Shown here piece after piece: positions 1 to 64,000 of a stretch of DNA of 64,000 nucleotides (positions are counted from its first letter, which is position 1; each line of letters opens with the position of its first letter). The notes under the pieces are model-generated. The model worked only from the letters and a program-made list of their open reading frames with translations, was not told where the DNA came from and did not search any database. The translations under genes were made by a program, and so were the position numbers. Source of the stretch: Membranipora membranacea (Eukaryota; Bryozoa; Gymnolaemata; Cheilostomatida; Membraniporidae); NCBI GenBank assembly GCA_914767715.1, contig OU612065.1, positions 29,326,001-29,390,000 of the forward strand. The letters are read 5' to 3'.

Positions 1-391
1 CAGTCACCTGAGCAAAAGCTTTGGTTAGCTTATGGCTGTCAGTCACTAGTCTACTCAAGTTTTCTATCTTGTCATCAATTTGTTCAAGTCTTGTTTTCAC
101 CTCTGGGCCAAAGAAATATTCTGGTAATTTTGGCAAGCACCTGTGGCAGTACCATACAAGTCCAGTTCTACTAGTTATCTTAGTCAATTCAGTCATGGTC
201 AGTACATCAGCCCACTCGGGTAGACAATAGGTATGGGCAGAATATTGACAGATATTACATTTTAGTGATGGTTTTGTTTTGGTTACAGCTTTCAGACATT
301 TTAAGCAGGTGTTTGGATTGGCAGGTTGACCAGGGGTTGGTGAATTTCGGATTTGATTGCCTCTAGGGCTAGAAGCAGGGGTTTCAGGCAT
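1..391 (-). CDS. Partial PHD-finger plus coiled-coil ORF, probably retrotransposon-derived
   Basis: An open frame starts at an ATG at 391, with an in-frame stop just upstream near 450, and runs off the left edge, giving at least 130 residues. After a Pro/Asn-rich leader there are four cysteine pairs in a PHD-like order: CLKC, CNIC, HTYC, then WYCHRC. An acidic, leucine-spaced stretch follows (around VKTRLEQIDDKIENLSRLV) that should form a coiled coil. A PHD finger followed by a coiled coil is typical of ORF1-type proteins of non-LTR retrotransposons in invertebrates, and the surroundings are repeat-like. It could instead be an exon of a host chromatin protein. The frame and zinc ligands are seen directly; the retrotransposon origin is inferred. 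Confidence 0.45.
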   Translation of the reverse strand, partial: MPETPASSPRGNQIRNSPTPGQPANPNTCLKCLKAVTKTKPSLKCNICQYSAHTYCLPEWADVLTMTELTKITSRTGLVWYCHRCLPKLPEYFFGPEVKTRLEQIDDKIENLSRLVTDSHKLTKAFAQVT

Positions 392-642
392 TCTTGAATC
401 CCGGTTGTCACCTGAAGCCAGGTTTGCAACCAGCCTCCCACCAGCGCAGCACCAGAGTCACCCAACTTGGAGTCAACAGAAGTGGACAGACAACTACCCA
501 CCCCAAAACCCAGGCCCACAGTAACAGAGCAGAACTGGGGTCCCACAGGGCTCTGGAGACAAATACAGTGTTTTGTTAGTAGTAAATAGGTAGTGGTGTA
601 CTTACTGACAGTGCTATAGGAAGTAATACAAACGTTAGTGAT

Positions 643-832
643 TTGGATTATCCACTGGAGGGGTTTCCCATTGGAAGTTGCAGGTAGCCTCCACTTTACC
701 CAGGAATCTCACCAGAGCACCTCGGTTAAGGCTGCTAATATGCAGCTTAGTTTGTTGAGAAGGCTTCAATACAGCTTTTTTGGTAGTTTCTGGTACTGGA
801 TGATCGGTATAACCGCAGGATTTCTCAGATAA
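643..832 (-). pseudogene. Coding-like fragment of unknown origin
   Basis: On the minus strand an open frame of about 63 codons ends in TAA at about 643. It contains a Lys/Pro-rich stretch followed by a segment near LNRGALVRFLGKVEATCNF. There is no start codon, and a stop lies upstream of the frame near 833. It lies upstream of, and in the same orientation as, the PHD-finger ORF, so both may be pieces of one degraded retroelement or exons of one retroelement-derived gene. I do not recognise the family. Confidence 0.2.
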
Positions 833-2106
833 AGATTAGAATTCAGGAGGACAAGATTTTCTAAGCGTCCATCTTCACCTTGACCTGCTCATGATTATTC
901 AATAAAAATTGATAGTTGATTCATTTGTTCACTATGAATTTCTCTAAATCTCAGGGATGAAACCTTGACAAGCACCGAAAAAGCTTGTCAAGATATGTTA
1001 GGGCAACTTCTTGGGCAACTGGGGCTTACAAGCTTGTATATATTGTCCATAAAAGGCTCTGAACATGGATGGGCAAAACACAGTGAGTGACAATCTTGCA
1101 GTACCTGTCTGTATCATCACCTGAGTTACAATACCCAGTCAGTGAATGCATTTCCACAGGTGTGGGAACTGAAAGACCACCAGGGTCTCTGGCAGCCTCT
1201 GTTTCTTTTTGTTAACTTACTTACATCAAAGACGACATCACGCTAGACCGCCTAGGGGGCGTAAGGGGTGTGCCTCAGTTTTTGGATATAACTACATAAG
1301 GTTTGGACATTGTTCCAGAATACCATCCCATCGGTAGGGCATATGGGTTCAGAGCGGGTACAAGTACCCATCCAGTAGGGCATCAGCAGTATTGTCCTCT
1401 GATTGTCCTTAGATTCATGGAGAAAGTGCATGAAAATCCCATGCATTGCATGGTCCATAGAGTCCAAAGGAATTTGGACAGCACACAACACTTCTCTGAG
1501 TACTTTCTTGGGCTAGGCTGCTATCTCTTAAAAAACTGTATCTACATTACATACATCCTTCAATTGTTGGATTAGGTCACCTGCAGCTCTCTCAATAGTG
1601 TTATCAAAAGTGCTGCAGGTAGGTAGAGAATTCTCCCTGCCGCAGGCGACTAATCCACAACAGTGGGTTATGTATCAACAACCTTCTCGGTATGAACAGC
1701 TAGACTAGCTAAGAGGATGCAGGCCAAATTCATTTTGAGGCCTTGATTCCAAAGACCATCATATTTTGTTGTAGCTCCTCTACGTAAGTGCGAGTACAGT
1801 AAAATTGCTGGCACTAATCTGGTCACATAAGACGAAATTCTAAAATAAGAAATTTTAACATGTAATCAAGGAGTAAAATCCAAAAATCCTGACTTTAAGC
1901 CAGCTGTAGGGTCTGATTGTTTCTCCCGTCCAAAACAACCAATCAAAGCTAACATATGAGCTTCTTGCCCATTTCTGCCTGTATGATTGCCTCGTCACCT
2001 AGTCTATTTCTACAGCACAGCGATGCCTTCAATCAAGAAAGGCAACTCTCAGTGTTCAAGGCTGTGAGATATCAAAACGAGCTTGTTCCATAGAGGCATT
2101 TGATTA
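833..2106. other. Intergenic, repeat-like, no supported gene
   Basis: No convincing coding exon was found. ORFs of 79-90 codons between 1252 and 1575 lie on opposite strands over each other and show no domain. One copy of the CTTGACAAGC/GCTTGTCAAG inverted repeat lies at 963-992. The right end abuts the target-site duplication of the P element. Confidence 0.5.
963..992. repeat. Short palindrome, AGCCTGTC family (degenerate copy)
   Basis: CTTGACAAGC and GCTTGTCAAG face each other across about 9 bases. This is the core of the palindrome family that also occurs near 32.7, 36.0, 41.6, 43.7, 52.6 and 58.4 kb. Confidence 0.6.
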
Positions 2107-2114
2107 GGTCTAGC
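2107..2114. repeat. 8-bp target-site duplication, left copy
   Basis: GGTCTAGC directly precedes the CATAGACC terminus and recurs exactly at 4621-4628 after the right terminus. Confidence 0.8.
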
Positions 2115-2443
2115 CATAGACCTACTAATAATAAACCTAGACAGGTGACCTGCGCAGCTGAAGTGAGGCCTATAATAACCGGAATTCCCCAATGACATAA
2201 CGTTACTGTGTTGTGCACAGTGAGCGCTGCAATGAATGGTTTTACTATATGAGCGTGACTGATTATTAGCTATAATGTCATTTTTCTCATAGAGATATCG
2301 AAGACTGATACCTACAAGTTAATTCTATCTGGAGGGTGATGTAACAAGCAACGTCATAGTCTCTGAATTTTTTCTCTAGCTCAAATATTGAATGAGATAC
2401 GACCATTAGAAGCCAGCAATATCTGTAAACAGTGATACATTAT
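2115..2443. repeat. Left terminal inverted repeat of the P element
   Basis: About 330 bp matching the inverse complement of 4280-4620, with scattered substitutions. Conserved blocks include the ATAATAAACCTAGACAGGTG terminus, AGTGAGGCCTATAATAAC, TGTGTTGTGCACAGTG and ATTGAATGAGATAC. Confidence 0.8.
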
Positions 2444-2625
2444 TTAAGCATTGCAGCAAGAAAATAGCATTTTTCTCACAGATTCATCGAGAAATTATGC
2501 AAGCAAGTTAATTTTATGTGAAATGTGATGGACCAAGCCAGCTGTAAGTCTTTGAATTTTGTATCTGACTCAAATATTGAGTGAGTTACGTCCATTAGAA
2601 GTCGTAAATATCATGACTCAATGAC
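2268..2625. repeat. Subterminal direct repeat in the left arm
   Basis: The block at about 2268-2440 (CATTTTTCTCATAGA ... AATATTGAATGAGATACG.CCATTAGAAG) recurs in the same orientation at about 2459-2620 (CATTTTTCTCACAGA ... AATATTGAGTGAGTTACGTCCATTAGAAG), more diverged. Subterminal repeats are common transposase-binding arrays in P and hAT elements; that function is inferred here. Confidence 0.65.
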
Positions 2626-3086
2626 TGACTGTTGCATGAAAATATTTGTTTATGCGTTCTGAAAGACACAGGCCTTACCATGTGGGTGTGCTGCAATCAG
2701 TTGATGACTCAAAGCATGGCTAGCTAAAAATAGCTATATCCTTGGTCAACCTTGCACATGCTGTGTCCATCTGTATTGTAGCATGATCTTGAAAGTTATC
2801 GCTGTAGGATTTTGGGTTAGCTTAATTTTTGCATACTCTTCATTGGTGGGCTTTGCCTTATTGAGTCTAAACTGTCCAGTTGCTCAGTGGATTTCTTGCA
2901 CACCTGACATCGCATCAACATCGCAATCGGTAAGATAAGATTCATAACTATACTTGTGTTTTAATTTGTTTCAGCTCCATGGTATGGTATGCTCTACTTT
3001 TCAATACTGTCAGGTAAAGGTGGCAATGACAGGCTCGACATTATGCTCTTTTTTCACTTTCGCAAAGTAGGAGAAAGATTGATGTC

Positions 3087-3647
3087 ATGTTTATGAGTTT
3101 CTCAATTTTACAGGCCAGTAAAAGTAGTCGACACTGCTGCTGTGCTTTTGGCTGTAGCAACACACCAATTAAGGATGCAAGCCTCACCTTCCACCGTTTT
3201 CCGCCTCAGCCGGAACGCCATGACAAATGGATCGAAGCAGTGTCCCGTAAAGATTGGAAACCGAGCACAAACTCTGTTCTATGCAGCAAGCATTTTGGAA
3301 AGGGTGCATACAGAGTGCCTCCTAACCTTCCAGGGAGACGGGCTATGCTCTACCCAAATGCAGTGCCTACTATGTTTCCGGAGTATCCTGCATATCTACG
3401 ACCCACACAACCCAAAAAACGTAGAGTGTTAAGCAGAGACGCTGCAAACCCCCCCCCCCCCCCCCCAAGTTCCAGCGCAGAAACTAGTGAGGATTTACAT
3501 ACTGAGCAAACAGATACAGTTCCTGCTGAAGCAGCAGAACCTGTAGTTCCAGATATACCCTTAATACTGAGTAGCGATGCGCCGCAGGAGGGGCGTGGGC
3601 AAAAGAAGACAACTCCTGAAGCCAAAGTTCCAAAACTAAGGAGGTGA
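3087..3647 (+). pseudogene. THAP-domain N-terminus of a P-like transposase, truncated by a stop
   Basis: The frame carries a THAP zinc finger, a C2CH DNA-binding module used by P-element transposases and THAP-family host proteins. It begins CCCAFGCSN, continues through FHRFP and W..AV.RKDWKP, and reaches LCSKHF, giving the C-x4-C...C-x2-H ligand order and the closing proline-rich strand. A polyproline run (codons around 3451-3467), an acidic linker and a basic tail follow. After the TGA at 3645-3647 the same frame continues with a Gln/Arg coiled-coil segment, as transposases do after the THAP finger, so the stop is probably a disabling mutation. The sequence ttttacag at about 3107-3114 could be a splice acceptor just before the finger, so a 5-prime exon may exist (an open stretch at 2783-2930 ends in a GTAAG donor). 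Confidence 0.75.
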
Positions 3648-3790
3648 ATAAAGACATTGCAGCAACGCATACGCAGATTTGAGAAGAAGGAGAGTACAAC
3701 GTAACATGATAGGTATCTTAGACATGTTCTGACTGTAGAGATTCACTTATAGATACAGACACTAACGACCCGAATGATGATACTACACTG

Positions 3791-4087
3791 GTGTCCGTCA
3801 AGAATAGGGGCGGGCTCTTTGTACTTTCTCCCAACACAAAGAAGCTCTTCGTTGTGAGCGAGCAACTGCTCCGCAATTATATAACATGCAATGGTGTTGA
3901 CACAAACATACTTATCAAAACCCGAAACAGAGTCCTCAACCATATTATTTTAGGAAATTTGCATGGATTTATGAAATGTGCTGTGCATTTCGCTTTAACA
4001 ATCAGATCCCTTATCCACCGATACATAATGATAAAAGTTCATTACGAAACCCAGAAGATAACATCAGAGAAAAATGAAAACATCTGA
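3791..4087 (+). pseudogene. C-terminal remnant of a P-like transposase
   Basis: About 98 codons whose start (NRGGLFVLS...KLFVVSEQLL) and His/Ile/Tyr-rich end resemble the last part of P/THAP9-type transposases. It lies inside the same inverted repeats as the THAP ORF, on the same strand, with the catalytic core absent between them. The family assignment rests on remembered family features plus element context. Confidence 0.55.
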
Positions 4088-4279
4088 TCTAAACTCAATA
4101 GATTGGTAATATTTCAGCATCAGTAACTGGTTTATCTATGCATATCATGATATAAAGTACGCAACTCGTACTTCTAGTGGTACTTCTGGATGTTCAGTTA
4201 CATAGTAAGAATAAGACTTCTCATTTATTATTACAACCAATACAAGATACATTATTTATCTTCACTGTTGCTCCTTGCT

Positions 4280-4620
4280 ATAATGTATCAACGCTTACAG
4301 ATATTGCCGACTTCTAATGGTTGTATCTCATTCAATATTTAAGCTAGAGAAAATATTCAGAGAATATGGCGTTGCTTGGTACATCACCTTTCAGATAAAA
4401 TTAACTTGTAGGCATCGGTCTACGATATCTCTATGAGAAAAATGCCATTATAGCTAATAATCAGTCACACTCATATAGTAAAACCATTCCTTGCAGCATG
4501 CACTGTGCACAACACAGTATCGTTGTGTCATTGGGGAATTCCAGTTATTATAGGCCTCACTGCTCACTGTATAAGCTCTATATCTGTCACCTGTCTAGGT
4601 TTATTATTAGTAGGTCTATG
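4280..4620. repeat. Right terminal inverted repeat of the P element
   Basis: Inverse complement of 2115-2443. It carries a short extra segment near 4562-4590 that is absent from the left arm. Confidence 0.8.
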
Positions 4621-4628
4621 GGTCTAGC
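4621..4628. repeat. 8-bp target-site duplication, right copy
   Basis: GGTCTAGC directly follows the ...GGTCTATG terminus and matches 2107-2114 exactly. Confidence 0.8.
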
Positions 4629-5636
4629 AGATTGAGGATATGATCATATGATCTGGCCTATCAGTGTTGAAAGAAGCTATTAGATCAGGGTCCATGTAAT
4701 TTGCCCGAATTCCGGTTGTTCCCACTCTACTGTTGAGCCACTGCCGGGTGGAAAGGGGCAACTCCAAATGCAAGCAAATTAGATTTGTTGTGAACATTTT
4801 GATGCTATGAATGTAAGGCATCCATGCTTAAATAATACCAATAGGCTATATTAAATTGTATTTTAGGGCTTGAAGAAAACAAAATTTAGGACTAGGACCT
4901 ATCTGTTATTGTGTCTGGGGCCAGACCAATTGGGCAAATCGGCAATCAGACAATAGTAGAAGTTTTGAGCTGTGTAAAAGTATCTGATCGGTGTATTTGG
5001 TAATACCACCTTCATCAAATGAATTTGTGTGAATCAATACATTGCCGGGTACCCCCATACTTACTCACCTTACCTACATGAATATTTCAAAGCAAACTTA
5101 AAATTACTAGCAACTTAAAAACTACTAGAGGTTTAGGAAGACTTCTATACCTGGGATTCTTTACTTGAAAATTTTTGGTAAAATGTTTTAATTACCAGCC
5201 AAAATTTATTATACATATGGTACAGATGATATAACTTACATCAAACATGCTGGTCTTACTTATCTAAAGTAGTAAATAAACGCAACTGTTAGTCATATCA
5301 GCTGTACAGATGCAGTGCACTACCATCAGATTCAGATGTTGAATTTCACTTGATTCAGAATTTACCCAACTGTTAAGAAATGACATTGTCTCCCATGGTA
5401 TAAAGTATTTATAGTGCAATGTACTGGCAAAATTGGTTTTCAAAAGTTTTTTTGATGTCCGAATTGAGATAACTGAGATATTATGAATTCAGGTAGTTTG
5501 TGACAAACCAGGGAGGGTGGACAACCCCCTGATGACATTCAATTGCAGTAGAAATTGTCTGCTTTTATAGAAAGTCTATCTTCATTGTATAGAGGAGTTT
5601 TCATTTTTATGTTCTTGCAGACATTAGAGTGCAGAC
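4629..5636. other. Intergenic between P element and ADPRM
   Basis: AT-rich sequence with no coding exon. It should contain the ADPRM promoter and 5-prime UTR. The stretch before the ATG (ttttatgttcttgcag, near 5605-5620) looks like a splice acceptor, so a non-coding first exon upstream is possible. Confidence 0.4.
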
Positions 5637-8600
5637 ATGAGTGTTGATTGTACCTCCGATGACTGCCTTACCTTTGGAGTAATCAGCGATATTCAGTATG
5701 CTGATCACGATGACTGTCTTACTATATACGGTCCAGTCAAAACTCGATACTACAGGCATGGACTGAGTCATGTTCGAAGGGCTACTGAGGAATGCATAGC
5801 TGAAAATTGCCAGTTCATGTTGCAACTCGGTGATCTAATTGATGGTAAAAGCAGGTGGGAGTCTGAAAAAGCATTAGGAGCTGTTATGGATGTTATAAAT
5901 GATTCCAAAATCAAATTTCATCATACATTAGGCAACCATGAGCTGTACAATTTCAAACATTCCGAAGCAGTGACCAGGCTAATCCACACTGATAGCCTCT
6001 CAGAGAAAGCTTATTATGCCTTCGAGCCGAGACCCAATATTAAGATCATTAGTATGGACACGTATGATCTATCAATGAATGGACGACAGGCCACAGACCC
6101 GCACTACGAAATGTGTAAAAAGTACCTGTCTAAAAACCCAAATGAAGACCTGAACAGCCCGGAAGGTTTGGAGGGGCTCGACATGCGCTTTGTCAAGTTC
6201 AACGGTGGTGTAAGTAGTGAACAACTGAAATGGCTCTCTGAACAACTTGCAGATTCCGATGAGCGGAAGCAGAAAGTGATAGTGTTTGGTGAGTGATTTT
6301 TGAGATATCTTATTTATTTGGTATGGTATCTGTACATTAAAAAAAATGAAATAATTGATTATTTGTCGCAAAATTAAATAAATATCACCTGTTTGAAAAG
6401 ACAGTAATGATTATAAAGCTATAAGGTTGTGTTGAAAAGAAATTTACATAAATAATAACATGAGCAGTAATAAGTTATTAAAATGTATGAATTATCAGGT
6501 TTTTGCATTTGACATTCTGAGCATAAAAAATATACGACTAAAGCACCATTTAAAAGGTTTGTAAGTGATCATTATCATTGCACATGTATTTATAATTGTC
6601 ACAATGGCCTCATTCATAGTTTGTCTGGCAATTCCTGAGAAAAAAACTCAAATTTTCACTTTTGGGATGGCAGAGACCACTATGGTGGTTTCAGTTTGAG
6701 ATTCCATGCCTTATTTTGCTAGTAAAGATAATTTCTATGACTTTATTGGGGTAAGCATTTCCGTGATTCTCCATCATGCAAACATACTAGGCCATAGCAG
6801 CACCTTGAACTTCCGCGACCTATGCGGCACTGCAAAACATAATCAAAATCATCTCGATTAGGACGGATACATAGATATAAGCGTGTACCTGCATATAATA
6901 TGGACGGAAGTTGATCGGAAGTTGATCGACGTTGGACCTATTTAGCTATTATATTATATTATACTAAACTCCTTGTTAGACATTCTAGTGCCTTTTGTCA
7001 GTAATGAAATTAACTAAAGTTTCATTGTGTCAACTTTTGAGAGGCTATCTTTACATCTTTGTCATGGATTCACTGACTCATGCTTTTGTTGGGCAACTTT
7101 CCTGGGCGCCATTGAATTTAAAACCAAAATCATGACATGCTTACTAGTGGACTAATAACAAGAAATCAAACACAGGTGTTGTTTGGGTAGAATCTCACAG
7201 CAATTAAAATTTAGTTAATTGGGATAATTAAATTATGCTGTTTGTAATATAAACCGCAAACACCAAATACTTTGGCCTAGGAACTTGACCACAAGTTGAA
7301 GTACAATCAATTTTTTATTTCTCATGGCTGATTTTTGATGTCTTTGGTACATCTCTGCGGATAACCACATTTTCAGTATGAATGACAGATTGTCTGAGTT
7401 TTTGTCTGTCGATAATTTTGAGTAGGTAAAAGTTCATAAATTATACCTCTAGCTCCACTATTGATCTGACTCAACAAACAACTTGTTATGCCTGACAAAC
7501 CTCACGTTTTTGTGCTGCCATAACAAGGAATCCTGCTGTTCCGAGAGTTTTTGGTCTTGAAATTTGTCATTGTTCACTAATGAGATTAGCACAAACTGAG
7601 ATTTTATTACGCCAAATAAGGACTTAATTTGAATTTGAATGCGTTGGGAGAGCATGAGACTGACTTACCGGTGATCCGTGCTGACGACATCTCTTGTGTG
7701 AACCGATGTCTCTACACTGGCCGTTGTGGCAATTATCGCTGCAACAATCATACCGCGACGTGCACTGTAACAAAATAAAGGGTGTGCGGGTTAAAATTGT
7801 TTTTTTTGGTAAAAAGCATTTGAAAGAAACAGTTTCGGGCATGACCAAAAAGCAAACTGGTGCCATCATCAGTTAGATCAAGGAGTTAGAGACAACTCCT
7901 TGGTTAGGTACTCCCACATACACTAGGTTGTGTTGTGGTTCCTTATCTGAAATGTTACATCCGGTATAGGTTCACAGGCTACACCCATCATGTATGTTAT
8001 GATAATTTTGTAGTATACAGTGGTATGAAACGAAAGATAATGATAGCCAAAATTTTTGCCTCAGGAATGATTTGCAAACAGCTGAGGCACCTGCGTCATT
8101 TATATTTCACAACAGTCATTGATACAAATTTTAGAAACCAAAATATGCAGGATAATCGAGTATTACACCACATCAATCCAAATTGCTGTGCCAACCCTCC
8201 ATCAACTTTTCATCACATTTTTCCTAAGTAAAAAACATCAATATTTGCTGTCTTTTCATTTAGTGAAATTTGAACATGGGTTCAGACTAAGAGTACATTT
8301 CTGCATTATTGCGTACGTACGTGAATACTGTCAAAATATTGTCAAAACCGGGGCCATGGAAATAATGAACATAATGAGTATATATATTGTGTAAGCTGGT
8401 TAATTCAGACAAGGAAAATTGGTCCCTTCAATCAGATCTCAATGCATTCTAATGTCACTTTGCTTAATTAGAATTAATTTTTGTGGTCTCCAGAGGTTTG
8501 AATTAAGTGAACTGCACTGTATATGCTTACCGGTGCATGAGTGTTCCTACACCCTGTCACGGTCTTACTGCTGACAACCGCTGACAGGATAACTGCAACT

Positions 8601-10328
8601 AGCATGGTGGCAGCAAGTATCTGAAGACTCGATGCCATTTTACGTGCTAGTGTATATATCTCAAAAGTTACCGGTCAATTTCTGAAACAGTACAATGAAC
8701 ACGTCAGAGAATGAGGAAAAAACGAATGAGCATCTGGGAAAGCGCGTTAGAAGAAGGAGGAAGCACAGCATTGTTCAATAGCTAAAAATATAAAATCCCC
8801 CCACCGTAACTTGACAAAGAGCTCAATTTACAACAGTTGCTATTTAAACATGTAAGCTTTAGCAAACAAAAACTATATCTTGTCTTCACCAAACAAGGAA
8901 TAAGGCCCTGTTACATTAGCTACTAGCGAAATGGAAGAGAAGAGAAGTATTTTTTACTGCACTTACATATGCTTATGATGTTCAGAAATGGCTATTAAAT
9001 AATATTACTTGTGTCTGTCTTTGTTACTTAACCAGTGCTGTCACTGCAGATTTGTGTTGTGTATGAGTTGAGTGTATTGTGGTGACTGTATGTTTATTGT
9101 GGTGTTCTTACCTATTTATACATGATGCTGCCTTGGTCGTGACATAGACCAATCATAACATGTTTGTATCGTTCCCATGGTAATGTTTTTACTATGGAAT
9201 GATAGAATGCAGTGACAGTGTGTAAATGGAATGAATCATAGGTATTGCGAAATCTGACTATGAATGAATAATTTCTGTTGATGTCAGGAGTATCAATTTT
9301 GGTGGTCATTAGATTGATGGTATTGAATGTCTAGATGACATCACAGAGTAAGGATATATCCTTACTCTGTGATGACATGTTTGGGCAAACAATATCATTG
9401 TTTTCATAATTTTGTTGACAGAAAATTATTTTGCAAATTGTGATTGTACATCAATATTTGTTTTGGTTTAACTTCCTTCCTGTGTCAAATTTAAGCTCCC
9501 TGTAACAACATTATAAATAGCTTCTCCGAATAATAGCCAATTTTATAAAAGCCAATGAGATCAACATAATCCACAAGAAAACTTTTATTATATTCCATAT
9601 ATTTATTCGGGTTTCATATGTCAAACCGAATGATTTATTTATATTCATTGCCGTGTGTGGTCAATTGGCAACATGAAGTTGACTGTATATAACCAGGAAC
9701 TGACTTAATAATCTCTAAGAATAGTATAATTTAGATCTTTATCGTCTCATGCTCAATTTAGAAACCCAGCAGAAACAAACAGAGACTGGTTGAACATAAA
9801 CGTATTTATATGTTTATGGTTTTAAATAAGCTTGCAATATTGTTTGCAGATTATTATATATATTGTTTGCACAGAAATGATGAATGGACAGATTACAACA
9901 ACTCAGGGTGTTCTGGGTTTAAGAAGTTAATGTTCTAAAACACATAAAACAATATATATATATATTAATATATTATGCACAATCGGATATTTGGATACAA
10001 ACTTGAACTAATGATATAGGTCATTCATTTTTCAGGTCATATAGGAGTCAATCCTGCCTCCACATCGCCGAGAACTCTGCTCTGGAACTATGAGGAAGTG
10101 ATGGATATACTCGAAGGCTCGCCGTGCGTGGTCGCTGTGCTGTCTGGGCATTACCACGCATTCAAGCATGCTGTTAGCCCTAACGGTAAACATTATGTCA
10201 GCTTCAAGGGGGTGGTTGAGACGCCCCAAACTGGCAAGGCTTGGGGTATTATAAGCCTAAGTTCTAAATCTATCAAGTTCAAAATACATGATAATGATAA
10301 GACAGTGGAATGGGAAGCCAGTTTCTGA
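5637..10328 (+). CDS. ADPRM: Manganese-dependent ADP-ribose/CDP-alcohol diphosphatase
   Basis: Two exons, join(5637..6288, 10036..10328), encode 314 residues. The first ends in phase 1 at a GTGAGT donor and the second starts after ttttcag; joining them restores FGHIGVNP, the family's conserved segment. The protein is a calcineurin-like metallophosphoesterase that hydrolyses ADP-ribose, CDP-choline and related compounds in the cytosol, clearing free ADP-ribose. Visible metal-site motifs are SDIQYAD (D18, D23), GDLIDG (D66), GNHE (N100, H101), FGH (H219) and GHYH (H256, H258). NYEEV and GVVETP towards the end are also family hallmarks. Length is close to that of vertebrate ADPRM. The start ATG is the first in frame. 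The 3.7-kb intron hosts an antisense gene. Confidence 0.92.
6743..8638 (-). CDS. Secreted double inhibitor-cystine-knot (knottin) protein, nested in ADPRM intron
   Basis: Three exons on the minus strand, complement join(8531..8638, 7669..7764, 6743..6829), encode 96 residues; the stop TAA is at 6743. Exon 1 gives a hydrophobic signal peptide (about residues 1-24). The mature part has twelve cysteines in two consecutive six-cysteine sets: C-x6-C-x5-CC-x3-C-x4-C, then C-x6-C-x8-CC-x4-C-x8-C, both fitting the inhibitor-cystine-knot pattern. Both introns are phase 0 and fall just before the second cysteine of each knot, after a Pro codon, with near-identical donors (CCG|GTAAG). The gene therefore looks built by duplication of a knot-plus-intron unit. 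Knottins are extracellular disulfide-rich proteins acting variously as protease inhibitors, channel ligands, toxins or antimicrobials; nothing here says which. No free cysteine remains, supporting the model. Confidence 0.82.
7879..7903. repeat. CAAGGAGTT palindrome
   Basis: CAAGGAGTT...AACTCCTTGG, close arms with a short spacer. It is the same family as 20629-20650 and 45306-45336. Confidence 0.6.
8398..8523 (-). repeat. MITE-like dispersed repeat (TACAGTGCAGTTCAC end)
   Basis: Matches the inverse complement of 58225-58371: shared blocks are TTAATTCAGACAAGG, ATCTCAATGCATTCTAATGTCACTT and AATTAAGTGAACTGCACTGTA. The right end is intact (TACAGTGCAGTTC in inverse) but the left end is eroded. Confidence 0.6.
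9340..9373. repeat. Perfect 34-bp palindrome, TCACAGAGTA family
   Basis: Two 17-base arms, ATCACAGAGTAAGGATA and its inverse complement, meet without a spacer. Related copies are at 27647-27684 and 63603-63620. Confidence 0.7.
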
Positions 10329-10560
10329 TAGTTTTTCTCTAACTCGTATCACATTCAGAGATCAAATTTTTACTTATGTTAGATTTTTTTGACTGGTTGC
10401 TCAATTTTGTGACGTAATCTTATGTACTTTTTGCTGTGATTGTTTTGCCAAAATTTTTGTTTTGTTATTTAGATTTTCTCCATCATCTGTATGCCCTTCC
10501 GCTCTAGCTTTTTCAAGCGGCTATAAAAAAGCAGCCACGTGTCAAGGCTGCTTCCGCTCC

Positions 10561-10877
10561 CAATCACTATGTTTCCATGAGTTCGAACTGAGGCTAATTA
10601 GCCTTAGCTTCGAGCTATGGAACTGCATCCGAGATCGGCCTGAGCTCGAAGGTTCAGCTCGCACATATTGGCTCGCAGTTCAGCGAGCTCGCTGGCGGTT
10701 AGCATCAAAGACTCTGACGCGGGAGGCCGGGGTACAAATCCCGGCGGCGGTAGAATTTTTGATGTTTTTTTTTCTTAGCTCTAATGGGAATGGCTGCATA
10801 TTTCGAGATCGAGCCAAGAGGTGACAACTCAGCTCGATCTAGGCCGATCTCGCAACTCACATGGAAACATAGTGAAT
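10561..10877. mobile_element. Foldback element with tRNA-like core
   Basis: The ends CACTATGTTTCCATG (about 10565) and CATGGAAACATAGTG (about 10860) are inverted. Within them lie a second inverted pair rich in CGAGATCGGCC / GGCCGATCTCG and a tRNA-like stretch at about 10697-10747 ending CCGGGGTACAAATCCCGG, which resembles a T-arm / pol III B box. The tRNA-like part resembles those at 53.8 and 55.0 kb. It is a non-autonomous, probably SINE-related element; the 120-codon ORF over it is not a gene. Confidence 0.6.
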
Positions 10878-13800
10878 GAGCCTTGGTGAATGCTAGCACC
10901 CATCGGTTACAAATGTTACAAATATTCTCACAGTTGCTGCAAATGTAGACATAATTTGTGCTCTCAAACGCTGATTATTTAACTATGATAGACAGATTTT
11001 ACTTCATATTTTGAATTTACACATTAATTACTATTATGACTATGTTATTAAAAGATTTCAAGGTTACTTTCTTCTGTCCTGAATCTGACCATGGCCAGGA
11101 GCCTTAGCATAGTATTAAAATAAGTTTCAACTCAACAAATATTCCCATGAAATGAGAAAAAGAGAAAAAAATCGCTAAAATTGAAGCCAAAATTTTATAA
11201 CGTCTCCCGTCACCACCTCATACTATCTATACTTCCGCCTCAGGTTTTTTTGGGGTCTGGTTTACAAAACGCTACTGCTCTGACCCTCACAACTTTAATT
11301 CTGATTAACTGATTCCTGATTTCTGATAAACTGACAGAGACAGAGAAATCGGATGTTTGGAATGGATATGCTACAAAAATGTAAGTTGAATGAATAATCG
11401 CAGTATACTCATCATGTTGCAAAATATTTTGCAACATACCATTATAGCCCGAAACATAGCAATAAACATAAACACCACTGCACCAATAATAGGTCTAGCT
11501 AAACAACTGTCCAGTACACATTTTGGTTACTATACCTCTCTCACTTTAAATTTCGCTTTGATTCATAATTGCATCAACTGTCAACTCCAATGTATCCTAG
11601 TGTAACATAGTGTCATAGAGTGTCCTCTTGATTTGCCATCAATATAATTAGATGTTATACGTGTGTCCGGGATGGTGTTGATCTGATGTTACGGTGGAGA
11701 TATTTTGTTTTTTTTAAATTTTGGAAAGTTTAACTGAAAATTCATTAAATGGACAACCAAGCAACATCAAGGTTTCTCACTCGGTATCACAGGGTATCCG
11801 GATATAAATGCACATGACGTGTCGCAAAAAGCAGTAGTTCCCCCAAGCAGTACAATATTTACCACTAGAATTTGCAATAATATCCACGTTTTGCCATTTT
11901 TCACACAAAGTTCAAAATTTAATTTCAAAATCAGTTCTTTAATACATTTGCACTTATAACACATCTATAACATCATTTATAATGTGATACATGATACATC
12001 TCATGGATATGTGTAGAGCAAGTGATAATTATCCAAGTTCTTTTCCGGTTTTTGGCAAGGTCAAACAATTCTAATTGCTGCTTTAAAGTTGACCAGTGTT
12101 GGGATTAGTTCATGCTTCAAGATATAATAACACAAGTGCCTGCAAAAATTAAGTATCATTTGTAGCAGTCACTCTTGATATAAACATTATAATTTATCTG
12201 TAGATAATAATTGTTTGTTATCGGTTAATAAGCTCTGCATAGTTCCCATGCCATCGGCAGCTTTTTATTTCCACTCTAGATACACAGGTGCATAAGATTG
12301 TATATTTTGTGTTAGACCTATTGAATATTTCAATTCTGCTGTAGATTACAATATATTAGCCCTGATTTTGCATTTGCATTGAACTGAATCATATCGCTCG
12401 GTTGCGAGGAGGTTGAGTGGCCAGCTATTTAAAAACTGAAAGATGTTACAAAACTTTATAATTCAGATTGACTGATAATAAGAACCGGTAGTGTTGTTCC
12501 CCCCCCTCCTTACGGTTCATAATTTGTGTATTTTAAACTATTTTTATGATCACATTCTAATAGAATTTGGCGGAGGGAATCCTGAGAGGCGCCAGAGCGT
12601 GGGTGGATAACACCAACTGGGAATTAGGCTTTGGAGGGTATTTCAAGTTTCCCTTGGCGGGGTCTGAAGTCGCCAAAGCATTTAAAGATACATTAATAGA
12701 TATGGAAACCAGACAGGGCCTCTTCTCTCGCTGATTCTGATGCAGGTTTGTGCAATCATAGAGCTTGTATGACTCCAATAAGGTTTCTAGAGGGGGGTGG
12801 GGTGGGGGCTGTGCATCCCTTTCGCTCCTGAACTACCGGATAGTTTGAATTATTTCTTACTCAACAGGGAAAAAAATTTTTATTGGAATCTTAGTGTTGT
12901 TATTTCGAAGACAAAGATTATATTGTATATTATACATATTATTCTATTTATATATATGTATGTATTTTGATTTTTTAAATGAACGTTCATTTCCCCTCAT
13001 TATTAGATATCAGTCTCAATGATAGCCTTTAGAAAAAAAATCAAAATCGAATATGGTTATTAATTTAGTTTATGTGAACTCCACATTCTGGGCAAGTAGT
13101 ATAGGTTTCATATTCCCAGAAAACATATTTCAAAATATTATGAGGTATACTCTTCAAGGGATTTTTGTGGCATTCCTTCATTCCTACATGCATGACGCCC
13201 TGATAAGACAAGAATTACCTTGAGTTTTAACAGGTTCAAGGACACAAAAATACAGGTATAATAATATGTTTTCATGATGTTTACTGTAAGTTTCAATTGT
13301 TTGAGCATTGTGAAATCTGATTATTTCAAAGATAAACTAGGATTAAGTTCTCGGTTTTTTCCTTAAGTGTACTCCTTGACCTGGCAGCAGTAACATACTT
13401 TCCCACCAAATGCCTAACAACCCATCTACGCACTGAAGCTTGTAACCGCTGTCGCTGTATGTTTTTAGATTGTTTGTTGTATCATGTTTCCTACAAATCG
13501 AGGTTATTTTGGTGATTAGTCCTTGATCTTGTGATAAATCATGATTTGTGTACCACAAGATTACCTCATAGCTCATCACTGTTTGTTTTGCTGAGACTAA
13601 TGGTGACAAAAAATATAATGATGGTACAAGGAATTCCAAACCACTTCACTTGGATGTTTCGGGTCTCTGTTTTTATCATTTTTTTATTAGTTGTTTTGAT
13701 TATAAGAAGCCGAATCACCACCATAGACGGATATGAGATGGATTTGATTTTTCTTGAGTCAGACCAAAGATTATAAATACATATTGGCCATTGGTCAGAC

Positions 13801-15029
13801 TGTGTTTAGGTGATGCGTAAACTGTACATGACATCTCAGTTTTTTGCTGTTGTATTATGAACACCAGCTGTGGTGAGGCCTAAATTCTGTGTTCTATATG
13901 TAAGTTTTTATGCATACTTCTTGCTGAAAATTGCTGAAGAGTAGAGATATCCAACTCAGAACAGAAAATTTGCATGAAATTAAAGATTTAGGTATATATA
14001 TTATAATTCAATAATATAATATCCTCATGTTTTAGAATGGTATTCTAACCATTTTATAGTATTCATCGAGAGATAAACCGGGGCAATTCCGAGCATGGTG
14101 AATAATTTCCGAATCAATGAGTAACTGTGTTGGCTACATACAGTATACAGGCCTGTAGCCTCCCCTACAAAGCTAAATACAGTGACCTAAAAACATTATA
14201 CTGGATAATCCATGTCAGAAGCAGCTTCCCTGGGATTTCTATTTGCTAATTATAGGCCTCAAATCGCTTGGGGAAGAGCTTACAGTACCCTCCTGGTGAT
14301 GTTTCAGACTCCCCTCAGATTTTTCTCTCCCTTACCGGTTTTTTAAACTACGACCCTGGTATATATAAAATTATATGGCTGATTTTTAAATTCACTCTCT
14401 CACTCGCCATCAGCCGCCGTCACTTAACACTAGCAGAGTGTAGAAACAGAAGTTTTCACCCCAACCTTTGTGACACATGCTATGACATTCATTCATGTAG
14501 TCTTTAGTATGTTTAATTCTGGAACTGAGTTGTCACCTGTTCCTTCATATTTTGGTTGATGACCCTGTCCGATATAAATTACTCACACCTATTACTAAGT
14601 CACTCTCTCTCCTGAAAAGCATTGTTAACTTCAGAATATATTGGCGGATGCACACGCAATGTTGAAGCTGGATCTTTCAATATCAGCATTCAATTCGATA
14701 TCAAATTCTCACATCATGTCAGTAGGAAGAAAACTGGAGTACTACTTCATTATATTATTAGGTGAGGACCATGTTGACTTGCCTATAATTATACTCCGAG
14801 TTGAGTTATATGAAAACTTTTTTTCAGAAATTAAGTTATATTCTGAGGAATGCAATGTAAAAAACGAAGCTAAAAATAGAAAGCCTACATTCAGCTGTTA
14901 GAGAAATATTTTCATAGTTTTTCGACACCCATTCATTGCTTCGTTAAAAGTCAGAAATATTCTCCCACCGCTCGCAAGAGATATCTCATCTAGTGCTGTG
15001 TTGAAGTTTGTGTCACTTTTGCAATAGTA
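10878..15029. other. Long gene-poor interval between ADPRM and the CACNG-like gene
   Basis: No gene model could be assembled. The interval is AT-rich with homopolymer runs (poly-C near 12498, poly-G near 12790) and AT microsatellites near 12940 and 13990. One coding-like stretch (12563-12742) is listed separately. ORFs at 13343-13639, 13531-13776 and 14641-14901 overlap each other or lack any domain or splice context. Confidence 0.45.
12563..12742 (+). CDS. Orphan coding-like exon, unassigned
   Basis: After cattctaatag, a plausible acceptor, an open frame of about 57 codons ends in TGA. It has normal codon texture and an aromatic/charged composition (WVDNTNWELGFGGYFKF is recognisable in it), and is more GC-rich than its surroundings. 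It could be the last exon of a plus-strand gene whose other exons I could not find, or a fossil. I do not recognise the family. Confidence 0.25.
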
Positions 15030-18000
15030 TCATACAGAGGTGGTCTTACATTTGACCACCCTGTCACTTTCAGACATATAGCTGTCATAAGATGGCAGGC
15101 CCCTCATAGCTGGACACTTGCTGCTGGTTATCGGTATAGAGCACTTGCTGCTGGTTGACGGTAATGAGTTATGTATTGGTGACGATGATGTCATGAATTC
15201 ATCAGGAGGTAGAATCGTTGTCAGTGGTAAGATTGTAGATCCCGTATCTGACACGCTATCATAATGAATATTGTTCATCATCGTTGAGTTATTAGCCAGC
15301 TTTTGTGTCTCATTGATATGGTTAGACATCAAGGGGGTGGTGACAGAATGCAGGTTGTTATGAGATTCAATGGTGGTTAGCATTGTAATATGCGAAGTAT
15401 CTCTGTTTATAGAGTAACCACTGTAATCGTGAGGGGTGGTGTCAGGCATATGGCTAGAACGCCTTGATGCCTCGCCATTACTACTCACACTGTAATTTCG
15501 GCTTGTTTTTCGTCTGAAATAGTTGGTAATATGATCGGCCTTTGATTTGTGAGCAGTGAGTTTGGCGTGTCTCTTTTTGACACTCTCCTTATGGCGTATT
15601 ATGAACAGATATACAGATAGTACGCCTGATATCTCGTCTAGACAGAAGGCCAGAGTTAGCATAATAAAGGAGGAGCCATATGTATATCTAAATGAGGCTA
15701 TTTCTCCTTCCGGTACATGTGGTTGGTGGTTTGCCTCTCCTGTCACTGCTCCCATGAAAAGGATACTTCCAACTAACAGACTCATACCTGTAATACAGAC
15801 ATCATTTATGGTTTATCAAGCTTTACCTAACAATCCACCAAAATATCTACTACATATAATAAGCATTGTAAGGAGTTGTGTTTTCATTTCAAATAGTTGG
15901 ACAACTCCTCGGAGAAATGTTAACTTGATTTCTCTTCGATCAGGGTGACTGTCCCAAGCTCCCTGCTATGACCAATGGACAGAATTTGTTGAATAAGACA
16001 AAATGATCCTTTTTTGGTCATATTATATCAGTTTTTAAAATTGGTTGTTCAATGCCAGGCCATCTGTTGGCTTAGTAAAATGTTATCAATAGTGAGCTAG
16101 TAAAGCCAATGTGCCACTTTATGGATGTACACCTAATTGGGCAGGTCAAAAAGTATTCCACTGATGAGTTCCACCTGATATTCCGGTGCAATAACGGTTA
16201 ATGGTGCATTATGTGAATATTGTCGATACGCACCTGACGCTACGAAGAGACATCCTGTTAAAAATATGAGGTATCTTTTTTTTCCGAAGCAATAAGCCAG
16301 CAAGCAGAATACGTCACCTGACAACTCCAGAAATATACTGAGCATTGGAAATATAGTAGTCTTTTTGGAATTTTCTGTAATGTGAAAACAAAAAATACCA
16401 TATAAAATAACAGCAATGCATAGAATATAGTTTTCTAAAGATGTTGATGCCCTTTGGAACATGACCATCCACAGAAAGTGGAACTATAAGATCTAGTGGA
16501 ACTATAAAAGTTCTCTGTTCTGAAAACTTTAGCAGGCAGCTCACTATAATTGTACACTATTTAAATTCAACTAGCCAAATTAACTTTTGCCACAGGGATA
16601 TTGGAGGCTCAGAGTGGATGGTGGTTTGGGTTTTGATATAGGGCAATGATTCCGAATATAATAAATAACTTAATATGATGCTGGGGTGTCTAAATAACCG
16701 CATCACACAATTTAACTATGGGTTAACACCAGGTATGAGTGGCTTCTGCTGCATCGAAACAGGCCATACTGTTCTAGATACTAGAAGGATCAACATTCTA
16801 CATCAAACTTTGGTATCATGCATGTGTGAGGCTGGTTCCATTTTCGAACGCCCAGTAACATGCACTAAGGCTAAGGATCAGGGACTCCTGTACTACCCCC
16901 TTAATGGGATGCAGCAGAGCTACCTAGGCTGGTGGGTTCTCACAGCTACTTACTCATGATTCCTTTAAGAAGAGATTCTTCCCCAGCCTCATCAACCATA
17001 TCTGGTCAATAGTGAGGTTAGCACAAAAAAGAAAATGTTGAAACCTAGCGGAACCCCTGATGTGAATTTTTAATGTCAAATTATCCAGTGAAAAATATTG
17101 AGTTGTCCAACATGCTAGTGAGAGAAGACAACTATAAAAATATAGAAATCTCCAAACTACTGATGCATAGGTTATTCACTGCAGCAATAGTGCTCAAACT
17201 CTGCCTGGGTTTCTGGTCTGGGTGTGGCACTCACTCATAAACCACAGCACACTTCCAACATTCTACCAGCCAGGGTTTGAGCACTCATACTATTGCATGC
17301 TGATGTGGTGGAGTTGAAGCTGCAAAATGTTTCCGATAAGATAAAAACAGTCAGATAAATTCGAAATTAATTTATACAGATGAATTATGGGTAAGTTGCG
17401 GATATATTCTATGAAATTACTTACTCATGATGCCTGCTAGTATGGACTCATCTTCCTCACTGTCCTCCATCTCCTCTGAGGTAAGATATCGAGTATTAGA
17501 ACATTCAGCCGGTGTATAATCTGCATCAACGCCATCTAAAATATAGAAAGAAATGTTATCTATGTAACCTTTGCCTATCATGAACCTGTGCTGAGGTAGG
17601 AGGCGAGACTACATTTGGACACTGGACATATGTCGAGTCAAGATAATAAAATAAATGTTGTTTTCACTAGTTAAAATATTAATTATGAAATATATAAGCA
17701 ATCACAGCATATTTCCTGGATATTGTTGTATATCGATCAAATTTCAGATTGCAGCATAATTGATGCCAACTTTTTGGCTTTATAACATCACAGCAATGAA
17801 CTCCCTCTTCAGTGCATTGATCATAGCACCCTATCGGCTGTTCAGTTCAGTGGCCTAGCTTTCAAAGAGCCAATGAGATAGTAGAGCAGAACCTATGCAG
17901 AAGCTATTCAATTTTGATTACTAGCTTTGTTATAAATGTGAACAAGCTCTAAATTTTTTCTTCTATCTGGGCGTTGACGGTTGGAAACATTGGTGTCAAT

Positions 18001-21000
18001 TAGTGATGCGAGGGCACTCCCACCAAGGAGTTTGGTCCCAGTCTCACACAGTCTGGAGCTCACGCTCTAGCGTCGTGTACTATAATGTAATCAAGTATTT
18101 GATTTTATTTGCCGTATTCATGTGCGGACATTGATGCAGACTTTTCAGATTTTGTAACGCGGCCGTTACGCTTGATGATGCACTCTTCTTTAGTGATTAA
18201 ATCTACTAATACGTCTCATGTGGCCTCATTAGTTCAATAACCTCCCCTAGTCGCATGCAGTTAGTCGCATGCAGTTATGCGCCGACTCTATGATTGAAAG
18301 TATATGACGCCTGTATGGGCCCAGACACATTGAGCTTTGGTGCCTGCCGAGGCTTACACAACGTCAACTTGTTAAACGGCAGCAACCTCAGCTGATCTCC
18401 AGCGGTTTATTCGGATTTCGCAACTTTGGTGTGATGTCAAAGCGATGAACTCCCTCTCAGTTCATTGATCAAAGTAAACATTATAGATTTATCATCAGAT
18501 GGGCGATCCATATTAAGCGAGTAATTATGATTCTGCAAGTCTGCAACCTTGGTCAGTGTGACTAGACAGATTAGTAGAAAACAGGGGATTCGGGTGTGCC
18601 ATAAAGAGGGTTTCCTAATTGCCCATTGCTCATACAGAGGCCGCAATGCTTCTAAGAAAAGTAAAAATAAGTGTCTATAAATGAACTCCCGGAGCATGCA
18701 GCAAAATACCATCAATTGAATCAGGCCAAGAATTGGACCAATAACACTATGTGATGCTCATTGACATGAGAAAAGTTATGGTAACGCAAAAAAAGCACAG
18801 TCTTTACCAAAATAACAAATGTTTTATGATTCTCATTACTTTGTTTATACTCAGCGATTGAGTCTTCTGGCTCATAAAATATTTCATGGAAAATCTGATC
18901 AACCTCGGCTCTATCGAACCCGCCCACTGATATTTTATATTGTATGGATGATGGGTACATATCTGACCCTGACCCTGACCAAGCGTATGGCTATTCATTT
19001 ACACGAACCGCATTATTCATCTTTGATTGGTTCACAAGTTCAGAATCTAGCCTGGCCTGAGTTTTTGAAGTTGTTATTGGGACATCAATCAATGCATAAT
19101 AATGTGAAAGCTGCCAGATTCATAGCTTTATTTAGATTCTGACACAAAGCTTTATACTGATGGCATATCTCCACAGATAGCCACGCTATGTATTTTACCA
19201 CTGATCCACATATTCATATCAATGTACCCGCCAGACCCCCCACCCACATATTATCATCTTATTCATGTCACCATCAGCCTATCTGGCAAGAATCTGAAGT
19301 CTAGAATCTGCTCCCAGCTGATATCCACCAAATTAAAAACAAGTTGAATTGATCAAGTTGAACTCAGCTCTATCCTCTCAGATGCCTTTTTACTACCTAA
19401 TGATGACAGCAGATTTGTTACCCTAAGCAGCAACCACGTTGCTTGCCAAATCGTCCTGCACACAGCGTCTCAACCTGGGAGGACCAAAATCCCGAGTTTT
19501 GCAGTTACCGTGTCACATTGTGGCATTTCAAAGGCGTGATATGCCCTATGCATAAACAGCTGAGGGTATGGGGGCTCTGCAAGCCTCCTCCACAGGTCCG
19601 GTCACCGAAACCTAGAGAGCAATTTAGGGCTCTGCAGATGAAAAATTATAATTATATTACAAGTTGTTAGTAGATCATCAATAAATAACGTAAACTGCAT
19701 CCCGGTTATTGTGTTTCATATATTACTACATCAAAATGTTTCTTTATAATCATACAACTAGAGCCTAGACCACACTGAGAGGAAATATCAATCTTATATG
19801 AGAATTATGCAAAATCTGAGTTTTTAGCTCATATTGAAAAATTGCCTGACATGAACCCCGAAACCTGAGTAACTCGGGCTAAATCTGAATGGTTGAGTGC
19901 GCTGTCTGTGCATGATATCCTTTGCTACCTTACGCATAGAGCCCACAGTATTACATATATAGGGTGTTAAGTTTATAATGCTCAGGATGAAAATAAATCT
20001 AATCAAAAGGATGCTGCTTGAATAACCTGTTCATTAAGTACTGAAAAGAGGCTTGTAGAGAACAAATTGGCGGACATATTTTTTTATTTTAGCATAGTAA
20101 CTATTTAGTTGTAAGGTGCTGGATGGTATTGCCTCCTTCATGTGTTTAAGATAGATGTTGAGCAATGCCCAGGCCACAAATTCCCTGGAATAGCAATGTT
20201 AGTGAGTGTTGACTTGTAGTACAAACACAACAACCCTCTACTTTGGATAAGCCTGTTATGACACTTGTGGACATAATTGGATAACTCCAATTATGTTATG
20301 TCGTATTCTGGCTCTTGACATGACTCTCAAGCCTTTATAGATTAATAATCAATGAATCGCATCACTCCCACAATCATAACATATGTGATGTTGCTGCTTC
20401 TGCTGCTGACAGTGTTTGTATGCTGCCTCAGTCTGTTATTGAATATGTGTCTTCCAGACACGAACAAATCCTGATGCATGGTAAATTATAGTAGTGATCA
20501 TTATTATTATTGTCGTCGGCATTGATATGAATATAATATATATCAGTGGTTGTCGGTGATCCATACATTTAAATTAGCGAAAACTTTGTTTAATACGAAA
20601 GTTTCAAGATTTTGTTGCAAGGTGTAAGCAAGGAGTCTCTAACTCCTTGGTGTAAGCGAGATGCTTTTTTCTAAGAATCAGCTATCTGCTATTTATAGCG
20701 AATAAGTTTGTATTTTTAAAATTCTTTACGCGCTTGTTTCACTTTGTTTGACACCATCAGTGCTGGCATTGGTTAATAACCATCTAAAGATGGTAATGAC
20801 ACCTAAAACTGCTGATCAATGTTAATTTTGGAACATGTAAGCCCTTGGAGAATTCGATGGCTAGTGCAAAGTGATTTTGGTGTCTTCAGTTTAGTAACAA
20901 AGTGACTGACGCACAAGCAACACGTAACTAATGGTGATCTGTAATGACACACAGACAGAGGATGTTTAACGGCCTCAATACTACTCAAGGCCTGTCATGA

Positions 21001-21384
21001 AAACCATAGTACCACTATACTCCTTATCTGTTAAAAGTCTCAAATTATACAACGGATCGAAGACTCATTTACATTCTTGTAGAATAAGTTTCATTGATCT
21101 GGAAACACTGACGAGAACTCACCTATATATTTTGAGCAAGATCTCCACAACCCGAAATGGGTTGAGACAAATATCTCCGTCTGGTTGTAAGGGAAAATAC
21201 CGAGTTTTTTAACATCTCCTTTATAACGCTCCTTAGTGTGTAGCCAGTGATCACTGGTGACAGACATGATTAGGAGGATGGTAGACATGCCCGCACATAC
21301 ACTCGTAGATATCATGAGGATCTTTTTCCTCTGTGTTATACAACTCATCTTTTGTTCTAGGATATCTGTACAATGCTGTTGCAC
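15030..21384 (-). CDS. Voltage-dependent calcium channel gamma-like (TARP/CACNG family) membrane protein
   Basis: Minus-strand exons are 21123..21384, 17425..17535, 16234..16374 and 15030..15787, all joined in phase 1, giving 423 residues. An extra 87-nt phase-1 exon at 18840..18926 fits in frame and would give 452. Four membrane segments are visible. The first loop has the claudin-superfamily signature, W47 then GLWRSC (78-83) with a partner cysteine in the next exon. TIFPMLS before TM2 and FIIRHKESVKKRH after TM4 are typical of CACNG proteins, which chaperone and modulate AMPA receptors or calcium channels. The long Ser/Thr-rich cytosolic tail ends TTSV, a class I PDZ ligand like the TTPV of vertebrate TARPs. 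An alternative start at the second Met (MSCITQ) would shorten the N-terminus. Confidence 0.8.
17180..17303. repeat. Short inverted-repeat element in CACNG-like intron
   Basis: GCAATAGTGCTCAAACTCTG near 17183 faces CAGGGTTTGAGCACTCAT...ATTGC near 17270-17296 in inverse orientation, enclosing about 70 bp. It is MITE-like. Confidence 0.55.
17793..17822. repeat. Degenerate AATGAACTCCCTCT palindrome
   Basis: CAATGAACTCCCTCTTCAGTGCATTG resembles the perfect palindrome at 40093-40123 with a damaged right arm. Confidence 0.45.
18443..18470. repeat. Degenerate AATGAACTCCCTCT palindrome
   Basis: GATGAACTCCCTCTCAGTTCATTGATC. The left arm is complete and the right arm shortened; same family as 17793 and 40093. 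Confidence 0.5.
18840..18926 (-). CDS. Probable extra (possibly alternative) exon of the CACNG-like gene
   Basis: The 87-nt minus-strand exon lies between ataaaatatcag and a weak GTAATG donor. It is phase 1 at both ends, exactly as needed between exons 1 and 2. Its frame reads GGFDRAEVDQIF... and an acidic stretch, with good codon texture inside otherwise non-coding DNA. It would lengthen the first extracellular loop by 29 residues. The weak donor suggests alternative use. Confidence 0.5.
19020..19205 (+). repeat. Dispersed repeat, copy 1
   Basis: About 185 bp sharing blocks with 34275-34475: GTTATTGGGACATCAATCAATGC versus GTTACTGGGACGTCAGTCAATGC, CTGCCAGAT..ATAGCTTTA, and TGTATTTTACCACT versus TGTATTTTACCGCT. 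Non-coding; class unknown. Confidence 0.6.
20271..20296. repeat. Short palindrome
   Basis: ACATAATTGGA and TCCAATTATGT face each other across 4 bases. Confidence 0.6.
20629..20650. repeat. CAAGGAGTT palindrome, shortened copy
   Basis: CAAGGAGTCTCTAACTCCTTGG. The left arm has lost the TTAGAG part present at 45306-45336. Confidence 0.55.
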
Positions 21385-24300
21385 TATTCGAGTATCAATA
21401 TGGTGATTATAGACCTTTCATTCTACAGCGGATGGCCAAAACACCTGACAGGAATGTATATCTCGGCTTTTTCTCTGGAAACAAAGAAAGCATGGATTTA
21501 TAGTGAAATAATCGATCAAATAATGAAACAACTAATTCAAATCTATTAAAAATACACCTTCATGACTATTTGGCAAGATCCGTTTCATATACAAAGAGAT
21601 GTAAGACCAAGCTTTATAAGGGGTTATGACTTGATCATATTGTTACTTTCTCACTGGAATTTTGGGGTACACATGGTTCTGGAACAGTACTCAGTTGTCC
21701 TTAGTTGTTTTAATATAACACAATTAACTAATCTGCATCAAATAAATCTGGCTTGAATGACAATTTCAAGAGTTTTTTTGTCAACCGTTAATCTTACCAA
21801 TACTACCCTTGATATCCAAAATTCTTTGAGCCCCAAATAGTTATGGTCTACCATGGTAGAATATCGCAATTGAGAAAATAAATCCGTTTACACACTCAAT
21901 TTCTTGTTTGTTGCTCGACCAGTATCCATCCCGAAAACAGAAGCCCGCAACTCAGTCATGATACTGAACCCTGCCCTGATGTGAACTTCTGTTTGCAGCC
22001 CTTGTAGTGTGCCCACTGATGTGACAGTTTAAAGAGCCTCCAAATTTAAGGGAGTTACCATGACCTCAAGGATGATTGCAATTTTCTTAAAACTTTTAAA
22101 TCATCAGACACAAACATTTCATCTCATGATTGACTCAGCCTAGCAAACAATAATGCTTTCTTGGTTAGTTTCTGTTATTGCTCTGTATACATGAAAAACA
22201 ATAATGATATTAAAATGAACCTACCTCTTTCAGAAGAGATTAATATATCACATTTTGTTTCACAACGTTCTCCGAGAGGTCATTTCCACCTACTGTTGGA
22301 CTTTCTGACTCTTGGAAAGTGCATCAGCATAAGTTGCACCAATCAAAGCATTGATAATGTTAATTACCCAGTAAACTTTCAGCAAGGGTATTTACTGTTC
22401 GCTTTATTGTAACATCATGTCCAAGTAAATTGCCAATGAGCAAATCTTGTTGCCATTATTGAATTTTTCGTCAACAGCCTGTGTCAATGTATGCAAAGCT
22501 GTCAAAATTCAGCACTCTACCTAATCATCACATGCTATCCATCCTATCACGCTGAGAATCGGCGACAGCGCTCGGCAGCCTGCAGCATTCATAAGTTTTA
22601 CTTCATTAGGCTATGATTAATCGACTGGAATTGAGCCATCCAAAAGTTAAACAATAATATATATACAACCTAGTTAAATACATTTAAGTTCTATGCAGTA
22701 GAATTAGGAGGCAAAATGATGACATAAGGTCCCATGAGCTCTCATAAGTTTTACTATAATTATATTATTTTGTTACTTCCGAGGGCAATGAATGACTAAT
22801 ACGCTTCCTTACTTCACAAAGAAAAAATCTTCAGCTTAATTGAACCTCCGTTACTTATCAATATTTCTCCGCACCAGAAAACCTGTTATGATAACCTTGT
22901 GTGGCCTTACAATTTTGCACCGGGGAAAAAGAAAACATCATTGCCCTGTCATGCTACTTCAGCAATAGTGCAGTAAGTTGGAGTCTTTAAAGTGAAAAGA
23001 ACAAGAATTAGAACATATCAGCAGAACAACACTTATTGATTTGCCTCTATTTTAAACTATCTTTTCACAGCCATTTCCTGTGAAGAATGCGTTTTCGTCA
23101 CGTTGAATCACATGGATCTCTGTCATATCTTTTTCACTGAGACACTTGAGAAACTTTTTTGTTAACTCCTTGTCTATAAAGGGGAAAGTAGGTGGAGATG
23201 AGAAAATAAAGTTTTATCTCCGCCCGGGGAGGGTGAAGGCGTCGAGCAGGGGCAAAAGTTTGGGAGCTCAGACTATCTCCTGACCAATATTCTGTCCTTA
23301 GTTGTAAACAGAGTTACCTACTCACATTCTCATAAGAAGATGACTCCTGATATAATCTCCATTTTTTGTCCACAAACAACCGTGTAGACAGACATATTAT
23401 ATCTTTCATTCGTTGACACAAGAAGACTCTTCGAGCATATTTATTTTGAATATATATGTATGTCTCAGCAAAAATAATAACATAATATCATATCCATCAT
23501 ATCTCATCTACCTTCCTAATAAAAAATTATTTTCATTGCCCAGGTTTGCATGTCACAAAAATGAATGGCACGACGCTGAATAATAAGTAGTAGTATTGTT
23601 ATTCCTCCTGGTTCCATATAAGTCCGCAATCAGTTCACAAGAGGTCAGAACTGTTGTGAAGGCCTTCACAGTGATTCAGGTTACTCAATATAACCAAAGA
23701 GTTACTCCTTGATGTAACACAGACCAGCATTATGGTTCAGTCTGGATGTGATTCTTGGAAGTGTTCAAAAGAATTACCTTAGTTTACTCAGCAAGCAAAT
23801 GGCATCTACGATCATCATTACTGATATATGTACGGAGCATTGCTGACTGACTATTTTCTCTAGTTCAATGATACCCCCATTTAAAAATGTGCACATTGTA
23901 ATCACAGGCGCTGAGGGGAAAACTTTTGCGAAATTAAATCATTGAAGAAATTTCGGTTTTTCGTTATGTTTTTGTTTGTATTAATTTTTTACACCAAAGG
24001 GGGTTTCCGATATGGCTCAGACCATGTGAGTAGTATTGACCTGAATGTTCCGGCATGATATCATCGATAAAATTGCTTCAAATGCTTTTATTACAGACTG
24101 CAAAATATGTACAATCCCAATCAAAGCTTATTGTTGTATTTATTTGGCCTATAAATGCTATGATTAAACCGTATACACCTGAATGCATTCCACAGAACAG
24201 AATCATGACTATAAATGAATGTGTAATACTAAACTTTCTAATACAGAAATTACTTAACATCTATAGCAGAATAGGGTTGCATGACTATAAAGTATTCACA

Positions 24301-24652
24301 ATCGTTGAAAATTGTTTGGATTGAACACATGACACACAATAGTAAATCTATTCATATGCAAATACCTGTGATATATGAACCAATACCATACGCTGCTTTC
24401 TAAAAGCCCTTTTACTATGTTCTAGCTTTACTTATTGTATATAGTGTTATAGGCTTGTATTGATTACTTGTGTTTCACTAAGGTTTTGTTTTGCTAGGCG
24501 TGTTGCGAGTTTAGTGCGCATGAGCAGTCATACATACACCTATTTTTTACCGACACACCCTGTTAACACAGTTGCAAGGCTGACTGATTCAAAGCTGCTG
24601 GCTGGTTGACCTGGAATCTCTTTAGTATTTATCTCTAGCAGTCCATGAAAAG
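21385..24652. other. Intergenic region between divergent CACNG-like and claudin-like genes
   Basis: 3.3 kb with no convincing exon. It should hold both promoters. The only marked feature is a GC-rich block at 23221-23285 that recurs inverted at 44430-44495. ORFs at 22161-22412 and 24055-24324 show no domain. Confidence 0.45.
23221..23285 (+). repeat. Dispersed GC-rich repeat
   Basis: The block ending GGGGCAAAAGTTTGGGAGCTCAGACTA matches the inverse complement of 44430-44495 (GGGGCAAAAGTCTGGGGGCTCAGACTA). It is the most GC-rich spot in this interval. Confidence 0.55.
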
Positions 24653-27600
24653 ATGACGTACCGCACTGCAGTGTTGGCTTTTGGGGCCTTGTTTACCGTG
24701 GTGGCATTCATCTGCTTGATGGTGGCGGTCTGTACCAACGAATGGCTAGTTATACAGATCGATCAATCGTCACTAACTGGTACACCAGTAAGTCTCGCCT
24801 TCCACACGAGGCGGAGAGGTTTGTTCAAGGAATGTTACGAAGATCTTGCAGCCACCAAAACATGTAAGTTCTTATGGATATATCTTTGAAATCTGTGAAT
24901 TTTTGTATCCTAAATTATGCATTGAGCAGAAAGGTCCTGGAGATTATGTTATTGAATATAGAACTCTTTTCTTGCGGGTCTTGTGGTTCTTTATAATACC
25001 GTTTTTATAACATATGGTAGTAGATGTTCGAAGGTGTGGTATTATTACGTATGTACAAAGTTAAGGAGTTTGATCCAAAGAAGCTTGATTAAAGTTATTG
25101 TCATTGTCGGGACAATATTACAACAAAGACAAATCTGACTGTGGCAACAACTTAGTTTGGATTGACACGCCTATGGTTCAATCGAAGATAGCAGGATTTA
25201 CAAAGGCTTTCCTGATTAGGCAAAGCTGCAAACACCAAACTTAATCGTCGCTTTGAGCAACTGGTTTGGGAAACACAGTTTTTAGTTTTTGAGGTCGGCT
25301 TGAGTAAGTGTGGTGAACAGCAGTATTTTATGTACTCTACTCTTATATGTTACTCATCATAAGTGTGGTCAAAAAGATTAGCGGAAGGCACAGAGAACTG
25401 TTCATAACGCATTCGACAAACCCTAAACCTGTTATACAAAGAGTATGATGCTCCACAAATCTTGTTGAGCAGTTTCCATTTATTGGAATTCTACTCTATA
25501 TTGGCCTGTAAATGGGTGTGGGGCAAGTCCTTGAAGAATTTGGAAATCTGAATCGAGTGGTTTATTGCTATCGTGATCAAACAACACCATTTTTTTTATC
25601 ACCAATCGCTATTTCAAAAGACATCGTATAATATTTCATGAATGAATATATGCAAGCTCAGTCTTAGCTAGAATACTCAGTCACAGTTGCTTCCATAAGT
25701 GATGGCAATGACGCTCAACGGAAGATTTAGGTGAATGACTGATAGTGCATTATAATATATTGTATTTTATTTATTTTTAGTCGTAAGAGCCAACTCATTT
25801 GCCGATGAGTTCAAGGAATGTATTAAGAATGATTTCATGATACCTCGGCGTACTGGTATCTCATACAGTAACGATTATAAACTCAGAGCAGGTAATTGGA
25901 CTCACTGATTAATTATCCCTCCCCCCCCCCTCTTCTCTAAGTGTAGACACCATGATTTGAACAATCCTGCGGTCATGTGCAAGAATTACCCTGGATTAGT
26001 GTTACTCAAATATCACTGATGCTGCAAACCAGAGCCATTATACTCAATACGTAAAGTTGGGGCGAAGTCGTTTGATTACTCTTACCTCAAGTTTTGTGAC
26101 GGCGACAGCGACAACATTTACAGATGAACATTATGTTATTTGTTTCATGCTAAAGTGTAGGACCCCCTAGGCTTGTGACGCAAACGGAAACTTTATTTTC
26201 TAATGGTGCCTGAACTTTGGGGGCTTTGAAATATGATTGTCTATATAATGACCCAGCCGAACTCTGTAATTTGAATGTGATATAAATCTATATAAGAATG
26301 TTATCTCTTCCAAGTAAATGGGTACTAGGCGTCTGTGATGTAAGCGAAGGGCCGAGGTACTTGTTAGGTCAGTGAAGAAGCATGCTGCTGGCCCCAAGCC
26401 AACACTGAACAACATCGGCTGCCGATGCAACAAAATACAAAATGATGTCACCCTACCTTTTATATTGTTTGATGCTTCCTTAGTTTTAAACAGGATGATT
26501 TATGCTATGATTGATCTGATCTCATTTCTGCGCAACACGATTGGCAAATCCTTTGTTGCAACAGAAGCAAGAAGGTTACTCTGCGAGTCTACTAGCATTC
26601 TCTGCACAGCACCTTATGTTGTCCCAAGATGCATAACTGTTATTCTACTATTTTAGACTTGATGATGTGCATGGTGGTGTTCTTCTGCTTTGCTCTTGTT
26701 TTGTGTGTCGTTGGCTTTGGAGTATTCTGCTATTCATGCTCGCTGTTGAATGTCATGGATCAAGCTAATAAAAGCTGGAAGCTTTCAACTAAATGGGCTG
26801 GCATACTCATCTTCCTTGCAGGTTAGTTTGCCTCAGCGAAGTTATCAGAAATTATAATTGATATGTTAAGATTCAAATGACCCTGTTGAAAGGGAACAAA
26901 GCTGAAAAAATTTAAGCCTGAAATTTGAGATGTAAGGATCAAATTCTGCATACTGAGCTACGATACAAAGACGGTAGTTAGGTCTCAGGTACCCATGTGT
27001 GCAAGGTGTGAACCTGCATAAGCATTTATTTTGGGCGTAGTGTAGAAATACATGCATACAAATATATGAATTAATATATTTGTGTATTTAGATGTGCATG
27101 GGTCTAATCTAAGATAAAGATAGGTGAATAATAATTCAAAAGAAAATGGAAAAGCTTTGGTCAGAATGATTCATTTTCTTACTCCTCCCTGTGTTTGGCT
27201 TGTTGATGTGAGAAGTGGACATTATATAAGAAGCGAAAGTAAATATTCTGTCAGTTAAGGAAAATAATTATGGCTGAAGATACTGTTGCTTGTGTTGAAT
27301 TGATGCAGGAGTCATTATTCGCTAACTTGAGATCAACAAAATATTATTTATGAGGCCATGAATAATTGAGGATAGGTTTATGAGCTCAATAAATAGTTTG
27401 ATAGATAATTTTGTGAGTAGGAGATGGCTCAGTTGTTCAGACTGCCTTGAGCATGCAAATGTTGACATCCCGAGTTTGAATCACTCTGGTACCTTACTGA
27501 CTACTGGGCCTACCACTTGAACGTAGAGGCGTGGCAATCACATCTCTGCCCTAAGCTACCACTATCCCATTGTCTAATCTCCAAATAACCGATAAATAGT

Positions 27601-30084
27601 TTGATAAATATTTTAAAATATTAGTTGTCATGAGGGGCAAAATGCTGTCACAGAGTAATGATATAATATATCCTTACTCTGTGATGCTGTGGTGAAATAC
27701 CGAATTTGTGTGAGCGAGGCTAATTGTTGAATGATGATGTGACTAAAAGGGGCACTTAGGCCTAATGCCAGTACTTCCTCGTTGGCTATGGTTAATGACG
27801 GTGTTGTGGGATTTAGGGTTCACTTGATAGATTAATTATATAATGATATCAATCTCATTTAGTAGAAAGTGGTACCTTAATAATGGCGTGTTGTGTAATG
27901 TTATTTCTCCTAATTATACATGTGGCATTGTTATCTTATAAAATTGCAGCTTTCTTCAATGCGGGAGGTATGGCGTTTTACCACGGCGCCGAGTATGTTG
28001 AGACGCAGCTGATAAACTCTAATTCCGCGGAGGTTCCCTATGAATTCTTCTTCAGACTCTCACAACCAACGGTATGGAATATACAGTATAACAACCCTAT
28101 GATGCCAAACAGCTTCCAAAACATGATAATATAAATAAGATAGGTGATGCCTCCTTTAAAGATACAATGCATAAAAATGGAAGTGAAAACCAAAGGCAAA
28201 GTGGGAACTGGGTGCAGTTTGAAAGCTCTACCAGACCAGCTGTCTTCTGCCAGCAGCTAGTAAAACTTGAATACCAGACACTTGTAGAAACTAAATCAGT
28301 TGATTGATCAGCATCGATTGGCAAATTGAGGACGAGTATCCTAATTGTATTCCATACTTTTGAAAGGGAGGAGGAGCAAGATTAATATTTTAGAGACATG
28401 ATTAAGGACACCCTGGTTGAAATGTATTCATCCAATCACCAAATCATATCCGATGCCCCCCCCCTTGACACTTTGAGTTCGGAATCCTACAAGGGTAATT
28501 TTGACTGTGTTTTCTAAACTTTCAAGCATATGTCATTCTGGTCATTACAGGTTTTACAAGAAGCCACATCAAGAGTATACTCGTGGTCATATGCACTCGG
28601 ATGGTTGGCTGTGTTCTTTGAGGTTCTTGCTGCTATTCTATTGTTTGTATGCGGAGCATGCTGTGGACCTGAAAGACGAAGAGAAAAGGACCAATTCCTT
28701 GATTTCAACACTCTAAACTCATCTAGAAGTATGTATTATTTATATTTTGGGAGTGTTCTCCCCAAAGCCATCCTATGGTCGATAAGATAAGATATATCTG
28801 GCTGAATTTCCTGTCCATAATCTCTTGTGATGCTTTCGGAGATGTGTTTAGGTACAGTAACAATGTGAGCGGATTGTAACAAAGCTGCTTTGTTTTGAAC
28901 AAACTAATTTATATTTGAACAAACTAAATTTAGATATTTTAGTTCAAGCTGCTTACATAAACTCCCAGCAAGAATTTAGTTCAAGCATTCCGATATAACA
29001 ATAATAGTATTTAACATTTAGGTCATTGGTGTTCGTTTACAAATTCCTTACACTGATAGGAATAGGATCATTGTTCTCACAAAGGTTTTGTTGTTAACAA
29101 ACTTGCTCATGAACTATTCACGTGAATGGGTTGTGCAGTGTAGTGTACATTTAGTCTGCGTAAGCATCCTGGATGTATATGTCTACACTCAGCCTTGATG
29201 CTCGACCGATTTTGTCGCCGTGTGAAAAGGCTAGTCCACACAGACGAGGCAAGCAAAGTCTGCTGTAGCCATAGCATAATTATTCAATACAAGGATATTT
29301 TTTACGAGGTATTCAGTAAGCGCCACTGTGATTGTTCAAACTATGATTGACATTGCCATTGGGTTTTAGGCTGGATGACACCAATACCAATAGGTAACGT
29401 ACCACGGGTAGAACAAAACCTTGAGCATGATTTTGTGTATTTAGATGTCTACTTGTGAGCATGTCCACTATAATACCACCTGTTGTCTATCTACTGTCCA
29501 TCACATTGATGTAACCTTATAAACTATAAAGCATTTACATAGATAGCTGCCTGAACAGACAGACAACATAAACTGTTGCTGGTCTTAAATCTTGACTTTT
29601 TTTAGTCTGTCTCAGAGGTCGACAAGTTGCCTTTAACTATTGGTTATTTGTATACTTTCAAGCCCAACTCTATAAATAAATAAGATCAAGAGTTGTCCCC
29701 TTTTATTAATGTAGTGAACAACTCGTAAGTATAAACCTGCACCATTTTAATGACAACAAAGGTTTACTAACAAACTTGGGTAGGATTTTGCAGAGAGTTA
29801 ATCTGACCAATCTGACAAACACCGCCGCCTATTAAAGATTTCATTTTTCTTCTTCAGGCTATGGCCAAAGGAATCTTGCATACGAGTACATGGAAGGAGG
29901 AAAGGCACCGGTCATCTATGAGGCACAACCACCCAGACAAGCAGTGACTGACGCAGCGTACCACCAGCACTTCGGAGGTAGACATTTCGACCCTTATAGC
30001 CGACAACAGCCAGTGCAGCAACAGCAGCAGATGGAACCACAACCTCAGTATAACTATGATGATGGTGGTTGGAGGTGGCAGTAA
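24653..30084 (+). CDS. Claudin/PMP22-superfamily four-transmembrane protein
   Basis: Six exons, join(24653..24863, 25781..25891, 26657..26821, 27950..28071, 28551..28728, 29858..30084), give 337 residues; every junction has GT-AG and keeps frame. TM1 is at about 5-28, followed by W31 and RRRGLFKEC (G56-C61), a variant of the claudin GLW-C-C signature with Phe for Trp; a second cysteine (C84) lies in exon 2. TM2 is in exon 3, TM3 spans the end of exon 3 into exon 4, and TM4 (YSWSYALGWLAVFFEVLAAI) is in exon 5. The cytosolic tail is Pro/Gln/Tyr-rich with a Gln run. Such proteins form cell junctions or act as channel subunits. Exon 2 is 111 nt and phase 1-1 exactly as in the CACNG-like gene, pointing to shared ancestry. 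I cannot assign a named subfamily. Confidence 0.78.
27404..27591 (+). mobile_element. tRNA-derived SINE with 15-bp target-site duplication
   Basis: The head GGAGATGGCTCAGTTGTTCA (about 27420) contains a pol III A box, and GAGTTTGAATCAC near 27472 a B box. Perfect 15-bp direct repeats ATAAATAGTTTGATA flank it (27389-27403 and 27592-27606). It sits in intron 3 of the claudin-like gene. Confidence 0.72.
27647..27684. repeat. TCACAGAGTA palindrome
   Basis: TCACAGAGTAATGATATAAT with ATATCCTTACTCTGTGA. It is a slightly asymmetrical copy of the 9340-9373 palindrome. Confidence 0.65.
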
Positions 30085-30681
30085 ACTCAAGGGATTAATT
30101 TTGTGTCTGGGGGAGAGACTCTATCCTAGAAGTTATGCCATAACCGCTCATGATAAATGCTCGATACCTGGAAATAATCAGTTGAGGCATGAAAGGGACT
30201 TGTTCATTACTCATTCTAGAAACATAATTCGTGATTCAGGAGTGAACATACAAGTAAAAACTCGTATATATACATATAGAAGTTGCCATTAATAAGACAC
30301 CAAGATAGTGGTGGTTCTATTTTTCTCATTGTTATTGACATTGTTTAATATTTTACCAATTCCATTTATTACTCTTAACATTCCTGTTTTGTAGCTCATT
30401 GATTGTATTTGTTACAATATCTCTCGCACATCTGCTGTATGTTTGTATGTCTATTATATAATATCTAATATGAATACTATATTGTATTTACAAATTCATT
30501 TATTTCAAAATTATTAATAATAAATTAATGCTCATCACACTATGTCTTTTGAAAATAAACTAAAAAAACCAGACAGTGCTAAGGGTTACATCGCTGCAGT
30601 ACAAATAAGAATATTGGCACACGATCTATGCAGGTCCAAGATTAATCTCCTCAGAATTGAAGTACAGTTTATCGAGTATTT
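30085..30681. other. Convergent 3-prime region
   Basis: Between the stop codons of the claudin-like gene (plus) and the UQCC4-like gene (minus). It must contain both 3-prime UTRs; AATAAA-type signals occur near 30520 and 30555. No other feature. Confidence 0.4.
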
Positions 30682-31762
30682 CTAATCACGAGCCATGGTG
30701 ATGACAGACTGATTAGTTTTCTTTGCTTTCTCAATGTGCTTGAGGTGCTTTTCAAGCACTTCTTGATCACCATACATTAGTGATTCCATTTTTTTCAACC
30801 TTGCCTCAGTGTCAGTAGTATCAAGTCCATCAGCTTTTTCCTTGACTATGCGTTTCTTTAGTTGTTCCACTTCCGAAACAGGATTGAAGACGACATTGTC
30901 TCTTAGAAAATCATCAATATCGTTCTCCTCTCGAAACACACAAAAATATAACATAAAAGCTGTCAAACTGACCAGAACTACATAGCTTTCATACCAGGGT
31001 CCAATCCTTTGTTTTGGGTTCACAAAGCTTTCAGCCGCGTTTCTGTCTGCCTTACTCCCTGAAAACCTAACAGGCTCATCAGTGATGAATTCTTTCTGTG
31101 TTGTATTAGTAGTACTTATCCATCTGAAAAAAAAGAACATTATTATCAAGCTAGCAGGGGGAAGGCTTAATTATCTGTTGCGGGAAATGAATGTATATAC
31201 CATGTCATAAAAGGAGTTTGCTACTAGAGTATCGAACTTGCATTTAAATTAAGCATGACGCACATTTGAGTAACCACATGAACATGGCTTAACACAGTTT
31301 GGAATCCTTAAGTGTAATTATCTCTATGCCTAGAATTCACAGGAAGCTTTAAAAGAGCTACATACATTGACCATTTTAAGTTATAGTATGGACACTTAGA
31401 ATTAACATTAAGAGGCCCTCATTTCAAATGCCTCTAGCTACCTTTGATTCACTGTACACGGACAGAGGAGGTAATTACAGAAATTTATATAGTCCATAGA
31501 CTGATTAATCTTAATTAATTATGCAAAAAACAGAATACTTCCTTCAACACAGTGTAGGTAAATCATCAATAAAAAGAAATTCTTTACATATCGTCTGACT
31601 GTTAACTACTCACCGACAGCTTTTTAAGGTATTTGGTGTGTTCGGCTCGTTGTGTTGACTATATATGAACACACTTGGCTTGTGTCCTATTGTTGAAAAT
31701 GGTCTCGACGAACATAAATAGTGCAGCTTGCGAGCCTGTCTGGTACAACACTGGAATATCAT
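30682..31762 (-). CDS. UQCC4: UQCC4/CCSMST1-like mitochondrial complex III assembly factor
   Basis: Two minus-strand exons, complement join(31614..31762, 30682..31123), encode 196 residues; the split CG|A codon is restored across a GTGAGT donor and tttttcag acceptor. The first exon is Arg/Cys/Ser-rich without acids early on, as in a mitochondrial presequence. The core has DEPVRFSGSKA (65-75), matching the conserved DEP-[IV]-x-FS-x-SKA box, then one membrane segment at about 97-113 followed by FREENDIDDFL, also conserved. UQCC4 is a small inner-membrane protein needed to assemble ubiquinol-cytochrome c reductase. The C-terminal 60 residues form a Lys/Glu-rich helix or coiled coil that makes this protein longer than the vertebrate ones. 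Family assignment is from remembered motifs. Confidence 0.68.
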
Positions 31763-33401
31763 ACTTCTAAAAATAGAAAACTGTGATTTAGTAAGCTATT
31801 ATAATAAGGTAGATTTTGAGAAACAATATACAATACTAACTAACTTTCGATTCATCATTTCATAAGCTAAAAACTTAGCTGTTATCCATTAAAATAATAC
31901 ACTCACTCCTAGAAATAGAATGTTATAGAAGACCCATAATTACCATTTATGGTTATCATCATCATACAAAGAAATATGATTTGAATTAACGAACATAACA
32001 ATTATGATTTGATATTATAATCATTATGATTATTATTCAACATTAATTAAGATGCAGCAAAGCAACTTGCATTGGTTATGGTAAATAATAGTATCAACCA
32101 GCTAGAACCTAGATTGTTAATGTGAAGACCATGACCACAATGCAACCCTCACTATAAGGGTCCATGCCATGAAGTTACCCCTTCACCATGCACACTTACT
32201 TAATTTAATCCAGAATTTTTCTTCTTGTGTAACTTTATAGACTCATATACAACAAGATCATATGAGAAGATTGGTGGGTGGTGCACAGGGGTTTCGTCCC
32301 AGTAATATTCAAGGAACTTGCACAATTTTACCGAAAAACAAAACTATGATGGAAAACTGATTCTGAGCTACAAATGATTTTAGTTTCAAGCGAAAACATC
32401 AGCTCTGCAAATAATCACTAGTAAAGGTACTAGTGGCGGGAAACTGAATATCCCGAGAAACATGCTGACTGAGTGAGCAGGCTGGTGGGCTCTTAAATTT
32501 TGAGATACACAATATTGCCACACTTGTCATGACCTTTGGATGCTATGTGTAGTTGGTATCATGATTAAAAATTTGCAAAATGAACTACTCCTAAGGTCAT
32601 GGACATGGTGGTCATGGCATTGATTGATTGAATTGACCAGTTCAAGGACTAGGGGGAGGAGGGTAGCCTGTTCGATGGGAACAAAGCTTGTCAAGACAGG
32701 CTAGGAGGAGGGAGGAAGTGAGAGATGGTTTCACACACTCTCAGTCAGTCTCTGACTCATCATATATATAGTCATCATCATCTATTGTAACTGAAACTCT
32801 ATATGTTTCATTCATAAGTGTGTATGTATAGCAGATATAATTGTACAGGCTTCAAAGTTGATGATGATCATTATAGACATGCTTGTATGTATGTACCTCC
32901 AGGTGCCATGAGCGTAGACCTTCATGCTGTTGCTACTACACTGTACTCAATAACTGTCAATATAGGAGTGTGTCCCCCATCCATAAGTGTGCCAAAAGCA
33001 TCTCATCTCAGGGAACCTTGTCTGTGAGTGTGGTTTTACAAACAAGTATACCAATTGAATAACATTAATTTCCACCACTGAATTATCGATAAATAATGGA
33101 GCCCAGACAGCGAACCACAGAGAAGTAGCTCTGTCACTGTCAATTTAAACTATTTTTGATACTGCAGTGCAGGTGCTGGCATGGCTAAAATAATTATGCT
33201 GCTTTCAATTCCCGGGTTGTGTGGATAGCTTGTATATAGGCTAGAGAGACTTAGCAACCTATAAAGGGCCTCTGATAAGTTTAGTTCCAATTTGTGGTTT
33301 AAATCACAATGCCAGGACGTGATATATGTCTACAGAATCATATTGTAGATTACCGTATGCTTTGTTGCCAGGTTGCAGCTGCTATCAAATCCAAGTAGGC
33401 C
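31763..33401. other. Divergent intergenic region UQCC4-like / MRE11
   Basis: No supported exon; it should contain both promoters. One AGCCTGTC-family element lies at 32664-32705. The ORF at 32818-33027 has no domain. The stretch tttgttgccaggttgcag (near 33361-33378), before the MRE11 ATG, may be an acceptor of a 5-prime UTR intron. Confidence 0.4.
32664..32705. repeat. AGCCTGTC palindromic element
   Basis: TAGCCTGTTCGATGGGAACA...GCTTGTCAAGACAGGCTA. The outer arms are intact and the left inner arm is altered. Confidence 0.6.
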
Positions 33402-36400
33402 ATGTCTGATGAGGAATTGGATGAGGGGGGAAATAACTTCCTACCGGACAACATCCCAGAAGAGGACGTCATAAAAATATTAATATCTACAGACAATCAT
33501 ATCGGCTATAATGAGAAATGTGAAGTAAGGGGACAAGACTCCGTAACAGCATTTGAGGAGGTTCTCTATCATGCTAAAAAGCAAGATGTTGATATGATAT
33601 TACTTGGTAAGTTGCTAAGATCGCTTTTTATTAGGTATGATAGTGTGACACTGAAGACAGAGTCATTATTATATTATATTTTATTATATATTATTATAAG
33701 TTATCTGTATTCATATATCAGGAAACCTGTGCATACCTAGAACAATTTTGTTCCCTTTTTGTCGGCAGTGGGATATTGCAAGAGAAGGTTATAAAGGCGC
33801 AACCCAAAACACATGTATACGGCCCTGTGTTATGTTTTAATAATGTTGGCGGATGATAATAAAATAAATATCACTTTTCTGTTTGATCATTAGGTGGTGA
33901 TTTGTTTCATGAGAATAAGCCGTCACGTCGCATGGTGAACTCTACCATTGAGCTGCTCAGGAAGTATACTATGGGAAACAAGCCATGTCAGATCGAGTTC
34001 CTCAGCGACCAGAGTGTCAACTTCAAACACAGTAAATTCCCATATGTGAACTATGAGGATCCGAATCTCAATATATCATATCCTGTCTTCTCCATTCATG
34101 GCAATCATGACGATCCAAGTAAGTAAGAGTTTAATGGTGATCAATAAGCTATGATACTTTTATCACTTCGATGAGAGGCTTGAGGCCACTGATATGTAAA
34201 CATATATGGCCTTGAATATTTGGCAATTTATCTATGGTTGCTAGAATACATTTCTGGAATTAGATTGTTCTACACTGCAGGCTCAGTAATGCCACAACTG
34301 AACACTTTTAAACTTGTGCCAAGCAGGGTCACTGGGTTTTTTAAGGTTGTTACTGGGACGTCAGTCAATGCAAAGCATAAAACTGCCAGATCTTTAGCTT
34401 TAGACTCAAAGTTATTTACAAACTTTATTTCTCCACATATAGTCATACTGTGTATTTTACCGCTTAACCATGAACTGATAGATCACATTGTCTCATATTT
34501 TCAGGTATTGGCAATCTATGTGCACTTGATGTTCTCAGCTCTACTGGTCTGATCAACTACTTTGGGAAATGTGATACAATAGACAAAGTAGAAGTGTCCC
34601 CTTTACTACTGAAGAAAGGAGCCACAAAGCTCGCGCTGTACGGATTGGGCTGTATCAGAGATGAGAGGCTACACAGGCTGTTTGAGCAACAGAAAGTAAA
34701 GATTGTCAAACCTAAAGAAGAAACCGGCTCGTGGTTCAATCTATTCACCATCCATCAGGTTTGTGACCTTTATTGGTACTCATGTAAAAAACTCGATTTC
34801 AACTCTTTTGGTGGTGATCAGTCACTACAAAGGTTCAACAGTCAAAGTGTTCTCGATTTGAATATTGATTTACATATATTTATCCTCTGATGATCAGATT
34901 AAACTCCCTGCTGTCACTACTTTCATAAACTTTACATTCAAATGTATAGTTATCTAAATATGTCAGAAAATCTTTCAAAGGTAAAAATTTTATTTCAAGT
35001 TACATTTATCTGTATACCATTCTAGAACCGAGCCAAACATGCGCAAAAGGATTACATCCCTGAAAGTTTTCTGGGAGATTTTCTTGACTTTGTTTTGTGG
35101 GGTCACGAGCATGACTGCCGAATCGATCCTGAATTTAACGGGAATTTCTGGGTGTCTCAAGCAGGAAGTAGTGTGGCAACCTCACTCTCAGAAGGTAGGT
35201 TTAACTGTGTAATGGAATTTGGTAATTAGTACAGGTGCAAAAGACCCTTTTGTACCGCCCTGAGAAGTGCACCTGAAGTTTTAGAATCTTTCTAAAGTCA
35301 AATATCGCGTTCAAGCTCTTTCTGTTTGGCGTCATATTATGTTCAAGTTAAATTCTCTTTCTGTTTAAAATGTTACACACAAAGAGTTGTAGTAACTTTC
35401 GAATATAAGTATGAATTTATTATAATATAAAGTATGAATTTGATTGTTTTGAATGTGATTCACTGTCCGACTCATGACTGCATCACCCTGTTTTGAGATG
35501 GTTTAGAGTGATTGTATCTATAGTAGGAGCATGCGACATTGAAGTATAATGACATGTAAAAAATTTCCCACAATGCATCACCAACTAAAGAATTTTTTAA
35601 TATAATCAATGTCTTGACCTCCCACAAAAGCTCATCATTATGGATTATGGGTTACTTTTCAACATGCACTAGCCTTTGACTCTATATCATTACAGGTGAA
35701 TCCAAACACAAACATTGTGCCTTACTAAAAATACACAAGAAGAACTTCAGCTTACAGAAGATTCGCCTAGAGACAGTTAGGCCTTTCTACTTTGAGGATG
35801 TTGTTCTCTCCTCAACTGATATTAAACCAGAGATATTCCACGAGAAGAAAGTCATTAAATATTGTAAAGAAAGAGTTGAAGCTCTTATCAGGCTATCTAT
35901 AGAAGAACATACGGGTCACAGGTAAGTTATGCTATGATTTTTTTTCTGGTATCTCTTCATGGTAGCCTGTCTTTACAAGCTTGTCAAGACAGGCTTTAGT
36001 GATCAATGCTTTTGAAGCTTAAAAAAGGTTTTGTGCTTATAACATACCATTATAACCATTGATATGAATATTTATATCAATGATTATAACCCTTATACCT
36101 TATACCCTTACTTTTAGCCCCACTTATAATTTTTGGCACTGTCCAACAAATATTCAGATTTAAATATGATTGGTTAGAAGGTTTAGCATTGTGTCAGATG
36201 AGGTAAGAGAATTCAGAATAAACGGGAGACTGCTAGCTCGAACTAATTTGAAGACCGACAGGTTTTGTTATAGAAAATGAAAAATTATATTTCAGTATTG
36301 TCAGAACAGAAATGTTAATAATTCTCCTTTCCTTTAGGAATCAGCCAAACCTGCCATTGATCAGATTACGGGTAGATAACACAGGTGGCTATGAACTTTT

Positions 36401-39077
36401 CAACACAGTACAATTTGGACAGCAGTTTGTTGGGAAAGTAGCCAATCCAAAAGATACAGTATTATTCCATAAGAAGAGACAGGCCAGAGTAAGGGGTGAT
36501 ATACTTAATTTAGATGATGTGGAGGCACATGTATCAGAACAGAGCCATGAGACAATCGAGGAACTAGTCAACCTATATATGGGAACCGCAGCTGCCAAGT
36601 AAGTTGTAACCAGAGGCTCAGCGCAAAATAGCCTGTGGTTTCAAAATACACGTTACTGAACGTGGGCTAAGTGTCGACCAATATTATTAGGGATATTTAA
36701 ACATGACTATGTGGAATCAGGTAAAACTGAAATGGACCTACCTGCAAAATTGCAAATATGATTAGATATTGGTGACTTCACTGGGTCACTTGTGCGATCC
36801 AAACCTATTATCTTTAGGGCTATTCAAAGAGTGAGTAACTCCTATTTCAAATTGTTCATCACTAAACATATTTGATTTTCAGTGATACTGATACTTAATT
36901 ACTTTTGTTCTGATTGGTGTTATGAAAGCATTCAGATACTATCTGCATAACTAACATTGACATATGTACACCCTGCTGTAATCCTTTTATTTTGCTTATA
37001 TCTTAAATTTTTAGAGGCTCATTGAAAATGGAGGCCTTGAGTGAAAGAGGGATGGGGAAAGCCGTCGGTGATTTTGTGAAGAAGGATGATAATGATGCCA
37101 TCCTCAACATGGTCAAGTATCAGATCAAAGATCTCAATACTTCTATCAACGCTGTGAGTTTATATAACATTTCTCGTCTTTCAATGTTGTGGTGTGCCGA
37201 AAACATTGGTCATGTTCTTTGAAACAATTTTGTCCCATTGAGAAGGTTGAGTATGTGTAAATGGTACTGATTGTACCTCTGCTAAATTGTCTAGAATTTT
37301 GTTAATTTACATCCAAAGACAGAGTAATAGTGGTGCACTCAGTTCGCTTGTACGCTCCACCAACATGGCCCAGTATGCAGCCAGAATAGAACCCTTGCAT
37401 TTTAGGAGGCTGGCACTCTAACCCACTGAGCTATCTTCTACTCCTAAGGCCTCAGGCTTTGTGTTGTAGCAAGGTGTTGACAGAGATACTGATATACTTG
37501 ATGTGATCAAGAAAGTCAAAGAAGAAAAGAACAGGAAGAATCCAGTCGACCTTGACCTTGAGGTTAGTACACTCTCATATTCAGCCGACTCTTTGGTGCT
37601 ACTGTATATTTGATTTTAGATTTAGGCGCGGTTTTCGAAAACTGTGATTGTGAAATATTTTAGATTGTATGCTGAAAAGATAGTGTAGTATACAATGAAG
37701 TAAAAATACAATATTATTGCATTTTCTCAGCTTGTCTGTAGCTTTGTGTTATCTCATAGTAGTAAATACACTGATATGGTCACCTGTTGAGTGTTTTATC
37801 TGCCTCTTGTACTAACATACCCAGAGTTATTCTCTGACCTCTGTATGGTATCAGGGAGTTTGGGACCAAACTGTGTTGTTACACTTATACGTTACCCTGT
37901 TGCGTTTTTTCCGCGTCTTGTAGTATGCTCAGATGTTAGAAGTGAGTCAGAAGTCTCATACATACATCCCTCCAGATGAGGATGATCAGTCTGATGATGA
38001 TGTCACAGTATCTGAGCCCTTAAAGCCAGCCAGAGGTCGTGGGTCACGTGGAGGTCGCGGAAGCAGAGGAGGGCGTGGTAGTCGTGGAGGACGTGGCAGC
38101 CGTGGTGGGAGAGGCAGAGGTACATTAAAACTTTGGCCTGTTTCTAAATCTTTACGTTGTTAGCAGTTCTATTTTATCACAAACTGATTGAACACCAGTA
38201 ACAGCAGCAGTAAATTGTGAGAGGAAGTTGTCCCCTCTCATCCACTCCACAAGCTTGATTGTGTAAATTTTAGGTGTTTTCAAACCTCTTCTCAAGTTTG
38301 CAATTGAGAATATGTGATAACTAGATAATAATCAATAAATAATAATAATAAAACTCCCAATTTTAAAACATGTCTCTAAAATATTATTTACCATCACAAC
38401 TTTTGGTCTCAAGCTGCTAGGGCTACTAGATGAAATAATGGTCACTCATCTGTCTAGATAGATTAGATTAGATGCTCTTTTTGATGACCATATATCACTT
38501 TTTGAAGTTCAATTTCAGTGGAATAGTAGTCTACCCACACTGTTACCTCAAAATTTTGACTAGTCGTTAAGTGTTCACATATTACTGTTTATGATGAAGT
38601 ATATGTTTATTTTGTCAGGCTCCGCGAGCAGTAAGGCAGCGGCTCTGGCTGGTTTAACTGACAGTGATAGCGATGATGTCACAGTGGTGAGTGCCACGCC
38701 CCCTCCGGCAGGGCCTGTCAAAACTACGGCATCAAGTAAAAAACCTCCTATCAAAAGAAAAGGTACATAATGAGGAACTAATATTTAATACTATTTTCTG
38801 TTCGCAATATCAAGAAGATTTTTTTATGGATACTGAATTCATGAATTCCCTGCTCATTCCCTCTAATTTCACTCAAATCGACTTTTAAAAAGATCACTGC
38901 TGCATCAACAATTTAGCTGATATTCCTCCATGCTGACTAGTTTGATAAGAAATCATCCCAGCCCCAAGTTTTGTACTATCTGAAGTATGGATACATCTAT
39001 ATTTGACAGGAATCCTGGATGACAGCGATGATGAAGACGACTTTCTACCAGGGAAAAGAAGTTATAAGCGCCGATAA
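33402..39077 (+). CDS. MRE11: Double-strand-break repair nuclease MRE11
   Basis: Eleven exons, join(33402..33606, 33894..34118, 34505..34758, 35026..35194, 35696..35921, 36338..36598, 37015..37153, 37470..37562, 37924..38119, 38619..38762, 39010..39077), give 659 residues. MRE11 is the Mn-dependent nuclease of the MRE11-RAD50-NBS1 complex that processes DNA breaks in the nucleus. Phosphoesterase motifs are present: TDNHIGY (D31, H33), [12 protein letters not shown] (D71), HGNHDDP (N139, H140, D141) and WGHEHDC (H255, H257). [34 protein letters not shown] and LSERGMG are strongly conserved. Near residues 561-590 lies a GRGSRGG repeat, the Gly-Arg-rich motif methylated in other species. The acidic C-terminus ends KRSYKRR. 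Length is close to the vertebrate protein (about 700), the difference lying in the tail. Confidence 0.95.
34275..34475 (+). repeat. Dispersed repeat, copy 2 (MRE11 intron 2)
   Basis: Same orientation and block order as 19020-19205, with an added GCAAAGCATAAAACTGCCAG variant. It lies just upstream of the MRE11 exon 3 acceptor. Confidence 0.6.
35964..35995. repeat. 32-bp AGCCTGTC palindrome, near-perfect
   Basis: AGCCTGTCTTTACAAG immediately followed by CTTGTCAAGACAGGCT: one mismatch and no spacer. It is in MRE11 intron 5 and is the cleanest copy of the family. Confidence 0.75.
37340..37448 (-). mobile_element. tRNA-derived SINE in MRE11 intron 7
   Basis: On the minus strand GATAGCTCAGTGGGTTAGAG (A box) is followed by AAGGGTTCTATTCTGG (B box). 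It is related in layout to the SINE at 27404-27591. Its 5-prime end lies about 20 bp from the exon 8 acceptor. No clear target-site duplication seen. Confidence 0.6.
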
Positions 39078-39929
39078 TATCACTCCAAACCTGACTTCCA
39101 AACATGCCAAAGACAGTCAGAATAGTATTATCTTTAGAATTCATTTTGTGAAAATGTTATATTGTTACTAGAAAATATATTTCATACTATTGTATATAGG
39201 ATTTTCCATTTTACCAGATTTTTTTTATTATGTTGGAGGACTGTTATGGCTTTAAAATACAGAAGGAAATTTAACAGCGTTTTATATCTTTATGCACTGT
39301 AAGTCACTCTACCCCATCGTAAGTGGCTGAGAGCACTGGAATGCACTTCACAACCTGTGAAGGTGTATGAAATAGTCTTACCAATAGAGAAAGAACTCAA
39401 TCCATAAAGTAATATTTGCCTTCAAATTTACCTTCGTCGGCATAGTCTCCAGCACAAGCATCAAGCTGTGATTTGGAAAATTTGTTTCTCATAAGTCAGT
39501 TAAACGTTTCCAGGTCTGCACTAATTTTGGACACTGAACAGCTTTTGGCCTAGATGTTTGGGGGCCGGAGAAGCGAGCTGTTGGTTGGTAATTGGTTCTA
39601 CTGTTATGATAATAAATTTATTACTGATAACTTACCAAGACAGCCAGCAGTACATGAAGGTGGTGGAGAGGTGTCGATGGCCAAGCTATGCTTGTGTTAA
39701 TCTGGTTTTTAATAGGATTCCATGTGTTCAAATTCAATGTTGTGATTAATCTACACCCTAGGAGTTGCCTCATCGCACTGTTTTTGTAAGCCAATAAAAT
39801 AGTGCTTAGTTGGCAATTGTCCTCACAGCGACTGTTGTAGTTGCCATTTTTTCTATTGTTTCTCTCATTTTGTTTGCCTGTCAGCTGTGTTTTTGTCTTG
39901 GCAGCTCAAAAAGCACAAGGTTCTTTATA
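39078..39929. other. Intergenic MRE11-SELENOM
   Basis: Holds the MRE11 3-prime UTR and SELENOM promoter. An open frame continuing upstream of the SELENOM ATG to 39810 encodes a hydrophobic stretch but is best read as 5-prime leader. No other gene seen. Confidence 0.4.
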
Positions 39930-41499
39930 ATGAGAGTATTATCTGCTCTCTTGCTTGCTGCTGTATGCAGTATAGCATTCAGTGAAGAAGATGAGATCTT
40001 TGAGAGTGACCCCAAGGATGCCTACAAGGCCATTGTTGAGGTAAGTAAATCTAATTCATTCATCCATTTTTATCATTCATTGATTGTTGATTCAATGAAC
40101 TCCCTCTCAGAGGGAGTTCATTGGTTGATTGAATGAATGCACACATACACAAAGTGAATATTATTACCCAAAACAATGTTACTTCTCTTACTTGCCATAC
40201 ATGGAAGCTTAGTTAAGAAACATGGTCAAACTTAGTGACAGTAATTCCTGTGTAGGACAAAACACCGCCTGACATTGAAATCCAGATCAGAATAGATAGT
40301 CCATGGTACCAGCTTTGTTCTGAGATGAAATAATTACATTCCTTTCCGTCTACCAATGTTATGAATTCAGGCTTTTTATAAAAAATATGTTCAAAAAGGC
40401 ATGGAAATATGATACAACTTTTTCTCACCGATTGTCTATATATGTTTTGAATTTCTGTTTTAGAGTTGCTCCGGATGACAGCTCAACAAATACCCAGAGG
40501 TTCGAGATTTTATCAACAAAGATCTCCCTCTGTTGTATCCTTTATTTACTAGAAAACACTTTTATATATGGTGACTGGGTAGTAGCAATTTCTGGGCCCA
40601 CGCATTACAGCCGGTTCCCAAATTGTATTTGTAAGTACTCATCCAACTTCAGCACTTACATACAGGCCATGACATTATCGGAGGATTGCCTTAGTTATTT
40701 CTAAGGAAAACTGTTGGGGTGGATGTCAAACCTAATGGTCTTTGCTTGATTGATTTATTACATATCACAGACAATTGTTCATGTTGCAAAATTCGGTGTT
40801 AATACTGGCCATGAACAAAAATAGAAAAACAAGTCAGAACAAAGTTTAATCAAAATATCATTTAAAGTGTGTACAAGGTGGCGTAAAAAACTATCTCTGC
40901 CCCATACCCGTGGCCACCATTTAACATCCAAGCTCTGACCCACTTTACCATGTATATTAAGATCATTGTTCATTTCCTTCACTTGACAAACAGCCACAAT
41001 GCTGAGCGAGAGAACAAGCATGGAGCACCCCCAAATCTTATATTCTACAACTTGGAGGGTCATGAAATTGAGGTAAGTTTGATAAGGGAGAGGCGTGGTT
41101 TTGTCATTCGCCAACATTAAAACGTTTTAGAGACACGCCAGAGTTTAAAACACTTATTTGCAATCAAAACAACCTAAAATCATTAGACAAGATTGTGGTT
41201 TTAGGCCGAAAACCATAATCCAGTCATTAATTATAAATCCATGTGACTCTAATACTGTTATCAGCTAGTCCCCTATTATATTATATTTGTAGTAGGCCCA
41301 ACTATGGCTCATAATGTCAATACCGTCATAACACCCTCCTCCTTTCTTGTTGTTGTAGCGTATATTACTCTCTGGTAGATCTCGGGATGAATGCAATGAC
41401 TTTTTATTAAATAGAGGATTTTATAAGAAAACATCTCAGGGCGAGTCTGTACCCGATGAATATTTACAAGGTCCGTACAGATCCAGGGAAGAGCTTTAG
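39930..41499 (+). CDS. SELENOM: Selenoprotein M (ER thioredoxin-like selenoprotein), TGA = Sec
   Basis: Four exons, join(39930..40040, 40464..40534, 40994..41072, 41359..41499), give 133 residues when TGA at 40476-40478 is read as selenocysteine. Residues 1-18 are a signal peptide (MRVLSALLLAAVCS...). The redox site reads SCSG-Sec-QLN (Sec42), the C-x-x-U motif of SELENOM, and the following helix and HN..R..HGAPPNLIFYN segment fit the family's thioredoxin-like fold. RILLSGRSRDECNDFLL, then GFYKK and VP.EY, match the conserved C-terminal part. The last four residues REEL are a plausible ER-retention signal. SELENOM is an ER-lumen oxidoreductase linked to calcium homeostasis. Frame, phases (0, 2, 0) and homology all continue across the TGA. 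The donor of exon 2 (GTATCC) is weak. A SECIS element must lie downstream. Confidence 0.88.
40093..40123. repeat. Perfect 31-bp AATGAACTCCCTCT palindrome
   Basis: CAATGAACTCCCTCT and its inverse complement separated by one C, in SELENOM intron 1. It equals two termini of the TIR elements at 50.8-51.7 kb joined head to head. Confidence 0.7.
40476..40478 (+). promoter_or_regulatory. In-frame TGA decoded as selenocysteine
   Basis: The codon follows TGC TCC GGA (Cys-Ser-Gly) and precedes CAG CTC AAC. Family alignment places Sec exactly here. Reading the exon in the other open frame would lose all homology to the exons around it. Confidence 0.85.
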
Positions 41500-41635
41500 A
41501 CAAAGTTTATATACTCCAATGCTTTACTCATTATTTATTAAATTGACTAAAAAGTAGCTTATATTTTAGTGTCATAGTTGCTTTGTTCTTTTTTCATCCA
41601 TGATCTGTTAGGCATATTCTAGAATAGCCTGTCTC

Positions 41636-41721
41636 GACAAGCTTTGTTCAGTAGGTGGGGGGATGTTCAATTTGTTCCCACCCCAACCCCCACCACCAAA
41701 CAATGCTTGTCAAGACAGGCT
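41636..41721. mobile_element. AGCCTGTC element with internal stem
   Basis: An 86-bp unit: outer arms AGCCTGTCTCGACAAGC and GCTTGTCAAGACAGGCT, enclosing a C/G-rich stretch (GTGGGGGG / CCCACCCC) that can also pair. It sits in the SELENOM 3-prime flank or UTR. Confidence 0.65.
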
Positions 41722-41884
41722 AAGTCTAGAGATACTGCCATGTTGCTCAGCTTCATCAACCACTTTCGCTGATATGCCCTTATTTTTTATACGTTACATT
41801 ATATGCTCTACTTTTGCGTCCAGCTGAAAATACCAAACTTTGACAGATCATGACCTTAATTGTGAGCCTATGAAGTGTTCCACT

Positions 41885-41945
41885 GAAAGCATGACATTGC
41901 TGGTGCAACATGGATCCAATCCAAGTGAGGTCTTGATTGTCAAAA
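41885..41945 (+). promoter_or_regulatory. Weak SECIS candidate
   Basis: ATGAC at 41891, then 12 bases, AA, then TGAGG about 17 bases later: the spacing expected of the SECIS quartet and apical AA, but base pairing is poor, and it lies about 390 bp past the stop codon. Listed only as the best spot I could find by eye. Confidence 0.15.
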
Positions 41946-42197
41946 CATTTACGTATTTTTGGCAATTTTATAGCCAGCCATAATAGTGTAGTATTTTTCC
42001 ACCCATTACGCAACATAAAATTGTGATATGTGATACTATAATATATTAGGCAGGAATACTGACATCATAAAGACTAAGGCTTATCATCTCATAAAAGTCC
42101 CTGACTTAATCTGCTCCAAAAGAAATATGGAATATATACATATAAATCAAGGGGAGGCAATTAAATGTCTAAGTCTAACGAATTGATCAAACTCAAT

Positions 42198-45100
42198 CTA
42201 ATCGTCTCCATAATAGTCTAGATCTTTTTTGGATAAATCCTCGCTATCATGTTCAGAAGCTTCATGCTTCAGATAAGGCTCAATGTAGTTCCAATCTTCA
42301 GTGGTTGTGATCTTCTTTTTGTTCAGGAGCTCATTCAGTTTATCAAAAGTCTTTTCTAACAGACTAGTTTGTTTGTTGACAGCATCGATCAGTTGTTTGT
42401 TGAAAGTCTCTTGTTCCAGAGAATCATAATAGTCTGCGTCGCTCATGTGCCCTCTCTTCTCTGGCTCATAATCTTTATCCTTATTGCTGTGGTGTTGTCG
42501 CTTTCCCAACCAGTAAGGGGGTGCCTGCATTTGCTGCATAGGTGGATAGAAAGGGTAGGGCTTATATTGGTATCCGTAAGGCGGAAATGCCAACTGCTGA
42601 TTCCAAAGTGGTTGTTCCATAACAGGTCTGAAAAATGCCACGTTAAAATAACAAATTAGTCATGTATAACACTGTGGCAGGTGATAAACTACAAATTATG
42701 CTGGTAGCAACTATGATTCAGAATATCCAATTCATCAAACAAATTCCATCAAACGGTCAACTAGTGTAGTAAAACACATGATGGTGGCTGCTGTGAAAAA
42801 TTTTTCAATTGGTAATATGGAAAATTTCCGTGAGGTGTGGTAAAATTTGGTAATGTGATGGCTAGAATTTTGATGATTACATTGCTGTTGGCAAAATATA
42901 GGAGTCATCTTCCTTCAGACGAAGAGGGGATGATTGCGACATCCAAATGTATGCATGAACATGGAGATAACTATGCCCTTGTCTGTGCCGAATCGTATTG
43001 AAAATTAAATTATGACCTGTAGTTGTACCTTTGGAAACATGTTTGGCAATGAAAATCATATCAGCGACAGATTACATGAAATAATGATTAGTTGTCTACG
43101 ATCAATGATTGTCTTATTTTTAACTCACCTATGGTACGGATTTTGCGTAACTGCCATGGGTGCAGGTGTCTCCCCCTTTATAGCCTCATGAACCTGATGA
43201 TGATTCTCTGATTCTTCTAGACTGTGATGATCCTCAGGCTTAATTTGATCAGGGTCGTGACCTTCATGGTTGTCACTGTGACCTGTATCAACCAGCGGAA
43301 CCTCATGTTGTGTACCATGATTTGTCTTGGTGTCAACATGTACACCGTCCAAAGAACCTTTAATTAATTGCAAAAGAAATGAATATCTATGGAAGAAAGA
43401 TTATAAGTCCAAACCCAATTTTAAATGACAAGGTATTTGCGCTCTATGTATTAGATCAGTAGCCAGATTACCATAGGTTTATAAGATGTATTTCTCCGAA
43501 ACCAATCCTATACTCCAGATCTGTGAAGGCTCACGCGGAATTAGCATACAAGGCTAAGATTTAAAGACACTGTAAATTGGAACCTCAAGGGAAAGAAGAT
43601 CTCGATTAGCATTTGGCAGAGCTTAGCAGTCAGAGAGCTAGCTGGAGATCAATGATACACAGGACCCAGTCATCATAGCCATAGCCTGTCTTGCAAGCTT
43701 TGTTTGAACAGAGCTTATCAAGACAGGCTAGTCAGATCAGAGTAATTGCAGTCTTGGCATCTTTGACGTTGTATAAAACCATGTTTTAAAAATACTTCAT
43801 TAAATCAATCTGAAACCTTGGAGCCCAAAATTCCAAATGATCAATCAGCCAGTGATCAGGAAAGCCAAATAGCAAAAATAGTGCAGAATCCTTGGGACAA
43901 AGCTGAAAACAATGTATATTTCAGTTTTCCCACCATGTATTCCTGATTCATCAGCAGTTTCATGACCGTGGTCCTCACTGTCGTGGTGCTCATCTGATTT
44001 TTGGTGCTCCTGTTCGAAGTCTTCCACAGCTTCAACCTGGTCATGCTCAGCAAGATTGTGTATCGGCTTGGGGGCTAGAACCTCATCAAGCTGTCCTATA
44101 TCATAGAAAGGAACATACACAGTGGACCTGAAGGCGCCTTGAGAATCTTGGATTAGATTTTTGAATTGTAACAACAGGTTTACCGGTATAAATTATTTTG
44201 TAGTTAATTTGTGAGTTTTGATTCTAGTTAAAGCTCTTTTGGAGAAAAACGATAAGAATAACTTTTTTAAATGATTTTGAATTCACACATGGTAATAGAA
44301 TGGAATTTCTTGGCTAGCTCCTTACGATAAAACCAATGAATTTTTTGCCCTGCACGCTGTCTAGCTGTAATAAGGTTTCCACTATTACTTCTCACCGTGT
44401 TCAAAGCCAAAAACAATGAGTCTGACCTAGTCTGAGCCCCCAGACTTTTGCCCCCGCCCGACGGACCCCCCCCCCTCCCGGCGAAGTGTGCATAAGGTGG
44501 CATAAGTGTGATCTTTGATATGGGTATCTCGACAGCAATATCAAAATGAGTTCAGCACTGATTTCGCAGGGGAATCAGGTCAATCTAACACAATGTAATC
44601 AGGGACAGAAAATTGCAACATGGGATATTTTACAATATTCCAGATTGCATGCTATTTGTTGTTATTTTTTATGACACCTGCTAACGATGAGACCGTGGCT
44701 AGCTTTGTTAACAGTGACGAAATATCTCAGAAAAGTTGGAGACAGAAAAGTGTTTGTACTACCAAGATTTCTTACTGGTTAGATGTAAGGGATATCTTGT
44801 GTAGTCATTTCCGACACCGTGATCACAATCAATCTCGGGAGGCTTGTCTGATCTGGGTAACTTACTCGCCACTGTAAAATAACAACAACTCAGATTATTC
44901 ATTGAAGTTGTCGATATCAAACAGGTCAAACAGCCTGGATATTATATATATATATTATATATAAATTTATTTTATTTGATGTTTACAGATAACGGAGTAG
45001 TTAAATAGAAACTTGTTGACCCCTATGTATATATATATATATATATATAGGTAAACATCTTCATAGACTGATTCCTATTACCAAGAAAATTGACTTCAGT

Positions 45101-48100
45101 TTATAAAATAGATCCTATTATTACACAAACTGTTCTAGGTGGATGTTGGTATGTGAGCTAGTGCTTAAGCAGTGGACAAAGAAAATCTATATTTAAACCA
45201 TTGTTGGAAAAAGTGCAATTTTTTACCCCACTCCAATGGCGAGTCCAGCGTAATTAGGTCATATGAGATCTGCTACCCCATATAGTATAGTAAAGGACTG
45301 TCTACCCAAGGAGTTAGAGACTCTCTAACTCCTTGGTCTACCTACCCATATATTATAAAGCTGACAACTTACCCATATTGACTGCGTGTCCTGTTAGATC
45401 ATACTCACCATCCAGATTAAGTGAGATACACTGAAGCTGACTCTTACTCCCTGCAGGTAATCTGAGAAATACAGCAAACAAAATCTTCAATGTGAGATGA
45501 CTTGTGATGTTTGGTTATGATTTAAATAAGATATTGATGATATTGAAGAAAGGTGTTTTTGAAATTATTATTCCTATTTTTTCACATTTCTAGAATTCAC
45601 AGATCATTTGCTGGTTTATTTGACACATGAAACCACAAACCGCGGACCATAGATCGCGGATTATACTTACTCCCACATATAAGATTTCATCACGATTCTT
45701 GTAGGATTGCAAACTAGTCCATAATATGTTATCTCTGTGTTTGTTCTCCCTGGAAAGATATAAATGAGATCAACTGATGGAATAAGAATAAGAGATGAGG
45801 CGACATAGAATCAGGTCAGATATTATATCAATGGCAATAGCAAACTCTCGTCTCCCTATCTGACGACGACTGTATTAAGAAAATTTTAGTGAAAGAAATG
45901 GATGCTGTCCATATGTGAATACCACACTAAAAAAAATAGTGTCAGATGTCATTTATTATTTAAACTTGTCGGCAAAACTCAAAATTTCATTTTCACAAAA
46001 CGTTCTTCGGTATTATATCTATCAAGTGTGTAAAAGTTGTAAATATCAAGTGGAGACAATCACAATTGGTATCCTCTGAATACTTACAGAGCTAATAATT
46101 AGCATAGCCTATTTTCGACTTACAGAACGGATCATTCCCATGTGCTCCGTATGCTCTGTAGTATCTCTTCCTAAACTCTACCACCTTATCTGTACTCGCC
46201 AGCTTCCAGTCACCATGGAATCCTTCCGGGATCTCACCACATATCTTCACTAGGACAAATAAATCAATATATAATCTTGCTTGCCAATGCCTTATCAGAA
46301 ATGACAACCAGTGTCGGGATTGTAATCTGGATCATATGATTACAAGTCCGTACCCTTAACCGCTCCTGACTTGAACCAAGTAACCATATAAATGGGATGT
46401 ACAATTACTCTATGGGAAACAGATAAAGTAGGTAGAACTAGAAAGTTAAATGTGACGCAAAGGAAAGGCAGCTGTTGTCCTGATATCGGTTGGAAATTAA
46501 GTGGAATAAAATACACACAGGTGTGCAGAAGTTTATATTCAATACATGTATATATGCTTACTTGACATGTCTTTATTTGCCTGAACAACAGCATCACTTT
46601 TTGCAAGTAAGTCTACCCATGTTGGATTATCTACAAGAACAACATAGAACAGGTTCCACACAACAGAATATGGATCAAGTCTATCATTTCGTCTAGGACA
46701 GTACAGAAACATTGTATTCCAAGCCAGAGGCATTTTGAAGACCTGCGAGCAGGGGATGTTTTCTAGAATTTAAAAAAAAATTTGAATCAAAAACTTTTTA
46801 AAAATCATTTTTTCCTTCTTTCTTTGCTTGTTGAGCATTGAACTTCATCTGAATTGGTAAGCAACCTTGCGATCGTAAATTTTTTCTTTACATCAAATAT
46901 AGCTACATTACGCTCTTTTCACAGGCTCCCGATTATGTTTATGTATGTCACTCACCAGTGAGATGAAACATGTAGGCATGTCTGGTGTTTCCGTCACCCC
47001 AGTATTCACAATCCATCGTGTACTTCTTAGAAATTTTGCTATCTTGAGAAAAAAAATTCACCTCAGACATATTTTGGTTATTGCAAGGATTTTGGTACTT
47101 GGTTGTCGTAAAGAAAGATTGATCAAATTTGACAGTGGAATAATGAAATAGGACAACAAATAATGTTCATGAAAATAACTAGATTCAGTTGCTTCCCGTT
47201 TCGTGGTCAGCTGATGATCAAGGAGAACAACTCCAAATGCAAACAAAATTTATCTAGAATTTCAAGGAATTGTCAATAGCTTATTTTTCATATTGTTTAA
47301 TCATTACAACTTCATATTAGTTTTAGATGGAAATTTGAACAATACGTCTTTCTTTTATTTTATCTAGAAATTCACCAAGTACCAATCCGAGGAAATTATA
47401 CATTCTTTACTTGTAAACAAAGCATTAAATGACTGCATTGTATTAGTATCCTCTAAAAAGATGCACATCTGGATTTTCTGATGGTCCAGCTGAAGTTAAG
47501 CAGTAGAATTTAAGGATAGGACTCTCTACTCACACTCTCTAGTAACAAATCCCAGGACACCGTTGTCCTGATGTTTCAATCTGATACACATATACTCTCC
47601 GTTTCCTCTGCTCCTAGACTCGCTGATTACTGCCTTCAGCTGAACCATATCATCACTGCATTTGAGGTTATACCATTTAACTCTCACCCCTGCAGCGGCT
47701 TTCCCTATGTGGAAGATGAATATTTTACGGTTGGCAAACATGCAAGAAGGATCTTTCCAGTTGGAACAGAAATTTTATTCAAATTCAATTTTTGCTCTAA
47801 TTAAAGGATGATAGTGGCATGAGATACCAGGAAAAAAGTAAAAAGGTACAGAGGGGAACTATGTTTGCCTGAGTTAGAGGTACCATGGATTGTCAAACTG
47901 CACCCTATTTATTTGTGGATAGCTTTTGAGGATTTTATTGATCAGTTTGACCATAACTTTCAAACAATGTCCATCATTTAAACCCAACACTTTCTACTCC
48001 CAAATGCTACTTATCAAAAAGATACCCACACCTCAGTGTCTTATCCCGGAAGTCTACTGAAAAGACTGGGAACATAGTCTGAACTGAAAATTAGCCCAAA

Positions 48101-48642
48101 ACAGAATCAACCGTAAACATCTGTTACATGATTCTTATTTGCTATTGAAAGCATACGCCATACTTAATTTTACATTTTGCATTTAGCCACAACATTGCAT
48201 TCTGAGTCGCCTTAAATTTGAACTTTCTCTGCAGGCATGAAAGCGAACTCTTACCAAATACATCATCCACCGGACCGAGGATTCTGAGATAGTGTCGACC
48301 AATCCAGAGTTGTCTGCCCTTTTGTCCAATCACTTGCCAGTGTCTAGCAAATGATAGTGGCATACTTTCGCATTGTGCCAAACCTGGAACAAGAAAACTT
48401 CTGATATTAATATGGCTCAATACCTGATTCATCAAAATTGTGGATATTGAACCCAGAGAGTGGGACCACAGGCAAGGTGCTGACAGGTAGAGTGGCCAGC
48501 GTGGTGTTAATACAATCATAGTAGATACGCTAAGTTATTTACCTCTTTTGCCGAGACTGCTAGAGTAAACGGATGAGCAACTCCAGATGAAGAGGAGACT
48601 TAAAAATACAAAATGAAATTGCAGATGTAATCTGAAACGCAT
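42198..48642 (-). CDS. Secreted protein of unknown family, duplicated Cys domain and His/acid-rich tail
   Basis: Eleven minus-strand exons in order: 48543..48642, 48255..48383, 47534..47704, 46956..47042, 46562..46762, 46124..46249, 45671..45749, 45373..45461, 43934..44137, 43129..43357, 42198..42627. They give 614 residues with all phases matching. Residues 1-27 form a signal peptide, followed by LGKR (30-33), a dibasic site. Residues 36-131 and 232-327 are two diverged copies of one domain: C-x-x-[IM]-P-x-x-F-x-x-x-W at the start, WYNLKC / YYGLVC in the middle, and EYMCIRL / QLQCISL near the end. The part between (134-229) is Cys/Trp-rich. The tail is disordered: His/Asp/Glu-rich (about 345-470), then Pro/Tyr-rich (PPYGYQYKPYPFYPP), a second LGKR, a Leu-rich helix and an acidic end. 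I do not recognise the family; an extracellular metal-binding or matrix role is only inference. Confidence 0.72.
43683..43729. repeat. AGCCTGTC palindromic element
   Basis: AGCCTGTCTTGCAAGC...GCTTATCAAGACAGGCT, 47 bp with a short interior, in an intron of the secreted-protein gene. Confidence 0.65.
44430..44495 (-). repeat. Dispersed GC-rich repeat, inverted copy
   Basis: See 23221-23285. This copy has a run of nine C (44467-44475). Confidence 0.55.
44939..45049. repeat. AT microsatellites
   Basis: Two AT-alternating tracts (about 44939-44965 and 45027-45048). Confidence 0.7.
45306..45336. repeat. Perfect 31-bp CCAAGGAGTTAGAGA palindrome
   Basis: Two 15-base arms separated by one C. Cleanest member of the CAAGGAGTT family (7879, 20629). 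Confidence 0.7.
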
Positions 48643-50270
48643 GGAACAGATCAATGTATCATACTAGTAATTCACATACATAAAGTCTAAGAGAACGTTG
48701 CGTCATCTTTGTGTAATGAATGATGCCATTGGTGACGCTTTTGCTGATGCCCTTGCTGACTTGAAATTAAGCTGGATTTATATGTTGTATATGTTTCGAA
48801 ACAAGGAATGAAATTGGTTTTGTTTGAAAGCATACCTATGGGGTATAAATTAAATAACTAAATCTTGAAATTCTTGGTTATTTGTGGATTTAGTTTGTTT
48901 CGGTTTGACGGGTTTCTAACCAGATTCACTTGACTCTTCCCGGCATTCGTTATTCGGTATTCTAAATCAAGTTCTAAATCTACAACTTTCCTAAAAATTC
49001 ATTATCATTTTCTGGCATCAGTGACAACCAAGGTCAAGTATAACATTTGACCATTGAATGACCTTTAGACATGGGTTCATAACAACGTGCATGCACTCTA
49101 TAATTCCAATCTGAAGAAGTATTGCTAGGGGTTGGAAAGAATGTCTCAGGAGTTAGACCGGTCTGCTCTGGTATCATGCCTGATCGGTGTCAATCATTTC
49201 TTCTTATTTGGTTGTCACATGGTGGCGTTAAGTACCATGTACTAAAAACAAATCACTGCTATGACAACCCTTTCATCATCGCTGTGAAAGCAAGAGTCTG
49301 AAGTGCCATTCCATTGGTATTAAATCTAATAATAGAGGTAACTACTCAACACACGTATATTCTCTCTCATATAACATCCGGATATTAGTACCAGTCACAG
49401 CACCAGGTAACCGGTGATTACGAGAAACGCCTGATAGACAATATATCCAAGGTCATCTTGCCGGGTTAAAAGTGCTGTTGCCCTCTCTTATTGAGACGGA
49501 TGTGGCTCTGCAAAACCGCTATTCAGAGACTATAGATAATATCTACAGTCTCTGGCGCTACCCTCAAATATTGAGGAGCTTAGCCTGGTCACGCAGCCCA
49601 CTGGTGGTTTGTTTTGTTGTGCAAAAAATAAAACATGCTGTTAGCATGGCTAGACTAGCATGAGATTATATATGTAAAGAATTTGATCCAACTTGCATTC
49701 TTTTAGAGTTGCTTATCAAAGGGGATTACTCCGAAAGTTGGCTTATTGTGTCGGCTATAACCATATTACTAACGATAATAGAAAACATCTTGCGCCCCTC
49801 CAAATACACTTCTCGGTCAGTCACTGAACAGGAAGGAGCTAGAGAAAGGCCAAGTCCATGAAACGCACAAAAAACATTTCTAATTAAGTAAATGTATAAA
49901 AAATAATAATAATGATTTAGAGGGATGAAATCCAGATCAAGTTACTGAGCTGAACGCTAGCAATCTCTCTCAGATAGATCCATTTTGGTTAACTTGACTT
50001 GACCTTGATATAGCTATTATTCCCACAAGAATCCAATTTTTAAACATGTCGGCCAAATAGTTTTACTTCATCCTTCATCAATACAAATGTGTGTAAATCG
50101 TTGTCAAGACAATATTACCATAGAGTAAAATTTTCTCCTTGATGATACCCTGCTTCCTGCCAGACATTCCATAACATTGAATTTGTGTGGTTTGCATGAC
50201 TGCTTCAGCTATATTTTGTCATCACTACACGTACTAAATATAACTGGCAAATAATGAAAAAAAATCAACA
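48643..50270. other. Intergenic upstream of the secreted-protein gene and dispanin unit 1
   Basis: No coding exon found. Contains a hairpin at 49523-49553 (CAGAGACT...AGTCTCTG). Promoter of the minus-strand gene expected at the left end. Confidence 0.4.
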
Positions 50271-50828
50271 TCAGTTGACATAGCAGGCGGCCACACAGTC
50301 ATGGTCATGCATCCAACCACGTAATTTGTCCAATTTCTTTATGTTTGTCTGACTTGGAAAATATTGACGGAGAGTACTGGATTGATATGATTTAAACTGA
50401 TCATTATTGCCCTGGTGACTATAATCTAGACCTAGAACAAATACGTTAATTTCTCAAATGAATATGTAGCTACGATCACAGCAGCTATGATCAATACTAT
50501 TGTCCTGGTTACAAAACTAGACTTTGATACGAATTATATTAGTGATCAAATTGTGGAATCAACCATATTCCAAAGCAGGGTAAGGCCCGTTAGAGTAGAC
50601 AATATGTGGCTGGGAAGGAAACCATCAAGCTTTGAAAGGCTTTGATATTTTTTTAGAGTAGAAGTGAAATTTGAAATAAGCATTAATTGAATTATATAAC
50701 TGCCTGGGAGAGCATTCATATTTAGGCGTGTTGTTGATGTTGAAACATGTTGTTGATGTTGAAACAATGTTAAACGCTCGATGTCCCCTGTATTTATATG
50801 ATCGAATGTTCTTACAGTTTGGAGCAAA

Positions 50829-51686
50829 CTCCCTCTTCCTCAGGAATAACAACATGACGATATTGACCAATCAGCAAACGGTATCTCTTGCGCTATGTCT
50901 GGGACATTGTTGAAATCAAAATGGCCTCCAAGTGATGAAATCAATATTACATCTATGAAATAAAATGGCTAATAAACCCATATTCCTTACAAAAGAGTTC
51001 ATGACTATTAGTTGTATCTCAAGAAAACATCTTACCCTACCATTCTACAGCTGCATCACTTGCCCAATATACCTGATGGTAGTGTTATTGATTATGTGAA
51101 CATCAACACACGTGTGTATTTTGTTGCTTATTTCTTGGTTGGCTCAGAAAATATAGTTAGGGTGGTCTCTTGGGCCCCAAACTATGCTCATTGGATAGAG
51201 CACATGTTGTAGGTAATAAACTATTGTCCATGTGAGGGGGTAGAAAGCCACAAAAGCAAAAATGTGTCTTCAAAATACTTCACAAATGATACAATTTCAC
51301 AATAAATATCTTCAGTCATAGTGCACTTAGAGACATGTGGTTTTTTTTTATCAGGTAAACACCCATTTTATTGAGATCAACTATGAATCAAGTACAGCTT
51401 ACTACCCCTCAATAATCCTAGAAACATGATCCGTCTGCTCTGAATTGGTGGCAGTGAACCTTCTCAGCCAATGATAGCCCTGATATTATTTGATGCACTG
51501 AGTCTATTGTTTGTTCTCTATTGTTTAGCGGCATACACAATGAAAGTCAAATATTCCTATATAGACCATCACAATAATCCTATATTATAAGGGACACAAA
51601 TAGATAGGCTAATTGTCCAGGACATCACACTAGGCCACACCCACAATTCCTATGTGTTGTTATTCCTGAGGAAGAGGGAGTTCATT
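50829..51686. mobile_element. Non-autonomous TIR element inserted upstream of dispanin gene 1
   Basis: Left end AACTCCCTCTTCCTCAGGAA... and right end ...TTCCTGAGGAAGAGGGAGTT are inverted repeats of about 27 bp around 850 bp without a coding frame. TTGGAGCAAACT occurs on both sides. In unit 2 the site is uninterrupted (about 56442-56455, TTTGGAGCAAACTGGTACC), which proves insertion after or in one copy of the duplication. Related to 60606-61435. Confidence 0.75.
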
Positions 51687-51759
51687 GGAGCAAACTGGTA
51701 CCATCTTTATACCAGACACTACAATTTTGTGATGTAAATATAGTTGCATACTAGATAAT

Positions 51760-51780
51760 CTATTATATATATAGTGCCTG
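51760..51780 (+). promoter_or_regulatory. TATA-like box, dispanin gene 1
   Basis: TATTATATATATAGTG about 155 bp before the ATG, in a block well conserved with unit 2. Confidence 0.4.
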
Positions 51781-51928
51781 AATGTAACCATTTTTGTAAA
51801 GTAGTATTTTGCTGGAGAATATAACCTCCTTCACATATCATTTGGAAGCCGCATCACATCGAAGCTTGCAGACTTTTCTGTCCGGCAAACTTAAAACAGA
51901 TGCCCCAACAGTTGTGCCTTTGAGAATC

Positions 51929-54900
51929 ATGTCTACCTCCGTGCAATCTCAGCAGCTTAATCAAGGTAGGTGACAAACATATTAAATACTTTAAATTTTT
52001 CTCAGCTTCGAAAATATCGATAGGAAATTTGTTGAGATCGAAAGCCAAGAAATGAACCGTATTTGGCTAGGTGGTAGATCTTGTCTGAAAATTGAAATTA
52101 TATTGGCATCCTAAAACCAAGGAGCTAGGTTGCCTTCAATTTGATCCTCAAATCTAACTTTATTCACTGGCTGCTAATTAAACTCTGGGACAGCCTGACT
52201 CTGGCCGATAAAACCAAATTGAAATCCTAAAACCGAAATGTGCCTTGTTACTAGTTTGTTTTGTGTTTTTGCGTATATATAATATCCAAACATATCATAT
52301 ATATAGAACTGAAAGTTACTAATACTATTGTAGATCCTGAGTCAGGCAAGGCAGCTACAGGGGTAAGTTAATTCTATCACATATAGGTTAGTCAAAATTA
52401 AATCAAAATTGATCGAAAATTCCTAATGGAGTTTAAGTGAAATTTGACCTCTGTATAGCAGTTAAAAATGTCCGCTTTATTGAATATGTATAGCAAAATG
52501 GACTGGACTTCTCTTCATATTCCATAGCATAGTAAATCCCTACATATATGTCATAGGAAATTGATTATCAGCTGTCGCATAAGCCTGTCTGATAAGCGTG
52601 TCAAGACAGGTTACTGCCGCATTTGATGGCAAAGCCTGCGTGCCTTCATGATCCAGGAAATTGATGAATTAATGGACTCCAAGGTGAGGACACTTGTTCC
52701 CATCATTGCATGAGGGTGGTCGATTATTTGAATTCACTAAAGGAGTTGTCCTTCATTTTGATGCAGAAGGTAACTCTTAACCAATGATGTAAAGACGCCT
52801 GTGACCATTTATGATTGCACTGGTCAGCTCTATGACAAAATTTTCACTATATAGACTACATTTGCACAATAATTCTTCACTTGCAGGGATCAGTCAGCTC
52901 AGACTACCTGGGGTTTTCTATCTTCACCTGTCTTTGCTGTTTTTTCTGTGTCGGTATTCCGGCTCTGATTAAATCAGTAGATGTGCGCGATGCTAATAAG
53001 AGAGGGGATTCCAGCAAAGCTGCAGCTTCCTCAAGAGAAGCTCTGCTACTAAACAAGATAGCTTTAGGTAAGTTTGGCTCTCTCCAATCAGCCATTAGAG
53101 GATTTAGAGGGTTAGCCTTCTGACCAATTGCTCCTCCCAGCCCTTACTTCTTAAAAAAGAAATTGTAAAGCAAAGCAATTCAGGATTTGTTCCTCTGATT
53201 TCTTAAAGTAGATACAAGTTGAAACAAATTTGTATTCATTATTCATTATCGTTTTATACTTGAAAAAAAATTGGGTCATCTGTGCTTTGAAACAAGTTGA
53301 TTTCCACACATCCCGAAAGCCTGAATCAGCCTTCTGAACCTTAGTAGGAGGAGCAACTGCTAATAGAATTTGACTACTTTTAGGCGGATATTGAGAAAAT
53401 GAACATAGACAATAGAGGTAGAAAAATTTGACAACAGCCTATTTCATGGATGTGTTTTTTCTTATCTGTTTTTGATACATCAATGGTACTCCACAACACA
53501 TTTTGTGTGTGGAACATGCTCTATCTATGTACCTTATGACACTGCGTTTCATACCCAAGAATTGTTGGATAATTCTGTACAATTCTGTTCGAAACTGACC
53601 CATATATCATTACCCAACCAGCAACCATTATTGTGTAATTAACCCTGCCTGCTAAATAAATTACATTCATTATTGCTATTGTATAGTTATAATATAAGCC
53701 TTTACAGTTCTAGTCAATATTTTATAATTGGATTGACATTGTATTCAATGAGTTTGTATTTAGATGACCAGGCAAGATCTCCTGTAATAAATAGATATTG
53801 CTGTGCAAGGTAACATCAAAGTCTATAACGTGGGAGGCCCAGGTTCAAATCCCCGCCAAATCCCCGGGCAAATCTTTTCTTTTCGTCATGATGGAAATCG
53901 AAAGCATTCCATTCGAATTGTCCGCTCACAATTTTTGTAAACACAGAAAACTCTTAGTAATGAGTATGATGACCCGACAAAATACTTATGTGCAACTCTT
54001 CTGTGTTGTACCATACCCTACGTTGCATTTTGTGCAATCTTTTAATATTGGCAGCAACTGCAGTTTGCAGCCAAGAGCATGTACATAAGAGCAATTTTGC
54101 TCTTATGTACATGCTCTTGGCTGCAAACTTGCCGAATCACACAGATTGTACTTGTTAATTTAATTTTGACACTCCTTTAACACTCCTTTGGCACTCCTGC
54201 CCTGATGAAGTCATTTTTTGGAAATGAAAAATTCCCTAGAAAATTCGCTCTATGTACATGCTCCTGGCTGCAAACTTGCCGAATCACACAGATTGTACTT
54301 GTTAATTTAATTTTGACACTCCTATAACACTCCTTTGGCACTCCTGCCCTGATGAAGTCATTTTTTGGAAATGAAAAATTCCCTAGAAAATTCGCTCTAT
54401 GTACATGCTCCTGGCTGCAAATTCCAAATGACATATTATTTCAGGTATACTAACCAGCTAATATGTCATTTGGAATACACAGTATTGGATTGATTTTGTC
54501 CTAGTTAAATCGAATTATCATCAGTGTCATACTTTTCACTTCATTTTCAAAATTAAATTGGCAAGTACAATCTGTGTGATTCGGCAAGTTTGCAGCCTAG
54601 AGCATGTACATAGAGCGAATTTTCTAGGGAATTTTTCATTTCCAAAAAATGGCTTCATCAGGGCAGGAGTGCCAAAGGGGTGTTAAAGGAGTGTCAAAAT
54701 TAAATTAACAAGTACAATCTGTGTGATTCGGCAAGTTTGCAGCCAAGAGCATGTACATAAGAGCAAAATTGCTCTTATGTACATGCTCTTGGCTGCAAAC
54801 TGCAGTTGCTGCCAATATTAAAAGATTGCACAAAATATAACGTAGGGTATGGTACAACACAGAAGAGTTGAACATAAGTATTTTGTCGGGTCATCATACT

Positions 54901-55452
54901 CATTACTAAGAGTTCTCTGTGCTTACAAAAATTGTGAGCGGACAATTCGAATGGAATGCTTCCGATTTCCATCATGACGAAAAGAAAAGCTTTGCCCCGG
55001 CGGGGATTTGAACCTCGGCGTCCCACGTTATAGACTTTGATGCTACCTTGCACAGCAATATCTATTCATTACAGGAGATCTTGCCTGGTCATCTAAATAC
55101 AAACTCATTGAATACAATTATATATAAAGGCTTCATTCAATCCAATTATATATAAAGGCTTATACTATAACTATACAATAGCAATAATGAATGTAATTTA
55201 TTTAGCAGACAGGGTTAATTACGCAATAATGGTTGCTGGTTTGGTAATGATATATGGGTCAGTTTCGAACAATTCTAGAATTGTACATAATTGTCCAACA
55301 ATTCTTGGGTATGAAACGCAGTGTGAGACACACGATAGCCCATTTTATTTTATTTGACAGGTGTTGGCATTGCAATACATGTCATTTGGATACTAATTGT
55401 GATTATTGTTGTATCTACTGGTGCTGCGTTCCTTACCGGTGCAATCGGCTAA
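51929..55452 (+). CDS. CD225/dispanin (IFITM-related) membrane protein 1
   Basis: Four exons, join(51929..51965, 52334..52362, 52887..53067, 55361..55452), encode 112 residues. The CD225 domain begins at DYLGFSIFTCLCCFFCVG (28-45), a re-entrant or membrane segment with clustered cysteines likely to be palmitoylated. It continues through the basic/acidic loop IKSVDVRDANKRGDSSKAAASSREALLLNKIAL, the family's most conserved stretch, and ends in a C-terminal membrane helix (about 84-108). The N-terminus is Ser/Gln-rich and cytosolic. CD225 proteins affect membrane fluidity, fusion and trafficking; vertebrate IFITMs belong here, but no immune role can be deduced. The third intron (2.3 kb) hosts a 1.8-kb foldback. 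A polyadenylation signal AATAAA lies at 55491, only 39 bp past the stop. Confidence 0.85.
52582..52610. repeat. AGCCTGTC palindrome in intron 2, unit 1
   Basis: AGCCTGTCTGATAAGCGTGTCAAGACAGG. At the position equivalent to 58447-58475 in unit 2, so present before the duplication. Confidence 0.65.
53807..53860 (+). repeat. tRNA-like segment in left foldback arm
   Basis: GGTAACATCAAAG...GTGGGAGGCCCAGGTTCAAATCCCC: the end matches a pol III B box (GGTTCAAATCC). Similar to 10697-10747; the inverted partner is at 54990-55045. Confidence 0.55.
54113..54420 (+). repeat. Two tandem copies of a roughly 165-bp repeat
   Basis: TTGCCGAATCACACAGATTG ... TATGTACATGCTCCTGGCTG occurs twice in a row (from about 54127 and 54280), nearly identical; an inverted version lies at 54555-54740. 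Confidence 0.7.
54421..54476. repeat. Central palindrome of the foldback
   Basis: ATTCCAAATGACATATTA and its exact inverse complement (54459-54476) around 20 bases. Confidence 0.75.
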
Positions 55453-56528
55453 CAATGTAAGATGGCGGACATGCAGACAATGCAGTCACCAATAAAATGC
55501 ACTCTTCTTTATTCATAGAGAACACCATCTAAAGCTTTGTAATTCTGACTTGTATATCAAAATTCTCTAAGTTTTTTGTAAATCGCATGTATACATAAAC
55601 AAAAGTACAAAATAGCAAATAACCACTGTTGCAATCTATTCTGGAAATGCCATGATAGTTTTATTTGTGAGTAAATTTATAATGATTATACTCTCCCAGT
55701 TATTCTTTTATATAGATTATGCATGATTGCTATAAAACTCAATAAAACTGTGTCATAATGAAAGAAAAGAAAAATCGGTTAACATATACAGTGGCCACAC
55801 AATCATCGCCATAGATTAAAATATTATAATTTGTCCAATTTTTTGTTATATGTCTGACTCGAAAATTATCGGCAGAGAGCACTTGATTGATTACAATGAT
55901 GGTGGAGAGCAGTGGATATGATATATTCCAACTGATATTTATTGCCCTAGCGACTATATTCTAGATCTAGAAACAAATATGTTATTATTATGTCAAACTT
56001 TTTGCTTCACTGCGTAGCTATGATCACAGGGAGACAGCAGTTATTATCAATACTATTGTCCTAGTTACAAAACTAGGCTTGGATACCAATTATATTATTT
56101 ATCATAATAGTTTCTAATCGTTGATTTGACCATACTTCGATACTTCAAAGCAGGAGTGCCTAGTCTGCATTAACACGATGCATTCGGTGCCTTTACCAAA
56201 TAGAGCTATAGGTAAGGGAAGGGCCATTTGTCTTTGACTATAGCCACTTTGCCTCTGTGATGTGTGGTGGGCACCATCACATTGGTTAGCCCTGACGTCT
56301 TTTTAGAGTTGAGGTGAAATTTGAGTTAGTTGATTATAACTGTCTGAAAGTCACATGCCTATTTTTGATTTTTTGTTGATTTCGAAACAATGTTAAACGC
56401 TCAATGTGCGCCCTGTATTTATGTGATCAAATGTTCTTATAGTTTGGAGCAAACTGGTACCATCTTTATACCAGACACTACCTACAATCTTGTGATGTAA
56501 TTATAGTTGCACACTAGATAATCTAGTG

Positions 56529-56536
56529 TATATAAA
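56529..56536 (+). promoter_or_regulatory. TATA box, dispanin gene 2
   Basis: TATATAAA about 155 bp before the ATG, aligned with the TATA-like stretch of gene 1. Confidence 0.5.
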
Positions 56537-56688
56537 GTGTCTGAATGTAACCATTGTTAAAGTAGTATTTTGCTGGATAATATAACCTCCTTCACATATC
56601 ATTTGGAAGCCGCATCGCATCGAAGCTTGCAGCCTTTCTGTCCGGCAAACTCAAACCAGATAGATTAACAGTAGCACCTCAGAGAATC

Positions 56689-59583
56689 ATGTCGGACTCC
56701 GCGCAATCTCAGCAGCTTAATCAAGGTAGGTGGCAAACATATTTTTCCTATTGTGTTTATTATTAAGTTGTAGAAGTTGGTCAGCATCTGCTTTGCAAGG
56801 TAATGTCAAAGGCAAAAATTTTGTTGAGATTGAAAACCCAGCGGTCAGATGGCAGGTCTTGCCTGCAAATTGAGAAAATTTCGTCTGTCACCCTGAAACC
56901 ATGGTGCACGGTTACCTCCGGTTTGAAGCTTGGTAGGGGCACCAAATGTCCAGTAGTATAGTCAAATCAATTCGATTTAATGACTTTTCTGTTTGCCCGG
57001 ACATAATAAAAAATTTGAATTATCTCTTCACTCCACTGCCCTGCATGTCTCAAGTTATACTGACAGTGGTTGAATTATCATAGAATAAAAGACATTACAT
57101 CAATCTGCTGGAGGTTAAAACTTTGACAATCTGATACAATTCAAATGTCTCGGCACTCAAATTTGAGGAGGGTTAGCTGAGATTGTGTTCTGGTGCATAT
57201 AAACAATGAAACTGTGGCGTCAAATACGGCTGTACTGGATGTTTTTGCTGACAAAAAACTTATGTCTATTACTCAGATGAAGCTATGTGGATATAGCTGA
57301 CAATGTAGTTGAAGAGAAATTATCTGCTATCATGCACTTCATCTACGAAGACTTAGTTATAGACATAGAAGAATTGCTTCCTTTGCTTTCCATCCATTAC
57401 TACGCCTAGCCTCACATTCCTCATCCCAAACTTAGTAAATCCCAAATCTAGTATTCTTATTGAAGTCGAACTTAACATTGGCTGCTTGGTAAATTCTAGC
57501 CAATAAACACTAATGGCTGGTGCACATTGTCCCAGACGGCCATCACAGATAGCCATCCCAGTCAATGTGAACATGAAAACGACACAATCCCAGACTGTCT
57601 GGGTCCGTCTGGGACAGTAACAGGAAAGTTCGTAAGCATCAAACTTTCCCGATGCTATCCCAGACGGACCCAGGCTCATTTTACATCTGGGTGCTATGTG
57701 AACCAGACATTTGGATGATCTGGGATCATCTGGGACGATCTGGGTCGATCTGGGACCATCCTAAACAATGTGAACATTATCCCAGCACTATCCCCGACAA
57801 AAACCTAATTGCTAGTCTGGGATGGATTTTATAATGTGAACATAAGACTGGGACCATCTGGGATAAGCATCTGGGATGGCATCCCAATGACATCTGGGAC
57901 AATGTGAACCACCCTTAAGTGTTGCTATAAATAGAACTGAGCCGTTCTAATAGTTTGTTTTATTTAATGCTCCATAAATAAAATCCCCACCACATGATAT
58001 ACGGAACTGAAAATGACTTACTATTTTGTAGATCCTGAATCAGGAAAGGGAGCTGCAGGGGTAAGTTAATTCTATCACATATAGGTGACTCAAAATTAAA
58101 TCAAAATTGGTCAAAAATTCCCAATTGAAATTAAAATTTGAATGGTGTATAGCAGTTAAGAATGTGATTATGACTTTAGCTACGCATTTTTGAGTATGTA
58201 CAGACTGGAGATTATCTACATACAGTGCAGTTCACTTAAAAGGCCCACAAAAAGCGGAGTCTGAATTAAGTGACATTAGAATGCATTGAGATCTGAATTC
58301 TGACAGAGGGACCAACTTTCCTTGTCTGAATTAACAGGAGTTTTGAATTATAAAGCTAGAATTACACTGTATTCCATAGCATAGTATATCATACTTAAAG
58401 CACCCTTCATATATATCATCAAAAGTTGATTGTTAGCTGTCGCATTAGCCTGTCTAGATAAGCTTGTCAAAACAGGTTACTGCTGCACTTGATGGGTGAG
58501 GTAAATTTCATGAAATCATAATGGCTTTATTACAATAAACTACTACTTTGGTCCAGGGAGTTGATGAATTTATGGACTGCCAAATGTGCATATGTGTTCC
58601 CAACATTGTGGTTGAAGTATTTGTAGTGAAGGAGTTGTCCTTTTATTAGGAAGCAGTAGATAACTCTTAACAAGTACTGTAAAGAAACTTGAAACCACAC
58701 TTATGATTGCGCCGGTCAGCTCATTATATTCAACACATTTGCATAATATTTGATTGCAGGGATCAGTCAGTTCAGACTATCTGGGGTTTTCTATCTTCAC
58801 CTGTCTGTGCTGTTTTTGGTGTGTCGGTATTCCGGCCCTGGTTAAGTCTGTAGCAGTGCGCGATGCTAATAAGAGAGGGGATTCCAGCAGTGCTGCAGCT
58901 TCCTCAAGAGAAGCTCTGCTACTAAACAAGATAGCTTTAGGTAAGTCTGGACCTCGCCAACCAGCCAATCAGCTCTCGCCAATCAGCCATTCGAGGATTT
59001 AGAGGGTTAGCTAGCCGACGATTAGCTCTGATTGGCTTGTGGGTGTCAAAGAGCCAATGCCAGGTCAGATGGTACTTTCCTGAAAATACCTATATACATT
59101 ACAGTGAGTGTTTCACTTTCATTGCATCTCATTAGGTGCTCTCTGTGACCTGGCATTGGCTATCCTTTCCCACCCAATAGCCAATCATCAGAACACATTT
59201 GGTATGGGTTAGCCCTCCTCTACTTTTTAAAAAAAAAGGATCATAAAGCAAAGGAATTCAGGACTTAATCCGCTGATTTCTTAACGTTGATAATAGTATT
59301 TACAAGTCGTTGCGAATTTATACTTGAAACGAATTGGCTCATCTGTGCTCAGACAGCTTCAATGTAAGTTAGTGGCATTACGTTATCAACCATCCATTTT
59401 TGTTTCCATGTCTGAGCACTTAGACTAGCTATATATGCAAATAAACAGCCGGCAGCCTCTTATAGACTCTCGATAGCACTTTTTTTTACAGGTATTGGCA
59501 TTGCAATGCATTGCATCTGGATACTAATTCTGATCATTATTGTATCTACCGGTGCCTCGATCCTCACCGGTGTATTCGGCTAA
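56689..59583 (+). CDS. CD225/dispanin (IFITM-related) membrane protein 2
   Basis: Four exons, join(56689..56725, 58032..58060, 58760..58940, 59492..59583), have lengths 37, 29, 181 and 92, identical to gene 1, and encode 112 residues. The CD225 core is almost the same as in gene 1, with Trp for Phe inside the cysteine cluster (CLCCFWCVG) and VKSVAVRDANKRGDSSSAAASS in the loop. The last helix differs more (MHCIWILILIIIVSTG). It is a tandem paralogue. Unlike gene 1, no AATAAA is found at the matching place after the stop (reads AGTGGAGAAATGC), so polyadenylation must use another site. Confidence 0.85.
57510..57920. mobile_element. TIR element with TCTGGGA-type internal repeats
   Basis: The ends GGTGCACATTGTCCCAGAC and GTCTGGGAC-like ...CTGGGACAATGTGAACCACC are inverted. 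The interior is packed with CATCTGGGA / TCCCAGA words in both orientations. It lies in intron 1 of dispanin gene 2 and is absent from gene 1. The ORFs across it are repeat artefacts. Confidence 0.65.
58225..58371 (+). mobile_element. MITE with TACAGTG...CACTGTA ends
   Basis: Left TACAGTGCAGTTCACTT and right AATTACACTGTA are inverted; TA at both ends suggests the Tc1/mariner type. It is about 147 bp with no coding capacity, in intron 2 of dispanin gene 2 only. Partner copy at 8398-8523. Confidence 0.62.
58447..58475. repeat. AGCCTGTC palindrome in intron 2, unit 2
   Basis: AGCCTGTCTAGATAAGCTTGTCAAAACAGG; equivalent position to 52582. Confidence 0.65.
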
Positions 59584-60605
59584 CAATGTAAGATGGCGGG
59601 CACGAAGCCAACGCAGTCACCAGTGGAGAAATGCACTCTCTTTATTCATAAATGAAAATCTGCTATGTATGTTCTTTTTTATGAGCGTCAAGAACACCAT
59701 TGAAAGCTTTGTAATTCTATCAGTTTATGTCCGCAACAAGTATGTTTTATTCCTAAACAAAGAAGCACAAAATAACATGGTCGATTTCAAAATATTTTGT
59801 TGCACTCTATTCTGGAAACATCATGATAGTTTAATTCATGAGAAATTTTCTGTGTCAGTTACATAGGTTGACATCACAATAATATGGTCATCAAAATACT
59901 GAAAAGAATCCAGGAAGGTGTTGCAATTTCAAACAGCCAAAATTGCAAATCGCAATCACTCAGTGAGTGAGCGATACCTGCTAGGCTCTCGCCCCAAATC
60001 ACTCAGTCATGTTTTGAGCGATGTGATAACTTGCCTTAGTAAATCATCACTATTTCTAATTGAAAGACCCCCCTGAGAAGTTTTTAAAAGTATGTTGTGA
60101 TCAATAGGACGGCAGTATTGAATTGGTGTGTGAAGAATGGGATGTGAGGTTATAATGAAGGTCAAAATACTAAAAGTAAAAGTTCTGATCTAATCTAATG
60201 TACTTGAATGACATCTCTTGGTGTGCCCCAGTTTGAGTTTGGCAAACTTAGGGCTACAATGGTACACTCTCTCTCTAAAGAGGTGATATTGAGTTGTGTC
60301 TTGTGTATATGTCTTGACGTTGTTATTGCATTTATGAATCTCATTGGATTATTCTACGCACAAACTATTACCTGCCAGGCAGTTGGTGACACAGGAGTCG
60401 AGAGTTAAGGTCGATTAGAGGAGCATCCTTGATTGTTTGTTCCACATCACTGCATAAATATCACAGGGTTAGATGGGTAGGTTTACTCTCTAACACAATT
60501 GCTAGAAAATAAGGTCAACAAATACATTATGTAGTATGACGGCCTGATCTGATAGCTTTGGAAATTCCAGGCTGATGATGCATAGGAAAAAGAGTGACCT
60601 GTTCC

Positions 60606-61435
60606 ATCAATGAACTAAACCTCCAGGAAGAACAACTGCAGTCACATGACCAATTGAGGTGTGTGCAGTTGGTTCAGAGTTGTCCTCTCAAAAACACGCT
60701 AAATTGGAAACATAACTCCATGATAGGCCAAGTTCTTTTGTAGCAATTAGGGGTGGGTTACACTGAATACACTGACTCACTAGAAAATAACCGCAATTCT
60801 GTGAATATGCTTAGTGATGAGGCTTGATGGCCATGGTGTTGAGACCAAATATTCTCATAACTGATGGTTTATTTCACTAAACTGAGACATGGAACTATAG
60901 AGAAGATGCTCATTGACAGTTGAGGTGCCATCCTTTGCAGATATACAATGCTTAAACCTCAAAAATAATGCAGAGAAAAGTCATTAAAATGTTAATTTTT
61001 CACTCTATAAATCCTGGAATCTCTATGCAGAACCCATAATTGATCAATCTAAAAACATGTGGCTATGGGCTATATTGCAAAGAACATATACCTTGCAGGT
61101 AAATACATTGAACATTCACATTTTGATTGTAAAATGATGAAAAACTCATTAAAATCAGCATATACAAGCAAGATATGCTGAGGAATGTGTCATCTGACTC
61201 TAAATCATGGAATGTTGGACAGGCAGTTGAAGGTATGAGTCCTGTTATCCCTCATAACCATGTTTCATCATAAACAATTACTCCTAGTGATTGCAATTTC
61301 ATTTTTTACTGATCACTCTCCAATTTCAAGTGACCATTATTTATGCATGCACATCATTTTTCAATTTTTCGGAATTAGCCAATCAGCAGCCAGCTTAACT
61401 ATGAGTTGTTCTTCCTGGAGGTTTAGTTCATTGGT
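60606..61435. mobile_element. Non-autonomous TIR element, AATGAACT family
   Basis: Left CAATGAACTAAACCTCCAGG... and right ...CCTGGAGGTTTAGTTCATTG are inverted repeats of about 30 bp, flanked by GTTCCAT on both sides (7-bp duplication). It is about 830 bp with no transposase. Termini and length resemble 50829-51686. Confidence 0.72.
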
Positions 61436-61595
61436 TCCATGGTAAAGAAAATTGAATAAATATTGACTGGGAAACTGTGGCGATGTGCTATTTGTCTTTT
61501 CTTATTTTTGTCCTCGTTTATATAATTACTCGTTTTAAAACAAATTGGCTTACGACACATACATTCATATTTATTAGAGCATAATCCGCAATTTA

Positions 61596-61716
61596 GTTTA
61601 AGTGCTTAAATTGTGGCGGGATAGCTGGTAGAAGCATTTCATTTTCAACCACTGGTTGGGTAAGCAGTTGATAATGAGATGCTACTACCAGCTATCCCAG
61701 ACAGAAGTGCTTAAAG
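61596..61716. repeat. Inverted-repeat element
   Basis: GGGATAGCTGGTAG near 61617 and CTACCAGCTATCCC near 61685 with flanking AAGTGCTTAAA on both sides; interior about 45 bp. Confidence 0.6.
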
Positions 61717-62222
61717 ACTTTGTTTGAGGCTGCTCTTTTGTATCACATCTTATTCTCCATATTTTATTCTATCATGTGAGCGATTTTCAGCTTTAGAATC
61801 CAAATATTGAGGAAGTTATGGCCTCTCAAACTTCCAGGGTGATTGCCTTCAATCGGCATTGGGAATAAGCGGATGTTTCCCCTGGGGTATGTCACAACCA
61901 TAGACATGTGACATAGACATTATGAGTTATTAGTTAATACACTAATAATCACATAATAATTGATGATCAAAATTCAGACCTGGGTGGGAATCGAACCCAG
62001 GTCCCCTTACCCACTTGGACCAACTAGGTTAGCTGGTTGTGACGTACCCTAGGGATTGCCGGCTGATTTTTACTGCCGATAAATTGCCGTCACCTTGGAA
62101 GTTTGAGAGGCCATAACTTCCTCAATATTTGGATTCTAAAGCTGAAAATCGCTCACATGATAGAATAAAATATGGAGAATAAGATGTGATACAAAAGAGC
62201 AGCATAAAACAAAGTCTTTAAA
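61712..62222. mobile_element. Foldback with about 185-bp arms around a tRNA-like core
   Basis: AAAGACTTTGTTT...CTCTCAAACTTCCA...GTCACAACC (61712-61902) returns inverted at 62033-62222 with few changes. The 130-bp interior carries a tRNA-like sequence on the minus strand. Confidence 0.72.
61979..62040 (-). repeat. tRNA-like segment in foldback core
   Basis: Minus strand CTAGTTGGTCCAAGTGGGTA then GGGGACCTGGGTTCGATTCCC ACCCAGG: an exact pol III B box (GGTTCGATTCC) and a perfect T-arm-like stem. Too short and irregular upstream for a functional tRNA; probably a SINE head. Confidence 0.6.
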
Positions 62223-62274
62223 CTAGCTGTAACTGTGTCTTGAGTCCATTATTACCTTACATTACATACATTAC

Positions 62275-62315
62275 ATGTTGTCATCGATGTTATGTCATAA
62301 CATCGATGACAACAT
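62275..62315. repeat. Perfect 41-bp hairpin
   Basis: Two exact 20-base arms, ATGTTGTCATCGATGTTATG and its inverse complement, around a single T. Confidence 0.8.
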
Positions 62316-63602
62316 TTGGCTTATTCAGCTAATGTATTTTGATAGCAATCACTACATCAGATTCATAAATATATCTACATCTTTGCGCAACCTTTGCAAT
62401 TACTATTGAGCCAAAAAGTCAAATTACGATGCAGCAATATGAAAGATATATATTTACTTTGCAAACACCACACAAAAGAACTAGTTTGGTTCAATAATGT
62501 CACTATTTTGTGATTGACAAAAACTGTATGTGGCTGAAAGAAATTATAAGTGAGATTGAAGTCCAACCCGACAATGCCCAATGCGACAATGCTTTAAAAT
62601 ATTCTTATATACGTATAAGGTATAATATGGTATCTGCACTTTGTAACAAAACCACTTACACACGGGAAATTTTTTAATCAATGTGATATTGACGTTTATG
62701 CCGTTGGCAGCAAAGAGGGGACAACTGTAACTACTATCTTTCCAGATCAATTTCTTTGAAGCATTTGTCAAAACTCGATACAAAGTTTTAATTAGGAAGA
62801 AACAACCACTAAATAGGTTTTTAGAGGCACCTACATTCTCTGAGATTATTTAGAATATTTGTTAGTTCAATGCGTCAGCAAGTTGTGTCCACTGGTACAG
62901 AAGTTGACTTTGTTTGCCTACCGTAGCGACATTTCTCATTTCTAGTCGGCCTAATGAAGTTGTCATGTCTTGAGTTTGATTGTCAAGACAAAGAAAGTAT
63001 CGCAAGGGCAGAATAAAACCTTTTTGTACTTTTTTGTATCCTGTGATGTATTGTTGCTCTGGAGCGACCTTTGACCAGAGGCACTAATACAGCATAAAAT
63101 ATTGAGCAGCAGTTCCAATGCCATTCTCAAACACAATATCTGCTTATCTGTCTGACAACTAGACGTCGAGGCTTTTGAGAGTTACAATACTCCACTAGTC
63201 GGTGGCTGAATAGTCCCGTTCACAATTCATTATAAATAGAGGGATATCCCTTCACACGCAAGGAAGTCACACATATACCCTGCATGCATAGACTCGACCC
63301 TTCGATGTCAAAATTGTTGTAATGGCCACCACAGTTTTCACTTCGTAATGTGATTCATGAGGTTATTGCTATTGTGAGTGTATAATAAAGGGCACATTAA
63401 GTGTCTTATTTTGTTATCAGTGGCGGGACACATAAGAGTTCTAATTTCATACATTGTTGACCTATCGTTGAACTATCATGGACTTGTACTCTATTATCCA
63501 ACGCTACATCAAATTTCAGCGGCAAAGGAGATCAATTTTGCCCCTTCATTTCATAATCGAATCAAACTTTTAACCAGTTATTTTACTTTTTGGGAAACCT
63601 TA

Positions 63603-63620
63603 TCACAGAGTACTCTGTGA
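63603..63620. repeat. TCACAGAGTA palindrome, shortest copy
   Basis: TCACAGAGTACTCTGTGA, perfect. The same arms as 9340-9373 without the inner AGGATA. Confidence 0.6.
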
Positions 63621-63755
63621 CCTTATCAATGAAACAAAGTTGTTTTTACACTTCTTCTATGGTTTATTCATTTTACAAATAAAACCATACGAAAGAGACA
63701 AGACATAAAAACTGAGCGAGAAGTAGGTCTTGATCTGACCTAACCTGACAGTACC

Positions 63756-63842
63756 TCGGTGAAACCAAACACATTGGTGAAACCAGTACATTGGTGAAAC
63801 CAAGCACATTGGTGAAACCAGTACATTGATGAAACGAGCACA
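63756..63842 (+). repeat. Minisatellite, 17-bp unit
   Basis: About five copies of CATTGGTGAAACCARNA in direct orientation. Alternate units are more alike (…CCAAGCA / …CCAGTA), hinting at growth by a double unit. Not CRISPR: no conserved repeat plus unique spacers. Confidence 0.75.
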
Positions 63843-64000
63843 CATATATATTATATAAAAACAGCAGGCTGTAGTTTTTCCGACAACAGGACAGGAGACA
63901 GTAGGAATGGAAAAAAGTTAGAAGAAAATCGGATCGTTTTATCCCGGGTTATGGAAAAAGCTCAAATGTAGGTTAAAAATAACTTATGCAATATCACCCA

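Follow-up and report, generated by a model that had tools for sequence, protein, structure and literature searches.

A predicted two-knot inhibitor cystine knot gene of three exons, nested antisense within an ADPRM intron

The window (the whole 64-kb stretch of DNA analysed here) contains a two-exon ADPRM gene on the plus strand, whose intron holds a complete three-exon gene on the opposite strand. That the nested gene encodes two knottin-like modules is well supported by its anatomy. The two genes are laid out as follows.

5637-6288, plus strand: ADPRM exon 1, placed by a Metallophos match (E = 5.7e-9, open frame 5637-6296) and by alignment to the solved chain 2nxf
6289-10035, plus strand: ADPRM intron, 3,747 nt, phase 1, GTGAGT...TTTCAG, enclosing the entire knottin gene on the opposite strand
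10036-10328, plus strand: ADPRM exon 2, placed by the 2nxf alignment of the joined product
8531-8638 (8638-8531), minus strand: knottin exon 1, 108 nt, with the start codon, signal peptide, spacer and cysteine 1 of knot 1, placed by its translation and donor
7765-8530, minus strand: knottin intron 1, 766 nt, phase 0, GT-AG, interrupting knot 1 just ahead of cysteine 2
7669-7764 (7764-7669), minus strand: knottin exon 2, 96 nt, phase 0-0, with cysteines 2-6 of knot 1, the linker and cysteine 1 of knot 2
7690-7713, minus strand: linker between the knots, eight residues in translation, ending in Lys-Arg (7690-7695)
6830-7668, minus strand: knottin intron 2, 839 nt, phase 0, GT-AG, interrupting knot 2 just ahead of cysteine 2
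6743-6829 (6829-6743), minus strand: knottin exon 3, 87 nt, with cysteines 2-6 of knot 2, ending in TAA
6742-6747, minus strand: AATAAA, a putative polyadenylation-like signal overlapping the stop codon

The joined ADPRM exons encode 314 amino acids that align to 2nxf in one stretch across the junction (E = 2.3e-54), while the open frame of exon 2 alone reached no Pfam family. All three knottin exons fall on the minus strand inside 6289-10035, in agreement with the nesting claimed in the preliminary description. Since nested genes are common in animals (PMC8467205, PMC13309782), we do not take the antisense arrangement as the main point. No RNA families or tRNAs were found in the 64-kb window, and the CpG observed/expected ratio is 0.49.

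Every knottin exon is a multiple of three in length and both introns are in phase 0. The donors, GTAAGC for intron 1 and GTAAGT for intron 2, rank second and first among 210 GT sites; the acceptors, TTACAG and TTGCAG, are both only middling, ranking 21 and 43 of 183. Acceptor-like sites also occur near 8681 and 8733, where a possible 5' untranslated exon might be joined. The exons have a GC content of 48-53% (53.1% for exon 2 and 48.3% for exon 3) versus 35-36% for the two introns (35.6% and 35.2%), and just 0.25% of host-intron 96-mers, with the knottin exons included among them, are as GC-rich as exon 2. The spliced product is 96 amino acids long, comprising a signal peptide of approximately residues 1-24 (cleavage site placed by eye), a five-residue spacer and two C-C-CC-C-C arrays, with its 12 cysteines at residues 30, 37, 43, 44, 48, 53, 62, 69, 78, 79, 84 and 93. 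The loop lengths are 6,5,0,3,4 in module 1 and 6,8,0,4,8 in module 2, so that each follows the cysteine order of an inhibitor cystine knot (ICK). The complete gene described earlier, with GT-AG sites, phase 0 throughout, a signal peptide and two six-cysteine arrays, is therefore borne out, and the position of the introns in the spliced product places both just before cysteine 2, as had been claimed.

The preliminary description also held that no single open reading frame reveals the gene, which is right insofar as the six-cysteine pattern matched neither knot in the open frames; the five-cysteine core of each knot is visible in one. The locus is thus an example of how an open-frame gene finder can miss such a gene. 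A linked pair of knot-core exons arose in 0 of 100 shuffles with both strands searched (0/200 strand-shuffles), in a test that scored five-cysteine cores only. For exon 3, the acceptor rule of that test demanded more pyrimidines than the true acceptor has, and therefore chose a site 23 nt upstream whose frame does not fit exon 2. Other cysteine-rich matches are present on both strands of the 64-kb window. The exon test kept one further place there, two overlapping matches at 55380-55442, which we rejected as a knot exon: they lie within a repeated stretch (55349-55517, 83.7% like 59480-59650) with no second core nearby. Should the nested gene not be expressed, its cysteine-rich stretches would be a decayed remnant or have come together by chance, and the middling acceptors would fit such an origin, as would the outcome of a search for relatives of the product in viral contigs, where seven stretches fit a pattern and none was confirmed. 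We consider this improbable in view of the open frames, the strong donors, the signal peptide, the exon GC content, the shuffle result and the agreement of the intron site with that of a published ICK family (PMC2853521).

All sequence matches of the product are weak, and none passed a curated cut-off. The closest Pfam family was Conotoxin_I2, with E = 0.0053 and 17.3 bits for the whole product and E = 0.00043 and 20.8 bits for module 1, against a cut-off of 27. Conotoxin (module 1, 8.8 bits against 25.1) and Toxin_19 (10.9 against 23.2) also fell short, module 2 matched no Pfam family, and there was no match in NCBIfam, a library for prokaryotes. Among solved chains, those nearest to either module are for the most part ICK peptides, at weak E-values: omega-conotoxins for knot 1 (E 0.49-0.99) and tachystatins B2 and B1 as the sole two matches for knot 2 (E 1.2 and 1.3). 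For the whole product the top chain is an unrelated receptor subunit (E 0.43).

A single compact domain with disulfides crossing between the modules, as in colipase, prokineticin or Dickkopf proteins, is the least probable of the readings we weighed. Dickkopf_N, at 13.4 bits below its cut-off of 25, was reached at E = 0.1 by the whole product and 0.22 by module 1 alone, and the ten-cysteine colipase-type pattern can be fitted to the cysteine spacing with two cysteines left over. Against this, each module has its own CC doublet, both first loops are six residues long and the introns fall at the same place, and neither Prokineticin nor Colipase appeared in Pfam at a limit of E = 10, at which the search filters drop most matches above 0.1. 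Two separate knots are the preferred reading, and each is predicted to have the ICK disulfide pattern 1-4, 2-5, 3-6.

The product is cationic, with 12 Lys/Arg versus 5 Asp/Glu, and its mature part would carry a net charge of +7 and five histidines, assuming cleavage after residue 24. There is no evident propeptide in the translation, and three residues follow the last cysteine. The linker Lys-Arg belongs to neither knot and immediately precedes cysteine 1 of knot 2. It may be a convertase site; cleavage there would release two independent single-knot peptides from one precursor, in place of the natural two-knot protein of the preliminary description, which uncut would have a mass of about 8 kDa. 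The mussel CRP-I precursors were identified through KR/RR propeptide sites, and cutting of the multi-knot forms was left open as a possibility by the authors (PMC10138031). In a protein this basic, however, such a pair need not surprise, and another, Arg-Lys, sits in the final loop of knot 2 (cysteines 5-6), where a cut has no obvious use. We place a two-peptide precursor, which would itself be a real gene and so shares in the odds of one, at somewhat under an even chance.

The closest published layout is that of the tachystatin-type ICK peptides naickin-1 to -3 of Nasonia and amickin-1 of Apis, where one exon encodes the signal peptide and cysteine 1, a phase 0 intron follows, and a second exon encodes cysteines 2-6 (PMC2853521). 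The same intron occurs twice here, as far as the published description of its place, rather than the exact residue, allows comparison; tachystatin B1, the template of the naickin models (PMC2853521), is also one of the two solved matches of knot 2. The gene differs from naickin and amickin in having two knots rather than one, with an extra 0-0 exon, and in lacking the proline-rich, basic extended C-terminus described for them (PMC2853521). Tachystatin-type genes are also listed in a sawfly and an ant (PMC10542623), although nothing on their introns was found in the parts available of that source.

The shared intron position and phase, together with this single-knot family, uphold part of the earlier proposal that a knot was duplicated along with its intron. 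If the introns were placed uniformly, they would coincide in 95 of 9,880 position pairs, and in one of 9,880 at this exact site. The similarity that such a duplication might have left was not found: the score between the modules was matched by 501 of 2,000 shuffles that kept the cysteines and by 172 of 2,000 full shuffles, the best global alignment fails to superpose the CC doublets, and the introns are not similar (score matched by 77 of 100 shuffles). As neither modules nor introns show any likeness in sequence, it is the layout that has to carry the case for duplication, and the same intron spot in each knot suggests that the knots multiplied by exon copying. The missing similarity and the unequal loop lengths would be accounted for if two unrelated single-knot genes, alike in layout, had fused, or if a two-knot protein had gained its introns later. 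Both are unlikely next to an intron site common to the two knots and first loops of equal length. Knottin loops also evolve quickly, and the two knots probably arose by duplication.

The motifs of VHv1.1 are reportedly cut by introns at like places. This protein and Cp-TSP13, which are ichnovirus and bracovirus cys-motif proteins, are likewise secreted cystine-knot proteins, and the reading frame of Cp-TSP13 has three introns, but their genes belong to symbiotic viruses of parasitoid wasps (PMC5012692). No statement on intron position in polydnavirus cys-motif genes was found in the accessible parts of the literature searched. The bivalent spider toxins of the Hc1a subfamily and DkTx resemble the present product in being secreted proteins whose two ICK modules are connected by a short linker. 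In the Hc1a subfamily, phase 1 and phase 2 introns precede a third exon that holds both knots, and there is a propeptide (PMC13172734), whereas here they are spread over three exons with phase 0 introns and no evident propeptide; for the DkTx species, no genome was available to the authors of that work. Mussel mCRP-I likewise carries several knottin arrays on a secreted invertebrate precursor, but unlike the present gene it has every array in its fourth and final exon and a dibasic propeptide site before the first; its authors called exon duplication not plausible there (PMC10138031). The remipede xibalbin 3, with two ICK-like domains per peptide (PMC11288129, PMC9950431), is known at the transcript and proteome level, and the main text of PMC11288129 contains neither the word exon nor the word intron. 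Both words are likewise absent from the main text of the SCREP review PMC6262176, and nothing on gene structure was found in the part available of PMC9865768.

Taken whole, the locus is best explained as a real, spliced gene for a secreted two-knot ICK protein nested antisense in the ADPRM intron, to which we give a probability of about 0.6. The splice anatomy, donor ranks, exon GC, shuffle result, weak ICK-type matches and net charge count for it; the weakness of those matches, the dissimilar modules and introns, the middling acceptors and the absent proline-rich basic C-terminal extension count against it. The simplest route to such a gene would start from a tandem copy of a tachystatin-type ICK gene, in which the first copy would lose its stop and the second its signal peptide, with the last exon of copy one and the first exon of copy two fusing into exon 2. 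The gene is presumably transcribed, and its product would be secreted, each knot folding around three disulfides. Whole or cut in two, the cationic product would function extracellularly, defence being its most likely role.

In silico, skipping of exon 2 would leave one complete six-cysteine array in frame. Because the two knots are interrupted at a matching point and exon 2, of 96 nt, begins and ends in phase 0, a switch between one and two knots by splicing is conceivable. We tentatively propose that exon 2 may serve as a self-contained knot cassette, doubtful as this still is, whose inclusion would give two knots, its skipping one and its copying more. Intron-mediated growth was weighed and rejected for their own genes by the authors of the Hc1a and mCRP-I studies (PMC13172734, PMC10138031). 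With a phase 0 intron at a matching site in each knot, the present gene would contrast with those genes, in which all knots share one exon. If the animal is not an insect, the common intron site would suggest an old, shared layout of animal knottin genes, and if the cassette reading is true, the gene would illustrate intron-mediated growth of a multi-knot protein.

The knottin gene, which encodes two six-cysteine inhibitor cystine knot (ICK) modules (knot 1 and knot 2), lies on the minus strand (8638-6743) and comprises three exons of 108, 96 and 87 nt, each divisible by 3. The two introns (766 and 839 nt) are both phase 0, with splice sites GTAAGC/TTACAG (intron 1) and GTAAGT/TTGCAG (intron 2). 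The spliced product of 96 residues opens with a hydrophobic signal peptide (~24 residues, by eye) and a five-residue spacer, and contains 12 cysteines with spacings of 6,5,0,3,4 in knot 1, 8 in the linker and 6,8,0,4,8 in knot 2. Intron 1 falls immediately ahead of cysteine 2 of knot 1, and intron 2 immediately ahead of cysteine 2 of knot 2. The preliminary description had claimed this anatomy (GT-AG sites, phase 0 throughout, a signal peptide and two six-cysteine modules, both cut at the same place), and all of it is confirmed in the sequence. An AATAAA motif (6742-6747, minus strand) overlaps the exon 3 stop codon and, if used, would leave a very short 3' untranslated region. Shortly before the start codon are acceptor-like sites at 8681 and 8733 (minus strand, scores 1.48 and 2.72). 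The first coding exon may hence follow an untranslated exon, or itself serve as a trans-splice acceptor.

The exons contain 51.9, 53.1 and 48.3% GC, against 35.6 and 35.2% in the introns, and, across all 96-mers of the host intron (the knottin exons counted in), 1.1, 0.25 and 3.3% reach these exon values. A linked pair of exons with a five-cysteine knot core occurred in 0 of 200 strand-shuffles (100 dinucleotide shuffles of the window), under a rule whose exon 3 acceptor lay 23 nt further upstream than the true site. Single knot-core exon candidates averaged 0.22 per shuffle (maximum 2). The real window, by comparison, gave four candidate starts at three locations, two of which are the knottin exons. 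Ranked by a generic splice matrix on that strand of the ADPRM intron, the donors are excellent (2 and 1 among 210 GT sites, for introns 1 and 2) and the acceptors ordinary (21 and 43 among 183 AG sites).

The host gene, ADPRM, is represented by two exons whose joined product aligns with 2nxf:

5637-6288, plus strand, ADPRM exon 1
10036-10328, plus strand, ADPRM exon 2

Residues 7 to 289 of the joined 314 align in one stretch (E = 2.3e-54) with 2nxf, a putative dimetal phosphatase of a family that we take to be ADPRM, and the sole solved chain up to E = 0.001. The intervening intron (3,747 nt, phase 1) is therefore well supported. As first described, the knottin gene is nested antisense, lying entirely within this intron. 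Excerpts of two papers present nested genes as common among animals (PMC8467205, PMC13309782), so nesting alone is not surprising.

Tachystatin-type ICK genes (naickin of Nasonia, amickin of Apis), as excerpted in PMC2853521, have a single-knot layout of a signal exon with cysteine 1, an intron, and cysteines 2-6. That intron site and phase are present twice in the knottin gene. Assuming uniform intron positions, 95 of 9,880 position pairs give both introns an equal module offset and 1 of 9,880 places both at this very offset, counts that were made once the site was already known. We take the repeated site and phase as the best evidence that the gene model is correct and that the modules follow the known single-knot layout.

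Exon 2 connects the end of one single-knot unit with the beginning of the following one. Tandem copying of such a unit, followed by loss of the first copy's stop and the second copy's signal peptide, would produce the present three-exon layout exactly. The layout and the repeated intron site and phase thus favour the earlier claim that a knot was duplicated with its intron, but the module and intron sequences resemble each other no better than shuffles. Module 1 aligns to module 2 with a score of 23, which 501 of 2,000 cysteine-keeping shuffles attain, as do 172 of 2,000 full shuffles; no similarity beyond base shuffles was found between the two introns (77 of 100 reach the score). With no help from either sequence, the doubling is therefore old, or else two different knots were fused.

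Spider Hc1a-type genes, in the excerpted text (PMC13172734), consist of three exons separated by a phase 1 and a phase 2 intron, with the entire mature two-knot peptide in exon 3, whereas each knot here is split by a phase 0 intron. Mussel mCRP-I genes, likewise in excerpt (PMC10138031), confine every knottin array to the last exon, and their authors judged exon duplication not plausible; here, in contrast, the knots are spread over three exons. Among the matches listed from the open-access literature, none was recognised as a multi-knot gene whose knots are interrupted by introns. The closest example of exon copying encountered for peptides of this type is Nasonia nasonin-6, whose defensin repeats occupy one exon each (excerpt of PMC2853521).

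Pfam Conotoxin_I2 was matched by the whole product (E = 0.0053, 17.3 bits) and by knot 1 alone (E = 0.00043, 20.8 bits), both below the cut-off of 27 bits; knot 2 alone reached no Pfam family. Among solved chains, the whole product retrieved 11 sequences up to E = 10, comprising seven omega-conotoxins aligned to knot 1 (E 0.49-0.99), GXIA (E 2.3) and three unrelated proteins (E 0.43, the top match, 0.56 and 0.98). For knot 2, tachystatin B2 (E 1.2) and B1 (E 1.3) were the sole matches. These matches are weak and none is sufficient singly, yet each half separately points to ICK peptides. Overall, confidence in the gene derives from its anatomy, the statistics and a single literature match.

Several repeats and genes were observed in and around the knottin gene. 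A ~120-nt repeat, 75.8% alike between copies, occurs at 8399-8522 (minus strand) in knottin intron 1, beginning 8 nt past the exon 1 donor, and at 58220-58335 (plus strand); it may be a small mobile element inserted into the intron. Inverted 22-nt arms without spacer (9335-9378, 95% complementary) in the ADPRM intron may mark one end of a small DNA element. Inverted repeat copies at 2114-2443 and 4280-4621 are 87% alike, with an additional diverged copy at 2463-2612. CD225 (IFITM/dispanin-like) exons, probably a tandem gene pair, sit in a duplicated block (roughly 50.2-53.2 kb and 55.7-59.3 kb, matching pieces 69-88% alike), and between the two blocks lies a large inverted repeat (53539-54316 / 54547-55324, 92.5% alike across 789 columns) with shorter copies within. 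The genes are:

3087-3647, plus strand, THAP domain gene (E = 3.3e-18)
30685-31170, minus strand, CCSMST1 gene (E = 2.6e-21)
36252-36599, plus strand, Mre11 DNA-binding domain gene (E = 3.5e-22)
52836-53120, plus strand, CD225 exon (E = 1.1e-17)
58754-58999, plus strand, CD225 exon (E = 2.3e-18)

After a cut at residue 24, the remaining 72 residues include 9 Arg, 3 Lys, 5 His, 4 Asp and 1 Glu, and the product is predicted to be secreted and cationic, with no evident propeptide. As Lys-Arg ends the linker, immediately preceding knot 2, a convertase could cut there and free two peptides; one two-knot protein and two single knots are about equally probable as the acting form. Because exon 2 is phase 0-0, its skipping would constitute a predicted one-knot/two-knot switch, the shortened transcript staying in frame with six cysteines spaced 6,8,0,4,8. 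Defence ICK peptides are described, in the excerpt of PMC2853521, as antibacterial, antifungal (tachystatin, Alo-3) or chitin-binding (tachystatin A), and by analogy with these, defence would be the likeliest role of the knottin product, with channel binding as the alternative.
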